Part shown: piece by piece, positions 1 through 64,000 of the stretch | Numbering within the stretch: position 1 is the stretch's first letter | Layout: every line of letters begins with the position of its first letter | Assembly (NCBI RefSeq): GCF_000429725.1 | Contig: NZ_AUCK01000017.1 | Span: forward strand, 1 to 64,000 | Source: Alkalicoccus chagannorensis DSM 18086 | GTDB lineage: Bacteria; Bacillota; Bacilli; Bacillales; Salisediminibacteriaceae | DNA length: 64,000 bases | Reading direction: 5' to 3' | The notes under the pieces: model-generated | Told to the model about the DNA's origin: nothing | What the model saw: only the letters and a program-made list of their open reading frames with translations | Databases searched by the model: none | Translations under genes and position numbers: made by a program

Positions 1-184
1 ATTAGCCCCGGTTTCCCGGGGTTATTCCGATCTGGAAGGCAGGTTGCCCACGTGTTACTCACCCGTCCGCCGCTCATTCCACAGGCTTCCCTCCGAAGAG
101 TTCCGCCTGCTTCCTGCGCACGACTTGCATGTATTAGGCACGCCGCCAGCGTTCGTCCTGAGCCAGGATCAAACTCTCCACTAA
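1..184 (-). rRNA. rrs: 16S ribosomal RNA, 5' end only
   Basis: The reverse complement carries the conserved 5' end of bacterial 16S rRNA, including AGAGTTTGATCCTGGCTCAG, the GACGAACGCTGGCGGC block and the variable V1 start. The mature 5' end is placed near 184 by counting back from E. coli position 8. Only about 184 bases lie in the window; the gene runs off the left edge. It is the last member of the tRNA-16S transcription unit. Confidence 0.97.
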
Positions 185-343
185 AATGTGAAGATCGTTG
201 ATCTTCCAGCACCGGCATGATAACCGGTCTTTCAAGACGGAATCTGGCTAAAGATTCCTGTAAAAATTGACAGAGAATGATTCATTCTCTTGTTCCTTCT
301 CATCATCTTTTGTTTAGTTTTCAAAGAGCTGTACTGAACCCTA
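185..343 (-). other. rRNA leader between tRNA-Ile and 16S
   Basis: About 160 bases without a gene. Read on the minus strand it has a boxA-like stretch (GCTCTTTGAAAACTAAAC) typical of Bacillus rrn leaders, followed by short inverted repeats (GAGAATGAATCATTCTC, AAGATCAACGATCTT). These are likely antitermination and processing signals for the 16S precursor. Confidence 0.7.
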
Positions 344-420
344 TGGTGGGCCTGAGTGGACTCGAACCACCGACCTCACGCTTATCAGGCGTGCGCTCTT
401 ACCAACTGAGCTACAGGCCC
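344..420 (-). tRNA. tRNA-Ile (GAU)
   Basis: Cloverleaf with anticodon GAT in loop CTGATAA, a GGTTCGAGTCC T-arm and an encoded CCA end. Closest of the ten tRNAs to the 16S gene. Confidence 0.97.
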
Positions 421-438
421 CGGTTTCAGGCATAAAAA

Positions 439-512
439 TGGAGCGGGTGATGGGAATCGAACCCACGACATCAGCTTGGAAGGCTGAGGTTTTACCACTA
501 AACTACACCCGC
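439..512 (-). tRNA. tRNA-Gly (UCC)
   Basis: 74-nt cloverleaf starting GCGGGTGTAGTTTAGTGG, anticodon TCC, GGTTCGATTCC T-arm, encoded CCA. Confidence 0.97.
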
Positions 513-547
513 TTAGTAAAAACTTATTTTATTTATCAGAGCTGAAA

Positions 548-624
548 TGGTCGGGAAGACAGGATTTGAACCTGCGACCCCTTGGTCCCAAACCAAGTGC
601 TCTACCAAGCTGAGCTACTTCCCG
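548..624 (-). tRNA. tRNA-Pro (UGG)
   Basis: 77-nt cloverleaf starting CGGGAAGTAGCTCAG, anticodon TGG in loop TTTGGGA, encoded CCA. Confidence 0.97.
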
Positions 625-649
625 TTTCACTCATCAATGAAAATAAGTA

Positions 650-736
<87 letters not shown>

Positions 737-756
737 TTGAGCAGTAATAAAATGTA

Positions 757-841
757 TGGTGCGGGTGGAGGGACTTGAACCCCCACGCCCGAAGGCACTA
801 GATCCTAAATCTAGCGCGTCTGCCAATTCCGCCACACCCGC
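757..841 (-). tRNA. tRNA-Leu (UAG)
   Basis: 85-nt class II tRNA with a long variable arm, anticodon TAG in loop TTTAGGA, encoded CCA. Second leucine isoacceptor next to the GAG one. Confidence 0.96.
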
Positions 842-872
842 ATACGTTTTATTAAGGATATTAAATTGAAAA

Positions 873-948
873 TGGCGGTCCCGACGGGAATCGAACCCGC
901 GATCTCCTGCGTGACAGGCAGGCATGTTAACCGCTACACCACGGGACC
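873..948 (-). tRNA. tRNA-Asp (GUC)
   Basis: 76-nt cloverleaf starting GGTCCCGTGGTGTAGCGG, anticodon GTC, encoded CCA (GCCA end). Confidence 0.97.
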
Positions 949-955
949 TTGTAAA

Positions 956-1031
956 TGGTGGAGGATGACAGGCTCGAACTGCCGACCCCCTGCTTGTAAG
1001 GCAGGTGCTCTCCCAACTGAGCTAATCCTCC
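956..1031 (-). tRNA. tRNA-Val (UAC)
   Basis: 76-nt cloverleaf starting GGAGGATTAGCTCAG, anticodon TAC in loop CTTACAA, encoded CCA. Confidence 0.96.
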
Positions 1032-1104
1032 GCTCTTTATGGAGACACAATAACTCATTTTACAATGAAGCTGCTGTTGTGTCAATTGATTTTTTAATGA
1101 AAAA

Positions 1105-1179
1105 TGGTGACCCGTACGGGATTCGAACCCGTGTTACCGCCGTGAAAGGGCGGTGTCTTAACCACTTGACCAACGGGCC
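1105..1179 (-). tRNA. tRNA-Glu (UUC)
   Basis: 75-nt cloverleaf starting GGCCCGTTGGTCAAG, anticodon TTC in loop CTTTCAC, encoded CCA. Confidence 0.97.
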
Positions 1180-1189
1180 GGGTATGTAC

Positions 1190-1280
1190 TGGCGGAGAAG
1201 GAGGGATTTGAACCCTCGCGCCGCTTGCGCGACCTACACCCTTAGCAGGGGCGCCTCTTCAGCCACTTGAGTACTTCTCC
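1190..1280 (-). tRNA. tRNA-Ser (GCU)
   Basis: 91-nt class II tRNA with a long variable arm, starting GGAGAAGTACTCAAG, anticodon GCT in loop CTGCTAA, encoded CCA. Confidence 0.96.
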
Positions 1281-1284
1281 GTGA

Positions 1285-1359
1285 TGGCTCCACCGGTAGG
1301 ATTCGAACCTACGACCCATCGGTTAACAGCCGATTGCTCTACCACTGAGCTACGGTGGA
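1285..1359 (-). tRNA. tRNA-Asn (GUU)
   Basis: 75-nt cloverleaf starting TCCACCGTAGCTCAG, anticodon GTT in loop CTGTTAA, encoded CCA. First tRNA of the cluster behind the promoter at 1391-1419. Confidence 0.97.
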
Positions 1360-1390
1360 ATATGTTTGCCGCTCAACTGCGACAAAAACT

Positions 1391-1419
1391 ATCTTAACAC
1401 TCGGTAAATGCTATGTCAA
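1391..1419 (-). promoter_or_regulatory. Sigma-A promoter of the tRNA-16S unit
   Basis: On the minus strand TTGACA (1419-1414) is followed after 17 bases by TAAGAT (1396-1391), about 30 bases before tRNA-Asn. The perfect -35 box and ideal spacing fit a stable-RNA promoter serving all ten tRNAs and the 16S gene. Confidence 0.75.
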
Positions 1420-1498
1420 TATTGTTTCGAAAAACTTTTTCTGTCGTACTGCGCCATGTCGGTGCCGTTTCGGCGACTTTTATAATGTATCACAGCAG

Positions 1499-1996
1499 TC
1501 AAAAGGGAGTCAATGTTTTCTCGATATTTTTTTCTGCTATTTTTTTCAATGATCCGCTGCATCTGCCGCACATATACTTTTTCGTATTCATCCTTCTCCG
1601 TCGCTCGTATTCCTGTCCGCAGGAGAGACACATGTAATAGTGCCGGACAGAGGAAGCAGTCCTTACGCCGGGAACAGAGCGGCAGTGTCTTGCTCCGCCT
1701 ACTTTCTGCAGAAGCTCCCGGAATTCAGGATCCCTGTGCTGATACCCCCGCCCCTCCAGGTGCAGATGGTAATGGCAGAGTTCATGCTTAATGATCGAGA
1801 TGAGCTCTTTTCTCCCGTAGTGCTCATAGTGCTTCGGGTTAATCTCGATGTCATGGGAATGAAGAGCATACCTGCCGCCGGTCGTACGGAGGCGACGATT
1901 AAAGTAGGCAGTATGCCTGAATGTTTTATTAAAATAACGTTCGGATAGATCTTCAGTCAGCTCCTGCAGCTGCTCGTTGTTCATACGTTCATCCAC
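1499..1996 (-). CDS. SprT-like zinc metalloprotease-fold protein (YdcK type)
   Basis: A 165-residue SprT-family protein. The zinc-binding signature HELCHYH lies near residue 68, and a C-terminal zinc ribbon has paired cysteines (CLSCGQ and CGRC). SprT-like proteins share the fold of DNA-protein-crosslink proteases, but the role of the Bacillus homologue is not established. It lies downstream of tex in the same orientation, a gene pair also seen in B. subtilis next to the sigB region. The start has two nearby methionines (MDERMNNEQ), so the N-terminus could be four residues shorter. Confidence 0.88.
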   Translation of the reverse strand: MDERMNNEQLQELTEDLSERYFNKTFRHTAYFNRRLRTTGGRYALHSHDIEINPKHYEHYGRKELISIIKHELCHYHLHLEGRGYQHRDPEFRELLQKVGGARHCRSVPGVRTASSVRHYYMCLSCGQEYERRRRMNTKKYMCGRCSGSLKKIAEKNIEKTLTPF

Positions 1997-2161
1997 TCCA
2001 TCTATAGACTTTCTATATCATAGCACGTCCTGCTCGTGAGAGAAACCCGAGAAACGAGCGTCCGCCTTCCCGCCGCAGGAAGCCAAGATGGGCGGCGGAC
2101 GCCCGTGGACATAAGCAGGCCGCTCACAGCATCTGCAGGAGCGGCCCATGATAGCACGATA

Positions 2162-4309
2162 TTATCGGGACGGGTTTTTCATCGTCAGTGCAATTCGTCC
2201 TTTCGCTGTATCTACCTCTTCAATCCAGACCGTTACTAAATCACCGACGGAGACCACGTCCATCGGGTGCTTGATAAAACGATCAGCAAGCTTGGAAATG
2301 TGGACAAGCCCATCCTGCTTCACTCCGATATCGACGAACGCACCGAAATCGACGACATTTCGAACCGTCCCTTCCATTTCCATCCCGCTTTCGAGATCTT
2401 CCATAGACAATACATCTTTTTTCAGCAGCGGTTTAGGAACATCGTCGCGGGGATCCCGGGCAGGGCGCTTCAGTGCATCGAGAATGTCCTCCATCGTCGG
2501 ACGCCCGGTACCGTAACGTTCGGCGAGTATTCCCGGTTTCTCTTTGTTGAGGACCTCCCGTGCTTGTTGAGTACCCGTATCATTCTCCGATAACCCGGCG
2601 TCCAGAAGCAGCGACCGGACGGTGTCATAACTTTCCGGGTGGATAGCCGTTTCATCCAGGGGTTCTTCGCCACCGGGAACTCGCAGAAATCCGATGCTTT
2701 GTTCATACGTTTTTGCGCCGAGTCTCGGCACCTCTTTCAATGCTTTCCTGCTGGTGTACGCTCCGCTCTCTTCCCGCTGTTTGACTATATTCGCTGCCGT
2801 TGTTTTGGTCAGTCCAGCCACATACTGCAGCAGCGCAGAAGAGGCTGTATTAACATTCACGCCGACCTGATTCACTACCGTTTCAACGACGAAGGTGAGA
2901 CTGGACGCGAGCCGCGTCTGGCTGACATCATGCTGATACTGACCGACTCCGACGGATTGAGGGTCGATCTTCACCAGCTCCGCCAGCGGATCCTGCAGCC
3001 TCCGCGCTATGGAAATGGCACTTCGTTCTTCCACTTGTAGATCCGGGAACTCTTTCTTTGCTTCTGGAGAAGCTGAGTACACGCTCGCCCCGGCTTCATT
3101 TACGATCAGATAATAGATGTCTTTGTCCATCTCTCCAATGACATCGGCAATAAACTGTTCGCTCTCTCTGGAAGCGGTGCCGTTTCCGATGGCGATCATC
3201 GTGATCTGATACTCTTTGATCAGCGTCTTCACGGTGTCAGCTGCTTTTTTCACTTCGTTTCTCGGCGGGGTGGGATAGATTACCCCTGTGTAAAGGTTCT
3301 TTCCCGTTTCGTTCACTACGGCTAGTTTACAGCCGGTCCGGTAGGCAGGGTCAACACCAAGCACGACATGGCCCTTCAACGGCGGCTGGAGGAGAAGCTG
3401 GCGCAGGTTTTTTGCAAAGAGATCGATGGCCTGCGTTTCGGCCTTTTCGGTCAATGCGCTCCGAATCTCCCTCTCTACTGCCGGCTGGATCAATCGCTTC
3501 CAGCTGTCTTCGGCCGCTTCGGCTGTCTGTGCCGCGGCTGCTCTATTCCCATCCGGCACCCAGTGCTTTTGAATAAATGCCAGAATTTCTTCATCCGGCG
3601 CCTGAAGCTTTACGCGGAGAATATCTTCTTTTTCGCCCCGATTGACGGCTAGCACCCGGTGAGGAACAAACGAGGAAACCGATTCCTGATAGTCATAGTA
3701 CATGGCGAACACTTCTTTTTCGTCTTCAGCCTTCGGTTTTTTCACGGAAATCAAAGAACCTTTGTGGAATGACTTCTCTCTGGCAAACGAACGGATGTCC
3801 GGATCATCAGCCATTCTTTCCGCGAGAATATCTCTCGCCCCCTGGAGGGCTTCTTCCACGGTTGCTACTTCCTCCTGGAGAAACCTCTCTGCTTCTGCTT
3901 CAGGGTCTCCGGTTCCGGTGACCATTAGTTCAGCCAACGGTTCCAGTCCGCGCTCTTTTGCCTTGACCGCCCTAGTACGCCTTTTCTGCTTGTACGGCCT
4001 GTATAGATCCTCGACCTCCTGCAGCTTTACGGCCTGCTTCACCGCACGTGCGAGCTCCTCCGTTAATTTATCCTGCTCCTCGATCAGCCGAAGTACTTCC
4101 TCTTTCCGTTTTTCCAGCTGCTGCTGATACTGCCACTGCTCGAGGACGGCGCGGATCTGCTCTTCATCGAGACCGCCCGTCTGTTCTTTGCGGTACCTTG
4201 CAATAAACGGGACGGTGTTACCTTCTTCTGATAAAGAAATAACCGTCTTAATGTTTTCTGTTTTCAGTCCTGTTTGTGATTGGATATGTTGAATATGTAC
4301 ATTGTCCAT
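2162..4309 (-). CDS. tex: Tex family RNA-binding transcription accessory protein
   Basis: A 715-residue protein of normal length for Tex (YdcI in B. subtilis). The order is an N-terminal helical domain, a YqgF-like RNase H fold near residues 315-440 (HVVLGVDPAYRTGCKLAVVN), helix-hairpin-helix repeats near 490-560 (VGVNVNTASSALLQYVAGL), and a C-terminal S1 domain near 640-712 (GTVRNVVDFGAFVDIG, KGRIALTMK). Tex binds nucleic acid and is linked to transcription elongation and termination; its exact role in Bacillus is unsettled. The gene stands between rsbX and the sprT-like gene. Confidence 0.95.
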   Translation of the reverse strand: MDNVHIQHIQSQTGLKTENIKTVISLSEEGNTVPFIARYRKEQTGGLDEEQIRAVLEQWQYQQQLEKRKEEVLRLIEEQDKLTEELARAVKQAVKLQEVEDLYRPYKQKRRTRAVKAKERGLEPLAELMVTGTGDPEAEAERFLQEEVATVEEALQGARDILAERMADDPDIRSFAREKSFHKGSLISVKKPKAEDEKEVFAMYYDYQESVSSFVPHRVLAVNRGEKEDILRVKLQAPDEEILAFIQKHWVPDGNRAAAAQTAEAAEDSWKRLIQPAVEREIRSALTEKAETQAIDLFAKNLRQLLLQPPLKGHVVLGVDPAYRTGCKLAVVNETGKNLYTGVIYPTPPRNEVKKAADTVKTLIKEYQITMIAIGNGTASRESEQFIADVIGEMDKDIYYLIVNEAGASVYSASPEAKKEFPDLQVEERSAISIARRLQDPLAELVKIDPQSVGVGQYQHDVSQTRLASSLTFVVETVVNQVGVNVNTASSALLQYVAGLTKTTAANIVKQREESGAYTSRKALKEVPRLGAKTYEQSIGFLRVPGGEEPLDETAIHPESYDTVRSLLLDAGLSENDTGTQQAREVLNKEKPGILAERYGTGRPTMEDILDALKRPARDPRDDVPKPLLKKDVLSMEDLESGMEMEGTVRNVVDFGAFVDIGVKQDGLVHISKLADRFIKHPMDVVSVGDLVTVWIEEVDTAKGRIALTMKNPSR

Positions 4310-4613
4310 GCTGATCCTCCCCTTCCTGTTTTAGTATACGTTCTTCTATCGACACTGCAAATAGGAGAAACCTAACCCGTCAGCATCTGCCTTCTTTTCC
4401 GCAGGCGTCTTTTCGTCGGAACAGTGTGCGCAGCAGGTGTTTGAAGGAGAGAACAAGTTTTTCGTTCTTCCGTCCAGCGTGCGGAGCCGCCGCCTTTCCT
4501 CATGACATCTTCTTCCTTACGAACCTGAAAGAGAGCCTTCCTGCATAGAAGAAGTCTTTCCCTTTCCATGTCGAAAAGAAGCCGGAGATCCGCTGGCTTT
4601 CTGCCTATATTCA
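4310..4613. other. Gene-free stretch upstream of tex
   Basis: About 300 bases between tex and the repeat at 4614. I see no convincing gene or RNA. Short open frames here lack ribosome binding sites and resemble nothing. It probably holds the tex promoter and decayed repeat sequence. Confidence 0.4.
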
Positions 4614-4827
4614 GGTTCTCATTCCCTTGTTGGGGTGAATAGACTCAAACCTGCTAAAACGCTTGTCAAATGGCATCGATGTCTCTCCCTGAAAAAACGG
4701 ACCCTTTCCAGGAGCGAAGCTCGGCGACGCCAGAGGGCTCGATCGCAGTCCTCAGGCAAGCATCCGCCTGATACGGAAGAAAAGATGCCACGGAAATGAA
4801 CCCCTACCCCAACATGTAGTATAAACC
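4614..4827 (-). mobile_element. Family A MITE-like element, copy A1 (internally shortened)
   Basis: A 214-bp copy of family A in reverse orientation, with inverted ends GGTTCTCATTCCCTTGTTGGGG and, on the other strand, GGTTTATACTACATGTTGGGG. It is flanked by TATATTCA (4606-4613) and TATTTTCA (4828-4835), a target duplication matching at 7 of 8 positions. The interior matches the copies at 30.0 and 35.3 kb but lacks about 55 bp. There is no coding capacity. Confidence 0.75.
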
Positions 4828-4860
4828 TATTTTCACAGGAGGCATCAGCTCCGAGCACAT

Positions 4861-4897
4861 AAAAAAACCTGCCAGAATATCCCTTCCGACAGGCTCT
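4861..4897 (-). terminator. Terminator after rsbX
   Basis: Minus-strand hairpin with arms CCTGTC and GGCAGG followed by seven T residues, 45-80 bases after the rsbX stop. It closes the sigB operon. Confidence 0.7.
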
Positions 4898-4940
4898 ACC
4901 TCTGCTTTTTCACTTCTTCCACGTTACTCCCGCCGTCGAT

Positions 4941-5546
4941 TTACATGGGTGTTTTTCCGATCATCACCGAAGCATCGTCATCCAGATACTGAAAATCTTC
5001 GACGAGTCGGTTCATCATGTTCTCCGGCGTTTCCTCATAATGAAAATAAGGATAGGTGAGCGGATTTGCAGGAAATCCGTCCGAATACATAGAAAAGACC
5101 ATGTCTGCTTCCATCGTCCATCGTTCCACCCGGGGTTTAATCCGGCGGCCGGAAAGGTATCCACGGTTCGGAACCGGGTGTATCACTTCACCATTTTTTT
5201 GATAAACATGACAGTTGATATTCCCCACGTTCACATACTCACACTTCCGCTCTTGTGGATAAATACGTAGAATAGACAACACTACTCCACGTGTGCCTCC
5301 CATTTGGCTGTTGCATGCCTGCACGATATCGTCCAGTTCATCATCAACTCGGGATGCTACAGCGGAAGTCGCGGTTTTGGCCGCTTCCATGGCAGCCTCG
5401 CCGCTGCCAAGTCCATCAACCAGTGCGCAGGTTATCACTCCACGGTGGTTCGTGGCAAAGTAGTCGTCTCCTGTGCACCAGTTGCCGGATTTGGCGGTCT
5501 GAAAAATACTGATGTCAGAACCGCCTAAATGAAGGTGCTCAATCAA
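4941..5546 (-). CDS. rsbX: RsbX, PP2C-type phosphatase resetting the stressosome
   Basis: A 201-residue PP2C-family phosphatase, the usual RsbX size, as last gene of the sigB operon. The metal-binding motif VDGLGSGEAA lies near residue 38, with MYSDGF further on. In B. subtilis RsbX dephosphorylates RsbS and RsbR and so damps the stress signal. The start is a TTG five bases after the sigB stop, with GGAGG inside the end of sigB as ribosome binding site. Confidence 0.92.
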   Translation of the reverse strand: MIEHLHLGGSDISIFQTAKSGNWCTGDDYFATNHRGVITCALVDGLGSGEAAMEAAKTATSAVASRVDDELDDIVQACNSQMGGTRGVVLSILRIYPQERKCEYVNVGNINCHVYQKNGEVIHPVPNRGYLSGRRIKPRVERWTMEADMVFSMYSDGFPANPLTYPYFHYEETPENMMNRLVEDFQYLDDDASVMIGKTPM

Positions 5547-5548
5547 TA

Positions 5549-6346
5549 TTAAAATGCCTCCGTCGGTTCGATCCGTATGGACTCCCGTAACTTCTGCAGG
5601 GCACGGCGCTGCAGGCGGGATACATGCATTTGGGAAATACCGAGCTGTTCACCGGTTTCTTTCTGGCTCATGTTATCAAAATAGGTAAGCTGAAGAATCT
5701 GCTTTTCTCGTTCGGTCAAAACGGTAAAGGCTTTTTCGAGAAGAAGCTGCTGGTCCGTTTTCTCATAGCCGCCTTCATCCTGTCCAACAAGATCCAGCAG
5801 GGTGACGGCACTGCCTTCGTCATCTGCTTCTATCGAGCGGTCAACCGAGAGCGCCTGATAACTTTTACCCATTTCCATCGTTTCCAGTACTTCTTCTTCG
5901 GTTACTCCCAGGTGATCCGAAATCTCCTGAACACTCGGGGAACGCTGCAGGGATGTAGTCAGATCTTCGACAGCCCCTTTAATTTTCGGGCCAAGCTCTT
6001 TGATCCTCCGTGGAACGTGAACACTCCACGTTTTGTCACGGATAAAGCGCTTGATCTCCCCGACAATGGTCGGGACCGCAAAGGATTCGAAACTTCTCCC
6101 ATAAGAAGGGTCAAAGCGTCGCAGCGCTGCCAGAAGACCGATCATACCGACCTGGATTAAATCCTCATCATGGCGCTGGCCGCGTGAGAATTTCCGGGCC
6201 AACGCATGAACCAGACTCTCGTATTCCTGGACGAGCTCGGTCTGCAGCATGTCGTCGTTCGTTTCCTGGAATTCTGCAATCTTATCCAGCATGGCCTGCT
6301 TGGACTCGTTATTGTTGTGGTGATTCTTTTGAGGCTCCTTCTGCAT
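5549..6346 (-). CDS. sigB: RNA polymerase sigma-B, general stress factor
   Basis: A 265-residue SigB/SigF/SigG-type sigma factor. Region 2 spans about residues 45-115 (DEDLIQVGMIGLLAALRRFD) and region 4 ends with a helix-turn-helix near 225-255 (KETGEQLGISQMHVSRLQRR). A GAGGTG ribosome binding site precedes the ATG. The start lies 38 bp inside the end of rsbW, so anti-sigma and sigma are translationally coupled. The N-terminal extension is short and Asn/Gln-rich. RsbW should hold it inactive until RsbV is dephosphorylated. Confidence 0.97.
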   Translation of the reverse strand: MQKEPQKNHHNNNESKQAMLDKIAEFQETNDDMLQTELVQEYESLVHALARKFSRGQRHDEDLIQVGMIGLLAALRRFDPSYGRSFESFAVPTIVGEIKRFIRDKTWSVHVPRRIKELGPKIKGAVEDLTTSLQRSPSVQEISDHLGVTEEEVLETMEMGKSYQALSVDRSIEADDEGSAVTLLDLVGQDEGGYEKTDQQLLLEKAFTVLTEREKQILQLTYFDNMSQKETGEQLGISQMHVSRLQRRALQKLRESIRIEPTEAF

Positions 6347-6797
6347 GGGCTTTCACCTCATCTCTCTGCAGGAACTTCGTCATGGTAATAATGACCCCTG
6401 CTTCTCCTCTGATATCGACTTCATCCATGAGCGTTTCGATTAGAAAAAGCCCGAGCCCCCCTTCCTTGAGCTCCTCAATCGGCTGATCTTTTGAGACCGG
6501 CCCTTTGTTTTTCAGGGTTTCTACGTCTACTGCACCACCTCGGTCAGCCACCATCAGCTCCATCCGGTTCTGGTGAACAGTAAACTCCACGTGCATAGTG
6601 TTTTCCTTGGAATCCTGGGCGTATGCGTGATTGACTACGTTCGTGCAGGCTTCTGCTACAGCAATTTTGATATCTTCAATATCATCATAGGAATATCCCA
6701 GGCGGTTGGCTACGCCTGATGCGGCCAGACGTACGACGCCGACGTACTCCGGCTTCGCCGGAACTCTCATGTCGATTACTTCGGCATTATTGCTCAT
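6309..6797 (-). CDS. rsbW: RsbW, anti-sigma-B factor and RsbV kinase
   Basis: A 162-residue GHKL-fold serine kinase of normal length. The N-box EACTNVVNHAY lies near residue 48, G1 is ADRGGAVD and G2 is GGLGLFLIETLMD. RsbW binds sigma-B and phosphorylates the anti-anti-sigma factor RsbV. A strong GGAGG precedes the ATG three bases after the rsbV stop. Confidence 0.96.
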   Translation of the reverse strand: MSNNAEVIDMRVPAKPEYVGVVRLAASGVANRLGYSYDDIEDIKIAVAEACTNVVNHAYAQDSKENTMHVEFTVHQNRMELMVADRGGAVDVETLKNKGPVSKDQPIEELKEGGLGLFLIETLMDEVDIRGEAGVIITMTKFLQRDEVKAHAEGASKESPQQ

Positions 6798-6799
6798 AG

Positions 6800-7126
6800 T
6801 TATGCTTCCTCCCTCTTGGCCGCGTCAATGTCAATCACTTCATGGAGCCCAGTGATTTCAAAAAGACGTCGAACACGGTCGTTTAATCCAGTGAGAGTCA
6901 TGCTGCCTTCTGACTTTTCGGAAGCCTTGAGCGCTCCAATAAAGATGCCGAGCCCGGTACTGTCAATATAATCTACTCCGGACAAATCAATAACGAGATC
7001 ATGTTCCCCTTCTGCAAGCGGCTGGATGGTCTCTTTCAATTTGGTTGCCGTATATACGTCAACTTCCCCTTCGACAAAAGCTACGTTCTTTCCTTTTTTT
7101 TCCTGAACATCAATGTCTAGGTTCAT
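6800..7126 (-). CDS. rsbV: RsbV, anti-anti-sigma factor
   Basis: A 108-residue STAS-domain protein. The phosphorylated serine lies in DYIDSTGLGIFIGA, near residue 55. When unphosphorylated, RsbV captures RsbW and frees sigma-B. I place the start at the ATG at 7126, spaced ideally from GGAGG; an in-frame TTG at 7141 would overlap that site and is unlikely. It is the first gene behind the sigma-B promoter at 7167-7192. Confidence 0.95.
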   Translation of the reverse strand: MNLDIDVQEKKGKNVAFVEGEVDVYTATKLKETIQPLAEGEHDLVIDLSGVDYIDSTGLGIFIGALKASEKSEGSMTLTGLNDRVRRLFEITGLHEVIDIDAAKREEA

Positions 7127-7166
7127 GGTTATCCTCCTCAACGAATAGCACTCTATCCAATATGTT

Positions 7167-7192
7167 TTTCCCCGGTCGGGAAAAGGTTAAAC
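7167..7192 (-). promoter_or_regulatory. Sigma-B-type promoter of rsbV-rsbW-sigB-rsbX
   Basis: On the minus strand GTTTAA (7192-7187), 14 bases, then GGGAAA (7172-7167), close to the sigma-B consensus GTTTAA-N12-14-GGGWAW. The -35 box overlaps the rsbU stop codon. The place matches the autoregulatory sigma-B promoter in B. subtilis. Confidence 0.8.
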
Positions 7193-8200
7193 CTTCCTGC
7201 GTAAAATCATCAATGTAAAATCATCACGCAGCTGAAACTCCTGCGCCTTCTCGAGCTGTTGATAAATTTCATCCACAATCTCCTGAGCAGGCAGGTCCAG
7301 CCGTTCGCGGATCATGTTCGTAATCTGATCCCGTTCAATGAACTCCCCGTCTACCCGGCTTTCCGTCACACCATCAGACAGGAACACGACCATATCTCCG
7401 TCTTCAAGCGGAAAATCGTATTCTTTGTAGGTCATACGCGGAGATACACCGAGGACGAGTCCGCGGCCTTCGAGGTCTGTGAACGTGTCACCGGCGGACT
7501 GATAGAAAAATCCGGGCTCGTGTCCCGCACTGGCAAAATAAAAATGACTGTTTTTTGGATGATATACACCGTACATCATCGTAATAAACATGTCATCGTC
7601 AATATTACGCTCGACAACCCGGTTCAGACTTTCCAGGACATAGCCCGGCTGCATCTGCTTATCTGTCAGTGTGTCCATCGCGTACTTGATCATGGACATC
7701 GACATCGCAGCAGGGACGCCTTTTCCAATCACGTCCGCTACCGCAATCGCCAGGTTCCCTTCATCATCGAGATCGTAGTGATAATAATCTCCACTCATTT
7801 TCCCCGCTGGTACACTGACGACGCCGAAATCAACCTCATCAAGATTGATTCCCGCGTCCGGCAGCAGGGTGCGCTGCATCTGGGCAGCGACATTCAATTC
7901 TGATTCCAGCTCCTGCTGGCGGTCCCGCAGGCTCTGGTGTTCTCGGTAGGCAAGCCCGTAGCCGATCATGACTTCCAGAAGAAGGTCAAAAGAATCGGTC
8001 ACTTCTTCCGGAAGTTCATCTGCTATATCCTGAAACACAGAAAGATGGAGACTGACTGTCTCTTCCGGGGACATGTCCTGCTCCATCATCTGCTTGCTGA
8101 ACTGCTGAGCATGGTAGAGTGCATGTTCGCTTTTGTTCTGCAGGTAGCTGGTCAGCATATTTTTATACAACTGGTACATAGACACTTGCATATCATCCAA
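7187..8200 (-). CDS. rsbU: RsbU, PP2C phosphatase activating RsbV
   Basis: A 337-residue protein with an N-terminal helical RsbT-binding domain (about 1-85), a coiled linker (about 90-120) and a C-terminal PP2C/SpoIIE phosphatase domain. Metal-ligand motifs are SGDYYHYD near 135 and AVADVIGKG near 155, with SDGVTES near 282. RsbT released from the stressosome binds the N-terminus and switches on dephosphorylation of RsbV. The start appears to be TTG at 8200, eight bases after GAGGTG; an ATG four codons in is an alternative. Confidence 0.95.
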   Translation of the reverse strand: MDDMQVSMYQLYKNMLTSYLQNKSEHALYHAQQFSKQMMEQDMSPEETVSLHLSVFQDIADELPEEVTDSFDLLLEVMIGYGLAYREHQSLRDRQQELESELNVAAQMQRTLLPDAGINLDEVDFGVVSVPAGKMSGDYYHYDLDDEGNLAIAVADVIGKGVPAAMSMSMIKYAMDTLTDKQMQPGYVLESLNRVVERNIDDDMFITMMYGVYHPKNSHFYFASAGHEPGFFYQSAGDTFTDLEGRGLVLGVSPRMTYKEYDFPLEDGDMVVFLSDGVTESRVDGEFIERDQITNMIRERLDLPAQEIVDEIYQQLEKAQEFQLRDDFTLMILRRKV

Positions 8201-8214
8201 AAGCTTTCACCTCT

Positions 8215-8616
8215 TCACCGCAGCCATTTGATCGCCGTAATAATCGTCCCTTCGTCCATTTCAGAATCAATGATGAACTCATCCATGAGCCGTTTCACAC
8301 CGGGAAGACCAGCACCGAGTCCACCGGAAGTGGTGAAGCCGTCCTCCATGACGCGGCGGACATCTTTGATTCCCGGCCCTTCATCGGAAGCGATGATTTT
8401 CATCCCACGCTTTCCGGAGTCCGCTACTTCCTCAATTTTGATCTGCCCCTGATTGGCATAGAGATAAATATTACGGGCAAGCTCAGATATGGCTGTCGTA
8501 ATACGGGCCTGGTCAACAGAGCCAAAGCCAATTTCTCTAGCCAGCTTTCGTCCAGCCTGCCGGGCCGCTACAATACCCCATTCACTATTAATATCGACAT
8601 GGGTTTGAACTTGCAT
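8215..8616 (-). CDS. rsbT: RsbT, switch kinase of the stressosome
   Basis: A 133-residue GHKL-fold kinase. The N-box is ELARNIYLYA, G1 is DEGPGIKD and G2 is GGLGAGLPGVKRLMDE. RsbT phosphorylates RsbR and RsbS on stress, then leaves to activate RsbU. It sits four bases after rsbS with a GGAGGGG ribosome binding site. Confidence 0.96.
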   Translation of the reverse strand: MQVQTHVDINSEWGIVAARQAGRKLAREIGFGSVDQARITTAISELARNIYLYANQGQIKIEEVADSGKRGMKIIASDEGPGIKDVRRVMEDGFTTSGGLGAGLPGVKRLMDEFIIDSEMDEGTIITAIKWLR

Positions 8617-8619
8617 AAT

Positions 8620-8976
8620 TCACCCCTCCAATTCGAGCTGGAGTCGTTCCAACCCTTGTTCAAGGTCCAATGCAGTAGGGACTTCATCAAGTGCAATGCC
8701 CATGTCAATAAGCGTGATTGCCACTGCCGGCTGTATACCGGTCAAAACGACTTTCGCGCCCATAAGGTTGGACATGTCTACAACATCACCCAGTACTTTA
8801 GCAATAAACGAGTCGATCATTTCAACAGAGGTTAAATCGATGACGACCCCGCGGGATCCTTCTTCATGGATTTTCGCGAGTACATCTTCCTGAAATTGGA
8901 GAGCCGTCTGATCATCCAGCTCCACCTGGACGGAAATTAATAGATAGTCATGCAGCTTTAAAATTGGAATTCTCAC
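8620..8976 (-). CDS. rsbS: RsbS, stressosome core STAS protein
   Basis: A 118-residue single STAS domain. The conserved phospho-serine lies in [17 protein letters not shown] near residue 58. RsbS and RsbR build the stressosome that holds RsbT. The start is GTG overlapping the rsbR stop codon, with GGAGG upstream, so rsbR and rsbS are coupled. Confidence 0.96.
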
Positions 8977-9809
8977 GCCTGACCCTCCTGCTCATCCAGA
9001 TCTGTGATTTCCCGCTTGGTCATTTCAAGCGCTGTTTCCACGCCCTTTTTCAGGGTGCTCTTTGTCGGAAAACGACCTAGATCGATACCGAGATTGACGA
9101 TCGTTTGTGCAATCTCCGGCCGGATGCCGACGAGAATGCAGGTAGCTCCGACCAGACGCACCGCTTCAGAAGCCTGAATAATATGGTGGGCCACCATCGT
9201 ATCGACTACAGGCACGCCGGTAATATCAATCAGCACCACTTGAGATCGGTGCTCAATCACACCATCCAGGAGGTTCTCCATGATCAGCTTCGCTCTTTCG
9301 GTGTCGATTGTTCCGACCAGCGGCATTACGCTGATTTTATCGAAGACTGGAATAAGCGGCGCCGAAAGCTCTTTCAAAGCCATTTTCTGAAGGAAAACTG
9401 TGTTCTCCCACGATCCGGAATATTGATCCACCAGGAGATTGACGACATCGTCCACCCAGTTTTCGATTTCCTGAAAGAACTCCAGTTTATCTTCGGGCAC
9501 ATCCGAATTTGCTGCGACAACGCTGACAGAAGCTTTACGGAACTCCTGCAGACCACGGGTGATAAAATTCAGCGGCCACCCCATTTGTATGAGCCGTTCA
9601 ACAAACTGGTTGAGCTCCTCATCACTGACAGCGTCCTGCTGCAGGGTCGTAAGCAGCTTATGGACAAACTCCCTGCTCGTATTATCAAACATGGAGTCTG
9701 TGACGTTCTTCAGTCCGTCTTCTTTACGGAATGCTTCTATTTGATTGAGCCAGGAATCGATGATCTGTTCCTGGTGATTCATTACATCTTCCCGTGCTTT
9801 CGCCTTCAT
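8973..9809 (-). CDS. rsbRA: RsbR, stressosome sensor protein
   Basis: A co-antagonist of about 278 residues. The N-terminal half (about 1-140) is the helical non-heme globin-like sensor domain and the C-terminal half (about 150-270) a STAS domain with [18 protein letters not shown] carrying the conserved threonine. I favour the ATG at 9809; an in-frame GTG at 9827 overlaps the only GGAGG, and an ATG at residue 10 of the chosen frame is also possible. B. subtilis has several RsbR paralogues; this one is in the operon position of RsbRA. Confidence 0.93.
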
Positions 9810-9851
9810 GCCAATTACAGCCTCCACTCTTCAAGACAAAGTTATATGTCC

Positions 9852-9880
9852 ATTATTTCACTGATACCCGCTATTTGCAA
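9852..9880 (-). promoter_or_regulatory. Possible sigma-A promoter of rsbR
   Basis: Minus strand TTGCAA (9880-9875), 17 bases, AATAAT (9857-9852), about 40 bases before rsbR. It would give the rsb genes their own housekeeping promoter after the mazF terminator. Confidence 0.4.
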
Positions 9881-9965
9881 ACGTTCCATCCCGCAGAACT
9901 CTGGAGGAATCTATAATTTCCTTGTTCCTGAGTATCCGATTCAGCCTCCGCAGCTGCCATAGACA

Positions 9966-10003
9966 CAAAAAAGACCGAACCTTCCTCGTGAAGTCCGGTC
10001 TTT
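9966..10003 (-). terminator. Terminator after mazF
   Basis: Minus-strand hairpin AAGACCGGACTTC...GGTTCGGTCTT followed by TTTTTTG, just after the mazF stop. It separates mazEF from the rsb genes, perhaps incompletely. Confidence 0.75.
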
Positions 10004-10017
10004 CTCTCAGGATGATA

Positions 10018-10368
10018 TTAAAAGTCAACAAGGCCGATACTAATATTCAGTGCTTCATTCACTTCTACCATCATACGTTCATCCAGCTGCGTGATCTTAT
10101 CTGTCAGCCGTTGTTTATCAATTGTTCGTATTTGTTCAAGCAGTATGACAGAGTCCCGGTCAAAACCGTATCGCTCCGCATCTATCTCTACATGTGTCGG
10201 CAGTTTCGCTTTCTGAATCTGGGCAGTGATCGCTGCTACGATAACGGTCGGGCTGAACCGGTTGCCGATATCATTCTGAATGACGAGCACCGGACGGATA
10301 CCGCCCTGCTCTGAACCGACTACAGGCGAGAGATCTGCAAAATACACATCTCCCCGCTTTACAATCAA
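10018..10368 (-). CDS. ndoA: MazF/EndoA toxin, mRNA endoribonuclease
   Basis: A 116-residue MazF-family toxin very like B. subtilis EndoA: starts [16 protein letters not shown], followed by [15 protein letters not shown] (with the catalytic arginine) and AAITAQ (catalytic threonine). EndoA cuts single-stranded RNA at UACAU-type sites. It is four bases after the antitoxin gene, between alr and rsbR as in B. subtilis. Confidence 0.96.
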
Positions 10369-10372
10369 GCCG

Positions 10373-10648
10373 CTACACCCCGCTTACAAGGCGATCCAGG
10401 GTGGTTTCAGCCTCCTCTTCAGCCAAGAAGGATTCCGTCGCAATATTCAGGTTGATTTTCGCCATGTCCATGTATCCCTGCTGCATCTTTCTGCGGATCT
10501 GCTCTTTCTTTTGTTCCTGCACGTACTCCATTGTAGCCTTTTGGATCAGGTCATCTCGTTTCATCAGGCCATCTCCTCCAATCAGTTCGTCCAGCTCGTT
10601 AACCAGCTGTCCGGGAAGGTTTACAGTAATGCTCTTGCTCGCATCCAT
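10373..10648 (-). CDS. ndoAI: MazE-type antitoxin EndoAI
   Basis: A 91-residue antitoxin with an N-terminal ribbon-helix-helix DNA-binding part ([19 protein letters not shown]) and a C-terminal helical tail that occupies the toxin active site. A GGGGGTG ribosome binding site precedes the ATG. It pairs with the adjacent MazF gene. Confidence 0.95.
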
Positions 10649-10695
10649 TCATCGGCACCCCCATACGTCCGTTCAGCAGATTCAATTCCAACATA

Positions 10696-10725
10696 ATCAT
10701 ATCATTTGACACCCGAAGTTGCCAA
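10696..10725 (-). promoter_or_regulatory. Sigma-A promoter of mazEF
   Basis: Minus strand TTGGCA (10725-10720), 18 bases, TATGAT (10701-10696), about 45 bases before the antitoxin start. Confidence 0.6.
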
Positions 10726-10929
10726 ACCCTTTTTTGAGATTTTTTCCGAAATCTCGACGAAACGTCCGGCGTTTTCACACAATTCACACGTTTGTGCTGG
10801 TGCAGAGGCGCCGAAGCCGGAATCAAACCGCTGTTTTTTAAAAAAATCTATGACCGCAGGCGCGCTATGCCAGCGATCAGGCAGGCGCGCTGCCTTCGTT
10901 AAGCATCCATTCGTCATGCCGGAGGTGCG

Positions 10930-12096
10930 TCAAAAAGTGAAACGGCTCCTCACTTCCACCTGTTCTCCGTTTATCAAAATCACTCTCGGTACCCGGGAAG
11001 AGATGATGCAAGGTACTTCATAGCTGATCGTATCCACTCTTCCAGCCACTTCATCCATCGTGATCTCTTCTCCGCCCTGCCTGCCGATCAGCACGACTTC
11101 TTCTCCCGTCTCGACCGGCTCCTCCACTTCAATCATCATTTGATCCATACAGATCCGACCGATGATCCGCGCTCGTCTGCCGTTGATGAGCACATCGCCG
11201 TCCTGATGGGCCCGGATCCAGCCATCTGCATAGCCGATCGGCACGGTGGCAGTCCACATGTCCCGCTCTGCTTTGTACGACCTGCCATAGCTGACGGTTT
11301 CGCCGCGCTGCAGATGCTTGCAGTGGGTAACGCGGCTTTTCAGCGTAAAAGCTCTCTTTAAGGGAAAAGGCAGATCCGATTGAATCTCTGCAGATGGATT
11401 TAGGCCGTACATCGAAATACCAAAACGCACCGTGTTCAGTGCCGCTTCGTCCACCCGCATGGCAGCTGCACTGTTCGCCGCATGGATCGAGTCCAGCGTG
11501 CCCGTCGTTTCTTCCAGCGTTTTCCTCTGGAACGTGAATTGTTCCAGCTGTTCTCTCGTGAAGCTGAGGTCTTTTTCGTCGCTTGCGGCAAAGTGCGTGA
11601 ACGCACCAGTGACCCGGACACTGTCGTGTGCTGCTGCTTTCCTTCCGAAAGAACGGATTTCTCCGACTTGTTTGAGGCCGAGGCGGTTCATTCCAGAATC
11701 GAGCTTGACGTGTACGTCCACGATGCCATCCAAGGCGAGCGCGTCCAGCCAGGCTTCTGCGTAGGCAGTCAACGTGATGTCGTAAGCGGCAGCCGCTGCT
11801 GCATCTTCCGGCCGTGAATACCCCATCACGAGAATCGGTGCGGTCATCCCTGCCTGACGGAGCTCCAGTGCTTCGTCCAGCATGGCCACAGCCAGCTGAT
11901 CTGCTCCGGCACGAAGGGCAGCCTTCGCTGTGTGCACGGCTCCATGTCCGTATCCGTCCGCCTTCACTACGGCCATGATTCCCGTTTTTTCAGGGAGGTG
12001 GCTGCGGAGGGCTGCGACATTCTCCTCTACTGCATCCATGTCAATGTCCGCCCACGTATCCCGGTAAAAGGAGGGGCCTGCTTTCATTGTTGTCAT
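10930..12096 (-). CDS. alr: Alanine racemase
   Basis: A PLP enzyme of about 388 residues interconverting L- and D-alanine for cell-wall synthesis. The PLP-lysine motif is MAVVKADGYGHGAV near residue 40, the second-base tyrosine is in VSYGRSYKAE, and RFGISMYGL is conserved. Start choice: ATG at 12096 is eight bases from GAGGAGGAG; ATG at 12102, overlapping the acpS stop, is too close to it. The following 280 bases before the antitoxin gene hold the mazEF promoter and no further gene. Confidence 0.95.
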   Translation of the reverse strand: MTTMKAGPSFYRDTWADIDMDAVEENVAALRSHLPEKTGIMAVVKADGYGHGAVHTAKAALRAGADQLAVAMLDEALELRQAGMTAPILVMGYSRPEDAAAAAAYDITLTAYAEAWLDALALDGIVDVHVKLDSGMNRLGLKQVGEIRSFGRKAAAHDSVRVTGAFTHFAASDEKDLSFTREQLEQFTFQRKTLEETTGTLDSIHAANSAAAMRVDEAALNTVRFGISMYGLNPSAEIQSDLPFPLKRAFTLKSRVTHCKHLQRGETVSYGRSYKAERDMWTATVPIGYADGWIRAHQDGDVLINGRRARIIGRICMDQMMIEVEEPVETGEEVVLIGRQGGEEITMDEVAGRVDTISYEVPCIISSRVPRVILINGEQVEVRSRFTF

Positions 12097-12101
12097 TTTC
12101 A

Positions 12102-12452
12102 TCACTCCTCCTCTTCGATCAGCACATGGGCACAGGCATACTCCCTGCTGTGGGAAATGGAAAGATGAACGTTCCCCGTCTCTCCACGGACCCGCATCAC
12201 CGGCCTGCCTGAAGGATCGTTTTGAATGTCAATATCCTGAAAAGAGAGCTTCTGTCCGATCCCGCACCCTTTTGCTTTTGCGTAGGCTTCTTTTGCCGCA
12301 AAACGCCCGGCTGCATAGACTGCCTTCTGGTCTCCGCTTTTTTTCTCCAGCAGCCGACGCTCTTCTTCCGTGAACAGCCGCCGTGCGAGACGTGGCATCG
12401 CCTGCCTGATCCGGCTGATTTCTACAATATCGATCCCTGTCCCTACTATCAT
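12102..12452 (-). CDS. acpS: Holo-[acyl-carrier-protein] synthase
   Basis: A 116-residue 4'-phosphopantetheinyl transferase. Signature motifs are GTGIDIVEISRI (magnesium-binding Asp near 8) and FAAKEAYAKAKG (Glu near 57). It transfers phosphopantetheine from CoA to acyl carrier protein. Its stop overlaps the start region of alr, so the two are co-transcribed. Confidence 0.96.
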   Translation of the reverse strand: MIVGTGIDIVEISRIRQAMPRLARRLFTEEERRLLEKKSGDQKAVYAAGRFAAKEAYAKAKGCGIGQKLSFQDIDIQNDPSGRPVMRVRGETGNVHLSISHSREYACAHVLIEEEE

Positions 12453-12581
12453 CTTCCTGCACCTCTCCTGCGTGCGCCGCTGTGATTGTCTATGATAAAA
12501 TTAATACATCTTCGCACTCTATTATAGAGGAAACTATAGTGGAGTTCACGAAGGAATCCTATGTAGAAATGGGGCTCGTCG

Positions 12582-13343
12582 ATGTTTCTCCGCAATGAAA
12601 GCTTTGGTGAATATATACGTTCCTACAAAGTAATCACAGCCATCATTATTGTTAATTTGTTCTTCTTCATCTGGGTGGATCTGTTCACGTTTCTCGGCGG
12701 TGCTGAAATCCGCGGGCTCGGCATCGGTTCGAACATCCATATTGCCATGGGGGAATGGTGGCGGTTCATCACGCCGATTTTTCTGCACGGCGGACTCACC
12801 CATGTGCTCTTCAATTCCTTTGCGCTCTTTTTATTCGGGCCGGCGTTAGAACAAATGCTCGGAAGGACCCGGTTTATTGCTGCGTACCTCGGCACAGGGA
12901 TTTTCGCTAATGTCGTCTATTTCTATTTCGGCTCCCCTGACCCGCACCTCGGTGCTTCCGGTGCTGTATTCGGCCTTTTTGGTATCTATCTTTATATGGT
13001 CGCACTGCGCAAAGACTTGATATCGAATGTGAACTCCCAGATGATCACCGTCATTATTGTCATAGGTGTCATCATGACGTTTATCAATCCGCAAGTCAAC
13101 ATCATCGCCCACATTTTCGGTCTTTTGTCAGGGGCCCTGATCGCTCCATTGATGCTTGCAGGAGTGCGGTACAGTGATCAATTTACAGAAAGGCATGTCC
13201 ACGACCCGGATGAAATCGGCTTTGACCCGGACCGTTGGCGCAAAAAAGCGAGGCTGAAACAGCGGATCTGGTTTTACGCTGCAGCCGGACTGGTCGCGAT
13301 GATTGCCTTCTTCGCTTTCGTCGACTTTTTCCTTCTGCCGTAG
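12582..13343 (+). CDS. Rhomboid family intramembrane serine protease
   Basis: A 253-residue membrane protein with about six transmembrane helices. The catalytic serine is Ser126 in GASGAVFG and the partner His177 in NIIAHIFGLLSG; HGGLTHVLFN (His69, His74, Asn78) is the usual oxyanion-side motif. Substrates are unknown. It lies divergent to acpS, as does a rhomboid gene near acpS in B. subtilis. The ribosome binding site is poor (GGGGCT), so the exact start is less certain. Confidence 0.93.
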   Translation: MFLRNESFGEYIRSYKVITAIIIVNLFFFIWVDLFTFLGGAEIRGLGIGSNIHIAMGEWWRFITPIFLHGGLTHVLFNSFALFLFGPALEQMLGRTRFIAAYLGTGIFANVVYFYFGSPDPHLGASGAVFGLFGIYLYMVALRKDLISNVNSQMITVIIVIGVIMTFINPQVNIIAHIFGLLSGALIAPLMLAGVRYSDQFTERHVHDPDEIGFDPDRWRKKARLKQRIWFYAAAGLVAMIAFFAFVDFFLLP

Positions 13344-13390
13344 TCAGACACAGGGTCTTGTTAGAACAGACACGTCCGTGCTTCTCAACG

Positions 13391-13485
13391 ACACAAGCCG
13401 ATATCGGAACGGCGTGTGCAGCAGGCTTTCTACCCGTGAAGCGCGCACCACTTCCCTCGATGAGAACGTACACATGCTTATCACA
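13391..13485 (+). repeat. Family C repeat, diverged copy C1
   Basis: Shares blocks with family C: ATCGGAACGGCGTG, a GC-rich middle and TGAGAACGTACACATGCTTATCAC at the 3' end. It lies between the rhomboid gene and the terminator at 13491. Confidence 0.5.
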
Positions 13486-13490
13486 GAAGA

Positions 13491-13530
13491 AAAAAGGAGC
13501 ACTCCACTGAAGGGAGTGCTCCTTTTTTTC
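13491..13530. terminator. Bidirectional terminator, rhomboid / iron permease
   Basis: Perfect stem GGAGCACTCC...GGAGTGCTCC with A residues before and seven T residues after. It serves the convergent genes on both sides. Confidence 0.9.
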
Positions 13531-13559
13531 GTAACAGCAGATATCGACCGTCAGCTTTC

Positions 13560-15200
13560 TCAGTAACGTTTCAGCAGGTAGTGCAGCGGCAGAATGGAGA
13601 CGAGCACAATCAAAAGGGCTCCTGGCGCCGCCTGATGGTATAACGCTTCGGAAGCTTCTACATACACGCGGACAGCAAGCGTATCAAACCCGGGCGGGCG
13701 CAGCATCAAGGTTGCCGGCAGTTCTTTGATCGAACTGACAAACACCAGGGCCCCGCCGGCAAGGATGCCGGGCATGATGGAAGGCAGCGTCACCTTAAGC
13801 ATCACCTTCCACGCCGGGTAGCCGAGGCTGCGCGCGGCTTCATCCATGCGCGGAGAGACAAGGCTTAAAGAGGCCTCGCCTGCCTGCATCGCCTGTGGAA
13901 GGAAGCGCACAATAAACGCGATTGCAATCATGTACATCGTGTTATACAGCATCGGCAGGTGATTATTGAAGATAAACACCATTCCGAGAGCAACGATCAC
14001 CCCGGGCAGCGCGTACCCTGTATAGCTCAGTTTATCCACGGTAGATGAAATCACCGAAGGATGGCGCGATTTCAAATAAATGAGCGGCAGAGCCAAGACC
14101 ATACAGAACAAAGCCGCCATACCGGAAACTTGAATGCTGTTCCACGCATAGGCGAAGAAGTCAGCATCAATTACGCCGACACCGGCACCGATTGCTGTCC
14201 AGTAGACGAGAACATAAATCGGGAGAGCCACTGCCATACCGAAGATAGCAGCTACATACAACGTGACGAGCGGCTTCCAGCGCCCGAGCTTCAGAATCTC
14301 CGGCGGGCGGTAGGAATTCGACGTCTGATAAAATTTATTCTTTCGCCGTGTATACGATTCGATCCACAGAACAAAGACGGTAATCACAATCAGAACGAGA
14401 CTCAACACAGAAGCTGCAGGAATATCAAACCCTGCGCGCTGGTAGTAAATCGCGGCCGTGAATGTCACATACCGCATCATGGCAATCGCGCCGAAATCCG
14501 ACAGCACGTAGAGCGAAATGAGAATGGCACCGGCGCCAATAGCAGGCCGCATGAGCGGGAGGTTGACCTTGCGGAAGATCTGCCCCGTCGTCATACCTTG
14601 GGAGCGGGCCACTTCTTCATAGTTCCGGTTCATCTTCCGAAGCGACGCACAGGAGATCAAAAAGACGTAAGGGTACGTGAACATCGTCATCACAAAGAAC
14701 ACACCCCAGAACGAGTACACATCCAGCGGATAGCCTCCCATGAAACCGTCCAATCCCATCTCCCAGAAATCACGCATCCAGCCGCTCGGACCGAAAACGA
14801 TGATGTAGGTGACTGCACCTACATATGGCGGAATGACGAGCGGAATGGCCAGCAGCCACTGCCACATTTTCCTGCCGGGGACATCGGTCCTTGTAACGAA
14901 CCAGGCGAGCGAGACCCCGATGACAATCGCAGCTGCTGTCACGGCGACTGTTAATGAGACCGTATTCCAAAGCAGCCCGGGGATCCGTCCGCCGAGCAGC
15001 CTCATCCAGCTGTCTACACCCGCCTGCAGGGACTGGACGATCACGTAAAGGAGCGGGACGGACATCAGTACACCCGTCAGGAGTCCAATAATCAAGAGTA
15101 CCGGTCCCGGAGGGTTCCCGCGCCAAATATCACGCCATAGTCGCATCGTGCTGTATTTGAACTTTTGGATGCTGGATTCTTCTGGTGAAGACATACACAC
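13560..15200 (-). CDS. Ferric iron ABC transporter, fused permease (FbpB/SfuB type)
   Basis: A 546-residue protein with about 12 transmembrane helices: two fused binding-protein-dependent permease domains, each with an EAA loop (EEVARSQGMTTGQIFRKVNL near 200; DEAARSLGYPAWKVMLKVTL near 455). This is the usual make-up of Fe(III)-type importers. It works with the binding lipoprotein and ATPase encoded upstream. A terminator at 15427 separates it from the binding-protein gene, so its expression may be lower. Confidence 0.92.
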   Translation of the reverse strand: MCMSSPEESSIQKFKYSTMRLWRDIWRGNPPGPVLLIIGLLTGVLMSVPLLYVIVQSLQAGVDSWMRLLGGRIPGLLWNTVSLTVAVTAAAIVIGVSLAWFVTRTDVPGRKMWQWLLAIPLVIPPYVGAVTYIIVFGPSGWMRDFWEMGLDGFMGGYPLDVYSFWGVFFVMTMFTYPYVFLISCASLRKMNRNYEEVARSQGMTTGQIFRKVNLPLMRPAIGAGAILISLYVLSDFGAIAMMRYVTFTAAIYYQRAGFDIPAASVLSLVLIVITVFVLWIESYTRRKNKFYQTSNSYRPPEILKLGRWKPLVTLYVAAIFGMAVALPIYVLVYWTAIGAGVGVIDADFFAYAWNSIQVSGMAALFCMVLALPLIYLKSRHPSVISSTVDKLSYTGYALPGVIVALGMVFIFNNHLPMLYNTMYMIAIAFIVRFLPQAMQAGEASLSLVSPRMDEAARSLGYPAWKVMLKVTLPSIMPGILAGGALVFVSSIKELPATLMLRPPGFDTLAVRVYVEASEALYHQAAPGALLIVLVSILPLHYLLKRY

Positions 15201-15426
15201 GATTCCTCCGACTTAGAATTGACTGCACGTTTCATTCAATCATATTTTGCTGCACAGCGCTACTGAAACAATATGTAAGGGTGCGTCCCGAAGCAAAGCA
15301 AGCAAGGGACCAAACGATCCAACTGCCTTTGACCGGAGACACGCACGCAGTCGCTGCGAAGCAGAGGTCCATCTCCTCGCCGACAGGGAGCTCCAAATGC
15401 CTGCTGCGCCCGGGCACGTAACAGGA

Positions 15427-15460
15427 AAAAGTCTGCGGTTCAGCACCGGCAGACTCTTCC
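15427..15460 (-). terminator. Terminator after the iron-binding lipoprotein gene
   Basis: Minus-strand hairpin AGTCTGCCGGTG...ACCGCAGACT followed by TTTTTC. It may allow partial read-through to the permease gene. The rest of the 277-base gap shows no gene. Confidence 0.7.
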
Positions 15461-15477
15461 TGCAGCATTCGTTTGTC

Positions 15478-16719
15478 TTAACGGAGCTCTAAATCGAGTC
15501 CGGCATCCTCAATCAGCTGACGTGTGTCTTCGAAGTAGTTTCCGAGCTCACGGATCGGCATATCCTGTACTTCCAGTTCCTCAAACGGGACGGCTTCTTC
15601 AAACGGCGGTTCCAGTTCCGGATTGATCGGTACTTCGAGTGATTCACCGACGAAAGCGAGCTGATTCTCTTCCTGGAGTACCCAGTTCAGAAACGCCTTT
15701 GCGTTCTCCTCGTTAGGACCGCCTGCAACATTCCCGACACCAGCAGCGTTCACAATGGCTCCCATTTCATCTTCGCCCTGGTCGGCATAAACGAAACCGA
15801 CATTGTTGTCCTCCGGTTCTTCGAGCTGCTGATGGAAGTAGTAGTTATTCACAAGACCAAAAGCATGCTCACCTGCTCCTACGGCGCGACGGATATCTCC
15901 GTGACCTTCGAAGACGCCTGCCGCTTGATCACGAATCGATTCAATCCATTCCTGCGTACGCTCGTCGCCCCACTCGTAGCGGAGAGCTGATACGTTCCCG
16001 ATCATCCCGCCGTTGCCTCCACGGGTAATCGCATAGCCGTTCTCTACATCTGCATACGATTCGTCAAACAGGTCTTCCATGCTGGAAGGAACATCTTCCT
16101 CTTCGATCATGTCCTGATTATAAATGAATCCCCGTGCCCGTGTGGAAAGAGCGAACCAGGCATCATTTTCTGCGCGGAACTGCTCCTCAATGGTGTCGAT
16201 ATTCTCCAGGCTGTCGTTCGCCTCAAGAAAACCTTCATCATTGAGATACTCGAGGGCCCCTACATCATTGGAGATGTAGACATCCGCCTGCACGTTCCCG
16301 GCTTCCTCCTGAATCTGCAGAGCTTCTGCTTCATGGAGCGCCTGCACTTCTACGCCTGTTTCCTCTTCAAATTTATCCAGCAGGTCGTTGACGAAGATTT
16401 CATTTCGCGCGGAGTAAACAACAAGCTCGCCATCGAGATCTGCAAATGCTTCAGAACCCTCTTCCCCGTTGTTATCCTCATTCTCTTCTCCATTACCATT
16501 ATTGGCATCATCATCGTTGTTCTCGTTGTCATTCTCATTCAGTTCTTCGCTGTCCTCGCTGGAGTCAGCACCGCCGTTCTCGTTATTATTCTCATTGACG
16601 GCATTGCCGCCGGCTTGATTGTTCTCTGCTTCCTGCGCGTTTTCTATGTCATTCCCGCAAGCGGTAAGAAATACTGCTGTAAGTACGGACGCTGTCAGCG
16701 CCTTATTCCGGATCTTCAT
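15478..16719 (-). CDS. Ferric iron ABC transporter, substrate-binding lipoprotein
   Basis: A 413-residue extracytoplasmic binding protein. The signal peptide ends in the lipobox FLTAC with Cys21. Residues about 25-92 are a low-complexity Asn/Glu/Asp linker before the folded part (ELVVYSARNEIFVNDLLDKF), which is the FbpA/FutA-type Fe(III)-binding start. The linker resembles those of three other surface proteins in this window. A Fur box and promoter lie just upstream. Confidence 0.92.
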   Translation of the reverse strand: MKIRNKALTASVLTAVFLTACGNDIENAQEAENNQAGGNAVNENNNENGGADSSEDSEELNENDNENNDDDANNGNGEENEDNNGEEGSEAFADLDGELVVYSARNEIFVNDLLDKFEEETGVEVQALHEAEALQIQEEAGNVQADVYISNDVGALEYLNDEGFLEANDSLENIDTIEEQFRAENDAWFALSTRARGFIYNQDMIEEEDVPSSMEDLFDESYADVENGYAITRGGNGGMIGNVSALRYEWGDERTQEWIESIRDQAAGVFEGHGDIRRAVGAGEHAFGLVNNYYFHQQLEEPEDNNVGFVYADQGEDEMGAIVNAAGVGNVAGGPNEENAKAFLNWVLQEENQLAFVGESLEVPINPELEPPFEEAVPFEELEVQDMPIRELGNYFEDTRQLIEDAGLDLELR

Positions 16720-16756
16720 GATTAGTCAAGCACTCCTTTTTTATCAATGAATTAAA

Positions 16757-16775
16757 TGAAAATGATTATCATTTC
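16757..16775 (-). promoter_or_regulatory. Fur box upstream of the iron-binding lipoprotein
   Basis: The palindromic AATGATTATCATT core equals the centre of the Fur consensus. It lies about 40 bases before the start codon and just downstream of the promoter at 16787-16815. A weaker copy (GAGAATCAATG) overlaps that promoter. Confidence 0.8.
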
Positions 16776-16786
16776 TACTGATACTC

Positions 16787-16815
16787 AGGTTATCGCAAAT
16801 GAGAATCAATGTCAA
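16787..16815 (-). promoter_or_regulatory. Promoter of the iron-binding lipoprotein gene
   Basis: Minus strand TTGACA (16815-16810), 17 bases, TAACCT (16792-16787). Fur-box-like sequence within the spacer and just downstream suggests iron repression. Confidence 0.55.
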
Positions 16816-16935
16816 CTGCGTTCATAAAAGAAAGATTTCTTTTCCCGAACCTGCTTCTCCCACATCAAGTGCATCAGAAATGAGGCGCATCGCGCGACGC
16901 TGTCTCCATCGAGGATAACTGATGTATGCTCCTCA

Positions 16936-16973
16936 CTGAAAAAGCGCCCGCAGTATAGGCTGCGAACGCTCTT
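16936..16973 (-). terminator. Terminator after the iron transporter ATPase gene
   Basis: Minus-strand hairpin AGCGTTCGCAGCC...CTGCGGGCGCT followed by TTTTTC, 30-60 bases after the stop. Confidence 0.65.
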
Positions 16974-16999
16974 CAACACGTGCATGGGTGACTCGGGAG

Positions 17000-18058
17000 C
17001 TACTCCACAAGCGCAACCAATTCGGGCTTGATATCAAAGGAGACGATGGTTCCAATCTCTACATCCTGTTCCACAGGGGCATAAATCACCATCGGGGCCT
17101 GCGTCAGGGCAGAATCATCGTTCAGCTTGACGTGCAGCTCCTGGTATTCACCACCGTACGTCACGCGCTCGACACGGCCGCAGTAATCGCCCTGTTCGGA
17201 CAGCATGCAGCCTTCTGGACGGATCGACAGCGTAACCTTTTCGAGCTGCTGCTTCGATTCTTCCGGAAGAGACACTTTACCAATGTGCGTGTGAATACTT
17301 TTCAGGTCATGATCCATCTGACCGGTCAGAAGGTTTGTCTTCCCGACAAACTGAGCGACAAAGCAGTTCTTCGGACATCGGTACATTTCTTTCGGGGCAG
17401 CGATCTGCTGAATAACCCCTTCGTTCATCACGACAACCCGGTCGGAAACAGCAAAGGCATCCTTCTGGTCATGCGTAACAATGATGGCTGTAATATTGGC
17501 ACGTCGAAGGATGTTCGTGACATCAAAGCGCATTTTTTCGCGCAGGCCGGCATCGAGGTTACTAAACGGTTCATCCATCAGCACGACGTGCGGTTTGGGC
17601 GCGAGTGCACGGGCCAGGGCGACACGCTGCTGCTGCCCTCCGGATAGCTCTGTCGGATAGCGGTCTGCATAAGCCTCGAGTTCGACGAGTTCCAACACTT
17701 CCGCCGCCCGCTTCTTTTTGTCCCGCTTCTTCCATTTATTCAGTCCGAACATGATGTTCTTTTCGATCGTCATATGAGGAAACAGCGCATAATCCTGAAA
17801 GACCATGCCGATTCCACGCTTTTCCGGAGGCAGCACCCGGTTCTCATTGACGACAACCGCGTCGTCAATATGGATCGATCCTGCGCTTGGATTTTCAAAA
17901 CCTGCAATCATACGGAGTGTGGTCGTTTTACCACAACCGCTTGGACCAAGCAGAGAAAGAATTTCCCCTTCTTTTATTGAGAGACTCAATTTATCAACTG
18001 CCGGCTTTCCGGCATCTGAGAACGACTTCGTGATGTGATCAAGCTGTATAAAACTCAT
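17000..18058 (-). CDS. Ferric iron ABC transporter, ATP-binding protein (FbpC type)
   Basis: A 352-residue ABC ATPase. Walker A is GPSGCGKTT near residue 39, the signature is LSGGQQQRVALARAL, Walker B is VVLMDEPFSNLD, and a TOBE-like domain follows after about 245. It belongs to the PotA/FbpC group with long C-terminal regulatory domains. It comes first of the three iron genes and has its own Fur box. Confidence 0.92.
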   Translation of the reverse strand: MSFIQLDHITKSFSDAGKPAVDKLSLSIKEGEILSLLGPSGCGKTTTLRMIAGFENPSAGSIHIDDAVVVNENRVLPPEKRGIGMVFQDYALFPHMTIEKNIMFGLNKWKKRDKKKRAAEVLELVELEAYADRYPTELSGGQQQRVALARALAPKPHVVLMDEPFSNLDAGLREKMRFDVTNILRRANITAIIVTHDQKDAFAVSDRVVVMNEGVIQQIAAPKEMYRCPKNCFVAQFVGKTNLLTGQMDHDLKSIHTHIGKVSLPEESKQQLEKVTLSIRPEGCMLSEQGDYCGRVERVTYGGEYQELHVKLNDDSALTQAPMVIYAPVEQDVEIGTIVSFDIKPELVALVE

Positions 18059-18127
18059 GACGTACCCTCCATCGAAGATTTCCCGTGACCGCGTCCCTGC
18101 TTCTTATTTAGAATGATTTTAATCTAG

Positions 18128-18147
18128 TTGAGAATCATTTTCATTTC
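18128..18147 (-). promoter_or_regulatory. Fur-like box upstream of the iron transporter ATPase
   Basis: TTGAGAATCATTTTCATTTC resembles the Fur site and lies 70-90 bases before the start codon. A second GAATGATTTTAATC half-match is next to it. Confidence 0.65.
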
Positions 18148-18428
18148 TAATCCACCGAAAGTATAGCACGTTTACTTTCAAAAGGTCAATGAAATTCCTT
18201 CTCATTAAGAGCGCCTCTCTGCATTCCTTCTTTTTTTGTCACATCTGCTCTCCTCTAGTCATCATGACTGCGCTGCCATACGGAGACTGTCGGCCTTGAT
18301 CGCAGGAAGCCGACGCATGTTCTCCGGCTCTGCTCTGAAGAGAGAACGAGCCGTCACCTTCCCTCAAAAAGACGCACCATTCTTTTTGAAACCGTTGAAC
18401 TCCCCCTTCTCATCTCCGCAAAGAGGCG

Positions 18429-18453
18429 GGGAATTCCCACGTCTGTTGATTAC
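18429..18453 (+). repeat. Left arm of a 25-26 bp inverted repeat pair
   Basis: GGAATTCCCACGTCTGTTG and the six bases after it recur in reverse at 19413-19438 with one extra C. The pair encloses about 960 bp of other repeats. Confidence 0.75.
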
Positions 18454-18716
18454 CAATATCCTCCAAATGATATCTGTTGTTTTTTCTATAGAAACAACAG
18501 AAAGAGCTTCTTATTTGGAATACGGAGAGACGCTCTGCTTCCGCCGGACGCTTTCCGGAGGGGACTCGCTCCGCTGGCCTGGCTCCGGCAGTCGGATCTT
18601 CGAATCGTCCTGATCGTCCCGGAGTCGCCGGCTGCGCGCCGCTCTTATTTAATAAGCTACCTTGAAAATAGAACATAGGAGTTTCATCTATCATGGTGCA
18701 GCGAGGCTGCATGAGT

Positions 18717-19062
18717 GTCTCTGTTATCGTTTGTTGTTGATAATGACAGAAAACGCCGCTGCAACTCGGCAGGCTTGCCGTAGAGGAAATTTCCAGCTTC
18801 CTCGGTCTTACGCCCTGCGGGATCTTCCGATCTCCTTCTTCCACAGGCGTCCGCCGGTCTTCGCTGCGTCCTTCTGAAAGAAACTTTTATTAAACGGAGC
18901 AAGCCCAGGCTATTTTTCGAGACGCCTGCGGATAAAGAAAGCGTGAAGATCCTCCCGGACGTAAGGGAGGGAGGGAGAGCGGAAGGATTTCTCCGCCGCA
19001 AGCGAAGAAAAAAGAGCCGCAGGCGTACTTTTGTTATAACAACACTAGGCTTTAACAAAGCC
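18717..19062 (-). mobile_element. Family B MITE-like element, copy B1
   Basis: A 346-bp element, the reverse complement of the family B copy at 35202-35826 without its insertion. The right end (GTTATAACAACACTAGGC then TTTAACAAAGCC) is intact. The left end is mutated (GTCTCTGTTATCG instead of GGCTTTGTTATCG). No matching target duplication directly flanks it, which points to an older copy. Confidence 0.75.
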
Positions 19063-19095
19063 ATTTAATAAAAGGCTGCAATGCTTTTTCTCTAA

Positions 19096-19180
19096 ACAAA
19101 AGCGCAAAGCGCCTTTTTGGTCGGAATGGCGTGCAGCGCACGATGCAGCTGTCTCCTTGTATGAAAACTTATGCTTTCCT
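19096..19180 (+). repeat. Family C repeat, shortened copy C2
   Basis: Begins ACAAAAGCGCAAAGCGCC, continues GGTCGGAATGGCGTGCAGCG and ends TGTATGAAAACTTATGCTTTC. It lacks the central GAAGAA...TTCTTC part found in full copies. Confidence 0.7.
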
Positions 19181-19282
19181 ATAATCTGGGAAAAACGAGC
19201 CTTTCGTTGAAAGAAAGGAGGATGCTGCATCCTTTCCTCCTTGTCATCGAAAAATGTCGCAGTGGCAAGGTGATCTTTCAAG

Positions 19283-19370
19283 ACGCCTGTGGAAAAAGAA
19301 AGCTGGAAGATCTCCCCGGCGTTCTTCGGGGGAAGCTGAAATCTTTCTCCAAGGCAAGCGAAGAAAGAAA
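19283..19370 (-). repeat. Partial, diverged family B-like fragment
   Basis: GACGCCTGTGGAAAAAGAAAG...GGCAAGCGAAGAAAGAAA parallels the part of copy B1 reading GACGCCTGCGGATAAAGAAAG...GCAAGCGAAGAAAAAAGAG. No ends are visible. Confidence 0.5.
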
Positions 19371-19412
19371 TACCTCAGCCGCTGCACCCAATACATATAT
19401 TCTTAATAAATG

Positions 19413-19438
19413 GGTAATCAACAGACGTGGGGAATTCC
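19413..19438 (-). repeat. Right arm of the inverted repeat pair
   Basis: Reverse complement of 18429-18453 apart from one extra base. Together they look like the ends of an old element now filled with other repeats. Confidence 0.75.
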
Positions 19439-19451
19439 ATAAGCAGAAGAA

Positions 19452-19487
19452 TAAAAGGACGTCAGCGGCATGATGCCGCTGACGTCC
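19452..19487 (-). terminator. Terminator after arginase
   Basis: Minus-strand perfect stem GGACGTCAGCGGCA/TGCCGCTGACGTCC followed by TTTTATT. Confidence 0.85.
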
Positions 19488-19537
19488 TCTGCCCCGGGAT
19501 CGTTTCGCTTTTCTCCCGCAGCAAATCTTGCCGTTTT

Positions 19538-20434
19538 TTAAAGCAGCTTTTCTCCAAACAACGATCCGATCAGTGCCACAGCTGCTTCCGCCGTCTGGTT
19601 TTTCACATCAAGAATCGGATTAACCTCTACGAATTCTGCAGAAGTAATGATACCTTTTTCTGCGAGCATTTCCATGGCGAGATGCGTCTCACGATAGGAA
19701 GGCCCGCCAATCACCGGCGTACCTACCCCCGGGGCATCATGAGGATCGAGCGCATCGAGGTCAAGACTCAAGTGGACCCCGTCTGTTCCCTGCGAAACGT
19801 GCGCCGCCGCTTCCTCCATCACTTTCGTCATCCCGAGCCGGTCAATTTCATGCATCGTGTACACGTTGATCCCGCGGGCTTTGATCAGCTCACGTTCTCC
19901 TTTGTCCAGAGACCTCGCTCCGATAACGACCGTATGTTCCGGCTTCACTTTCGGTGAAAAACCGCCGATATCCGTGAGCGCCTTATGACCGAGACCCATC
20001 GATGCTGAAAGCGGCATGCCGTGGATATTGCCCGAGGGAGACGTTTCTCCTGTATTGAGGTCACCATGGGCGTCGTACCAGATCACACCGAGATTTCTGC
20101 TGCGGGCTGCACCCGCCAGTGTGCCGATAGCAATACTGTGATCGCCTCCCAGGACAAGCGGGAAGTACCCTTCCTCAGCGGCCTTCTTTACAGCGGTCTG
20201 CAGATCCTCGCTGGCCTGCACGACCACATCAAGATCCTTTAAATTATCTTCATTCTTTACGTCGTACCGTTCCGGTCGCCCGATATGTATATCCCCACGG
20301 TCATCCACCTCATATCCGAGTGCCTCCAGCCGCTCTGTCACACCTGCATAACGAATGACGCTCGGTCCCATATCCACTCCCCGGCGCATCTGGCCGAGAT
20401 CCATCGGTACACCAATCAATGCAATCTTCTTCAT
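19538..20434 (-). CDS. rocF: Arginase
   Basis: About 298 residues, equal to B. subtilis RocF in length. Manganese-binding motifs are GGDHSIAIG, WYDAHGDLNTGETSPSGN and SLDLDALDPHDAPGVGTP. It hydrolyses arginine to ornithine and urea. I use the ATG at 20434 (MKKIALIG), spaced properly from GAGGG; the upstream in-frame ATG overlaps that site. It neighbours proline dehydrogenase and a RocR-like activator, suggesting an arginine/proline catabolic cluster, although I found no clear -24/-12 promoter directly before it. Confidence 0.95.
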   Translation of the reverse strand: MKKIALIGVPMDLGQMRRGVDMGPSVIRYAGVTERLEALGYEVDDRGDIHIGRPERYDVKNEDNLKDLDVVVQASEDLQTAVKKAAEEGYFPLVLGGDHSIAIGTLAGAARSRNLGVIWYDAHGDLNTGETSPSGNIHGMPLSASMGLGHKALTDIGGFSPKVKPEHTVVIGARSLDKGERELIKARGINVYTMHEIDRLGMTKVMEEAAAHVSQGTDGVHLSLDLDALDPHDAPGVGTPVIGGPSYRETHLAMEMLAEKGIITSAEFVEVNPILDVKNQTAEAAVALIGSLFGEKLL

Positions 20435-20614
20435 CAGCTTTCCCTCCATTTCTTATGTAACGCAAGGGGGAGATGACTCCCTCTCATATTCGTCCGCAGG
20501 CGCTGGGCTTGCGCAAGGCTTGTCTGCATCCTCCCGACCACACAAAGAAGGTTGGCACTCTGCGGGATGATTGTTGATCACTGCGGTCTGTTCACTAAGC
20601 TTATCCTTCGTAGA
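20435..20614. other. Upstream region of arginase
   Basis: About 180 bases that should contain the rocF promoter. I find no convincing sigma-A or sigma-54 boxes. The following bases to 20760 are a family C repeat. Confidence 0.3.
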
Positions 20615-20760
20615 ACCAAAGCGCGGAGCGACTTTTGATCGGAACGGCGTGCGGCGTCGCTGCATGCTTTTCAAGGGAAGAAAGGGGTTTGCTTTCTTCC
20701 CGCGCAGCGTACGAAGTCGGCGTCACCCTGTATGAAAACTTATACATTCTTACACCTTCA
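20615..20760 (+). repeat. Family C repeat, full copy C3
   Basis: Contains all family C blocks: CCAAAGCGCGGAGCG, TTTTGATCGGAACGGCGTGC, a GAAGAAAG...CTTTCTTC stem, GCGCAGCGTACGAAG and TGTATGAAAACTTATACATT. It lies downstream of proline dehydrogenase, about 75 bases from its terminator. Confidence 0.8.
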
Positions 20761-20831
20761 AAAAAGAGCTTCGGCCAACCGGTGGCATTCTTTGTCGCTT
20801 ACGTCCGTCCTGACGACCGACGTCCAGGCGC

Positions 20832-20872
20832 AGAAAAACCGCCAAAAGCCGTTCACTTCCGGCGGTTTTGCC
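20832..20872. terminator. Terminator after proline dehydrogenase
   Basis: Stem AAAACCGCC...GGCGGTTTT with short A and T runs outside it; it can work on either strand. Confidence 0.75.
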
Positions 20873-20923
20873 TCTATTCGGATATTACCACGGAAGAACA
20901 GGGGATTCCTGCCTGTTCTTCAC

Positions 20924-21829
20924 CTATTTTGACAGAAGGCCTCTCACCGCAAAAGTAATGTTCTGAGGACGTTCTGCTAGCCGGCGCATGAAGTAGCCGT
21001 ACCAGTCCTTGCCGAAAGGAATGTACACCCGCATTTTGTATCCTTCTGAAGCAATCTCTTCCTGCAGTTCATTGCGGAAGCCATACAGCATCTGAAATTC
21101 AAATCGGTCTTTTTCAATTCCGTGTTCTTCAGCGAAGGCTTTAATTTCAGCAATGATATGGTGGTCATGTGTTGCCACTGCTGCGTAGGAACCATTGAGC
21201 ATGTGCTGCTTGATAATGGCGAGATAATTTTTATAGACCTCGTCATTGTCCTGGTACGCCACTTCCGGAGGTTCATTGTAAGCACCCTTGATCAAGCGGA
21301 TGTTTGTCCCTTTCAACGCTTCGACATCCTGCTCCGCGCGGTACAAATACCCTTGAATCGCCGTTCCGACATTATCGTATTCTTTCCGCAGCTCCTGCAG
21401 GACACTCAGTGTCGGCTCCAGATGAGAAGAGTCTTCCATGTCGATCCGGACGAAGTTGTTGTGCTTTTTTGCTTTGTCGAGAATCGCCCGCATATTCTGC
21501 ATGCAGATGCTTCTGTCAATATCGAGTCCGAGCTGAGTCAGTTTTAATGATAGATTGCAGTCTACGCCGAACGAGGCCATCGCATCCAAAGTCCGGATGC
21601 AATAATCTGCCGCATCATCGGCTTCAGCTTTGTTGTATACAAATTCGCCGAGGTGATCCACCGTCGCGCTCAATCCTTTTTCGTTGAGCATCCGCGCTGT
21701 CTCCATCGCCTCTTCAATCGTTTCACCAGCAATCACAGATTTGGCACCGAACTTCGGCCCCCATTTTGTTGCTTTATTCTTTATGAACGCATTTTGAGAC
21801 AAAAAGAGAAAAAAGTTTCGAGTAATCAT
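20924..21829 (-). CDS. Proline dehydrogenase
   Basis: A 301-residue monofunctional Bacillus-type proline dehydrogenase (PutB/FadM size). Conserved parts include FVRIDMEDSSH, RLIKGAYNEPPEVAY, VATHDHHII, FQMLYGFRNELQ and RVYIPFGKDWYGYFMRRLAERP. It oxidises proline to pyrroline-5-carboxylate with FAD. The start at 21829 follows AAGGAGTGG; the open frame upstream of it is non-coding leader. A sigma-54 promoter precedes it, so it should need the divergent activator. Confidence 0.94.
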   Translation of the reverse strand: MITRNFFLFLSQNAFIKNKATKWGPKFGAKSVIAGETIEEAMETARMLNEKGLSATVDHLGEFVYNKAEADDAADYCIRTLDAMASFGVDCNLSLKLTQLGLDIDRSICMQNMRAILDKAKKHNNFVRIDMEDSSHLEPTLSVLQELRKEYDNVGTAIQGYLYRAEQDVEALKGTNIRLIKGAYNEPPEVAYQDNDEVYKNYLAIIKQHMLNGSYAAVATHDHHIIAEIKAFAEEHGIEKDRFEFQMLYGFRNELQEEIASEGYKMRVYIPFGKDWYGYFMRRLAERPQNITFAVRGLLSK

Positions 21830-21928
21830 TGTTATGCCACTCCTTTCTATTGGTAGAAGACAGCCGGGATCGTATATAATGAGTGTTCCCTCTTTTGTTC
21901 TGAGCAAACCGACTGGTACTGTTATACA

Positions 21929-21946
21929 ATGCAATATCCATGCCAA
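21929..21946 (-). promoter_or_regulatory. Sigma-54 (-24/-12) promoter of proline dehydrogenase
   Basis: Minus strand TTGGCAT, five bases, TTGCAT: the -24 GG and -12 GC dinucleotides are at the required spacing. It is about 100 bases before the start codon and faces the sigma-54 activator gene. Confidence 0.85.
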
Positions 21947-21987
21947 AGTTAAAACCTTCTATTGTAAGGGCTTACACGAAACGAACC

Positions 21988-22002
21988 GCAAAATGATTTT
22001 GC
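21988..22002. promoter_or_regulatory. Palindromic upstream activator site
   Basis: GCAAAATGATTTTGC is a perfect 7-1-7 palindrome about 45 bases upstream of the -24 element. It is the natural candidate for the binding site of the adjacent RocR-like activator, and similar in form to TGCAA...TTGCA-type RocR sites. Confidence 0.7.
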
Positions 22003-22061
22003 ACTGACAAAAAATCAACCCGCTTAAGCCAATTTATTTGTCATTCTGAAGGAGCGTCGTT

Positions 22062-23408
22062 ATGACTGCACACATTCTCACTGAACCGGTCCGGCGACTG
22101 CTTGACAGCCTCGATACCGGCATTCACATCCTTGACCATACCGGCCACTCGTCTTTTTACAATCAAAAAATGGCTGCTATCGAAGGATTACATCCGGAAG
22201 ACGTCACCGGCAGATATATTATGGACATTTTCAACTTTTCTTCTGAGGCGGACAGCCGGCTGCTGCAGGCACTCCATCACGGCAGGAGCACCAAAGCGGC
22301 ACAGCAGACGTACTTTACTTATCAGGGAAAAGCCATCACAACTGTCAATGATACATTCCCACTGTATGAGCATGGATGTATTATTGGTGCTGCCGAAACA
22401 GCAAGAGACGTGACCGCACTCAAACAGGCTTCCAGCAGGAGGAGGCAGCGCCCTTTTACATTTCAGGATGTAATCGGAACCAGCCCGGGGATCACCCGCG
22501 CAGTGGAGACAGCCCAAAAAGCGGCCGCCACCTCTTCTACTGTGTTGATAGACGGCGAAACCGGGACCGGCAAAGAAGTGTTTGCGCAGAGTATTCATTA
22601 TGGAAGCAGAAGAGCACCGCATCCGTTTATCAGCCAGAACTGTTCCGCCCTGCCGGAGCAGCTTGTAGAAAGTTTGTTTTTCGGCACAAGACGCGGAGCT
22701 TTTACCGAAGCACAGGATCATCCCGGCTTGTTTGAACAGGCTGAAGGAGGAACCTTGTTTCTCGATGAGATTCATACGCTGCCATTCCACCTGCAGGCGA
22801 AGCTGCTTCGTGTGCTTCAGGAAAAGACGATCAAACGACTCGGGGATACGAAAGAAAAACCGGTCGATGTCCGCATCATCGCTGCGATGAACCTGGATCC
22901 TCAGGAAGCGCTCGAACAGAGGCAGCTTCGCTCGGACCTCTATTACCGGCTGCGGGTCGTGTCTCTTTCGATCCCCCCGCTCCGCGAAAGAAAAGAGGAT
23001 ATCCCTGCCTTTACATCCGCGTTTATCGAGAAATACAATGATGCTTTTCAAATGCAGGTCCCTGGTATCACAGGAGGCGCCGAAGAACTCCTGTACGCTG
23101 GTACTTTCCCCGGGAATGTCCGGGAACTCGAACACATGATTGAAGGCGCCATGAACATCAATAACGGCCGGGAGCCGATCGAGGAAGCGCACCTCCCCGT
23201 TCCAGGAAGAAGGTACAGCAGCACAGCGCCCCCAGCCGCTCCCATCATGGAGCAGCCGCTGACTGTTTTTCTGGAAGATCAGGAGCAGCAATACGTGGCA
23301 CAGGCGTTGGAAAGGCATAGCGGCAATATCACGCATACCGCAGAAGCACTGGGATTGAGCCGGCAGAGCCTGCAGTACCGGATGAAAAAACACGGCCTCT
23401 CGGGATAG
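22062..23408 (+). CDS. RocR-like sigma-54-dependent activator with PAS domain
   Basis: 448 residues: a PAS sensor domain about 10-115, an AAA+ domain about 145-370 (Walker A GETGTGKE, Walker B GGTLFLDEI, DLYYRLRV sensor region), and a C-terminal Fis-type helix-turn-helix (NITHTAEALGLSRQSLQYRM). The family opens sigma-54 promoters by ATP hydrolysis. The sigma-54 contact loop reads GAFTEA instead of GAFTGA. It is divergent from proline dehydrogenase, whose -24/-12 promoter is the likely target, with a catabolite such as ornithine or proline as possible ligand. Confidence 0.92.
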   Translation: MTAHILTEPVRRLLDSLDTGIHILDHTGHSSFYNQKMAAIEGLHPEDVTGRYIMDIFNFSSEADSRLLQALHHGRSTKAAQQTYFTYQGKAITTVNDTFPLYEHGCIIGAAETARDVTALKQASSRRRQRPFTFQDVIGTSPGITRAVETAQKAAATSSTVLIDGETGTGKEVFAQSIHYGSRRAPHPFISQNCSALPEQLVESLFFGTRRGAFTEAQDHPGLFEQAEGGTLFLDEIHTLPFHLQAKLLRVLQEKTIKRLGDTKEKPVDVRIIAAMNLDPQEALEQRQLRSDLYYRLRVVSLSIPPLRERKEDIPAFTSAFIEKYNDAFQMQVPGITGGAEELLYAGTFPGNVRELEHMIEGAMNINNGREPIEEAHLPVPGRRYSSTAPPAAPIMEQPLTVFLEDQEQQYVAQALERHSGNITHTAEALGLSRQSLQYRMKKHGLSG

Positions 23409-23535
23409 ACGACAACCGAAACCGGCGGCGCAGGAGCCTCTTCGGCAGATGCATCAACCTTTACAGCAGAAGAGGGCCGGAACAAACGAAGTTCAAAGAC
23501 CCCAAGCGCAGAATAAACCACTTTTCTGCACAGAT

Positions 23536-23576
23536 AAAAAGCCGGCAACCATCATCATGATTGCCGGCTCCTTTTA
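23536..23576. terminator. Bidirectional terminator, activator / anti-sigma-X
   Basis: Stem AGCCGGCAA...TTGCCGGCT with A residues before and TTTT after, overlapping the anti-sigma stop codon. Confidence 0.85.
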
Positions 23577-24875
23577 TTCTCCCTCGTGAACAGGGGCCTG
23601 GATAATCTCTTCGTTCGTATCATCGACAAGCTCAATGGTGTGAAGATCAAAACCGCCTGCGGTCAGTTGAATCGCTCTTGTAAGCTGTTCAATGTCTTCC
23701 TGAGGCGCATCTTCTGCTGTGAACTGCACGACACCAGTTCCGTTTTCCGTGAAGACCTCTTCGACTTCAATTGATTCCGGGAGTGCGGATTCAAATCCGT
23801 TCTCCGCCTGTTCCATCTCTTCTACTGTCTCTTCAAAGCTGAGAGGGTCACCTGTGCCGTTTGTCGTTGGCTCGCCGGCTTCCCGGGCACTGACATAGGC
23901 GCCGCTGTCATCCTGGTAGTACCCTCGGTTTAAAGTGGAGATAGAAAGAGAAGATTCACCACTCTGGCCGAACGAGGCTTCTTCTTCTCCGGCCTGGAAA
24001 TGAACTTCCGTTATCCGGTGGTACGAGAATATTTCCTGCAGCACATTTTCCGTATGCGTATACTCTGTGCTCGACATCGACTCCAGCAGCGTCCCCTCCG
24101 CAAACTGCAGCACTACCTGTCCTTGTTCCGGCTCATTCACCTGGACTTCTTCAAGCTGATTGGAGAACAGTCCGTCCAATGTTGGATCACTCTCCTGAAG
24201 GGAGCGCAGAAGCACTTCTTCCAGCGACGCACCGTTTCGTTCATGCGCCGTTATAACAACCTGCTCCTCCTCATTCACTGAGGCTGTCACATAGGCAGCA
24301 TCCTCTTCGGTCACTGCGTATTCAACAGCAGCGGGCTCGTTGTTCAACGGTTCGTTCCCCCGCTGGTTGCTGTTGTTATTGTCTGCCATGTTGCGATCCG
24401 CTTCGTTCTCTCCCTCGTTGTTCGTATTGTTTAACGGAGCTTCATTCGCATATTCGACTTCGTTTTCTTCGTTCGTATCCTCTTCCGCGGAGTCATTCTC
24501 ACCCGTATTCATGTTGTTGTTTGTGCTGCTGTTGTTTTCATTCAGATCGTTTGTTTCTTCCTGCTCATTCTCTTCTTCCATGTTCACTGCTGTGCCTGCG
24601 TCATTCTGGACATCCATCTCGCTTCCCGTCTGCGTGTCACTCGTAAACAGACCGGTGTTCATCAGCGATGGTACCATCAGTAGAACAAGAAGCGCGGCAG
24701 CGGCAGTAGCTGCCATAGGGAAAAACCACTGTTTTTTCTTTTTCGGGGCCGGCTCCTGCGCCATTCCCTGTCTAACTGCCTGGAAAATCTCGTCTTTCGA
24801 CTGTTTATCTTCGATTTTCGGCATATCCGTCAATGTTTGTTCAATGTCTTCTTCGTTCCATTTTTTTCGGCTCAA
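23574..24875 (-). CDS. rsiX: Anti-sigma-X factor (RsiX-like) with long Asn-rich segment
   Basis: 433 residues: a cytoplasmic N-terminus (about 1-48, WNEEDIEQTLTDMPKIEDKQ, resembling B. subtilis RsiX), one transmembrane helix about 50-68, then an extracellular part. Residues about 85-170 are an Asn/Glu low-complexity linker, and two GerMN-like regions may follow. It should hold sigma-X at the membrane. Its ATG overlaps the sigX stop by four bases, so the two are coupled. The extracellular signal is unknown. Confidence 0.82.
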   Translation of the reverse strand: MSRKKWNEEDIEQTLTDMPKIEDKQSKDEIFQAVRQGMAQEPAPKKKKQWFFPMAATAAAALLVLLMVPSLMNTGLFTSDTQTGSEMDVQNDAGTAVNMEEENEQEETNDLNENNSSTNNNMNTGENDSAEEDTNEENEVEYANEAPLNNTNNEGENEADRNMADNNNSNQRGNEPLNNEPAAVEYAVTEEDAAYVTASVNEEEQVVITAHERNGASLEEVLLRSLQESDPTLDGLFSNQLEEVQVNEPEQGQVVLQFAEGTLLESMSSTEYTHTENVLQEIFSYHRITEVHFQAGEEEASFGQSGESSLSISTLNRGYYQDDSGAYVSAREAGEPTTNGTGDPLSFEETVEEMEQAENGFESALPESIEVEEVFTENGTGVVQFTAEDAPQEDIEQLTRAIQLTAGGFDLHTIELVDDTNEEIIQAPVHEGE

Positions 24876-25414
24876 TAGTCACCCTCCTCTCCTTCCGGCA
24901 GCGCATCTTCAAGGTGCTTACGGAGCGACTTGACTGCGCGGTGCTGGGTGGTTTTCACTTTACTCTCAGACCATCCGAGGATGTCTGCACATTCGGCTAT
25001 CGAAAGTGCCTGGATATAGCGAAGCAGGATGACCTGCTTCTGATCGGGCGTTATTTTATCCAGCATCAGGTAGATATGCTGGACCTCCTCCCGCTTCGTT
25101 ACAATTTCATCCGGAAGCGGCTGCTTGTCTTCAATTTCAAACTCGCGCTCACTCCATTCATACTCCTTCCCTTCTGATTTTCGCTTTTTTCGGGACTGCC
25201 GCCGGATCCAGTCGATCGCAACGTGTTTTGCGATGGAATACAGCCAGGTTTTCTCACTGCTTTTCCCCTCGAACGTGTCAAGCGAGTGAAGCACCTTAAT
25301 GTAAACTTCCTGGACAAGTTCTTCAGCGGTCTCACGCTGGCGGACAAGATAAAAAATATATTGAAACAACTGCTGGTGGTAAGCAGAGTACAAACGTTCG
25401 AATTCCTCTTTCAC
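24872..25414 (-). CDS. sigX: ECF sigma factor SigX
   Basis: A 180-residue ECF sigma factor closely matching B. subtilis SigX: region 2 LVQEVYIKVLHSLDTFEGKS and KTWLYSIAKHVAIDWIR, region 4 SIAECADILGWSESKVKTTQ. SigX controls cell-envelope charge and lipid genes in B. subtilis. The start is GTG at 25414, six bases after GGGAGGT; an in-frame ATG seven codons upstream would include that site. A sigma-X-type promoter lies just before. Confidence 0.93.
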   Translation of the reverse strand: MKEEFERLYSAYHQQLFQYIFYLVRQRETAEELVQEVYIKVLHSLDTFEGKSSEKTWLYSIAKHVAIDWIRRQSRKKRKSEGKEYEWSEREFEIEDKQPLPDEIVTKREEVQHIYLMLDKITPDQKQVILLRYIQALSIAECADILGWSESKVKTTQHRAVKSLRKHLEDALPEGEEGDY

Positions 25415-25442
25415 GGAATGACCTCCCTGCTTCATCTATTTT

Positions 25443-25469
25443 GTCGATTTTTCGTTTATGAACGTTACA
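25443..25469 (-). promoter_or_regulatory. Sigma-X autoregulatory promoter
   Basis: Minus strand TGTAAC (25469-25464), 17 bases, CGAC (25446-25443), about 30 bases before the sigX start. This fits the ECF -35 AAC and -10 CGAC pattern known for SigX. Confidence 0.75.
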
Positions 25470-25875
25470 TTGTTGTCAGGTCGATTTTCTTTTCTCATTG
25501 TATCAGAACTCGTTTCTGCAGACACGGTGATTTTGATGCAGTCGTTCCGATTTCCACCCACGTCACTGTTCGCCTGCCTCCTGGATTTTTGTCCGTTTTC
25601 AACCTTACAACGGGCAGGCCGCCCGCACTTAAAAATGCCGTCAGCATAGCTGACGGCATTTTTAAGTGCCCGTCTGTTTGAAATGGCATCGAAATCTGCA
25701 GGGTGCTTCCTTCTTCTCTTTTTCCCGCCCCGAGCCCGGAAGGACGCTTTTCCATCAGCGACATCCCGGCTGGATCGTCAGGCTGCACCGGATCCTCAGA
25801 GAAACGTCTGCCCCTTATGAAAGAATAGAGTAGGAGAGCAGTCATTAGCCGGTGCATCGGTCGACTGCTGCCTTG
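25470..25875. other. Gene-free stretch between sigX and gbsR-like gene
   Basis: About 400 bases without a credible gene. The one clear element is the terminator at 25624-25670; the rest shows nothing I can name. Confidence 0.5.
25624..25670. terminator. Strong bidirectional terminator downstream of gbsR-like gene
   Basis: Near-perfect stem GCACTTAAAAATGCCGTCAG with its full complement, ATAG loop, T runs on both sides. Confidence 0.8.
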
Positions 25876-26439
25876 TCAGGATTCGGACGGCGCCTCCCTG
25901 CGTGGGATAATATCAAAGATAGCCTCCGATTCAAAAAGGTCGATTACTTCCTGCATCCATTCATAGTAAGCTTCTGCATCTTCCAGCCGCTGTATGTCGA
26001 AAGCAGCTTTCTCACGCACGCGTGCCGATGCTGCCTGCTGCATTAAATGCTGCAGATCTTCCTTGGAGGCTCTCAGTGCCTTCAGATTTTCACTGGAGGA
26101 CTGGCTCCAACGCTTAATAAAAACATTCGTGAACGATTTGTACCAGTTGGGATCCGTTTGATATAAATCTTTCCGCACCCCTTTTCTCCACGTTTTTTTG
26201 ATCATATCCGCCTCCGAGAGGGCACGCACCCCAGTGCTCATGCTCGTTTTGCTCATGCAGAGATCTTCACTCATTTCATCCAGCGTCAGCGGTCTCTCCG
26301 AAAAAAAGATACTGCCGTATAGCCTTCCGGCTGAGTTTGTTATATCATATAGATGTATATTCTGCGCGACTGCGTTTACAAAGCGTTCTTCCGCCTGAAC
26401 CAGGCGGTCCCACTCCCGTTCCTCCGGCGTCTTCTTCAT
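25876..26439 (-). CDS. GbsR/MarR-family repressor of osmoprotectant genes
   Basis: A 187-residue GbsR-type regulator with winged helix near residues 45-100 (YGSIFFSERPLTLDEMSEDL, SKTSMSTGVRALSEADMIKK). GbsR senses choline in B. subtilis and blocks gbsAB and opuB; relatives called OpuAR control opuA. The start follows GGAGGGC (MKKTPEER). It lies divergent to opuAA and is the likely regulator of that operon. Confidence 0.88.
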   Translation of the reverse strand: MKKTPEEREWDRLVQAEERFVNAVAQNIHLYDITNSAGRLYGSIFFSERPLTLDEMSEDLCMSKTSMSTGVRALSEADMIKKTWRKGVRKDLYQTDPNWYKSFTNVFIKRWSQSSSENLKALRASKEDLQHLMQQAASARVREKAAFDIQRLEDAEAYYEWMQEVIDLFESEAIFDIIPRREAPSES

Positions 26440-26560
26440 GAGATGCCCTCCTTCACATAAATCCTTCATTATCGTAGCAGAGGCTTCATGGAAACCAAAC
26501 CTTCATATCCTGCAGGAAATCGACGCTATTCGACGTATCCGCACGCAAAAAGAATGTTAT

Positions 26561-26586
26561 GTTTGTACAGTTTTTTCTGTATAAAC
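26561..26586. promoter_or_regulatory. Inverted repeat, candidate operator of the GbsR-like protein
   Basis: GTTTGTACAG, six T residues, CTGTATAAAC: ten-base arms matching at nine positions, between the divergent repressor and opuAA genes. Confidence 0.55.
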
Positions 26587-26616
26587 TTTTTGCGGCGAGA
26601 GAACCTGAGACGCCGT

Positions 26617-26645
26617 TTGAATTCCCCTCTTCAAAGCAGTATAGT
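26617..26645 (+). promoter_or_regulatory. Sigma-A promoter of opuA
   Basis: TTGAAT (26617-26622), 17 bases, TATAGT (26640-26645), about 80 bases before the start of opuAA. Confidence 0.7.
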
Positions 26646-26733
26646 ATATAAGGTCTGATTTTTTACATTTACCCATAATTCATCGGGATCGTAAAAAACT
26701 TGTTCAGTAAAATATGAAAAAGAGGTGACAAGG

Positions 26734-27930
26734 GTGGCTAAAATTGAAGTCCGCAATTTATCCAAAATCTTTGGTAAGCGGCCGAAGCCGGCACTCGAAA
26801 TGCTTCGGGAAAAACATTCAAAAGAAGAAATCCTGAAACAGACAGGACTGACTGTCGGGGTTAACCGTGCGACATTCGATGTGCACGAAGCAGAAGTCTT
26901 TGTCATTATGGGACTTTCAGGAAGCGGTAAATCAACACTTGTCCGTCTCTTGAACCGATTGATTGATCCAACAGAGGGTCAGATTCAAATCGACGGGGAC
27001 GACCTGGCAAAAATGGACGATAACTCTCTACGCGAAGTGCGTAGAAAGAAAATGAGCATGGTGTTCCAGAAATTTGGTCTCTTTCCTTTCCGGACGATCC
27101 TCGCCAACGTCGAATACGGTCTGGAAGTACAGGGCATCGAAAAAGAAGAACGCCAGAAGAAAGCATTGTCTGCGCTGGAACTCGTAGGCCTGAACGGCTA
27201 TGAGCATCAGTTTCCGGACCAGCTTTCCGGCGGTATGCAGCAGCGTGTCGGTCTTGCACGGGCACTCGCTAATGATCCGACCGTCCTTCTCATGGACGAA
27301 GCATTCTCCGCACTGGACCCGCTGATCCGCAAAGATATGCAGGATGAGCTGCTTGATCTTCAGGCGAAAATGCAGAAAACCATCATCTTCATCACGCATG
27401 ATCTGGACGAAGCCCTCCGTATCGGGGACCGGATCATGATTATGAAAGATGGCGCGGTTGTGCAGATTGGTACACCAGAAGATATTCTGATGCATCCAGC
27501 TGATGACTACGTCCGCCGCTTTGTAGAAGATGTGGACCGCTCGAAAGTATACACAGCTGAACATATTATGGTCCGCCCAGAAACAGTGAATATAGAAAAA
27601 GATGGAACCCGCGTCGCCCTGCAGCGTATGCGTGATGCCGGCATTTCCAGTATTTACTGTGTCAACCGCTCGCGCGAGCTGCAGGGGATTGTCCATGCCG
27701 CAGATATTGCAGAAGCAGTGAAACGGGACGAACGGGATGTAACACCTTACCTCCATAGAGATGTACCTACCTGCGCTCCGGAAACGTCGATGCACGATCT
27801 TTTCCACATGACGTCAACATCGAACGTTCCGATTGCCGTAGTAGGAGAAAACGATAAACTTGTGGGCATTGTGATCCGCAGTAAAATTCTAGCAGCACTT
27901 TCAGGGGAAGAGGTGAACACCATTGAGTGA
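26734..27930 (+). CDS. opuAA: Glycine betaine ABC transporter, ATP-binding protein
   Basis: About 398 residues. Walker A is [16 protein letters not shown], the signature [15 protein letters not shown], Walker [14 protein letters not shown]; two CBS domains fill residues about 280-395 ([24 protein letters not shown]). In OpuA transporters the CBS pair senses ionic strength or nucleotides. GTG at 26734 is spaced correctly from GAGGTG; an in-frame GTG at 26725 lies inside that site. The end overlaps opuAB. Confidence 0.95.
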
Positions 27931-28813
27931 TCTCTGGCAGGCGTTTTATGACTGGTTCGATGCGATTCTGGATTTCATGCCGGAACCCAACCTCGGCCAG
28001 TGGATTGAAGATTTTGTCGACTGGCTGCAGAATGCAGACTTTGTTTTTGATGGTATCCGAGGTGGTGTTGCAGCCATCACCAATTCGTTTAACTTTACCT
28101 TCGGGCTGATACCACCTATATTATTTATATTGATACTAACCGTATTAGGATATATGCTCATCCGCAAATCCGGAAAATACGGACTGCCGATCCTCATTTT
28201 CTTTGGACTTCTGTTCATTGAAAGCATCGGCTACTGGGATGACTTGATTCTGACCCTTTCCCTTGTATTGACAGCCACGTTAATCTCTGTCATTCTAGGT
28301 ATTCCGGTCGGTATCTGGATGGGGAAAAATGACCTAGTTAAAAACATCGTCACCCCTATTCTTGACTTCATGCAGACGATGCCTGCATTCGTTTACCTGA
28401 TTCCGTCGGTTGCGTTCTTCAGCATCGGTATTGTGCCTGGTGTTATTGCATCCGTTATCTTTGCGATGCCGCCGGTTGTCCGACTGACGAACCTCGGTAT
28501 CCGTCAGGTACCTGCAGAAATGATCGAAGCATCAGAGGCTTTTGGTTCCACTTCCGGACAGAAGCTCTTCAAAGTACAGCTGCCGATGGCCAAAGTTACC
28601 ATCATGGCCGGCATCAACCAGACGATCATGCTTGCACTTTCGATGGTTGTTATTGCAGCAATGATCGGTACAGACGGTATCGGACGTCAGGTATACTATG
28701 CAGTAGGCCGTAACGATATGGCGATGGGTTTTGAAGCAGGGATCAGTCTTGTTATCCTCGCTATCATTCTCGACCGTATTACACAGGCACTGAATCCGGA
28801 AAACCGTAAATAG
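27923..28813 (+). CDS. opuAB: Glycine betaine ABC transporter, permease
   Basis: A 296-residue permease with about seven to eight transmembrane helices. The EAA loop region (PAEMIEASEAFGSTSGQKLF) and DRITQALNPENRK end are typical of OpuAB/ProW. It starts eight bases inside opuAA with GGGGAAGAGGTG upstream. It forms the channel for betaine import with OpuAA and OpuAC. Confidence 0.95.
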   Translation: MSDLWQAFYDWFDAILDFMPEPNLGQWIEDFVDWLQNADFVFDGIRGGVAAITNSFNFTFGLIPPILFILILTVLGYMLIRKSGKYGLPILIFFGLLFIESIGYWDDLILTLSLVLTATLISVILGIPVGIWMGKNDLVKNIVTPILDFMQTMPAFVYLIPSVAFFSIGIVPGVIASVIFAMPPVVRLTNLGIRQVPAEMIEASEAFGSTSGQKLFKVQLPMAKVTIMAGINQTIMLALSMVVIAAMIGTDGIGRQVYYAVGRNDMAMGFEAGISLVILAIILDRITQALNPENRK

Positions 28814-28887
28814 TTTTTTCCTTCGCCGGGTTACCGGCAGAAGTGAAAAATAAATAGCTTCATCAAATTAAAAGGAGTGGTCAAGTA

Positions 28888-29925
28888 ATGAAGAAATCAC
28901 ACAAGCTCAGTTTAGCAGCAGGTATTTCATTCACGCTTTTCGCTGCCGGCTGCGGCAACGATAACAACGGTGAGGAAAACGCAGGCAACGTCAACGACAA
29001 CAATAACGTGAACAACGTAAACGTCGGTGATGAGAACAACGATGACAACATGAACAACGACAACAACATGAACAATGACAACAACGACAACATGGATAAC
29101 AACAACGATGACAACAATGACGGCGGCGCTGCATTCGATGCCGATGAAGTCGACTACACCATCACTGGGATCGATGCTGGCGCAGGTGTCATGTCTGCAG
29201 CTGAAGATGCACTCGAAACGTACGACCTCGCCGACTGGGACGTTTCTGCAAGTTCCGATGCTGCGATGACACAGGCACTCGGCGACGCATATGAGAACGA
29301 GGAACCTGTTATCGTAACCGGCTGGACTCCACACTGGAAGTTCGCAGAGTTTGACCTGAAATTCCTCGATGATCCAGAAAACGTCTTCGGTGATGCGGAA
29401 GACATCCACACATTCGTACGTGACGGCCTGTCTGACGATATGCCGGAAGCTTACGAAGTACTCGACAACTTCCACTGGTCGGAAGAGGACATGGGTGAAG
29501 TAATGTCCGCTATCCAGGAGGGTGAAGATGAAGAGGATGCAGCCCGCACATGGATCGATGAGAACGAAGATACCGTTTCCGAGTGGACAGACGGTGTCGA
29601 CGAAGTAGACGGCGAAGAAATCGAGCTCGTGTTCGTAGCATGGGACTCTGAAATTGCTTCTACGAACGTTGTGTCCCACGTACTCGGCGACCTCGGCTAT
29701 GAAGTAACGATGAACCCGCTAGAAGCAAACTTTATGTTCCAGGCTGTAGCTGAAGGAGAAGCAGATGCACACGTTGCCGGCTGGCTCCCACTGACACATG
29801 ATCACCTCGTTGAAGACTACGGGGACGACATGGAAGACCTCGGTGCAAACCTTGAAGGTGCTCAGACTGGCCTTGTTGTACCAGAGTATATGGACATTGA
29901 ATCCATCGAAGACCTACAGCAGTAA
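28888..29925 (+). CDS. opuAC: Glycine betaine-binding lipoprotein
   Basis: 345 residues with signal peptide and lipobox FAAGC (Cys near 22). An Asn/Asp-rich linker covers about 23-82, then the OpuAC binding domain follows. Trp-containing ligand motifs GWTPHW, VAWDSEIASTN and GWLPLTHDH correspond to the aromatic cage of B. subtilis OpuAC. The lobe order is the OpuAC one, known to be circularly permuted relative to ProX. The linker is far longer than in B. subtilis. Confidence 0.95.
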   Translation: MKKSHKLSLAAGISFTLFAAGCGNDNNGEENAGNVNDNNNVNNVNVGDENNDDNMNNDNNMNNDNNDNMDNNNDDNNDGGAAFDADEVDYTITGIDAGAGVMSAAEDALETYDLADWDVSASSDAAMTQALGDAYENEEPVIVTGWTPHWKFAEFDLKFLDDPENVFGDAEDIHTFVRDGLSDDMPEAYEVLDNFHWSEEDMGEVMSAIQEGEDEEDAARTWIDENEDTVSEWTDGVDEVDGEEIELVFVAWDSEIASTNVVSHVLGDLGYEVTMNPLEANFMFQAVAEGEADAHVAGWLPLTHDHLVEDYGDDMEDLGANLEGAQTGLVVPEYMDIESIEDLQQ

Positions 29926-29977
29926 ACCATAGCAGCAGGCAGAGGAACAGCTTTCACCAGCGTTCCTTCCTGCAGCG

Positions 29978-30019
29978 AAAACCCGCGCCGGGAGAATATC
30001 TCCAACGCGGGTTTTTTCG
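29978..30019 (+). terminator. Terminator after opuAC
   Basis: Stem AACCCGCG...CGCGGGTT followed by TTTTTCG, 55 bases after the stop. Confidence 0.85.
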
Positions 30020-30028
30020 TGAAGTCGA

Positions 30029-30290
30029 GGCTCTAAAATAAATGTAGGGGAAAAGATTCATTTCTTTGACGTTTCTCATTCGCTTCCGGCAGACGCTTAC
30101 CAAGGGGCTTGTCCTCCACTATTATTTGCGTTGCGGAGAAGGATTTTGGACGGCGCTTCATCCCTCTGACGTCGCCGCCCTTCCCTCCTGAAAAGGATTC
30201 GTTTTTGTTTTATCTAAGAGAATCCCAGGTGCCATTTGAAAAGCGTCTGAGCATTCTGAGCCTCTTCACCCCAACATGTGAAGAACAACC
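30029..30290 (+). mobile_element. Family A MITE-like element, copy A2
   Basis: A 262-bp element beginning GGCTCTAAAATAAATGTAGGGG and ending CCCCAACATGTGAAGAACAACC. The interior matches copy A3 at 35259-35528 throughout, including GACGGCGCTT and CTGAAAAGG(A/G)TTCGTTTTTG. No clear target duplication remains, so it is probably older. It sits harmlessly between the opuA and ion channel terminators. Confidence 0.75.
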
Positions 30291-30321
30291 TATTTGTTGA
30301 GATAGGAGAACGATTCGCAGA

Positions 30322-30385
30322 CCAAAAGCACGCAGGCCCTTTTATCCTTCGTACTGGAGCTGCCAGAAGCAAGGGCTCTGCGTGC
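30322..30385 (-). terminator. Terminator after the ion channel gene
   Basis: Minus-strand stem GCACGCAGAGCCCTT...AAGGGCCTGCGTGC followed by TTTTGG. Confidence 0.7.
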
Positions 30386-30398
30386 ATCGTTCTCATTT

Positions 30399-31100
30399 TC
30401 AGCTGTTGTCATCGCGTCTATTGGGCAGTTTCTTCCGGGCCCGCTGTTTTTTCTCTTCCAGCCAGGTGACAGCCCGATCCATCCATCGACGGCCGAGCTT
30501 CGTGTTATAAAGCAGAGACAAAATGTACCGGAAGGCCGCCGCATAGAAAATAACGCCCAGCACCGTCAGAAAGGTAATGACAATCGTCCCGGTCGTCGAT
30601 TCCGGTTCAATGTAGGCGTAACCGAAAAAAGCGAGCGACAACACGCTCCCCACCCAGGCTTCGAGGTACATATCAAACCGTTCCGTCTCCGCCCAGTAAA
30701 GCAGGATCGTAGATATAAAGATCGTCAGGAACAACCCGGGAATCAAATGGATGAGTTTTTGTTCAACAAGCAGCTTGATGGCCGGCTTGGCATAATATTT
30801 GGTGATCACCTTCAACCGGAAGAAATGCAGAATTCTGGCGATGCGGGCGAATTGAAATATCGCATCAAGGGGGATCACAGCAATCACGATGAACGGATTC
30901 GATTTGATAAACCCCCATTTGTCCTTCGTCCGGAACAGCCGGATGACAAAATCCACGAAGAAGATCCCCCACGTTCCCCATACGATCTCACTCTCAAACT
31001 GGGTGTCATACCAGATGGTCGAAACGGCGAGAAAGGCAAGACCAACCATGAGCATTTCATATAAATATTCGGGCGTGGACCGGGATTCTTCTTCAGCCAT
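30399..31100 (-). CDS. Voltage-gated-type ion channel superfamily protein with altered pore
   Basis: A 233-residue protein with about six transmembrane helices arranged like S1-S6 of the ion transport family. S4-like LDAIFQFARIARILHFFRLK carries spaced arginines. The pore region reads LSLAFFGYAYIEP where potassium channels have TVGYGD, so the ion choice cannot be inferred. A basic tail follows S6. The start at 31100 (MAEEESRS) follows AAGGAG; the long frame upstream is antisense to the next gene. Its role might be osmotic or sodium related, but that is unproven. Confidence 0.8.
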   Translation of the reverse strand: MAEEESRSTPEYLYEMLMVGLAFLAVSTIWYDTQFESEIVWGTWGIFFVDFVIRLFRTKDKWGFIKSNPFIVIAVIPLDAIFQFARIARILHFFRLKVITKYYAKPAIKLLVEQKLIHLIPGLFLTIFISTILLYWAETERFDMYLEAWVGSVLSLAFFGYAYIEPESTTGTIVITFLTVLGVIFYAAAFRYILSLLYNTKLGRRWMDRAVTWLEEKKQRARKKLPNRRDDNS

Positions 31101-31230
31101 GTTTACACTCCTTATAAGAACGGATCGCAAACTTTCTGCGTAGATATGTAACCTTTCCCCGCAAAGCACGTCTAACAAACGGGAAGCATCAATACTTAGA
31201 AAGTATATGAAAGAAAGGATGTTATTGATT

Positions 31231-32070
31231 ATGAAGCGAACAGCATTTGTTTTATTCAGCGCAGCCTCCATCACGGCTCTGACCGCATGTGGACAGGGAG
31301 AGGAAGAGAACCTCACGGATAATGCCAATGTCGGCGGAGCAGACGAAGTGGAAGAAGATCCGAGTGAGGACAACAATGAGAACGATGAGAATGAACCAAA
31401 TAATAATAACGACGACAACGTAAACAACAACGACAACGGCGAAGAGGACAATGAGGAGCTCTCCACCTCCAATACCGAGAATGATGCTGACAACCAAGAG
31501 AACAACAACGCCATGAACCTGAACGACAACAACGAGACAGACGAAGCAGACCTGGGCAGTAACAATAATAATAACGTCAACAATACCGAAAACGATACGG
31601 ATAACAACAATGAAACGAACGAAGGAACAGAAGATCAGGAAGCGGACGTCCTCGACAGTCTGTATCTGTATTTCGCGGATGACCAGCTGCTCGATACGTT
31701 CCGGGTAGCATCCGACCATTCCGTCACCATGGATGATGCAGGTGCTGCAGAGGCGATGGAGCTCTGGGAAGCAGGTCCGGAGCAGGATGGACTCTACGGA
31801 CTTCTGCCAGAAGGCAGCTCGGTACAGTCTGTAGAACTGGACGATTCGCTTGCAACTGTCTCTCTTTCCGGAGAAACAGAGGAAGCCAACCTGGGCTCCA
31901 GCGGCGAAGCGATGCTGACGGAACAGATCGCCATGATGATGGAGCAGTTCGGTGCAGATGAAACCATGATCCTGATTGACGGAGAAGAGACCGACAACTT
32001 CCTCGGCCATATGGATCTCTCTGAACCGGTCCAGGCTGGTTCACCAGAAGACTACGACCTGTACGAATAA
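31231..32070 (+). CDS. GerMN-domain lipoprotein with long Asn-rich linker
   Basis: About 279 residues. The signal peptide ends in lipobox ALTAC. Residues about 25-140 are a very Asn/Asp/Glu-rich linker, followed by a GerMN domain (LYLYFADDQLLDTFRV, GLLPEGSSVQSVELDD, ATVSLSGE). GerMN occurs in spore germination protein GerM and in envelope lipoproteins; the function here is unknown. I use the ATG at 31231 (MKRTAFVL); in-frame ATGs at 31207 and 31219 lie upstream. Confidence 0.82.
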   Translation: MKRTAFVLFSAASITALTACGQGEEENLTDNANVGGADEVEEDPSEDNNENDENEPNNNNDDNVNNNDNGEEDNEELSTSNTENDADNQENNNAMNLNDNNETDEADLGSNNNNNVNNTENDTDNNNETNEGTEDQEADVLDSLYLYFADDQLLDTFRVASDHSVTMDDAGAAEAMELWEAGPEQDGLYGLLPEGSSVQSVELDDSLATVSLSGETEEANLGSSGEAMLTEQIAMMMEQFGADETMILIDGEETDNFLGHMDLSEPVQAGSPEDYDLYE

Positions 32071-32281
32071 ACGACGAAAACGTCCAAGCTGCACCACCAT
32101 GTATCAGTAGATCCTGAAAAGTGGAGAAGCACTCCTGATCAGGCAGCCATACAGAAAAAACAGGCACAGGGTCGTCTCGAAAGACATAGAGACGGCCCTG
32201 GCTTCGTCTGCGGCTCAAATGAATGGTGTGCCTGCTTCGTTCCGTCGACATCCCGCAGCTTTCATGAAAGGATGAGAACCT

Positions 32282-32836
32282 ATGCTGAAAGAAGTACATC
32301 ACACGGTTATGCACAGCTACCCTGGGCTGGTCGCGCTTATTACGGCTGCTTCCGGAACAAAACGCAGCCTCATGGCTGCCGGATGGCATTCCTGGATTTC
32401 CTATGAACCGCCGATCTTTGGAATTTCTGTTGCCCCTGAGCGCTATACACACCACATTATGGAAGAAGCCGGCTCCTTTGCCGTCCAATTTCTCCCTGCC
32501 GGCTGCGAAAGTGTGATTCAGACTGCCGGCTCGTTCAGCAGCAGCGAGACAGACAAATTTACGTTAACTGGAGTAGAGACGTTCACCGGCCATCTTGGTC
32601 ATCCGATCCTCTCCGATGCTTATACAGCCTACGAATGCAGGACCATCCATCAGCATTCTTTCGGAGATCATGACTGGTTCGCTGCGGATATCCTTCATTT
32701 TTACCGGAGAGACGCTCAATTTCGTGCCGACGGCCTTCCAGAGTTCAGTCATGCTTCTCTCCCCCTCTATCTCGGCCGTTCCACCTATCTTCGTGCAGGA
32801 ACCAGTTCCGAAACAGTCCAGCACCGTTTCCGGTGA
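32282..32836 (+). CDS. Flavin reductase-like FMN-binding protein
   Basis: 184 residues of the flavin reductase split-barrel family: MAAGWHSWISYEPPIFGISV and HHIMEEAGSFAVQFLPAG are the usual flavin-site region. The substrate is unknown. A GAAAGGATG ribosome binding site precedes the ATG. Its stop codon ends one base from the stop of the convergent gene, so there is no room for a terminator between them. Confidence 0.85.
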   Translation: MLKEVHHTVMHSYPGLVALITAASGTKRSLMAAGWHSWISYEPPIFGISVAPERYTHHIMEEAGSFAVQFLPAGCESVIQTAGSFSSSETDKFTLTGVETFTGHLGHPILSDAYTAYECRTIHQHSFGDHDWFAADILHFYRRDAQFRADGLPEFSHASLPLYLGRSTYLRAGTSSETVQHRFR

Positions 32837-32837
32837 A

Positions 32838-33428
32838 TCAGGGATCCTGCAGAAAAAGCGACAGCACATTTTCAAACTGCTCCGCTGTTTCCACGTGAGC
32901 TTCCTGATAAACAATGAGCTCGTAGTACGTCCCGCCGCGGACCCAGTCCGCGGCCCACTGATGCTGCTGCTCATACACGAGCACATCCACTCCGTCGACT
33001 TCCCACTCCTCCGTTTCCTCATATTCCTGAAGAACCACCTGGAATCCATTGCGGTTCATCCGAAAATCTGCATAATGACTGTGATATGTATGATAGTACA
33101 GGAGCCTCCTCGTCCGCTCCCCCGCTTCCTGCAGCTCGTTATGTGCCTGCAGGTCTATCTCGGTTACTTCGTTTTCTTCTGCTTCCGCACCAAAAATGAA
33201 CTCCATCCGGTAAGGCATATCGCCGAACCTCGTCTCCCCACTTTCCTCATCGCGGTAAGAAGGCTGAACATGCTTGGCCGCAGAGACAGTCTCCCACTGT
33301 TCCGGAAATTGAAATCCGCTGTAGGAGAAGGAAGGCGGTATGTGCGAATATGGATGCGGTTCTTCCTGATTTTCCCCTGCTGAACACGACACGAGCAGAA
33401 GGATGATGAACACCATGATGAGACGCAT
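32838..33428 (-). CDS. Uncharacterised small lipoprotein
   Basis: 196 residues with a short signal peptide and lipobox LLVSC (Cys near 15). The mature part is acidic and aromatic-rich, with no domain I recognise. I place the start at 33428 (MRLIMVF) after AAAGGAG; the open frame extends further upstream without a ribosome binding site. It is probably an exported protein anchored in the membrane. Confidence 0.75.
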   Translation of the reverse strand: MRLIMVFIILLLVSCSAGENQEEPHPYSHIPPSFSYSGFQFPEQWETVSAAKHVQPSYRDEESGETRFGDMPYRMEFIFGAEAEENEVTEIDLQAHNELQEAGERTRRLLYYHTYHSHYADFRMNRNGFQVVLQEYEETEEWEVDGVDVLVYEQQHQWAADWVRGGTYYELIVYQEAHVETAEQFENVLSLFLQDP

Positions 33429-33776
33429 GACATGCAGCTCCTTTCCTCTAGCTTGAACAGAACTTCGTGAAGAAGAACCGGCTGGCGCTCTGCTCTCCCT
33501 CCGGCTTGTGCCCGAAACACGGGAGAAACATAACCGCAGGACGGTCGAAGCTGCCGTCCGCACAAGGACATCTTCTTCCCTATCCGATGTGAACACCTTC
33601 TCCGCAGTGACCCTTTTCATGGAGCTGAACAAGCCCGGCTGCATCAATGCTGCTGCTTGCGCGCAGCAATTGTGTCTATTTTAGCAAACTACAGCTCGAA
33701 TGGCTTCTATCTTTTCCTTCGTCCATGATAAACTATGCGTTGGACGACTGCGAATTTCTGATAGAGGAGCTTTCCC
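33429..33776. other. Gene-free stretch between divergent surface-protein genes
   Basis: About 350 bases. No gene, RNA or clear promoter boxes recognised; it must carry the promoters of the lipoprotein gene and the DUF2628-like gene. Confidence 0.4.
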
Positions 33777-34610
33777 ATGCAGAAAACAGATTACGCCGGC
33801 CCACGGGCCGATTATTACAAGCGGAAGCTGGACCGCCACCGCAGACCGGAACGATTTGCCGGCTGGAACAGCGCCGCCGCCGCTGCTGCTCCCTTGTGGA
33901 GCGCTTCCCGGCACATGTACGGCTGGACAGGCCTTTACTTCCTCTGGCTGCTGCTGCTGCTGACAGTGGAGTCGTTTCTACCGGCAGTGTTGGGACTCAC
34001 TGCTGACGCTCAGGCGACACCGGTCCTGTTCGTGATCGGCATGATCCCAGCCCACGTGCTTTTTGGCCTTTTCGGCAACGCCTGGTATGCGGCCAAACTC
34101 CAGAAAATTCAGGAGCATCAAGCCGGCGAACGCCGACTGGCACCCGTTTTTCAATGGTATGGTTTCAGTGTTCCCGCTGCTTTGCTGACGAACGTGGTGC
34201 TCGGCCTCTTCATTCTCTTTCCCGCCGTGCTGATCAGCCAGTGGCAGTTCAACCCCCCTTTGGATCATGGCGTCTATGTCTACATGGAAACGGACATGCC
34301 GCCGCAGGGGGCACTGGATGTCCGCGGAGAACCTGTGTTTGAAAAGTATGAAGACGGGCTGAATATCCTCTACTCCGGCGAAGCAGTGGGCGATCAGGAG
34401 ATTACCGTGGAGCTGTACTACTGGGATGATTTTGCCTGGGATTTGTACGACGAGCGCAGCACCTCCTTTTTCAGCGATGAACGAGTCACAATGGACCTGC
34501 TCGACCTGGAAGACCCTGCAGTACCGGCAGGTGAATACGAGGTGCACTTCTACCTCGATGAGGAACTGCATGATACGGTACCTTTTACCGTTACACCTCC
34601 AGCATCCTAG
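33777..34610 (+). CDS. DUF2628-like membrane protein with extracellular C-terminal domain
   Basis: 277 residues. The N-terminus (WNSAAAAAAPLWSASRHMYG followed by hydrophobic segments) matches the DUF2628 pattern of a WN-AA-PLW-R-MY motif before membrane helices. Three to four helices lie between about 48 and 165, then a beta-rich acidic domain of about 110 residues outside. The function is unknown. Start ATG after AGAGGAG. Confidence 0.7.
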   Translation: MQKTDYAGPRADYYKRKLDRHRRPERFAGWNSAAAAAAPLWSASRHMYGWTGLYFLWLLLLLTVESFLPAVLGLTADAQATPVLFVIGMIPAHVLFGLFGNAWYAAKLQKIQEHQAGERRLAPVFQWYGFSVPAALLTNVVLGLFILFPAVLISQWQFNPPLDHGVYVYMETDMPPQGALDVRGEPVFEKYEDGLNILYSGEAVGDQEITVELYYWDDFAWDLYDERSTSFFSDERVTMDLLDLEDPAVPAGEYEVHFYLDEELHDTVPFTVTPPAS

Positions 34611-34627
34611 AGGAACCTGTTCTATGT

Positions 34628-34668
34628 ATAAGAGGGCCGGAAGTCAACATGCTTCCGGCCCTCGATCT
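34628..34668. terminator. Terminator between the DUF2628-like gene and csaA
   Basis: Stem GAGGGCCGGAAG...CTTCCGGCCCTC, convergent position, short T run. Confidence 0.75.
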
Positions 34669-34714
34669 TTCAATGACGAGCTGCACATCCGGTGAACCTG
34701 CTCCCGTCCTGCTG

Positions 34715-35047
34715 TCAACCTATCGGCGTGCCGTTCGGAAGGGCCTCATCCGCCTGCAGCAGAACCACATCCCCCTCCCCCGGCATACCGCCGAGTACGA
34801 GCACTTCCGACGTGAACCCGGCTATTTTTCTCGGTGGGAAATTGACGATGCCGATCACTTGTCGTCCTATTAACGTATCGGGGTCATACCGCTTGGTGAT
34901 TTGAGCACTGGTCTGCTTTACACCGATGTCATCACCGAAATCAATTTCCATCGTGATGGCCGGGACACGTGCCTTCTCCAGTACACCTGCGTGCAGAACC
35001 GTCCCTGTCCGTAAATCCAGCTTCTGAAAATCTTCAAATACTGCCAT
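34715..35047 (-). CDS. csaA: CsaA, export-related tRNA-binding-domain chaperone
   Basis: 110 residues, the full CsaA length: a single tRNA-binding (EMAP/OB) domain with LDLRTGTV, SAQITKRY, IGRQVIGIVNFPPRKIAGF and SEVLVLGG. In B. subtilis CsaA is a dimeric chaperone linked to protein secretion. A single gene on the minus strand. Confidence 0.95.
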   Translation of the reverse strand: MAVFEDFQKLDLRTGTVLHAGVLEKARVPAITMEIDFGDDIGVKQTSAQITKRYDPDTLIGRQVIGIVNFPPRKIAGFTSEVLVLGGMPGEGDVVLLQADEALPNGTPIG

Positions 35048-35149
35048 GTGTTATCCCCTCTCTTTCTGTCGATCTCTTTCTCTTTTCGTTGTCATTATCC
35101 GGATTTCCTCCTTCTCTTCTCTAAAATTGTAAAAACAAGTAGAAAATGA

Positions 35150-35178
35150 TGGACACCCCTTTTCCTCTCCCGTATAGT
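35150..35178 (+). promoter_or_regulatory. Sigma-A promoter originally serving the BCCT gene
   Basis: TGGACA (35150-35155), 17 bases, TATAGT (35173-35178). Without the repeat insertion at 35202-35834 it would lie about 35 bases before the AAGGAGG of the BCCT gene. It is now about 670 bases from the start codon. Confidence 0.7.
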
Positions 35179-35201
35179 CAGTTTACCGGCTCTTTCCAAA
35201 A

Positions 35202-35826
35202 GGCTTTGTTAAAGCCTAGTGTTGTTATAACAAAAGTACGCCTGCGGCTCTTTTTTCTGGTTCTAAAATACATGTTGGGGTAGAGGTTCATTTCCATGGC
35301 ATCTTTTTTTCCGTTTCAGGCGGACGCTTGCCAAGGGGCTTGCCCTCAACTCTCCTCGCGTTGCGAGGAGGATTTTCGGACGGCGCTTGATCCCTCTGGC
35401 GTCGCCGCCCTTCACTCCTGAAAAGGGTTCGTTTTTGTTTTTTCTTTTCAAAGAGAATCATAGGTCCGCCATTTGAAAAGCGTTTGAGCATTCCTAAGCC
35501 TAATCAGCCCAACATGTGAATGAGAACCTTTTTTCTTCGCTTGCCGCGGAGACATCCTTCCGCTCTCCCTCCCTTACATCCGGGAGGATCGTCACGCTTT
35601 CTTTATCCGCAGGCGTCTCGAAAAATAGCCTGGGCCTGCTCCGTTTCATAAACGTTTCTTTTCTTTCAGAAGGACGCAGCGAAGACCGGCGGACGCCTGT
35701 GGAAGAAGGAGATCGGAAGATCCCGCAGGGCGTAAGACCGAGGAAGCTGGAGATGTCCTCCACGGCAAGCCTGCCGAGCTGCAGCGGAGTTTTCTGTCAT
35801 TATCAACAATAAACGATAACAAAGCC
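35202..35826 (+). mobile_element. Family B MITE-like element, copy B2, split by copy A3
   Basis: Starts GGCTTTGTTAAAGCC and ends with GATAACAAAGCC, imperfect inverted ends of about 30 bp. It is flanked by an exact 8-bp target duplication TTCCAAAA (35194-35201 and 35827-35834). Removing the inserted A3 and its duplication leaves about 347 bp, equal to copy B1 at 18717-19062. The right flank is directly followed by the ribosome binding site of the BCCT gene. Confidence 0.9.
35259..35528 (+). mobile_element. Family A MITE-like element, copy A3, nested in B2
   Basis: A 270-bp element with ends GGTTCTAAAATACATGTTGGGG and CCCAACATGTGAATGAGAACC. It is flanked by an exact 8-bp duplication TTTTTTCT (35251-35258 and 35529-35536); copy B1 carries this sequence only once, which proves the insertion. 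An internal hairpin CTCCTCGC/GCGAGGAG is followed by GATTTT. No coding capacity. Confidence 0.9.
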
Positions 35827-35846
35827 TTCCAAAAAGGAGGAATTGG

Positions 35847-37670
35847 ATGGGGAAATTCGAATACGAAACGAAAAAACCGAATATCGTGTTTTACATTGCT
35901 GCACCTATTGTGCTGGCATTTGTTCTCTGGGGGTTCTTCAGCCCGGATTCATTGGAGTCAGCCTCGAATACCGGACTCGGATTTACGCTTAATAACTTCG
36001 GCTGGTTCTATATGCTGGCGACAGCTTTTTTTATTGCCTTTATTTTATTCTTAGCTGTCAGTCCATTCGGAAAGTTAAAACTCGGAAAACCGGATGAGAA
36101 ACCAGAGTACCGCTTCTTCACTTGGCTCGGCATGCTGTTTTCAGCCGGCATCGGTGTCGGTTTTGTGTTCTGGGGCGTTGCCGAACCAGTACTGTACTTT
36201 TTTGACCCTCACCCTGACTATGTGGATGCAGGGGAAGGCACGCGTGCAACAGCAGGGCTCCGCTACGGCGTTTTCCACTGGGCACTTCATCCATGGGCTA
36301 TCTTTTCGCTCGTAGCACTCACGCTGGCATATGTGCAGTTTCGCAAAGATCAGCCTGCTCTGATCAGCTCGGCATTCCAGCCGCTGATTGGAGACAAAGC
36401 TTACGGCGCCTTTGGAAAAAGTATCGACACCCTGGCGGTGCTCGCCACCTCCACAGGAGTCGCCACAACATTCGGCCTGAGCGCCTTACAGATTTCAGGC
36501 GGGTTATCCTACTTAATCGACGGCGTCAACAACACCCCCGTCACCCAGAGTATCATCATCGCCGTCGTGACGATTTTGTTCATCTTTTCAGCAGCTACCG
36601 GCGTTAACAAAGGGATCCGGATTCTCAGTACGATCAACCTCACGATAGCAGCGATCCTCCTGCTGTTTGTGATTATCATCGGGCCCACGCTCTTTATCGC
36701 CCAGAATTTCGTCACAACCATCGGCGGGTATATGTCGAACGTGATGACGATGAGCCTCGATCTCGACCCGTTTGGTGACGGCGAATGGCTCGGAAACAAT
36801 ACGATTTTCTTCTGGGCATGGCATATCTCCTGGGCACCGTTCATGGGAATATTTATTGCACGGATCTCCAGGGGACGGACCATCCGCGAATTTGTCGCCG
36901 GTGTCCTGCTCGTTCCGTCCGTGCTTGCGGCACTATGGTTTACGACGTTCGGGGGCACCGCTCTCAGCCAGATTCTCGGGGGCAATGAAGTCATTGGGGA
37001 TCTTGTCATGGAAAACGAGGAGCTCGCCCTGTTTGCCATGCTTGGGGAAATGCCTCTTGCGATGATTACCAGTTCTCTGGCGATTCTGCTGATCGTGATT
37101 TTCTTCATCACGTCGGCCGACTCCGCTTCTTACGTGCTCGGGGCCATGACCAGCAGCGGCAGTCTGAATCCGAAGCTGATCGTCAAGATTATCTGGGGAT
37201 TTCTCATTGCCGGAACGGCCTCGGTTCTCCTTGCTTCCGGCGGTCTGGAGGGACTGCAGACGGCTTCCATTGTCGCTGCCCTGCCGTTTGCGATCATCAT
37301 GGTCGTCATGCTCTTCTCGCTCCTCATCATGATGGGGAAAGATATCCGTCTGGATAAATTAAAGCAGCGCAAGAAAGAGCGGAACCAGGTGAAGCAGGAA
37401 GTATACGGCGGGATGAAGAAAAATGTGTATGATGACGTCCGCGACGACATGCGGGACGACATCCGTGATGACATCAAAGAGGATGTCCGTGCCGAACTGA
37501 AAAAGGATATGTACAAAGACCTCCGGGAGGAAGTGTATGAACAGGTCAAAGAAGATATGTACGAGGAAGTGAAAGAAGAAGCGTACGAAGAATTGAAGGA
37601 CAAGCTTTATGAAGATTTGAAAGAAGATCTCCAGGAAGAAAAGGAGCAGGATCAAGACGAGAAACGCTGA
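35847..37670 (+). CDS. BCCT family betaine/choline-type transporter (OpuD-like)
   Basis: 607 residues with 12 transmembrane helices. The betaine-binding motif region reads WTVFFWAWHISWAPF-like (FFWAWHISWAPFMGIF near 330), as in OpuD/BetP sodium-coupled carriers. After helix 12 comes a cytoplasmic tail of about 100 residues with charged residues and Tyr at regular four-residue steps (DDVRDDMRDDIRDDIKEDV), likely one long helix or coiled coil. The start ATG follows AAGGAGGAATTGG. Its promoter has been separated from it by nested repeat elements. Confidence 0.93.
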   Translation: MGKFEYETKKPNIVFYIAAPIVLAFVLWGFFSPDSLESASNTGLGFTLNNFGWFYMLATAFFIAFILFLAVSPFGKLKLGKPDEKPEYRFFTWLGMLFSAGIGVGFVFWGVAEPVLYFFDPHPDYVDAGEGTRATAGLRYGVFHWALHPWAIFSLVALTLAYVQFRKDQPALISSAFQPLIGDKAYGAFGKSIDTLAVLATSTGVATTFGLSALQISGGLSYLIDGVNNTPVTQSIIIAVVTILFIFSAATGVNKGIRILSTINLTIAAILLLFVIIIGPTLFIAQNFVTTIGGYMSNVMTMSLDLDPFGDGEWLGNNTIFFWAWHISWAPFMGIFIARISRGRTIREFVAGVLLVPSVLAALWFTTFGGTALSQILGGNEVIGDLVMENEELALFAMLGEMPLAMITSSLAILLIVIFFITSADSASYVLGAMTSSGSLNPKLIVKIIWGFLIAGTASVLLASGGLEGLQTASIVAALPFAIIMVVMLFSLLIMMGKDIRLDKLKQRKKERNQVKQEVYGGMKKNVYDDVRDDMRDDIRDDIKEDVRAELKKDMYKDLREEVYEQVKEDMYEEVKEEAYEELKDKLYEDLKEDLQEEKEQDQDEKR

Positions 37671-37701
37671 TCCCTCCTTCCTTTCCGGAAACACGCGGAC
37701 A

Positions 37702-37745
37702 GCAGAACGAGCCGGTGATCACTGCGATCGCCGGCTCGTTCTCAT
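37702..37745. terminator. Bidirectional terminator, BCCT / sucrose PTS
   Basis: Long stem GAACGAGCCGGTGATC...GATCGCCGGCTCGTTC at a convergent junction. Confidence 0.8.
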
Positions 37746-37848
37746 CGTTGTTCAAAAGACTTTTTACGCGGTCTCTATTTGTCTGCTTCGCCCTGCCTTT
37801 CCTGCGTGAAGAAAGGCCGGACGTCGTGATGCGGGGAGAGATGATCGT

Positions 37849-39222
37849 TTACTGCATTTCATCGTTATAGCCGAACATCCACGTCAGAACAAACGCGACG
37901 GCAATGGCCGTGATGTTGACGAGAATATAAATGAACAGCTCCATGATCGAGTGCGTGTAGAGGAGAACACCCGGTATTACCGTGATAGCCATACCGGTTG
38001 CCTGCAGGTTCGTAATGGCAGCGATAAAACCACCTGCTGCACCACCGACAAGCCCCATCAGGAACGGCTTCACGAAGCGCAGATTGACACCGAAAATGGC
38101 CGGCTCGGTAATTCCTAGGAACGCAGAAAGCGAAGAAGGCAGTGCCAGCGTACGCAGCTTTTTGTTCTTCGTCTTCAAACCGACAGCCAGTGCAGCACCA
38201 CCCTGCGCCGCAATACCAGCTGTGATCAGCGGATTGAACGGGTTGAATCCATCAGCTGCAAGCAGCTGGATCTCAAACAGGTTGAAAATGTGATGCACGC
38301 CCGTGATGACGATAACCTGGTGAAGACCACCGACGAGCAGCCCGCTGATACCAAGCGGAAGATCCAGAACGAAATTCGCTCCGCCCATGATGCCGGCTTC
38401 GACAGCAGAGAAAATCGGCCCGACAACAAACAGTGCTGCTGTAATCATGATTAAGAGCGTCAGGAACGGCGTCAGAATCAGATCGAGTGCTTCTGGAATA
38501 CGCTGGCGGAGCCACCGTTCCAGCTTCGCACCAAGGTACCCGGCAATAAAGGCAGGCAGTACTGAACCTTGATACCCAATTACCGGAATGAATCCGAAGA
38601 AGAGAATCGGATCGGCTGCGCCTTCCCCGACTTCATAGGCGTTCGGAAGAGCTGGATTGACGAGCATCAACCCGAGCACAATACCGATGACCGGACTTCC
38701 TCCGAACACCCGGAAGGCAGACCATGCAATCAGTGCCGGAAGAAACGCAAAGGCCGTATCCGTCAAGACTTCTGTAAACAGGAGGAAGTCATCCGGAATC
38801 GGAACGCCGAGCTCGACGAGAAGGCCCCGGAATCCCATGAACAAACCTGTTGCAACGAGGACCGGAATGATCGGAACGAAAATATCTCCGAACGTACGAA
38901 GCAGCCGCTGAATGGCGTTGCCCTGTTTCTTCGTTTCCTCTTTCTGTTCCGATTTGGTTGACTCTGATACACCGATGTTCACGAGCTGTTCATGGACACG
39001 GTTGACTGTGCCGGTACCGAAAATAATCTGGTACTGACCCGAGTTGTAGAAGGCCCCTTTTACTTTGCTGATCTCTTCGACGCGCTCCTGGTCAATCTTT
39101 TCTTTGTCTTTGACCATAAGCCGCAGTCTCGTGGCACAGTGGGCAGCGGAATCAATGTTCTCTTCCCCGCCGACAGCGTCGACGAGCTCTTTGGCAATAT
39201 CCTGATATTCCTGCGACATCAT
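37849..39222 (-). CDS. PTS sucrose/trehalose-family EIIBC permease
   Basis: 457 residues: an EIIB domain about 1-85 with phospho-cysteine Cys29 in SAAHCATRLRL, and an EIIC membrane domain from about 105. The sequence fits the sucrose-trehalose branch (VKGAFYNSGQYQIIFGTG). No EIIA is attached, so one must be borrowed. The matching phospho-glycosidase is not in the window. The ATG at 39222 follows AAAGGAG. Two operators and a LacI gene lie upstream on the same strand. Confidence 0.9.
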   Translation of the reverse strand: MMSQEYQDIAKELVDAVGGEENIDSAAHCATRLRLMVKDKEKIDQERVEEISKVKGAFYNSGQYQIIFGTGTVNRVHEQLVNIGVSESTKSEQKEETKKQGNAIQRLLRTFGDIFVPIIPVLVATGLFMGFRGLLVELGVPIPDDFLLFTEVLTDTAFAFLPALIAWSAFRVFGGSPVIGIVLGLMLVNPALPNAYEVGEGAADPILFFGFIPVIGYQGSVLPAFIAGYLGAKLERWLRQRIPEALDLILTPFLTLLIMITAALFVVGPIFSAVEAGIMGGANFVLDLPLGISGLLVGGLHQVIVITGVHHIFNLFEIQLLAADGFNPFNPLITAGIAAQGGAALAVGLKTKNKKLRTLALPSSLSAFLGITEPAIFGVNLRFVKPFLMGLVGGAAGGFIAAITNLQATGMAITVIPGVLLYTHSIMELFIYILVNITAIAVAFVLTWMFGYNDEMQ

Positions 39223-39248
39223 CGATTCTCCTTTCATGGCATGCGGAT

Positions 39249-39266
39249 GTGTGATCGATTCCACAT
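39249..39266. promoter_or_regulatory. LacI-type operator O1 near the PTS gene start
   Basis: TGTGATCGATTCCACA, near-palindromic around ATCGAT, between start codon and hairpin. It shares ATCGATTCCA with O2. Confidence 0.65.
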
Positions 39267-39281
39267 AGAAAAAAACAAGTG

Positions 39282-39303
39282 TGCAGCCGGATGTTTGATC
39301 CGG
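39282..39303 (-). terminator. Hairpin between repressor and PTS genes
   Basis: Minus-strand perfect stem AGCCGGAT/ATCCGGCT, loop CAAAC, with a run of seven T residues starting about ten bases after it. It may terminate the repressor mRNA or attenuate read-through into the PTS gene. Confidence 0.5.
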
Positions 39304-39324
39304 CTCACGACGGACTGTAACGTT

Positions 39325-39342
39325 GTGTAATCGATTCCATTA
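39325..39342. promoter_or_regulatory. LacI-type operator O2 overlapping the repressor stop codon
   Basis: GTGTAATCGATTCCATTA shares ATCGATTCCA with O1 60 bases downstream. Two such sites flanking the promoter are typical for looped or cooperative repression. Confidence 0.6.
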
Positions 39343-40329
39343 ACATCTTAAACTATCTCTGGATATAAGTCTATACGTCATCTGCGATTTTTCAATTTTT
39401 CTATGACCGGACCAGATCTCCCGCAGCAGAATATTGGCAGCGTTTTCTCCAGCTGTTTCATACTGGTAATCTACCGTCGTCAATGCGGGTGTCATGTACG
39501 CCGACATCTCGGTTGCCCCCATTCCCGCCGCAGCTACGTCATCCGGGATCTGGTATCGACGGCGGAAGATGTTCACGGCCCCCGCGGCAAGCCGGTCGGT
39601 GACAGCGAGGATACCCGTCGGAATATCGTCTCCCTCAAGCATCGCCTCTGCCGCTTTCTCGCCGGACTGGGAATCGAAATCAGCCGTCTGCATCCAGGTG
39701 GGGGCAATGATCTGTCCTGCAGCCTCCATCTTATCGAGATACGCCTGCTTGCGCATGACACCGACGGAATAGTCGGATTCCGGAACGCCGATAAAGCCGA
39801 TTTTACGATAACCGGCACGCATAAAGCAGTCCATCAACGCAGACGCTGCCCCGTAGTCATCATAAAAGACCGAGGACACACCATGTATATCCTGCCCGAC
39901 GGCAACGACAGGCACACGGAGCCGCTCGATCGTCTCCTGCAGCTTCTCACTTCGGTTTGTCGCCGACAGAATAATACCGTCCACCCGCCTGCTTTCGAGC
40001 AGCTCCAGCTGCCGGATTTCTTTTTCCATATCCAGGTTAGAGCTGGTCAAAAGCATTTGATACCCTTCTTCTTCCAGCACGTGATGCAGCCCATCAATGA
40101 TTCTGCTTGTCGTTTCCGTATTGATCCGGGGAAGCACCACGCCGATGACGTTCGTACGCTGCAGACGAAGGGCTTTCGCCTGTTCACTCGGGCGGTATCC
40201 AGTAGACGATACCGCCTCCTGAATCGCTGCTGCAGCTTCCGAGCTGACATACCCTGACTGGTTCAAGTAACGGGAGACCGTCGTACGTGAAACGCCTGCT
40301 CTGGCAGCAATGTCGTTGATTGTTACCAT
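39340..40329 (-). CDS. LacI family transcriptional repressor of the PTS gene
   Basis: A 329-residue LacI-type regulator: helix-turn-helix MVTINDIAARAGVSRTTVSR at 1-20, hinge, and a sugar-binding domain (NVIGVVLPRI, VDGIILSATN, GFIGVPESDYSVG). It should sense the sugar phosphate imported by the PTS permease downstream. The ATG at 40329 is right after AGGAGGTGATACGCAG; the extra upstream codons contain that site. Confidence 0.92.
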   Translation of the reverse strand: MVTINDIAARAGVSRTTVSRYLNQSGYVSSEAAAAIQEAVSSTGYRPSEQAKALRLQRTNVIGVVLPRINTETTSRIIDGLHHVLEEEGYQMLLTSSNLDMEKEIRQLELLESRRVDGIILSATNRSEKLQETIERLRVPVVAVGQDIHGVSSVFYDDYGAASALMDCFMRAGYRKIGFIGVPESDYSVGVMRKQAYLDKMEAAGQIIAPTWMQTADFDSQSGEKAAEAMLEGDDIPTGILAVTDRLAAGAVNIFRRRYQIPDDVAAAGMGATEMSAYMTPALTTVDYQYETAGENAANILLREIWSGHRKIEKSQMTYRLISRDSLRC

Positions 40330-40508
40330 CTGCGTATCACCTCCTGCCATATTTTATCACGTATCCGGTTCTACGCACATGAAAGACGTATATCTTTCCG
40401 TCTAATTTAGCCCGTACGTTGGATTATAGTCGCAAATGTACCAGCTTTACGTTATGATAGTACATATATCTTTATACCTAAATCTAAAGCATTGCTCTGG
40501 AGGGAACT

Positions 40509-41861
40509 ATGAGTAAAAATGGCACAAGTACGAATAAAGTGAATACGATTCGACGAAAAATGACACTTCTGATCATCGGCGCTACCTTATTAAGTCTGCT
40601 GCTCGGAGCCCCTATCTCCTACATACAGTTCCTCGTTTTCGACAGCGGCGTTACAGAATTTCTCGGTGACGGCATTAACAGCATCCTTCAGACGTACTTT
40701 ACGCTTATCATCAATACGCTGATCATCGTGCTGATCCTTTCCTACGGATTGAGACGGATGGTCATTCAGCCTGTCCAGGCCATGAACCAGACCATCCAGT
40801 CTATGCAGGAAGAGAACAGAATCCGCCTGGACCAGCGGGTGAAGATTGACAAAAAAGATGAAATCGGACAGCTCGGCGGAGCCTTCAACAAGCTGAATCA
40901 TTCCCTGGAGGACGTGATCGGCACCGTACGCGAGTCGGCAGGCAGTGTCGCGGAAGCTTCAGAGCGGAATGCTGCCGCCGTTGAAGAGATCAACACCAGC
41001 TCTTCGGAAGTGTATCAGAGTGCCGAGATGATGCTGACGCAGGCAAAATCAGGTAATCAGGCGATTGAAGGAGTATCCCAGGCCCTCCTGGAGCTGTCTT
41101 CCCTCATCCAGATTGCAAAAGAAAAAGCTGGCGAATCGGAGAAGACCGCTGCTGCGACGCTGGAGGAAGCAGAAAACGGGCGAGCACAGATGAGTACGAT
41201 CACCGACAGTATCCACCAGATGCGTGAGGAAGCCTCCGAAACGAAAACGTTCGTCTCGTCACTGGACGACTACTCCAAGCAGATTCATTCGATTGTCGAT
41301 ACGATCACCCAGATTTCTGAACAGACAAACCTGCTCGCCCTCAATGCAGCAATCGAAGCAGCCCGTGCGGGAGAATCCGGCAAAGGGTTCGCCGTCGTTG
41401 CAGATGAAGTCCGGAAACTTGCGGAACAGACATCCAACGAAGCAGAGCATGTGACTTCCATTATTAATGAAATCACGAAAACGACCACCCTCGCGGTGGA
41501 AGCGATGGAGAAAAACGATCATTCCGCCGCTGCCGGCGTAGAAAACATTGAGTTCGCCTCCCGTATATTCGATACGATCTTCGCCTCGGTGCAGCAGACA
41601 GCCACAGACATGAGTGACATCCGGGAGGTCACCGCGGAAGAAGTCGCCACATCAGATAAAATCATTTCCCTGATCGACCAGCTTGGCACGTTTGTGGAAC
41701 AGACCGAAAAACAGGCGGAACACGTGTCTACAGCAGCGTCGGAAACGAACGAAACGTTGGAAACGATTGCTGTCGACACGGAGAAACTAACCCATTTGGC
41801 GGGAGATTTAACCACCTCGGTGAAAATTTTTGATACGAGATCGGCTTCCAGAACGAGCTGA
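40509..41861 (+). CDS. Methyl-accepting chemotaxis protein without an extracellular sensor domain
   Basis: 450 residues. Two transmembrane helices (about 18-42 and 60-82) are joined by only a short loop. A HAMP domain lies about 83-135, then methylation helices and the signalling hairpin ([41 protein letters not shown] region near 275-315). It couples to CheA/CheW. With no sensor domain outside, it may detect membrane or cytoplasmic state. Confidence 0.92.
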
Positions 41862-41875
41862 ACACCCCCGCCTTG

Positions 41876-41950
41876 ATTCCGGAGCGTCTTTGGATCGGAA
41901 CAGCGTGCGGCACCGTCTCCCTCGATAGCACGTAGACATTCTTACCACCT
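41876..41950 (+). repeat. Family C repeat, diverged short copy C4
   Basis: GGAGCGTCTTTGGATCGGAACAGCGTGCGGC followed by CTCCCTCGATAGCACGTAGACATTCTTACCACC; it keeps the family C ends but lacks the middle. It is between the chemotaxis and ATPase genes. Confidence 0.5.
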
Positions 41951-41973
41951 AACAAGAAAGGCAGGCTTCCAGC

Positions 41974-42408
41974 ATGACAACGACCACATGGCAGCTGTTC
42001 AGCAGCGATACTACGGACAGCCGCATCGTCAACAAAGAAATCCGGGATCTTATCAAGCATTATATGGGCGAAGATGCCAGATTGTTTGATGTCGCTGCTG
42101 GTGAAGCAGTGCTGAACAGTGTGACGTATCCTCCAGATACGGCAGTGGCAAGCGTCGGTGTCCACATTCGCTTGACCCGCCAGGAAGGGAAACTGACGCT
42201 TCGCATCCGCGACCCGGGACCCGGCTTTGATTATAAACCACGACTGTGTGCATTAAAGCAAAGCAAAGAAGAAACCATCGTGGCCGGCCTGCATGAAGAA
42301 GGCGGTCGAGGCATTCTGCTCATGTATGAGTGCTCCGACCGACTGTTTTTCAATCGGGACGGGAACGACGTGCTTCTCGTAAAACACTGTCCTTCGGAAA
42401 ACGACTGA
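41974..42408 (+). CDS. RsbW-like GHKL ATPase (anti-sigma-type serine kinase fold)
   Basis: 144 residues with GHKL motifs: N-box GEAVLNSVTY near 45, G1 RDPGPGFD near 74, G2 GGRGILLMYE near 107. The N-box histidine position is changed compared with RsbW. No sigma factor or STAS antagonist gene is next to it. It may be a free-standing regulatory kinase of the chemotaxis or stress network, which is inference only. Ribosome binding site GAAAGGCAGG is modest. Confidence 0.8.
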   Translation: MTTTTWQLFSSDTTDSRIVNKEIRDLIKHYMGEDARLFDVAAGEAVLNSVTYPPDTAVASVGVHIRLTRQEGKLTLRIRDPGPGFDYKPRLCALKQSKEETIVAGLHEEGGRGILLMYECSDRLFFNRDGNDVLLVKHCPSEND

Positions 42409-42475
42409 CCACCACTGCCGCTTTCCGGAAAGCCTGTACATTCCGGTATGTCCATATACAAGCAGTGAGGCTGGG

Positions 42476-42600
42476 ACAAAAGCACAAAGCGCCTTTTGAT
42501 CGGAACGGCGCGTACCGCAGGTTCTTTGAGGGAAGCATGGGTTCTTCCTGCTTCCCGAGCAGCCGGCTACGCCTTCAACCTGTATAAGAACGTATACACG
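42476..42600 (+). repeat. Family C repeat, copy C5
   Basis: ACAAAAGCACAAAGCGCC, TTTTGATCGGAACGGCGCG, GAGGGAAGCA...CTGCTTCCCGAGCAGCCGG and TGTATAAGAACGTATACACG. Its 3' end is about 20 bases before the terminator at 42621. Confidence 0.75.
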
Positions 42601-42620
42601 CCCGTGATGCCAGAATAGAA

Positions 42621-42655
42621 AAAAGCCCTTACCATCTTTTGGTGAGGGCTTTCTG
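42621..42655. terminator. Bidirectional terminator
   Basis: Stem AAAGCCCTTACC...GGTGAGGGCTTT with flanking A and T runs, between convergent genes. Confidence 0.85.
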
Positions 42656-42788
42656 TATCAAAAGGATTGATCCTTCCAATGATAATCGCTTGCCTGACTC
42701 GAGGCCGACACCCATCGCGGATGAGAACCTTGATGCAGCCTCTTATCAGAGTACGGGAACGCTCTCAAGACCCGACCTCGGTGGACGC

Positions 42789-43244
42789 CTATCCTCCAGC
42801 CTGCACCTCAATCTGCTGCGTGAGCGAATGTTCATAAGGCTGCAGCAGCTCCTGATCTCCGGAGCGGGTCACTACATGGAAAGATGCCTCTGCCTCAATG
42901 GTATACTGTCCAGGTTCTGCATCTGCCACCTCGACACTCATGCCTTCCAGCTGGTCCCCTTCCTGCATCACCGTTTCCTGATCCGAGTCTTGTTCTTCTT
43001 CTTCTGTGTATACGGTTTCTCCCTCTGCATCGGTGATCGACACAATCGTCGCAATACCACCTTCATAGCGGACCGCAAAGTCATCTTCACCCACGTGCGT
43101 AACCAGCGGGGTTACGACGAGAGTATTCCCAGTAAAAACTGGATCCACCGTCAGCTCAGCCTGACCGAATTCATCCGGTTCCCCGCAGTTCTGCAGGGAA
43201 AAAAGGGAGAGCGCAATCCATAGCGTGTGCTTCCAATACGTCAT
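42789..43244 (-). CDS. Uncharacterised lipoprotein
   Basis: 151 residues with signal peptide and lipobox SLQNC (Cys near 20). The mature part is acidic and probably beta-rich (LVVTPLVTHVGEDDFAVRY, GQYTIEAEASFHVVT), like an immunoglobulin-type or BsuPI-like fold, but I do not recognise it with confidence. AAAGGAGCTG ribosome binding site before the ATG. Confidence 0.75.
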   Translation of the reverse strand: MTYWKHTLWIALSLFSLQNCGEPDEFGQAELTVDPVFTGNTLVVTPLVTHVGEDDFAVRYEGGIATIVSITDAEGETVYTEEEEQDSDQETVMQEGDQLEGMSVEVADAEPGQYTIEAEASFHVVTRSGDQELLQPYEHSLTQQIEVQAGG

Positions 43245-43364
43245 GATCAGCAGCTCCTTTCAACACTTCTCCACTATTATACCCGCCCTGAAGCAGACTG
43301 GTAAAGTGTGTAAGGAGCAGCTTCATCATGTTTTACGAAAGCATCACCCGTTTATAGATAGAGG

Positions 43365-44165
43365 TCATGCTTTTTCTGCAGACATCGTCGTGTTCAGCCA
43401 CATCGTTTCCATATAACGGGCCAGACCATCTTCATCGAACCGCGGGGCGGTGCCATCCGCCGCCTGCTTCACATCCACGGAGGCATTCTCCATGGCCGTT
43501 CCTATGCCCACGCCGCGGAGCATCTCGACATCGTTCGGTCCATCCCCGAAGGCCGCTGTCTGACTCCGCCGGAATCCGTAACACTGCATCATATACTGCA
43601 CCGCAGTCCATTTCGATACTTGTTTCGGCACCAGCTCGAATCCATCTGTCCAGCGGATGAAATCACACCGGTACTTATACATCCGCTGGGGCAGGTGGAT
43701 GAAGGCATCGGAGCGCAGGCTGTATTTGAGAATACGCGACGGACCATTCAGTACATCCGGACCGGCATACACCGGCGGCCGGCCGCCTTCCCTTGTCCAC
43801 TCCCGTATCATGTCGTCTTCATGCAGGCAGCGCAGTCCTTCTTCTGCATGGATCACGAGGTTTCTCGGATTCGACTGTAACAGCTTCTCGTGCAGCATCT
43901 TGTCAGGCTGGATGGTCCGCATGATCAAAGGGTCGAGCGTCATTGGGTCATACACTGCTGCACCATTCAGGCAGATTAACGGTGTTTTCAATCCAAGTTC
44001 TGAATGGTAGGGAAGGGTAATATCCAGATGACGTCCTGTCGCAAGAAAGACGTACACCCCGCTGTCTACGAGCTGACGTACAGCCCGCTTTGCGGATGGA
44101 CTGATGGTATTATTCTCCTGAAGCAGGGTGCCATCCATATCTAAAAATAGTGCTCGTATCTTCAT
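43365..44165 (-). CDS. Cof-type HAD phosphatase
   Basis: 266 residues: motif I DMDGTLL near residue 9, a C2 cap domain in the middle, and motif IV GDGPNDVEML near 213 (usually GDGxND). Such proteins dephosphorylate sugar phosphates or cofactors; the substrate cannot be told from sequence. GGAGG precedes the ATG. Confidence 0.9.
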   Translation of the reverse strand: MKIRALFLDMDGTLLQENNTISPSAKRAVRQLVDSGVYVFLATGRHLDITLPYHSELGLKTPLICLNGAAVYDPMTLDPLIMRTIQPDKMLHEKLLQSNPRNLVIHAEEGLRCLHEDDMIREWTREGGRPPVYAGPDVLNGPSRILKYSLRSDAFIHLPQRMYKYRCDFIRWTDGFELVPKQVSKWTAVQYMMQCYGFRRSQTAAFGDGPNDVEMLRGVGIGTAMENASVDVKQAADGTAPRFDEDGLARYMETMWLNTTMSAEKA

Positions 44166-44506
44166 CGTTCAGCCTCCTTTTTTCCTGTGTTCTATTCTCA
44201 CTGTAGCAGGTATGTTTGATGAAAAAGTCAAGAAGAGGTAAATATTTTGTAGGGAGTTTGTGAAGACCGTGCACAGTCGGTCACACACGATGCCCGGATC
44301 CATCTACCTTTCTTTTCTCTTCTTTAATACTAGCCCTCTTCTTTTCTTCTCACAGCCAGATGCCGAAGCATCGAAAGGCCCAATGACGAAGTATTCTGGA
44401 AATGAAAAACATCACACTTCTTTCACAAAAAGAAATGCATGCCTGTAACAGAGAAAAAAAGAGATATGAACAGAATAAAGCGGATGATAGTCGCTTACAT
44501 GCTGAT
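44166..44506. other. Gene-free, AT-rich stretch upstream of the SulP promoter
   Basis: About 340 bases between the HAD gene and the SulP promoter. I see no gene or structured RNA; short frames lack ribosome binding sites. Confidence 0.4.
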
Positions 44507-44534
44507 TTGACTTGTATGTTTATTCTGTTACAAT
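44507..44534 (+). promoter_or_regulatory. Sigma-A promoter of the SulP-UspA operon
   Basis: TTGACT (44507-44512), 16 bases, TACAAT (44529-44534). It leaves a leader of about 135 bases. Confidence 0.65.
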
Positions 44535-44540
44535 TCGATT

Positions 44541-44676
44541 GTTCTATACGGACGAGAGACTCACGGAGCCTCTCACTTCTTTTCTGCTTATTCCGCTCTG
44601 GGGACCGGACCGACGCCCGGGCCTGCCGGCGGTATGTTGGGGGAGAGATACTAATTTAACGAAAGAGGTGCAACGA
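44541..44676 (+). promoter_or_regulatory. GC-rich 5' leader of the SulP-UspA operon, unassigned
   Basis: An unusually GC-rich leader for this region, with GAGACTCACGGAGCCTCTC and GGACCGACGCCCGGGCC able to form stems. It matches no riboswitch class I know by eye. Confidence 0.35.
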
Positions 44677-46140
44677 TTGACAACGTTGGAAAAAGTAAAA
44701 ACGGAATGGTTTAGTAATGTGAAAGGGGATGTTCTTGCAGGTATTGTAGTGGCGCTTGCGCTCATTCCTGAGGCAATCGCCTTCTCGATCATTGCTGGAG
44801 TAGATCCGATGGTTGGTTTGTACGCAAGTTTTTGTATCTCCATTGTGATCGCCTTTATCGGCGGTCGACCTGGTATGATTTCCGGTGCTACGGGGGCGAT
44901 GGCATTACTGATGGTCACGCTCGTTGCTGAGCACGGCCTGGAGTACCTGCTTGCCGCAACGATTCTGACAGGGGTGCTGCAGATATTATTCGGCGTATTC
45001 CGTCTGTCAGTTTTCATGAAGCTCGTACCCAGGTCGGTCATGATCGGCTTTGTTAACGCCCTGGCGATTTTGATCTTCACTTCGCAGCTCCAGCATTTTG
45101 TCGGTGAGACATGGGTGATGTATTCCCTCGTTGCGCTTACCTTGGCGATCATTTATATTCTGCCTCGTTTCACGAGAGCTATCCCATCGACGCTCGTCGC
45201 GATCGTCGTTGTGACGGCACTCGCTATTTTCATGAATTTCGGTGTGAGAACCGTAGGGGACATGGGCACACTGCCGAGTACACTTCCTATCTTCCTCATT
45301 CCTGACATTCCACTGAATCTGGACACGCTTGCGATTATTTTCCCTTATTCTCTCGCGCTGGCAGTCGTCGGTATTCTGGAATCTCTGCTGACTCAAAATA
45401 TCGTAGACGACATGACCGATACCGAGAGTGATAAAAACAAAGAAAGCCGCGGTCAAGGCATCGCCAACGTAACGACCGGCTTCTTCGGCGGTATGGCCGG
45501 GTGTGCCATGATTGGACAGTCCGTCATTAACGTCAAGTCCGGGGCAACCGGCAGACTCTCCTCGCTGACAGCAGGTATTGTTCTGCTAGGCATGATTATC
45601 ACGCTGCAGGGAGTCGTTGTACAAATACCAATGGCCGCTCTTGCCGGTATCATGATTATGGTCTCGATCGGTACGTTCGACTGGTCTTCGCTGATGAACA
45701 TCCACCGGATTCCACGATCGGACGCTGCGGTTATGATTACCGTCGTTTCTGTCGTCGTGTACACGCACGACTTGTCGATCGGTGTTTTTGCCGGTATAAT
45801 CATGAGTGCCCTCTTCTTTGCCTGGAAGATTTCCAAAGTGAAAGTCGAAGAGCACTTTGACATGAAAACCAATGCTATGACGTACGAAGTGCATGGACAG
45901 CTGTTCTTCGCTTCCGTGGAAGACTACCTCGATCAAATCAATTTTGATGCTGATGTGCAAAAAGTAACCATCGATTTGTCGAACGCCCACCTCTGGGATG
46001 ATTCTGCAGTCGGTGCGATAGACAAGACGGAGCATAAGTTTGAGCAGCGCCATATAGAAGTTGCTATCACAGGAATGAATAAAGAGAGTACGAAACTCAT
46101 GGATAAAATCGGCGGCTTGAGCAAAGCCTCCGGACATTAA
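44677..46140 (+). CDS. SulP family anion transporter with STAS domain
   Basis: About 487 residues: 10-12 membrane helices (signature VGLYASFCISIVIAFIGGRP, GQSVINVKSGATGRLSSLTA) and a C-terminal STAS domain from about 385 (KVTIDLSNAHLWDDSAVGAI). The family moves sulfate, bicarbonate or other anions; the substrate is open. The likely start is TTG at 44677, seven bases after AAAGAGGTG; the frame continues upstream through the leader without a start signal. UspA follows after ten bases. Confidence 0.9.
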   Translation: MTTLEKVKTEWFSNVKGDVLAGIVVALALIPEAIAFSIIAGVDPMVGLYASFCISIVIAFIGGRPGMISGATGAMALLMVTLVAEHGLEYLLAATILTGVLQILFGVFRLSVFMKLVPRSVMIGFVNALAILIFTSQLQHFVGETWVMYSLVALTLAIIYILPRFTRAIPSTLVAIVVVTALAIFMNFGVRTVGDMGTLPSTLPIFLIPDIPLNLDTLAIIFPYSLALAVVGILESLLTQNIVDDMTDTESDKNKESRGQGIANVTTGFFGGMAGCAMIGQSVINVKSGATGRLSSLTAGIVLLGMIITLQGVVVQIPMAALAGIMIMVSIGTFDWSSLMNIHRIPRSDAAVMITVVSVVVYTHDLSIGVFAGIIMSALFFAWKISKVKVEEHFDMKTNAMTYEVHGQLFFASVEDYLDQINFDADVQKVTIDLSNAHLWDDSAVGAIDKTEHKFEQRHIEVAITGMNKESTKLMDKIGGLSKASGH

Positions 46141-46150
46141 GGAGTGCTGT

Positions 46151-46576
46151 ATGTACAAAAATATTCTCCTCGCCATTGATGGATCAGATCACAGCTACCG
46201 GGCAACAGAAAAAGCGATTGCCCTTGCTGAGCTGACGCCGGATGCTGCAATCGAAATCCTTTACGTCGTTCCTGGTAATAAGTCTAAATCCGACGTCCTT
46301 CATTATGGAGATTCGGATAGTGCATCCAGAAAACGAACGAAGATGCTTCAGGAATACGAAAAAATGATAAAAGAAAAATCGATTCCGGTCGAAACAACCG
46401 TCCTTCATGGGAAAGACGGCATTGCGGAAGCCATCATTGCTCATGCCAACGAGGGAGGCTACGATACGCTCGTCCTCGGCAGCCGCGGCCTGAGCGCCGT
46501 CCAGACGATGGTTCTCGGCAGTGTCAGCCATAAAGTAATGAAGTATGTAAAAGCCCCTGTCATGATGGTCAAGTAA
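46151..46576 (+). CDS. UspA-type universal stress protein
   Basis: 141 residues with MYKNILLAIDGSDHS at the start and the ATP-binding pattern GSRGLSAVQTMVLGSVSHKV near the end. The pairing of a SulP carrier with a Usp gene suggests regulation of the transporter by the stress protein (inference from gene pairing). GGAGTG ribosome binding site. Confidence 0.93.
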   Translation: MYKNILLAIDGSDHSYRATEKAIALAELTPDAAIEILYVVPGNKSKSDVLHYGDSDSASRKRTKMLQEYEKMIKEKSIPVETTVLHGKDGIAEAIIAHANEGGYDTLVLGSRGLSAVQTMVLGSVSHKVMKYVKAPVMMVK

Positions 46577-46584
46577 CCATCGGC

Positions 46585-46630
46585 GTACCAACCCCACCGA
46601 ACCTGAGTCGGCCGGGGTTGGTTTTTTTCT
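46585..46630 (+). terminator. Terminator after uspA
   Basis: Stem ACCAACCCCACCG...CGGCCGGGGTTGGT followed by seven T residues. Confidence 0.85.
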
Positions 46631-46662
46631 AAGTTGAAGCGCATGTTCAAAAGGAGGTTACT

Positions 46663-47295
46663 ATGTTAGAGGATAATGGGGAACGCGTCATTCCTGAGAA
46701 AATGAAAGATGATAACGGCATGTGGCTCGAACACCTGGCACGCTATTACTTTGCTCTTCCTTTCGCAAAGGGCCGCGTGCTGGATATCGCCTGCGGCTCC
46801 GGCTATGGGACAAAACTGGTGGCAAAAGCTCGAAAGAAAGAAGGCGTTACGGCGATCGGAGCCGACATCGATGAGGATGCCCTTCAGTATGCCCGGGGGA
46901 AATATTATCACCCTCAGGTGGCGTACCAGTACGGCGATCTGCTGGATCCTGCCCTGCCGGAGACCTTGGGGACGTTTGATACCGTTTTGTCCTTTGAAAC
47001 CATCGAACACGTGCCGGACGATCAGTTTGCTCTCGAGCAGCTGATGAAGCTGACTGCACCTGGCGGCACGCTGCTTCTCTCTACTCCTTTCGGTGCCGGC
47101 AGAGAGGCAGCTTCTCATTCTCCTTTTCATTATTTTCAAATGACGGAAGAAGAATTCCTCCACCTGTTCGATGCGACACATGATACTTGGGATTCTCTCC
47201 GCTTTTTTTATCAAAACGGAGTCAGTATTGTAAACGAGAAAATCCCCGGCTTCCGCTACCCGATCGGCATCGCTGCAGCCACCAAGAAAACATAA
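46663..47295 (+). CDS. Class I SAM-dependent methyltransferase
   Basis: 210 residues. The SAM-binding motif I VLDIACGSGYGTKLVA lies near residue 35, the acidic motif II is GADIDEDAL, and FDTVLSFETIEHV is motif IV-like. This is a type 11 methyltransferase fold; the substrate is unknown. AAAGGAGG before the ATG. The preceding uspA terminator makes it a separate unit. Confidence 0.88.
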   Translation: MLEDNGERVIPEKMKDDNGMWLEHLARYYFALPFAKGRVLDIACGSGYGTKLVAKARKKEGVTAIGADIDEDALQYARGKYYHPQVAYQYGDLLDPALPETLGTFDTVLSFETIEHVPDDQFALEQLMKLTAPGGTLLLSTPFGAGREAASHSPFHYFQMTEEEFLHLFDATHDTWDSLRFFYQNGVSIVNEKIPGFRYPIGIAAATKKT

Positions 47296-47433
47296 CTCTT
47301 CTTTCTCTAAAGTACGCGCCCAGCGTCCCGGTGGAGACCGCCGCGGAGGTGATCAGCTTGCTTTGGTCCCCTGCTTAGCTTCCAGCCTCCTACTAACCCG
47401 CATGCCACGGGTTCCGCTTCGGCTTTCCTCGTG
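47296..47433. other. Gene-free stretch before a family C repeat
   Basis: Part of a 405-base gene-free gap at a convergent junction. This first part shows nothing I can name; the rest is repeat C6 and a terminator. Confidence 0.4.
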
Positions 47434-47579
47434 AACAAAAGCGCAAGGCGCCTTTTGGTCGGAATGGCGTGCATCGTCGCTGCAAGCTTTTTGAGAGAAG
47501 AAAACGTTTTGTTTCTTCCCGTGCAGCGCATGAAGCCGCCGTCCCCCCCTTAATGAAAACTTATACATTCATATACTTC
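47434..47579 (+). repeat. Family C repeat, full copy C6
   Basis: AACAAAAGCGCAAGGCGCC, TTTTGGTCGGAATGGCGTGC, AGAGAAGAAAAC...TTTCTTCCCGTGCAGCGC, ATGAAGCCGCCGTC and AATGAAAACTTATACATTC. The 3' end is within ten bases of the terminator at 47585. Confidence 0.85.
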
Positions 47580-47584
47580 GAAAA

Positions 47585-47620
47585 GAAGACGCTCCCCATT
47601 TGGGAGCGTCTCTTTTTTGA
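47585..47620. terminator. Bidirectional terminator, methyltransferase / MATE
   Basis: Stem AGACGCTCCC...GGGAGCGTCT followed by TTTTTTG. Confidence 0.85.
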
Positions 47621-47700
47621 TGGCCTGCGTCTCTTAAGCGATGCAGGATGTTGTTACTGAGCAAGGGTTGCAGGCAAAGGAGAATCATCTTTCCCCTGCT

Positions 47701-49107
47701 CTAAGGAGAGGAAGCAGGATAATCCACTCCCTCCTCTGGCTCCGCCTCATCTTCCCCTGGCTGTCTTCGGAAGAACAACGCGCGATCACGGTACAGGAAC
47801 CAGCAGGAAAGAGCGAGCGCAAGAACGTCCGCAAGCGGGAATGCCAGCCAGACGCCCCACACGCCGATGAAAGGCGGAAGGATCAATACGAGCGGAATCA
47901 GGAATAACACCTGCCGGGCCATCGAAAGCACCAGGGCCGGTTTGGCCTTGCCGAGCGCTTGATACAGTCCCCCGCTGATGACTTGAATGCCGATGACAAA
48001 CGCAACGGCAAAAATAATTCTCATCGCATCCGTGCCGGCATCAATGACCGCCGGATCCGATGTGAAGACCCGCATCAGCCAGGAAGGGAAAATCATGCAG
48101 AGAAGGAAGACGCCTGTAGAAAACACCGTAACGACTTTCAATCCGAGTTTGATCGTTTCGCGCATGCGCGCATACTGACCGGAGCCGTAGTTGTAGCCGA
48201 CGATCGGCTGCATCCCCTGGAGAATCCCCATCATCGGCATCAATGTAATCATCGCCACGCGCTGGACGATCCCGAACACCCCGACATAGAATTCGCCCCC
48301 GTACTGGACCAGCATCGCATTAATGGCGACCATCATGACACTTCCGGATACCTGCCGTACAAAGGCAGGCATCCCGATGGTGAACACTTCCTTGACGATA
48401 CGCCACTCCGGCATCATCTCAGACAGCCGGATGAACAGCGAACTCCTCCCGGCCAGGAAGTAGTAGAGCACAATAAAGGACACAGAGGCCTGGGAAATGA
48501 CCGTCGCGATCGACGCTCCCTGCACGCCCATGTCCAGCCAGACAATGAAGACCGGGTCGAGCAGAATATTCATCACGGATGGGATAATCATCGTCATCAT
48601 CGCAAACCGGGCATTTCCTTCGGAGCGGATGATCGCATTCGTCGTAAACGAAAAGGTGAAAAAGAGCGTTGCCATCGTGATTGGAAAAATATACGAATGA
48701 GCGAGGGTGAGAATGCTCTCCTGCGCACCAAAAATGCGCAGTGCCGGTTCAAGCAGCGTGAATGACGCAGCAATCCCGAGCATGCTGAAGACAAGCACCA
48801 TCGTGATAATGTTGCTGAATACGCGGTTCGCTTCCTGCTGACGCTGTTCCCCGAGCCGGCGGGAAATGACCGAAGCACCCCCCATGCCAAGCGCTGCCGC
48901 AAGGGCCATCATGATAATCATGATGGGAAAAGCAAGGGTAACCGCCGCTACACCATCGATGCCGACAAAGATAGAAATAAATATGGTATCCACGACATTA
49001 TACAGAGACATGACGAGCATCCCGATGATAGCAGGAATCGACAACCGCCGCAGCAGCTTCGGAATCGGTTCGTCCCCCAGTCTGCTGCTTTGTTCTTTCT
49101 GCGTCAT
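47701..49107 (-). CDS. MATE family efflux transporter
   Basis: 468 residues with 12 transmembrane helices in two similar halves (PIPKLLRRLSIPAIIGMLVM at the start, AALGMGGASVISRRLGE as the conserved loop). Sodium- or proton-driven multidrug export is typical of the family. GGAGGGG ribosome binding site overlaps the stop of the marR gene, so the repressor and pump form an operon. Confidence 0.93.
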   Translation of the reverse strand: MTQKEQSSRLGDEPIPKLLRRLSIPAIIGMLVMSLYNVVDTIFISIFVGIDGVAAVTLAFPIMIIMMALAAALGMGGASVISRRLGEQRQQEANRVFSNIITMVLVFSMLGIAASFTLLEPALRIFGAQESILTLAHSYIFPITMATLFFTFSFTTNAIIRSEGNARFAMMTMIIPSVMNILLDPVFIVWLDMGVQGASIATVISQASVSFIVLYYFLAGRSSLFIRLSEMMPEWRIVKEVFTIGMPAFVRQVSGSVMMVAINAMLVQYGGEFYVGVFGIVQRVAMITLMPMMGILQGMQPIVGYNYGSGQYARMRETIKLGLKVVTVFSTGVFLLCMIFPSWLMRVFTSDPAVIDAGTDAMRIIFAVAFVIGIQVISGGLYQALGKAKPALVLSMARQVLFLIPLVLILPPFIGVWGVWLAFPLADVLALALSCWFLYRDRALFFRRQPGEDEAEPEEGVDYPASSP

Positions 49108-49111
49108 CGGC

Positions 49112-49546
49112 CTACCCCTCCTTCAGCTTCTGCTGCATTCGCTGAAGCGCAGACAGCAGCTGCTTTCTTTCTGCATCGTCCAGTCCATCTGTCAAATGCT
49201 CCTCCAGCTGCTCGGTTTCTCTCCAGAGCGCGGCCTCTTTCGCACTTCCTTCCCCAGTCAATCGTACCCAGCTGCTTCGTCGATCCTTTTTTCCTGCCTG
49301 TTTGATAATAAGTTCCCGCTTCTCTAGAGAAGCAGTCAGCCCGTTCATCGTGGAAGCCTGGATATGCAGCCTTTCCTGCAGCTGCTTCTGCGTCTGTTCC
49401 CCGTAGCGCTGCAGCAGGAAAAGCACTCTCAGCTGCGCATTCGTCAATCCGTGCGCAGCCAGTGTTTTATTAACATGGTTTTCCATCAGGTGGGCAGTCA
49501 TGCCGAGCTGTGCCCCGATTCGGTCATCCAGCGTACGTTCCTCCAT
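49112..49546 (-). CDS. MarR family transcriptional regulator
   Basis: 144 residues with winged helix (QKQLQERLHIQASTMNGLTA, LEKRELIIKQAGKKDRRSSW). It lies directly before the MATE gene and is the likely local repressor of the pump, with a drug-like ligand. Confidence 0.92.
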   Translation of the reverse strand: MEERTLDDRIGAQLGMTAHLMENHVNKTLAAHGLTNAQLRVLFLLQRYGEQTQKQLQERLHIQASTMNGLTASLEKRELIIKQAGKKDRRSSWVRLTGEGSAKEAALWRETEQLEEHLTDGLDDAERKQLLSALQRMQQKLKEG

Positions 49547-49671
49547 GATTATGTCACTCCGTCCTTATTACTTCGCTCCCTAATATTACGCCAATCGAAA
49601 TATATCGTCAATAGGTTCCTGGTGGTACTTCGCCCCTTCTTTCTTTACACTGAAGAAAAGGAGGCATTTGG

Positions 49672-50622
49672 ATGACCATTATTGTTGCACAGAATATTGA
49701 TGATTCGTGGAAAAAGACATTGCAGGAAGCAGCCCCGGACCACCGCATTATTACAGGACGGGACCAGGAACACTGGGAGAAAGAGATTCATGAAGCGGAG
49801 GTGATTGCCGGTTGGAAGCCGCAGATGGAAGCACTGCTTCCCGAGGATGCCCCTCTTCAGTGGATTCAGACATGGAGTGCCGGGGTCGATCACCTGCCGC
49901 TCGACCGGTATGAAGCGAAAGGGTGGATGGTAACCAGCGCCAATGGTGTGCATGCTTATCCCATTTCCGAAACCATTTTCATGTTTCTTCTCGGCTGGAC
50001 GAGAAAACTCGGCAGCTACGTCCGCCAACAGCAGCTGCAGCAGTGGCATCATGCCGGCCTGAACGATGAACTGCACGGAAAAACGATGATGCTGTTCGGT
50101 CTTGGAGCCGTAGGAGAAGAAACGGCCCGGATCGGCGATGCCTTCCGCATGAACGTGATTGGTGTCCGCCGCAGCGGAAAATCCTCCCCCTACGCGTCTG
50201 AAGTGTTGACGCTGCAGGAAGCGGCTGAACGAATAGCGGAAGCAGACGTTGTCGTCAACACCCTCCCTCTCACGAACGAGACCATGGATTGGTTCGATAA
50301 GAACACGTTCGAACGGATGAAGGCGGATGCTTTTTTTGTCAATATTGGCCGCGGAAGCACCGTCGTGGAAAAGGATTTGATCGAAGCACTCGAAGCAGGG
50401 ACCATTGCCGGCGCAGGCCTTGATGTGTTTGAACAGGAGCCGCTGCCCGAAGATCATCCGTTCTGGCAGATGGAACAGGTGATGATGACTCCTCACACTG
50501 CCGGCTCCACCCGTTACTATCACGACCGGGTGCTGGAACAGATCTTTCTGCCGAACTTGAAAAGCTGGCTCGAGAACAAAGAACCCGGGATCAACCGGGT
50601 TTCCTTTGACGCCGGCTATTAA
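49672..50622 (+). CDS. D-2-hydroxyacid dehydrogenase (NAD-dependent)
   Basis: 316 residues. The Rossmann motif is FGLGAVGEETARIG near 140; catalytic residues lie in VNIGRGS (substrate binding), GLDVFEQEPL (Glu) and MTPHTAG (His). It reduces 2-keto acids or glyoxylate-like compounds; the specific substrate is unknown. AAAGGAGG precedes the ATG. Confidence 0.92.
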   Translation: MTIIVAQNIDDSWKKTLQEAAPDHRIITGRDQEHWEKEIHEAEVIAGWKPQMEALLPEDAPLQWIQTWSAGVDHLPLDRYEAKGWMVTSANGVHAYPISETIFMFLLGWTRKLGSYVRQQQLQQWHHAGLNDELHGKTMMLFGLGAVGEETARIGDAFRMNVIGVRRSGKSSPYASEVLTLQEAAERIAEADVVVNTLPLTNETMDWFDKNTFERMKADAFFVNIGRGSTVVEKDLIEALEAGTIAGAGLDVFEQEPLPEDHPFWQMEQVMMTPHTAGSTRYYHDRVLEQIFLPNLKSWLENKEPGINRVSFDAGY

Positions 50623-50671
50623 AACGAAGGCTGATGACATCAAAGTAAGCGTGAAAGAATACGTACCGAAA

Positions 50672-50818
50672 TAAGGCGCTGTGCCTGCCGCGCCGGGCTT
50701 CCCGCAGGGCTTGTCTTCACGTCCTTCTTCCCCTCTCCCGGGGAAGAAGGGATTTTCAGACGGCGCGGATCCTCTCGGAGTCGTCGCCCTGTATGAGAAC
50801 GCATACACTCTTATACCT
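50672..50818 (+). repeat. Family C repeat, hybrid copy C7
   Basis: The middle (AGGGCTTGTC, GGGATTTTCAGACGGCGCGG, TCGTCGCCC) resembles the core of family A, while the 3' end TGTATGAGAACGCATACACT is that of family C. It ends seven bases before a terminator. Confidence 0.6.
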
Positions 50819-50823
50819 ATAAA

Positions 50824-50858
50824 AAGAGTGGCCCTCTCAGAGAGCCACTCTTTCTATA
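50824..50858. terminator. Bidirectional terminator, dehydrogenase / catalase
   Basis: Stem AGAGTGGCCCTCT/AGAGAGCCACTCT with AAAAA before and TTTC after. Confidence 0.8.
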
Positions 50859-50905
50859 TGAACCGGTCTCGCTTCCCCTTTGACGCGCTGCAGAGACGGT
50901 TTTCT

Positions 50906-52360
50906 TTATTTCATCTCCTGCAGGTACTGTTCAATATCGACATTGAAGTTCGCAGCAAGCCGCTTGCCGAGTTCTTCGCAGCCCCGGTAGAAGTTGCAGA
51001 TCATCAGAAGCAGAGTCTGTTCGTGAATCCCGTCCATGTTGTTTGTCAGGTTTTTCACGAGTGCGTCCTGTTCTTCTTTCGTGAAATTGTCCCAGACTCT
51101 CTGCAGCTGCAGAAATTCCGCCGTTTTCTCAATCGGCTGTCGTCCGGCCTGCCCACCGACCGGATAGCGGAAGTCCTCCTCATCTACTTCGGCCGGATGG
51201 TCTTCGTAGCCGTTCGGCTCGTAGTTGATACGGTCTGTCTGCTGGTTGACGGGCATGGCACCGTCCCGCTGATTGTTATCTACTTTCGCGAAAGGGCAGT
51301 TGATCGGGAGCTGCAGATAATTGGTGCCGATCCGGTAGCGCTGCGTATCCGAATAGGAGAACAGTCGCCCCTGCAGCATTTTATCCTCAGACGGTTCAAT
51401 GCCCGGCACGAGAACGCCGGGGTTGAACCCGACAGATTCCGTTTCTGCAAAGACGTTGTCGACGTTTTGATGCAGTGTCATCGTGCCGACGTGATGATAA
51501 GGGAAGTCCTCCTCAAACCAGTCCTTCGTTGCATCGAGCGGGTTGAAGTCGAACTCATCCAAGTCTTCCGGCTGCAGAAACTGCACGTAGAGATCCCATT
51601 CCGGATAATTGCCTTCTTCAATGGCCTGGTAGGTATCCACCGTTGCATGGTTGAAATCTTTCCCCTGCATCTCGGCAGCTTCTTCCTCCGACAAGTTCTG
51701 AATGCCCTCTTTCGGCACCCAGCGCATTTTTACGTACACGTAATTGCCGTGAGCGTTCACCCATTTGAACGCATGCACGCTCGATCCACGGATCGTGCGG
51801 TAGCTTCTCGGGATTCCTTCATCGGAAAACAAATGCATGAGCATGTTCGTCGATTCCGGCGAATGCGCCATGAAATCAAACAGGCGGTCCGGGTCCTGAA
51901 TGTTGGTCCGCGGATCCGGCTTCAGGGAATGAATCACATCCGGGAATTTGATGGTATCTCTAATAAAGAAGACTGGGAGATTGTTGCCGACAAAATCATA
52001 GTTGCCCTCTTCCGTATAGAACTTGACTGAAAAGCCGCGCGGATCCCGCAGAGTTTCAGGTGAATGATGCCCGTGGATTACCGTCGAGAAACGGGCAAAA
52101 ACCGGGGTTTCCCGTCCTTCCTCCTGGAGAAAATGGGCTTTCGTGTACCGCTTCATGCTTTTTGCGGTTTTGAAAGTTCCGTGTGCGCCGAATCCTCGGG
52201 CGTGCACCACGCGCTCCGGTACTTTTTCGCGGTCGAAATGAGCCAGTTTTTCGAGCATCTGATAGTCTTCGAGCAGCATTGGTCCGTTTTGACCGGCTGT
52301 CCGGGAGTTCTGATTGTCATGAATCGGCACACCTTGATTGGTCGTCAGCTTCCTTTTCAT
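50906..52360 (-). CDS. katA: Heme catalase (clade 3 small-subunit type)
   Basis: 484 residues, usual for KatA. Catalytic His lies in VHARGFGAHG near 55, the conserved Asn in GNNLPVFFIRD near 130, and the proximal heme Tyr in RLFSYSDTQRYRIG near 335. It removes hydrogen peroxide. AAAAGGAGG before the ATG. The upstream region has GATAACCATTCTTATC (52417-52432), a possible PerR/Fur-type box. Confidence 0.97.
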   Translation of the reverse strand: MKRKLTTNQGVPIHDNQNSRTAGQNGPMLLEDYQMLEKLAHFDREKVPERVVHARGFGAHGTFKTAKSMKRYTKAHFLQEEGRETPVFARFSTVIHGHHSPETLRDPRGFSVKFYTEEGNYDFVGNNLPVFFIRDTIKFPDVIHSLKPDPRTNIQDPDRLFDFMAHSPESTNMLMHLFSDEGIPRSYRTIRGSSVHAFKWVNAHGNYVYVKMRWVPKEGIQNLSEEEAAEMQGKDFNHATVDTYQAIEEGNYPEWDLYVQFLQPEDLDEFDFNPLDATKDWFEEDFPYHHVGTMTLHQNVDNVFAETESVGFNPGVLVPGIEPSEDKMLQGRLFSYSDTQRYRIGTNYLQLPINCPFAKVDNNQRDGAMPVNQQTDRINYEPNGYEDHPAEVDEEDFRYPVGGQAGRQPIEKTAEFLQLQRVWDNFTKEEQDALVKNLTNNMDGIHEQTLLLMICNFYRGCEELGKRLAANFNVDIEQYLQEMK

Positions 52361-52416
52361 CTATGTACCTCCTTTTAGTAAGGACAGTTTTTCCTGATAC
52401 TGCCTTTACCACTATT

Positions 52417-52432
52417 GATAACCATTCTTATC
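52417..52432. promoter_or_regulatory. Possible PerR/Fur-type box upstream of catalase
   Basis: GATAACCATTCTTATC has GATAA/TTATC arms around six bases, about 60-70 bases before the catalase start. The match to the PerR consensus is only partial. Confidence 0.4.
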
Positions 52433-52514
52433 TATATGTAAACCTGTTTTCACCAGATCTTCATTTTTGGTTTCCTGCCTGCTCTGCTATACTGATACTT
52501 GGCGGAAGAAACCA

Positions 52515-52592
52515 CAGCGTTACGCGCGGTTGTCCGGAACGGCGCATGTATGGAAGCAGAGCAGACGCCGCCGTCCGAGTTCCATAAGAACG
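52515..52592 (+). repeat. Possible remnant of a family C repeat
   Basis: TCCGGAACGGCGCATGTATG, GACGCCGCCGTC and CATAAGAACG echo family C blocks in order. It lies upstream of the 52629 gene rather than before a terminator. Confidence 0.3.
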
Positions 52593-52628
52593 ATTGTTTT
52601 TCACTCTGTTAAAAAGCGAGGTAATACG

Positions 52629-53024
52629 ATGTCCTACAGTAAACTGCTGCTCGTCAGCGCCGCTGTTTTCGGTCTGGTCGGTACCGTGATGGGCGGTCAT
52701 ATGGCAGGTGCGGGCTCTCCCGCGCTCCGTCCGATCCACGCCCATATTCTCGTCGCCGGCTGGCTCTCCCTCTTTGCCTGGTCCATCTTTTATAAAGTGT
52801 ATCAGCCTCCCCGTTCCATCATGACGGCGGTGCAAGTCTGGACCGGGCTGATTGGTACCATCGGCCTCTGTGCCGGGATGTACTTTTTCTTTCTTGAGCC
52901 GTTCCCGACGCCGGAACTGTTCAACCTTTTGTTTTACATCATCAGCGGTACGGTGTTGATCGTCAGCTATCTGCTTTTTGTTATTATTACCATCAAAACG
53001 CCATCAGAAGACCACGTCGGCTGA
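52629..53024 (+). CDS. Small 4-TM protein, heme-copper-oxidase-subunit-I-like fragment family
   Basis: 131 residues with four transmembrane helices. The motif HMAGAGSPALRPIHAHILVAGW resembles the His-containing helices of oxidase subunit I-like short proteins found in Bacillaceae. Whether it binds heme is unknown. The ATG at 52629 follows GAGGTAATACG; the longer frame upstream runs through repeat-like sequence. It may form a single-gene unit. Confidence 0.75.
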   Translation: MSYSKLLLVSAAVFGLVGTVMGGHMAGAGSPALRPIHAHILVAGWLSLFAWSIFYKVYQPPRSIMTAVQVWTGLIGTIGLCAGMYFFFLEPFPTPELFNLLFYIISGTVLIVSYLLFVIITIKTPSEDHVG

Positions 53025-53130
53025 CCAAAAACGCGGAGCGTCTTTTGATCGGAACGGCGCGTACTACGCGCTTTTCGAGGGAAAACAGGGTTCTTCCTTC
53101 TTCCCGCACAGCCGACATAGACGGCGCCAT
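53025..53130 (+). repeat. Family C repeat, copy C9
   Basis: CCAAAAACGCGGAGCGTCTTTTG, ATCGGAACGGCGCG, GAGGGAAAAC...TTCTTCCCGCACAGCCGAC. It begins right at the stop codon of the 4-TM gene and ends about 20 bases before the terminator. Confidence 0.75.
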
Positions 53131-53152
53131 TCTGCAGCAGGAGCCGGTAATA

Positions 53153-53192
53153 CAAAAGCCCCTCACCACAATCCTGGTGAGGGGCTTTTGTT
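53153..53192. terminator. Bidirectional terminator, 4-TM gene / LOV gene
   Basis: Perfect stem CAAAAGCCCCTCACC...GGTGAGGGGCTTTTG. Confidence 0.9.
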
Positions 53193-53215
53193 ATGAAGCA
53201 GATGGTCCTGCCGGG

Positions 53216-53989
53216 TCATTCGCCATTCTCCAGCGCCTTTACCGCCTGCTTGACGGATCCGTACGTCTGCAGCGAGGACAGATTGATATCGAGTCCGCGT
53301 GTTGCCATCGCAATCCGCGGGGTAATTCCCGTGATGATCATGCGGATACCCTTCAGCCGGAGCAGGTCTCCCAGCTGAAAAATGCCGAGGGTCGCCGCCT
53401 CGTTGATGTCCTTAAAACCGGATAAATCGACAATCAACGTATCGATTTCATCCTTTTCCAGTTCCGGCAGAATACGCTCAATGATCAGGTTGACCCGCTT
53501 CTCGTCAATGGTGCCAATGACCGGGAGAACGGAGACACCGTCTTTGATCGGAACGACCGGCGAGGACAGCAGTTCGATTTCTTTGTTGTACTGATCAATC
53601 TGGGCCTGCTGATACTTGAAGGCTGTAATATCTTTTTGGATGCCGACAAAGTAGTACTGCTCCTCCCGCTCCAGATAAATCGGATCAATATGAAGCAGGT
53701 TCCAGAACGGCGTACCATCTTTTTTGTAGTTTAGAATCTCCACGGAGACGGCTTCCTTCTTTCTTACCGCTTCCCGGATGTGATCGATCGTTTTCGGATC
53801 TGTCTCCCTGCCCTGCAGAAAACGGCAGTTGCGTCCGATCAGCTCTTCGGTTTCATATCCTGTCAGGCTCGTAAAGCCTTGATTGGCATAAATAATCGGG
53901 TTGTCTTCCTGTTCTGGATCACTGATGATAAACACCAGCTGTGTTTTTTCCAGCACGCGGTTTTTCAACGCCTGAAGGTCCGTTACCAC
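53216..53989 (-). CDS. ytvA: Blue-light receptor of the YtvA/PfyP type (LOV-STAS)
   Basis: About 257 residues. A LOV domain about 18-120 has the photoactive cysteine in GRNCRFLQG and flavin-pocket residues YKKDGTPFWN; a J-alpha linker and a STAS domain about 145-250 follow (LIVDLSGFKDINEAA). In B. subtilis YtvA joins the RsbR-type stressosome and turns on sigma-B in blue light. The start is GTG at 53989, spaced from AAAGGAG; an in-frame GTG eight codons earlier overlaps that site. Confidence 0.95.
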   Translation of the reverse strand: MVTDLQALKNRVLEKTQLVFIISDPEQEDNPIIYANQGFTSLTGYETEELIGRNCRFLQGRETDPKTIDHIREAVRKKEAVSVEILNYKKDGTPFWNLLHIDPIYLEREEQYYFVGIQKDITAFKYQQAQIDQYNKEIELLSSPVVPIKDGVSVLPVIGTIDEKRVNLIIERILPELEKDEIDTLIVDLSGFKDINEAATLGIFQLGDLLRLKGIRMIITGITPRIAMATRGLDINLSSLQTYGSVKQAVKALENGE

Positions 53990-54066
53990 GTCATCGCTCC
54001 TTTCCACTTTCACGACTGCTACCCATATTGTATCGGACCATCAGTGGAATGAAAAGCCAAATCCCC

Positions 54067-55221
54067 TCATACCGTGAAGAGATCCGCGATAACAAGGGTG
54101 CAGGCGCCGATGAGCGAGGCATCTCTGCCCAGTGCTCCGGGCTGCACGGAAATGTTCACCGCGGGTCCGCTCAGCAGCTGACGTTCCAGCCGGCTGCGCA
54201 GGGCGGGCAGAAAATAGTCCGAAGCACCTGCCATGCCTCCGCCGAGGAGAACAAGCGGGGGATTGAGAAGATGGATCACGTTCACGAGCCCGATGCCGAG
54301 CGTATCTCCGATTTCCTCCCAGCGGCGGATACTCGCTGCGCTCCCATCCCGTGCCGACTCATACAAGCCTTCTGCATCAGCTGCCTCCGCGCCTTCCAGA
54401 TGAAGCTGCCTGCGGACCGCCCCTCCGGAAACGAAGGCCTGCAGACATCCACGTCCGCCGCAGCTGCAGACCGGTCCGTCTTTGGCGATGACGACATGCC
54501 CAGCCTCTCCAGCAAGGTGATCCGCGCCGTGATACAGCTCACCTTGATAAATAAAGCCGCCTCCGATGCCTTCCCCCAGATTCAAACAGAAGAAGCTCTC
54601 CGCTGTTCTTCCTGCGCCGAACCAGTGCTCCCCCAGAGCCATCGCTTTTGCATCATTTTCGATAAAGACGGGCATCGCCAGTGCCTCTTCCAATCGTTTC
54701 CTTACGGGCATACGGCGGAAACCGAAGGAAGGAGCATGCACCGCCTCCCCATTTTCTGCGTTCACAATGCCGTGCATCGCGACGCCGACCCCGATCACTT
54801 TCGTGCGCACTTCCGGGGAAGCAGCTAAAAAGTGCTCGATCGTCTCCTTAAGAAAGGCCATAAACTGCTCTTCGGACAACGAGGGGGGCAGTTCCGATAC
54901 TTGTTGCTTCAGCAGCCGGCCGTGCATATCAGCGGCTGCTGTCCGTACTTTTTTGACACCGACATCGACGCCGATGATCCGTCTCGAATGCGGATGAACC
55001 GTGAGGAGTATCGGTTTTCTCCCTCCCTTGGAATCCCCCGCCCGGCTTTCTTCCACCAGTTCCTCCTGAAGCAGCTCCTGCACGAGATTCGTGACCGTCG
55101 GCGGAGTCAGCCCGGTCTGTTTGGCAATATCGGCCCGCGAAATGCCGTCATGACGCCGGATGACCTGAAGCACTCGAGTGCGGTTTTCGGATTTCATGCG
55201 TTGAAAGCTGTCTCGTTTCAT
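54067..55221 (-). CDS. ROK family transcriptional regulator of the gal operon
   Basis: 384 residues: an N-terminal winged helix (ISRADIAKQTGLTPPTVTNL) and a ROK sugar-kinase-like domain with ATP/sugar motifs (GVDVGVKKVRTA, GEGIGGGF) and zinc motif CSCGGRGCLQAF. It is the XylR/NagC type of repressor. It is the last gene behind galK-galE-galT, so a galactose-related ligand and autoregulation are likely. GGAGG precedes the ATG. Confidence 0.9.
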   Translation of the reverse strand: MKRDSFQRMKSENRTRVLQVIRRHDGISRADIAKQTGLTPPTVTNLVQELLQEELVEESRAGDSKGGRKPILLTVHPHSRRIIGVDVGVKKVRTAAADMHGRLLKQQVSELPPSLSEEQFMAFLKETIEHFLAASPEVRTKVIGVGVAMHGIVNAENGEAVHAPSFGFRRMPVRKRLEEALAMPVFIENDAKAMALGEHWFGAGRTAESFFCLNLGEGIGGGFIYQGELYHGADHLAGEAGHVVIAKDGPVCSCGGRGCLQAFVSGGAVRRQLHLEGAEAADAEGLYESARDGSAASIRRWEEIGDTLGIGLVNVIHLLNPPLVLLGGGMAGASDYFLPALRSRLERQLLSGPAVNISVQPGALGRDASLIGACTLVIADLFTV

Positions 55222-55233
55222 CCGGCTGTCCTC

Positions 55234-56730
55234 CTACAGGGTTTCAACAAACTGCTGGAACGCAGCTTTTCCCTCATCGTTCCGTTTAAATACACCTGCA
55301 TGGTGCAGAATGTCATGAAACACCTGCCCCGTTTCCTCCCGCAGAATCTCCATGACATTGTCTGCATGCAGGCCGGGATGCTGTTCCAGAATCCGACCTG
55401 CCCAGGGAGCGTGCTTTTCGGCTTCGGTTCCTTCCAGCACTTCCAGGCTGCCTGAGATGAGAGCCTCCGCGGTCATTTCCAGCTCCCGCTTCAAACGTCC
55501 CGGCAGGACAGCAAGTCCCATGACTTCAATCAGCCCGATGTTTTCCTTCTTGATGTGATGGACGTGCTCATGCGGATGGAAGATGCCCGCTGGATGCTGC
55601 TCGGACGTCCGGTTGTTCCGCAGGACAAGATCCAGTTCGTACGCGTCCCCTCTCCGTCGGGCGATCGGGGTGATCGTATGGTGAGGCGTTCCATCTGTCT
55701 CTGCATACACATCCACGTCCGGCGCACTGAATTGTTTCCATTCGGCCAGAACATGGGCCGCGGCCTGCACGAGCGGCTGTTTACGCTGGCTCCGGAGCCG
55801 GAGCACGCTCATCGGCCAGACGAGACGGGCCGCCGTCACATCCGGGAAAGCACGCAGCGAATGCGTCCCCTCTTCTGCAGCACGGGCCATTGGGAATTCA
55901 TAACGTCCGGCCTGGTAGTGGTCGTGGCTCAGAATCGATCCGCCTACAATCGGCAGGTCTGCATTGGACCCGATGAAGTAATGAGGATAGTCGTGTACGA
56001 AGTCGACGAGCCGCTGGAACGACGCTTCGGTAATCTTCATGGGGTCGTGCGTATTTTTCAGTACGATCGCATGCTCATGGTAGTAGACATACGGGGAGAA
56101 CTGCAGCTGCCATCCTTCCTCATTCAGCTGTACCGGTATCGTCCGGAGGTTCTGCCTTGCGGGATGGTCGAGGCGGCCGGCGTACCCGACATTTTCTCGG
56201 CAGAGCAGGCAGAGCGGATAGGACGGCCCTGCATTGGCCTTGGCCGCTTCGATTTCTTTCGGATCTTTCTCCGGTTTGGACAGGTTGATCGTCATATCCA
56301 GATCACCATACGAAGTCGCCGTTTTCCACGTCTCGTTTTTCGCGATCCGGTCCCGGCGGATGTAGTGAATATCCTGGTTCCATTCATAAAACCAGGCTGT
56401 CGCCGCCTCGATCCCTTGCTTCTCCTGCACCTCCCGGAAGCGGCTGATCGTATTCGACGGCCGCTCGGCAAAGACGCTCATCAGCTTTGTATCAAGCAGA
56501 TCGCGTTCCGTGGTGGTCCCGCCGATGATGCCTTCCGCTGCCGCCCAGTCCAGAATATCTTCCAGGATCGATGCCGCAGACCTCCCCGATGGAGCACCCG
56601 GGAGTTCCAGTGATTCCGCCAGTCCCAGTACATCGAGCAGCTGATTTTTACAATAGATGTCATCTTCTGCCGAAATCAGCTGTTTTCCCCGGGCATAGGC
56701 CGTCAGTTCATTCAGGTAACGATCAATCAT
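55234..56730 (-). CDS. galT: UDP-glucose-hexose-1-phosphate uridylyltransferase, class II
   Basis: 498 residues, the long Firmicutes type. Conserved parts include SYPLCLLCRENVGYAGR, GGSILSHDHYQAGR (active-site His region) and HPHEHVHHIKKENIGLIEVM. It exchanges galactose-1-P with UDP-glucose in the Leloir pathway. The ATG at 56730 overlaps the galE stop by four bases, with AAAAGGGGG upstream; codons before it are non-coding. Confidence 0.95.
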   Translation of the reverse strand: MIDRYLNELTAYARGKQLISAEDDIYCKNQLLDVLGLAESLELPGAPSGRSAASILEDILDWAAAEGIIGGTTTERDLLDTKLMSVFAERPSNTISRFREVQEKQGIEAATAWFYEWNQDIHYIRRDRIAKNETWKTATSYGDLDMTINLSKPEKDPKEIEAAKANAGPSYPLCLLCRENVGYAGRLDHPARQNLRTIPVQLNEEGWQLQFSPYVYYHEHAIVLKNTHDPMKITEASFQRLVDFVHDYPHYFIGSNADLPIVGGSILSHDHYQAGRYEFPMARAAEEGTHSLRAFPDVTAARLVWPMSVLRLRSQRKQPLVQAAAHVLAEWKQFSAPDVDVYAETDGTPHHTITPIARRRGDAYELDLVLRNNRTSEQHPAGIFHPHEHVHHIKKENIGLIEVMGLAVLPGRLKRELEMTAEALISGSLEVLEGTEAEKHAPWAGRILEQHPGLHADNVMEILREETGQVFHDILHHAGVFKRNDEGKAAFQQFVETL

Positions 56731-57731
56731 CCTTGTGCCCCCTTTTCCTGATAACCGCCGGGATAACGTTCGTGCCACTCCCATGCATCCCGGATGATGT
56801 CTTCGAGACGATGGTGCTGCGGCTGCCATCCGAGCACGTCGGCTGCTTTCTTCGACGAGGCGACCAGCACAGCCGGATCGCCGGCGCGGCGCGGCGCTTT
56901 TTCCTTAGGGATGCTGCGGCCGGTGACCATCTCTGCCGTATCGATGACCTGCTTGACGCTGAAGCCGCTGCCGTTCCCGAGGTTGAAGTAGTCCGGCGTA
57001 CCGCCGCCGCGCAGATAGTCGAGCGCCTTCGTATGAGCTTGAATCAGGTCCTGCACGTGAATATAGTCGCGGACGCACGTCCCGTCTTCTGTCGGGTAGT
57101 CCTCTCCGAAAATCTTGATGCTGTCGCGCTTTCCCTGGGCTGCCTGCAGTACGATAGGAATCAGGTGGGTTTCCGGCTGATGATCCTCTCCGATATCCTT
57201 CGTCTGATGCGCACCAGCCACATTGAAGTAACGCAGCACGACATAGCGCAGGTCGTGCGCTTCTGCTGTCCAATGCATCATCTTCTCGATCGCGAGTTTT
57301 GTTTCCCCGTACGGGTTGCCTGGTGCTGTCGCCATCTCTTCGGTAATCGGCACGTGTTCCGGTTCGCCGTAAACGGCAGCTGTCGAGGAAAAGACGAGCT
57401 GTTCCACTCCGTATTCCTGCATCTTCTGCAGAAGGCAGAGCGCCCCGTAGACGTTGTTATTGTAATAGTCCAGCGGCTTCTCCATACTCACCCCGACGAG
57501 GGAATCTGCAGCGAAATGCATCACAGCATCCACGCTGTGGTTTTGGAAAATCCGGTCAAGGACATTCCCGTCCCGGAGGTCTCCTTGATAAAAAACAGCA
57601 CCCTCGAGTACCGCCCCTGCATGACCCGTCTGCAGGTTATCCAGAACGATGACCTCCTCTCCCTGCTCCAGCAGTGCTGCGGTCCCGTGCGATCCGATAT
57701 AACCGGCTCCTCCACATACTAATACGGCCAT
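56727..57731 (-). CDS. galE: UDP-glucose 4-epimerase
   Basis: 334 residues, an SDR-type epimerase: NAD motif GGAGYIGSHG near 8, catalytic SSTAAVYG and YGETKLAIEK (Tyr-Lys pair near 150). It interconverts UDP-galactose and UDP-glucose. The start at 57731 (MAVLV) is spaced from GAGAGGTG. Tightly coupled to galT. Confidence 0.96.
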   Translation of the reverse strand: MAVLVCGGAGYIGSHGTAALLEQGEEVIVLDNLQTGHAGAVLEGAVFYQGDLRDGNVLDRIFQNHSVDAVMHFAADSLVGVSMEKPLDYYNNNVYGALCLLQKMQEYGVEQLVFSSTAAVYGEPEHVPITEEMATAPGNPYGETKLAIEKMMHWTAEAHDLRYVVLRYFNVAGAHQTKDIGEDHQPETHLIPIVLQAAQGKRDSIKIFGEDYPTEDGTCVRDYIHVQDLIQAHTKALDYLRGGGTPDYFNLGNGSGFSVKQVIDTAEMVTGRSIPKEKAPRRAGDPAVLVASSKKAADVLGWQPQHHRLEDIIRDAWEWHERYPGGYQEKGAQG

Positions 57732-57751
57732 GTTGACCACCTCTCCTCTGC

Positions 57752-58915
57752 TTATTTGATGCGTTTTGCACCGTCTCCAATACCGACAATATAAAAATCC
57801 GGTTTGATTCCTGATGCTTTTTGATAAGCTGCTGCGATGGCATCGAGCGTGTCATCGAGGCCTTTCTTTTCTACGAGGCTGACCGTACACCCGCCAAAGC
57901 CGGCACCGGTCATTCTCGAACCGATCACTCCTTCCTGGGCCCAGGCGGCCTCGGCCAGTGCGTCGAGATGTTCCCCTGTCACTTCATAATCATCCCGGAG
58001 CGACACATGCGATGCGTTCATCAGCTGGCCGAATCCTTCCAAGTCTCCTCGGCTCAGCAGCTTTTGTGCTTCGATCGTCCGGGCATTCTCCGTCACGGCA
58101 TGCCTGGCGCGCCGCAGCTGGGTGTCATCGGACAGCTGTTTTTCTGCTTCTTCCCATTCTTCGAGCGTCAACTCACAGAGATGCTGAATGTCTTTTGTCT
58201 TCTGTATTTCCTGGAGCGCCTGCTCGCACTCCTCTCTCCGTTCATTATACTTGGAATCTGCCAGCCCCCGCCGTTTGTTCGTGTTGGCGATAACGAGTTT
58301 TTTCTCACGAAGTTCGACAGGGGCATAGCTGTAATCCAGGGTGGCGCAGTCCAGCAGCATCGCCGCATCCCGCCTGCCCATCCCAATAGCAAACTGATCC
58401 ATGATGCCGCAGTTCACCCCGATGAACTCGTTCTCTGCCTTCTGGGCCAGCCGGACGAGCTCCAGCATGTCGATATCAAGGCCATGGAGGTCTTTCCACG
58501 CTGCTCCCGTAACGAGCTCAATAGAAGCTGAGGAAGAGAGGCCCGCTCCGTTTGGAATATTGCCATGAACAAACGCATCAAATCCGTGTGCTCCTCCCCA
58601 TCCTGCCTCAGCGAGCACGGCCAGCATGCCTTTCGGGTAGTTAGCCCAGTCATCGGCTGTGTCATAGACGAGACGATCGAGATCCACTATCACCGTTCCC
58701 CGATCCGGGAAATTGTCCGAATAGAGACGAATCTGCCGGTCTTCCCTCGGTCGAACCGCCATGTAGGTACCGACGGTCAGCGCACATGGAAACACATAGC
58801 CTCCATTGTAATCTGTATGTTCCCCGATCAGGTTCACCCGGCCCGGTGCAAAGTAAACCGCCTCCGGCTTCATTCCGTAATGAGCTTCAAATCCTTTTGA
58901 TGTATGTTCTTCCAT
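57752..58915 (-). CDS. galK: Galactokinase
   Basis: 387 residues of the GHMP family: galactokinase signature GRVNLIGEHTDYNGG near 26, ATP loop PNGAGLSSSAS near 115, and GSRMTGAGFGGCTV near 340. First gene of the operon; it phosphorylates galactose for galT. GGAGGGC ribosome binding site. A palindromic operator lies about 40-60 bases upstream. Confidence 0.96.
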   Translation of the reverse strand: MEEHTSKGFEAHYGMKPEAVYFAPGRVNLIGEHTDYNGGYVFPCALTVGTYMAVRPREDRQIRLYSDNFPDRGTVIVDLDRLVYDTADDWANYPKGMLAVLAEAGWGGAHGFDAFVHGNIPNGAGLSSSASIELVTGAAWKDLHGLDIDMLELVRLAQKAENEFIGVNCGIMDQFAIGMGRRDAAMLLDCATLDYSYAPVELREKKLVIANTNKRRGLADSKYNERREECEQALQEIQKTKDIQHLCELTLEEWEEAEKQLSDDTQLRRARHAVTENARTIEAQKLLSRGDLEGFGQLMNASHVSLRDDYEVTGEHLDALAEAAWAQEGVIGSRMTGAGFGGCTVSLVEKKGLDDTLDAIAAAYQKASGIKPDFYIVGIGDGAKRIK

Positions 58916-58954
58916 AATGAGCCCTCCCTGCGTCGTTGGCGTTGCAGTGACTTT

Positions 58955-58977
58955 CTTAATTAATTTATTTAATTAAG
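58955..58977. promoter_or_regulatory. Palindrome upstream of galK, candidate ROK operator
   Basis: CTTAATTAA, five bases, TTAATTAAG: perfect nine-base arms. ROK repressors bind such AT-rich palindromes, and the operon encodes one. The rest of the 335-base gap to fruR shows only the fru promoter region. Confidence 0.65.
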
Positions 58978-59155
58978 TACATTGTAACGAATCACCACCG
59001 TTTTGAAAAGGGGGTTCTTGCATCTAAAGGATTGCGGTCCCCTGCAGATTCAACGACCGGCGGCAGGATAAAAGCCCGCCACGCCGGCAATAACCGTATC
59101 GATGCCGCAGGAAAACTAGAAGCTCCTTTCAGCAGCAGACAGGGAAGTCAGCTGA

Positions 59156-59220
59156 ATTTGATTGTTTGTGATTGATTTTGAAAAAATATGATTGACTTTG
59201 CGTTGTTTTGACGTTATGAT
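59156..59220 (+). promoter_or_regulatory. fru operon promoter with repeated FruR half-sites
   Basis: TTGACT (59192-59197), 17 bases, TATGAT (59215-59220). Upstream and overlapping lie three copies of TGATTG (in TTGATTGTTTGTGATTGA and TATGATTGACTTTG), the kind of direct repeats used by DeoR-type repressors. Confidence 0.75.
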
Positions 59221-59250
59221 AGCGTTAACATCGAAAGAAGGTGACTGAAT

Positions 59251-60009
59251 ATGCTTACTTTTGAACGACAGGAAGCCATTCTCCAGCTGCTCGAACTCCA
59301 GAAAGTAGCAAAGCTTTCCGAATTGACGCAGGCAACCGGCGCTTCAGAGTCAACGATCCGCCGGGATTTAAGCGAACTCGAAAAACAGAAAAAGATCAAA
59401 CGCATACACGGCGGCGCCTCGCTTCCTACTCGTAAAACGGACGAACCTTCCCTCCAGGATAAAGAGTTCTCTTTTACGGAAGCCAAACAGGCAATCGGCA
59501 GACTGGCAGCAGGACTGATTAAAGATGGCGATTCGATTTTCGTCGATGCCGGATCATCAACCGCTGCGATCCTTCCATGGATTCAGGCACGTCGGATCAC
59601 GATTGTGACGAACGGGCTGAATATAGCAGCCGCTGCTGCGGACAATGACTTTACAACCTATGTCCTCGGTGGGTACGTCAAAAGCGGAACGAGAGCCTTT
59701 ATCGGCCGCGCTGCGGTGGAAGCCCTGGAGCAGTACCGCTTTGATAAAGCCTTTCTCGGCACGAACGGAGTGGACGCCGATTTCGGCTACTCTACACCGG
59801 ATCCGGAGGAAGCAAGCATCAAACAGCTCGCCCTTCGTCAAGCACAGGAAGGGTACGTCCTCGCAGATGCATCCAAGCTGGACCAGACGTCTTTCAGTCA
59901 TATTGCCCGGCTCGAGGAAGCCGTGCTGCTGACGGAAATGTCCGCTGAACACGAAAGCCTGCTTCACCGCATGCGGGACTATACGATCGTAAAGGCGGTG
60001 GAGCTATGA
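59251..60009 (+). CDS. fruR: DeoR family repressor of the fructose operon
   Basis: 252 residues. DeoR helix-turn-helix at about 18-40 (AKLSELTQATGASESTIRRD) and a sugar-phosphate sensor domain (GDSIFVDAGSSTAAIL, FIGRAAVEALEQYRFDKAFL). It should release DNA with fructose-1-phosphate. First of three overlapping genes; AAGAAGGTG before the ATG. Confidence 0.94.
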   Translation: MLTFERQEAILQLLELQKVAKLSELTQATGASESTIRRDLSELEKQKKIKRIHGGASLPTRKTDEPSLQDKEFSFTEAKQAIGRLAAGLIKDGDSIFVDAGSSTAAILPWIQARRITIVTNGLNIAAAAADNDFTTYVLGGYVKSGTRAFIGRAAVEALEQYRFDKAFLGTNGVDADFGYSTPDPEEASIKQLALRQAQEGYVLADASKLDQTSFSHIARLEEAVLLTEMSAEHESLLHRMRDYTIVKAVEL

Positions 60010-60932
60010 TCTGGACCCTGACATTGAATCCTTCCATTGATCACTTCACAGAATTGGAAGATCTTCAGCCGGGGACGACCAACCGCGCGCAGCGACAGCG
60101 GTATCTGCCAGGCGGCAAAGGCATTAACGTCTCTACGGTGCTCAAAAACGCGGGCATCCCCGTGAGAACAATCGTCTGTCTCGGCGGTTTCACCGGTGAC
60201 TATATCCAGAGCTATCTGGAGAACGAAGGCTATCAGCCGGTCGTTATCCCCCTCGATGATACGACGAGGATCAACATGAAAATTCACGCAGCAGAAGAAA
60301 CGGAAGTTAATGGAGCAGCTCCGGCCTTTACAGAAGCCGACGCCGCAGCTGTATTAAACACTGTGGAACAAATCCCAGCAGGCGATGTCCTGGTTTTATC
60401 CGGAAGTCTACCGGATACGCTTTCCACCGATTTCTATGCAGGCATCATTGCGAGAGCGCGGAACAAAGGGATCCAGACGGTGCTTGATACGAGTGGCGAA
60501 GCCCTCCGCAAAGGCATGGAAGCCGGTCCTTATTTGATCAAGCCGAATGAAGAGGAACTGGCAGCTATATATGGCGAGTCGATCGATGGCATGACCGAAG
60601 CTGTCCGGCTTGCCCAGCGAGCGGCTGCAGACGGCGCTTCCCACGTCCTGCTTTCCAGAGGAGGCGATCCTTCCGTTTTCACTGACGGCAGCAGCACCTG
60701 GACTGCTGTTCCTCCCGAAGGCACCGTCGTGAACACCGTCGGAGCCGGGGATTCCACGGCTGCAGGATTCCTTGCAGCATCAGCGGCAGGTCTTCCACCG
60801 GAAGAAGCGTTTCTGTCAGGCATTGCCTACGGCTCCGCTACCGCCTTCACCGAAGGGTTCGGCAGTCCGGAAGCCGCGGCTGCTATTCAAAAAAACCTGA
60901 TTATGACGAAATTAGAGGAGGAAATAGGATGA
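60006..60932 (+). CDS. fruK: 1-phosphofructokinase
   Basis: 308 residues of the PfkB family: GGKGINVSTVLKNAG near 36 and the C-terminal GAGDSTAAGF motif with catalytic Asp near 247. It phosphorylates fructose-1-P to fructose-1,6-bisphosphate. It overlaps fruR and fruA by four bases each. Confidence 0.96.
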   Translation: MIWTLTLNPSIDHFTELEDLQPGTTNRAQRQRYLPGGKGINVSTVLKNAGIPVRTIVCLGGFTGDYIQSYLENEGYQPVVIPLDDTTRINMKIHAAEETEVNGAAPAFTEADAAAVLNTVEQIPAGDVLVLSGSLPDTLSTDFYAGIIARARNKGIQTVLDTSGEALRKGMEAGPYLIKPNEEELAAIYGESIDGMTEAVRLAQRAAADGASHVLLSRGGDPSVFTDGSSTWTAVPPEGTVVNTVGAGDSTAAGFLAASAAGLPPEEAFLSGIAYGSATAFTEGFGSPEAAAAIQKNLIMTKLEEEIG

Positions 60933-62809
60933 AAATAACGGAACTGCTCAAAAAAGACCTGATGATCCTCGATCTGCAGGGCCGCAGTAAGCCAGACGTC
61001 ATCCGCGAGCTTTCCGGCTCGCTGGACCAGGCCGGACTGCTCCGCAGCAAAGAGGAATTTATCGAAGCGATTGAACACCGCGAATCACAGAGTTCCACTG
61101 GTATTGGAGAAGGGGTGGCGATCCCTCATGCGAAAACCGCCGCGGTGCTGGAGCCGGCGATTGTATTCGGACGATCCGTAGAAGGCGTCGAGTACGAGGC
61201 GCTGGACGGCGCGCCGAGCCATTTGTTCTTCATGATCGCAGCCAGTGAAGGCGCCAATGAAACACACCTTCAGGCCCTCTCGCGGCTGTCGACGCTGTTG
61301 ATGGATGAAGATTTCCGTCAGACATTATTGCAAGCGCATTCGACAGATGAAGTCATTGACGCGGTGAACGCGAAAGAGAAAGAAAAGCTGGCAGAAGAGG
61401 ATGCCCCGCAGGAAGCTGCGGAACAATCCGGCACAGAGGATCGGCCTTTCTTCATCGCTGTTACCGGATGTCCTACAGGGATCGCACACACGTATATGGC
61501 CGCAGACGGTTTGAAAGACGCCGCCAAAGAATTAGGTTATGAAATAAAGGTGGAGACGAACGGATCGGACGGCGTGAAAAACCGCCTGAGCAATGACGAT
61601 ATTGCCCGGGCAGATGCTGTCATTATCGCAGCCGATACGAAGATTGAAACAGACCGTTTCTCCGGCAAGCCAATGCTCCAGGAGCCGGTCACAGCCGGGA
61701 TCCGCCGGCCGAAGGAACTGCTCAAGCACGCAGCTGCCGGCAAAGCACCTGTTCATCAGGGGAGCGGGCAGGCGGCTTCTTCTGAGGGCGGTGCATCGAA
61801 AAAAGGCAGCGGTTTCTATAAGCACTTGATGAGCGGTGTTTCCAACATGCTTCCTTTCGTTGTCGGTGGTGGTATTCTTATCGCCCTCTCGTTCTTCTTT
61901 GAAGATCCAGTTAACGAAGAAATCACACCATTCGGAGCCATTCTCTCGTCCATTGGTGGAGATGCGTTCTTCTTCCTGGTACCGATCCTCGCCGGCTTTA
62001 TCGCCTACAGCATCGCGGACCGTCCTGGTTTCGCAGCTGGTGCTGTCGGCGGCTTAATGGCCCATAACGGCGACGCTGGTTTCCTTGGCGGCATCATTGC
62101 CGGTTTCCTTGCAGGTTATCTCGTCCTGCTCATTCGGAAAGCCTTCTCGTTCATGCCTTCATCTCTGGAAGGAATCAAAACGATTTTGGTACTTCCTCTG
62201 TTCGGTATCTTTACAACCGGGTTCATTATGTACTTTCTCGTCGTACCGCTCGCAGCGGTTCAAACCGGTCTCGTCGACTGGCTCGGCGGCATGAGTGCCG
62301 GAAACATCGTCTTCCTCGGCATTCTGCTCGGCGCGATGATGGCGGTGGATATGGGTGGACCGATCAATAAATCCGCCTTTACGTTCGGTATTGCGATGAT
62401 TGAGGCAGGCAACTTCGGACCGCACGCTGCCATCATGGCCGGCGGTATGGTACCACCACTAGGTATTGCACTGGCGACGACGTTCTTCAAGCGCAAATTC
62501 ACGAAGGAAGAACAGGATTCCGGACGCACCAACTATGTGCTCGGTGCCTCCTTTATCACGGAAGGAGCGATTCCGTTCGCTGCAGCCGATCCGGCCCGGG
62601 TCATCCCGGCGATCATCGCAGGTTCTGCCGTTGCCGGCGGGCTCTCCATGATCTTCGGTGCAGCAACAGAGGCCCCTCACGGCGGCGCTTTCGTCATCCT
62701 TCTCGTGGAGAACTGGCCCCTGTATATCGTTGCCATTCTCGCCGGCGCTGCCGTCACTGCTCTGCTGCTGGCCGTATTGAAGAAAGACATCAAACCAGTT
62801 ACTTCCTAA
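60929..62809 (+). CDS. fruA: Fructose PTS transporter, EIIABC
   Basis: 626 residues: EIIA about 1-145 with phospho-His in GVAIPHAKT near 68, EIIB about 170-270 with phospho-Cys in VTGCPTGIAHTYMA near 181, and EIIC from about 295 with some nine membrane helices (GGPINKSAFTFG). It imports fructose as fructose-1-P for fruK. GAGGAGG before the ATG within the fruK end. Confidence 0.96.
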   Translation: MKITELLKKDLMILDLQGRSKPDVIRELSGSLDQAGLLRSKEEFIEAIEHRESQSSTGIGEGVAIPHAKTAAVLEPAIVFGRSVEGVEYEALDGAPSHLFFMIAASEGANETHLQALSRLSTLLMDEDFRQTLLQAHSTDEVIDAVNAKEKEKLAEEDAPQEAAEQSGTEDRPFFIAVTGCPTGIAHTYMAADGLKDAAKELGYEIKVETNGSDGVKNRLSNDDIARADAVIIAADTKIETDRFSGKPMLQEPVTAGIRRPKELLKHAAAGKAPVHQGSGQAASSEGGASKKGSGFYKHLMSGVSNMLPFVVGGGILIALSFFFEDPVNEEITPFGAILSSIGGDAFFFLVPILAGFIAYSIADRPGFAAGAVGGLMAHNGDAGFLGGIIAGFLAGYLVLLIRKAFSFMPSSLEGIKTILVLPLFGIFTTGFIMYFLVVPLAAVQTGLVDWLGGMSAGNIVFLGILLGAMMAVDMGGPINKSAFTFGIAMIEAGNFGPHAAIMAGGMVPPLGIALATTFFKRKFTKEEQDSGRTNYVLGASFITEGAIPFAAADPARVIPAIIAGSAVAGGLSMIFGAATEAPHGGAFVILLVENWPLYIVAILAGAAVTALLLAVLKKDIKPVTS

Positions 62810-62830
62810 TCAGCAAAAACGTACAGCAGA

Positions 62831-62975
62831 ACAAAAGCGCGGAGCGCCTTTTGATCGGAACGGCGTGCGGAAGCGCTGCAAGCCTTTTGAGGGAAGAAGA
62901 CGTTTTTGTTTCTTCCCGCGCAGCGCATGAAGCCGCCGTCTCCCTGTATGCGAACTTATGCTTTCTTATACTTGA
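62831..62975 (+). repeat. Family C repeat, full copy C10
   Basis: ACAAAAGCGCGGAGCGCC, TTTTGATCGGAACGGCGTGC, GAGGGAAGAAGAC...TTTCTTCCCGCGCAGCGC, ATGAAGCCGCCGTC and TGTATGCGAACTTATGCTTT. The 3' end is about nine bases before the fruA terminator. This is the best-preserved copy. Confidence 0.85.
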
Positions 62976-62982
62976 ACAAGCC

Positions 62983-63021
62983 GACGCGCTTCCACCTCCC
63001 CGGTGTGAAGCGCGTTTTTTG
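62983..63021 (+). terminator. Terminator after fruA
   Basis: Stem ACGCGCTTC...GAAGCGCGT followed by TTTTT. The next 230 bases up to 63250 show no gene. Confidence 0.85.
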
Positions 63022-63249
63022 ATTGGACATACCTGCTGCTGAACCATTTTGCACAGACTCCTGTCCGTTCTTTGCCCGCCGTCATCAATTTGAACAGCTT
63101 CTCGTTTTAGAGCGGGAAGGTGCTGCCTCACGCTGACGACTGCTCCTGCCTTGGTGAGCTTGATAGATAGGGTACGGTTGTAAACCGTTCAAGCTAAAAA
63201 GGAGCAAAAGTCTACTCTGCTTCGCTGAACGTTCTTTTTTGAACATAAA

Positions 63250-63294
63250 TAAACACGCGCTTCTGTCCTGATGACTGGAAGCGCGTGTTTTCGA
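63250..63294. terminator. Terminator after the acyl-CoA dehydrogenase gene
   Basis: Perfect stem AAACACGCGCTTC...GAAGCGCGTGTTT. Its ACGCGCTTC/GAAGCGCGT core equals that of the fruA terminator 270 bases away. Confidence 0.85.
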
Positions 63295-63313
63295 TTTTAG
63301 CCGGATCCACCTA

Positions 63314-64000
63314 TTAGGCCTGCAGCATTTTCTCCAGATGCTTCGCTGTCGGCGTCAGGTTCAGGAAGAAGAATGCTTCCCGCAGCCTGCGGCCATCCGG
63401 ACTGGCCTGCAGATAAGCTGGCCCTCCGGTGTGCATCATAGCTGCATTTACAGCATCCAGGGTTAAATACACCGCTTTACGTCTAACCTCGAGCATGCCT
63501 TTCCAGGTGACGCCCTGATCCAGCTGCTGTGTGAAGTCGGCAGTCACCTGATCCAGTCGTTCCTGCAGATCTTCCGGCTGCACCGGAAGCAGCTGATTGG
63601 CGCCATGCTGCCGGCTGCGGCATTTGTTCATGGAAGCAATGGCAGCTTCCGTTACGCCGAGACCGAGCGGAACTTGATACGTCACAAAGTACGGGCGAAT
63701 CGCCGGCACGAAGGTATCGGCATCTTCGGAGAGAATTTCCTCATCTGGTACGAACACGTCCTGCAAGCGGCAGGCGTATGTCGCACTCCCATTCAGGCCG
63801 AGGTAGGCGGTTTTTTCTTTCAACGACACCCCTTCTGCGTCACAGGATACAAATGCCATGATCCGCTGGTCATCTCCCGCTGCCGCAATCGCACCGAACC
63901 AGTGTCCTTTCCCTAGGTTGGACACCGCCGGCAGAGCACCATTCAGCACGTAGCCTCCACTCACCCGCTCTGCATTCAAGTGAAGCTTCTCCAGTCCAGC
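63314..64000 (-). CDS. Acyl-CoA dehydrogenase family protein, C-terminal part
   Basis: About 228 residues in the window; the frame stays open to the right edge, so the N-terminal part is missing. The middle beta-barrel region (GGYVLNGALPAVSNLGKGHW, GLNGSATYACRLQDVFVPDE) and C-terminal helices resemble the acyl-CoA dehydrogenase family, though some signature positions differ. The substrate is unknown. A terminator follows the stop. Confidence 0.8.
   Translation of the reverse strand, partial: AGLEKLHLNAERVSGGYVLNGALPAVSNLGKGHWFGAIAAAGDDQRIMAFVSCDAEGVSLKEKTAYLGLNGSATYACRLQDVFVPDEEILSEDADTFVPAIRPYFVTYQVPLGLGVTEAAIASMNKCRSRQHGANQLLPVQPEDLQERLDQVTADFTQQLDQGVTWKGMLEVRRKAVYLTLDAVNAAMMHTGGPAYLQASPDGRRLREAFFFLNLTPTAKHLEKMLQA

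Follow-up and report, generated by a model that had tools for sequence, protein, structure and literature searches.

Family A, short repeats with ISL3-like ends in Alkalicoccus chagannorensis, and the hairpin core they share with other mobile elements

Introduction

Miniature elements attributed to an ISL3 transposase have a precedent in Microcystis aeruginosa, for which an excerpt of PMC11448079 describes an ISL3-type MITE of 187 bp with ends GGCTCTTCG, 8-nt duplications and a stem-loop, and proposes an ISL3 transposase from the matching ends. A duplication of 8 bp is called the classical ISL3 length, with TTCTTTTT as an example, in the available part of PMC7643977 and is the usual ISL3 duplication in that of PMC5559704; by term count, the available part of a review of prokaryotic MITEs (PMC10969869) contains no mention of ISL3. 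Palindromic repeats of a MITE-like kind, RU-3 and the Rickettsia palindromic elements, are treated in an excerpt of PMC2229807.

Within the window (the whole 64,000-nt stretch of A. chagannorensis DNA that was analysed), a family of short repeats, here family A, very probably represents MITEs moved in trans by an ISL3-family DDE transposase, with a hairpin interior that was most likely acquired. Family A is like the Microcystis MITE in its small size, GG-starting ends of the ISL3 kind, 8-nt duplications and stem-loop; set against the description in the excerpt, it differs in belonging to another phylum and in carrying a hairpin module common to other families, of which that description has none. 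It shares ends, duplication length and A/T-rich targets with ISL3 insertion sequences, but is too short for a transposase gene. ISL3-moved MITEs are already in print from Microcystis, and family A adds one more ISL3 satellite. The better lead is the hairpin core, which is present in all 35 genomes examined from the bacterial family and recurs in different transposons, and which may be a passenger, a recognition site or a regulatory structure. Searches by topic and by sequence words found no paper on the core within open-licence PMC text, and a repeat of this abundance may well be recorded somewhere beyond that text.

Family A in the window and the genome

A sequence-only reading of the window had proposed three copies, and sequence comparison confirmed that they are real and related. 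The features are as follows, with core scores from R1, a model built together with a structural alignment from 15 sequences.

4614–4827, minus strand: family A copy 1, 214 bp long, with part of the central hairpin deleted
4606–4613, no strand: left target duplication TATATTCA of copy 1 (7/8 match)
4828–4835, no strand: right target duplication TATTTTCA of copy 1 (7/8 match)
4718–4768, minus strand: hairpin core remnant in copy 1 (R1 18.3 bits, E 0.028, weak)
30029–30290, plus strand: family A copy 2, 262 bp long, its target duplication no longer present
30088–30179, plus strand: hairpin core of copy 2 (R1 70.4 bits, E 4e-16)
35259–35528, plus strand: family A copy 3 (270 bp)
35251–35258, no strand: left target duplication TTTTTTCT of copy 3, inside repeat B
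35529–35536, no strand: right target duplication TTTTTTCT of copy 3, inside repeat B
35319–35409, plus strand: hairpin core of copy 3 (R1 98.7 bits, E 1.2e-23)

Copy 1 is inverted relative to the other two window copies, and about 45 bp are missing from its central hairpin. A hairpin (CACGCAGGCCCTTTTATCC..CTCTGCGTGC) at 30320–30395 adjoins copy 2 and by eye is like one upstream of the transposase gene in two full ISL3 elements of relatives (L098 and L099).

The genome (3.52 Mb in 38 contigs, 99.92% complete) was searched with the 270-bp copy, as the sequence-only reading had suggested, giving at least 48 matches (the query itself, then E from 1.6e-130; best 40 of 98 candidates scored). With fragments merged, these matches represent at least 41 loci, two of which are in the window (merging at 450 bp gave 40 places, and 41 once two contig 11 copies 59 bp apart were split), and copy 1, recovered with its own sequence as query, adds one locus. 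Among the 41, C7:153564 represents a sister subfamily, and at C1:331494 family A and that subfamily are combined in a mosaic. About 40 copies are thus present genome-wide, a lack of further copies having been named beforehand as the outcome that would speak against a mobile family. Identity to the 270-bp query was 73–100% over the aligned parts, and the spread from 98% down to 73% is consistent with insertions of different ages.

Overall, family A is short (214–270 bp for the window copies), multi-copy and without transposase coding capacity, and is bounded by terminal inverted repeats GGTTCTAAAATAAATGTTGGGG and GGTTCTCATTCACATGTTGGG. Plasmid and phage records gave no match to the 270-bp copy. 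A search for whole-length copies in 60 genomes, including its own (15 with matches; best 12 candidates scored per genome), listed none outside the A. chagannorensis genome, the matches listed for other genomes covering interior parts alone (query positions 46–184).

Target-site duplications and nested insertions

The flanking 8-mers are as had been read from the sequence: TTTTTTCT on both sides of copy 3 (8/8), TATATTCA and TATTTTCA around copy 1 (7/8) and flanks matching at 2/8 around copy 2. Across the genome, 24 copies retain two ends, and their flanks match at 8/8 in seven copies, 7/8 in eight and 6/8 in two, so that 15 of the 24 reach at least 7/8. When left flanks were paired with the right flanks of other copies, at least 7 matches occurred in 12 of 552 pairings, a count that includes pairs of copies common to one insertion. 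The remaining 7 of the 24 have five or fewer matching flank bases, one of which (L008) matches 7/7 at length 7; for most two-ended copies, taking 7 or 9 flanking bases gave a far worse match. L001, L002 and L004, all of them 8/8 cases, lie at the same place inside another repeat and therefore count as one event, leaving 22 independent insertion events, of which 13 match at 7 or 8 of 8. The duplications often fall in T- or A-runs.

The other repeat is repeat B, a second MITE-like element, with these features in the window.

35202–35826, plus strand: repeat B, ends GGCTTTGTTA, interrupted by copy 3
35194–35201, no strand: left target duplication TTCCAAAA of repeat B (perfect 8 bp)
35827–35834, no strand: right target duplication TTCCAAAA of repeat B (perfect 8 bp)
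35688–35775, minus strand: core-like hairpin inside repeat B (R1 32.5 bits, E 4.6e-6)
35532–35623, plus strand: weaker core-like hairpin inside repeat B (R1 20.1 bits, E 0.009)

The perfect duplication that the sequence-only reading had noted at copy 3 is real, but marks an insertion into repeat B and not into the chromosome here. A repeat B without family A (L068) reads CTCTTTTTTCTTCGC, with TTTTTTCT once, whereas the window repeat B has TTTTTTCT on both sides of family A; the two sites thus form a filled and empty pair in which the 8-bp duplication is shown directly. Family A therefore has both a constant 8-bp target duplication and an empty site. The junction of family A within repeat B also occurs at L002, L004 and L009, where the left end of repeat B has other outer flanks, and from these left outer flanks (L004 and L009 being near contig ends) the composite probably spread as a unit. 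The reverse nest occurs as well, with repeat B inserted into a family A copy in L068 with the duplication TTCTTTTT.

Apparent chimaeras (L016, L020, L017 and L023) are not claimed as end-swapping, L016/L068 being a nested insertion of repeat B. An initial guess from its ends that repeat B is of the IS6 type was not kept. In one relative (L112, genome G007), such ends (GGCTCTGTTAAAG) enclose an ISL3 transposase, though no duplication accompanies them.

Full ISL3 elements in relatives

From the ends and the duplications, an ISL3-type transposase had been suggested as the source of mobility, and this is supported by full ISL3 elements of relatives, which share similar ends and 8-bp duplications. 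ISL3 matches were found in 20 of the 35 genomes of the bacterial family, and 12 of 29 ISL3 loci of relatives show both ends in a motif scan. One of the 12 (L113) was left out as having another kind of end; among the remaining 11, a perfect 8-mer duplication was present in nine and a 7/8 match in two, some of these duplications being pure A or T runs and one locus (L111) a 459-bp remnant. A full element making a duplication of another length, which would have counted against the suggestion, did not occur, as such elements make 8-bp duplications.

The element in Alkalicoccus daliensis, of the same genus, is 1381 bp long with a 418-aa frame, ends GGCTCTACAATATATGTTGGGG and GGTTCTAAGTCAATTGTTGGGG and the duplication tttttttt (L098), and the ends and duplications of L101, L102, L097, L096 and others are like it. 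The proteins of L098 and L099 carry PF01610, PF14690 and PF13542, all three of the ISL3 domains. Compared to six ISL3 elements, the left end of family A is identical at 19–23 of 25 bases, where 20,000 shuffles against one ISL3 element never exceed 16 of 25, and the right end at 18–20 of 25, the shuffle control applying to the left end only. An exact match to the right end (consensus GGTTCTCATTCACATGTTGGG) was absent from the full elements compared, the best being 20/25, and the right third of family A had no counterpart noticed in those elements. Family A thus combines ends homologous to ISL3 ends with the duplication length that full elements make.

In the A. chagannorensis genome, the two ends of the sister subfamily agree with those of the A. 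daliensis element at 22 and 23 of 25 bases. One member (L134, 298 bp) is flanked on both sides by a perfect duplication AATAAAGA. The subfamily shares the hairpin core, placed close to its counterpart of the ISL3 left end, and in the ISL3 elements of genome G021 the core likewise follows the left end. From its sequence, L135 looks like a recombinant of family A and the sister subfamily. At L139 and L145, MITE or ISL3 copies stand directly behind an end fragment of the same kind (GGCTCTAAAATAAATGT followed by GGTTCTGAAATATATG; GGCTCTAAAATAT followed by GGCTCTAAAATATATG).

The ISL3-family DDE transposase would act in trans on the terminal inverted repeats of about 25 bp, each family A insertion duplicating 8 bases. 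Family A would have started from a longer ISL3-type element, and the core was most likely acquired by an ancestral element and not born within family A.

The hairpin core in other mobile elements

The interior of family A is an imperfect hairpin of about 100 nt (core about 91–103 bases) with strong covariation, and it recurs in relatives without family A ends. R1 matched all 35 genomes of the bacterial family at E ≤ 0.001, with at least 1 to 110 matches per genome (best 114 candidates scored per genome). With stricter filters and the best 13 candidates scored per genome, it matched at least 85 genomes in an order-wide sample of 299, spanning many families, and at least 2 in a phylum-wide sample of 299, the A. 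chagannorensis genome itself being one of the 2. The window holds two further core hairpins outside family A, one at 50692–50788 (plus strand, R1 55.1 bits) and one at 18543–18632 (plus strand, R1 44.7 bits); the latter is followed by AGCTACCTTGAAAATAGAACATAGGAG, an end also found at other core copies of the genome (L017, L023) and similar to the ends in genome G017.

The core occurs in ISL3-kind elements at two different positions. All five ISL3 elements of G021 carry it between the left end and the transposase gene in the same direction (positions taken from searches; one element was read, and the fifth is known only as a BLAST fragment), while in Geomicrobium sp. JCM 19039 (L303) it is reversed and placed after the transposase stop, ahead of the ISL3 right end, so that ISL3-kind elements were entered at least twice. 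A scan of named ISL3 relatives with R1 gave 5 matches in 42 loci; in three of these (L288, L276 and L291) the core lies outside the motif-defined ISL3 ends, and at L310 no ISL3 right end was found. Among 29 further ISL3 loci of relatives, L118 of G021 matches and L122 does so weakly.

Between two ISL3 copies of G021 (L099 and L118), the blocks just outside the core differ and the core is nearly identical. At 4170–4450 of L303, the inserted core has a longer outer stem (GGGGTGTCATGGC..GCCATGACACCCC), followed by GGTTTTTCAACAGCCT, which we take to resemble an IS1182-type end; on that resemblance, the core may have arrived there on another mobile element.

Other carriers have different ends. In genome G015, the core stands upstream of a presumably IS1182-like transposase gene that carries PF05598 and was read in L314 and L315, and the downstream sequence is common to 7 of the 8 core copies examined. 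By script, all 10 core copies of G510 are between GGRGCTGTATCAAAAG-like repeats, and GAATSAATTTCATAA-like repeats surround the core in 3 of 5 copies of G003 (one more weak), 3 of 8 of G008, 4 of 6 of G010, 1 of 6 of G414 (one more partial) and 0 of 7 of G434. The GGCTCTGTTAAAG ends were found at 1 of 8 core loci of G009/G019, the script having missed the core in 4 of the 8, and a pattern scan placed a GGCTCTGTTAAAG-like end in L078, L092 and L093. Carriers tied to proteins are of the ISL3 and IS1182-like kinds only. In L315, the same terminator-like palindrome AAAGCACCTATTTTAGGTGCTTTA stands on both flanks of the IS1182-like element.

With this range of carriers, it is possible, as a tentative reading, that what spreads is the core, alone or within a small element round it, as a REP-like or other palindromic repeat with a mobility of its own, the ISL3-like ends being one vehicle among several; this can hold together with the ISL3-MITE explanation. 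Its presence in all 35 genomes of the bacterial family and in at least 85 of 299 of the order, its two positions and directions in ISL3 elements (G021, L303), and its place upstream of an IS1182-like gene in G015 and between GGRGCTGTATCAAAAG-like and GAATSAATTTCATAA-like repeats elsewhere all fit such a unit. Yet the 8-bp duplications here flank the ISL3-like ends and not the core, no end or duplication of the core's own came to light, and its same place in all five ISL3 copies of G021 needs one entry only.

Like the hairpin of an integron attC site, the core is imperfectly paired, has unpaired bases that are conserved, and ends in a stem that varies greatly; attC-type R boxes were not seen in the core by eye. 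Likened by description, the core also has the size (about 100–150 bp) and long stem-loop of the RU-3 and Rickettsia palindromic elements in the excerpt of PMC2229807, but unlike them it has carriers whose terminal repeats are of several kinds, and it covaries across the order.

Structure and covariation of the core

An alignment of 79 distinct core sequences, taken from 90 loci in genomes other than this one, has 95.4% of its stem cells paired, and for 25 of the 30 pairs there is at least one sequence in which both partners have changed. Cells changed on both sides number 489 in this alignment, which was fitted to R1, compared to 129.6 ± 11.9 in shuffles; an initial MAFFT alignment gave 54 compared to 17.8 ± 3.4, with the structure drawn from the same sequences. 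Several unpaired positions are near-invariant (A6 in 68/75, C9 in 76/77, T10 in 73/77 and T132 in 79/79), the unpaired loops TCAgCT and GGATcTTC are conserved, and a T.G pair is retained in 76 of 77 sequences.

It is quite possible, though short of probable, that the core is a functional order-wide module that is folded, has been repeatedly taken up by unrelated transposase families and serves their spread or control; its pattern of unpaired bases would be fixed, its tip free to vary and its fold perhaps that of single-stranded DNA. An unlikely alternative is that the core is a conserved structured RNA, a leader or an sRNA, with mobile elements as mere carriers. The double-changed cells, the high pairing and the conserved unpaired loops would suit an RNA, as would the preference for G.U over A.C cells (11 to 1) in a set thinned to <70% identity (16 sequences). 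In the whole set, by contrast, G.U hardly exceeds A.C (28 vs 19 of 2,202 cells), unlike the 55 vs 8 of 921 cells in a SAM riboswitch control from the same order (30 sequences, RNAalifold). Rfam at gathering score placed no family at the core in the window, and at E ≤ 1 none of the matches at six core loci was convincing (a weak tsr24 overlap at one locus had 30.9 bits compared to a gathering score of 50). By eye, moreover, a promoter-like TATAAT stands between the core and the transposase gene in the G015 element. The scarcity of G.U cells in the whole set leans towards a structure kept in DNA, but with the thinned set the G.U and A.C counts are not upheld as proof of DNA-level structure.

Transposases in the A. 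chagannorensis genome

A Pfam search of the genome with DDE_Tnp_ISL3 (PF01610) gave two matches, both on contig 10 and both parts of one decayed element. The earlier statement that no transposase is in the window therefore stands for ISL3, the window being on contig 15. The decayed element is differently ended, its end fitting family A poorly (14/25). With a full ISL3 element as query, a relic of the first third (C2:390560–390978, 71%) and a short fragment (C14:57365–57475, 74%) were also found. The PF01610 and full-element searches thus found relics and no intact ISL3-type transposase, which makes the present mobility of family A doubtful; its ISL3 partner would have been lost from this genome by decay.

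A duplication length of 8 bp does not by itself single out ISL3. That the driver was another transposase family with 8-bp duplications, of the IS6 or IS1595 type, would fit that length equally but is very improbable, as the family A ends match ISL3 elements, the L098 and L099 proteins have the three ISL3 domains, and, for IS6, PF13610 had no match in the genome at E ≤ 0.001; among the elements compared, none of the IS6 or IS1595 type had family A ends. The decayed ISL3 element on contig 10 (L057, C10:107500–112500) has an end GGCTCTTACATGGTTTTGGGG, and a second such end lies 106 bp upstream.
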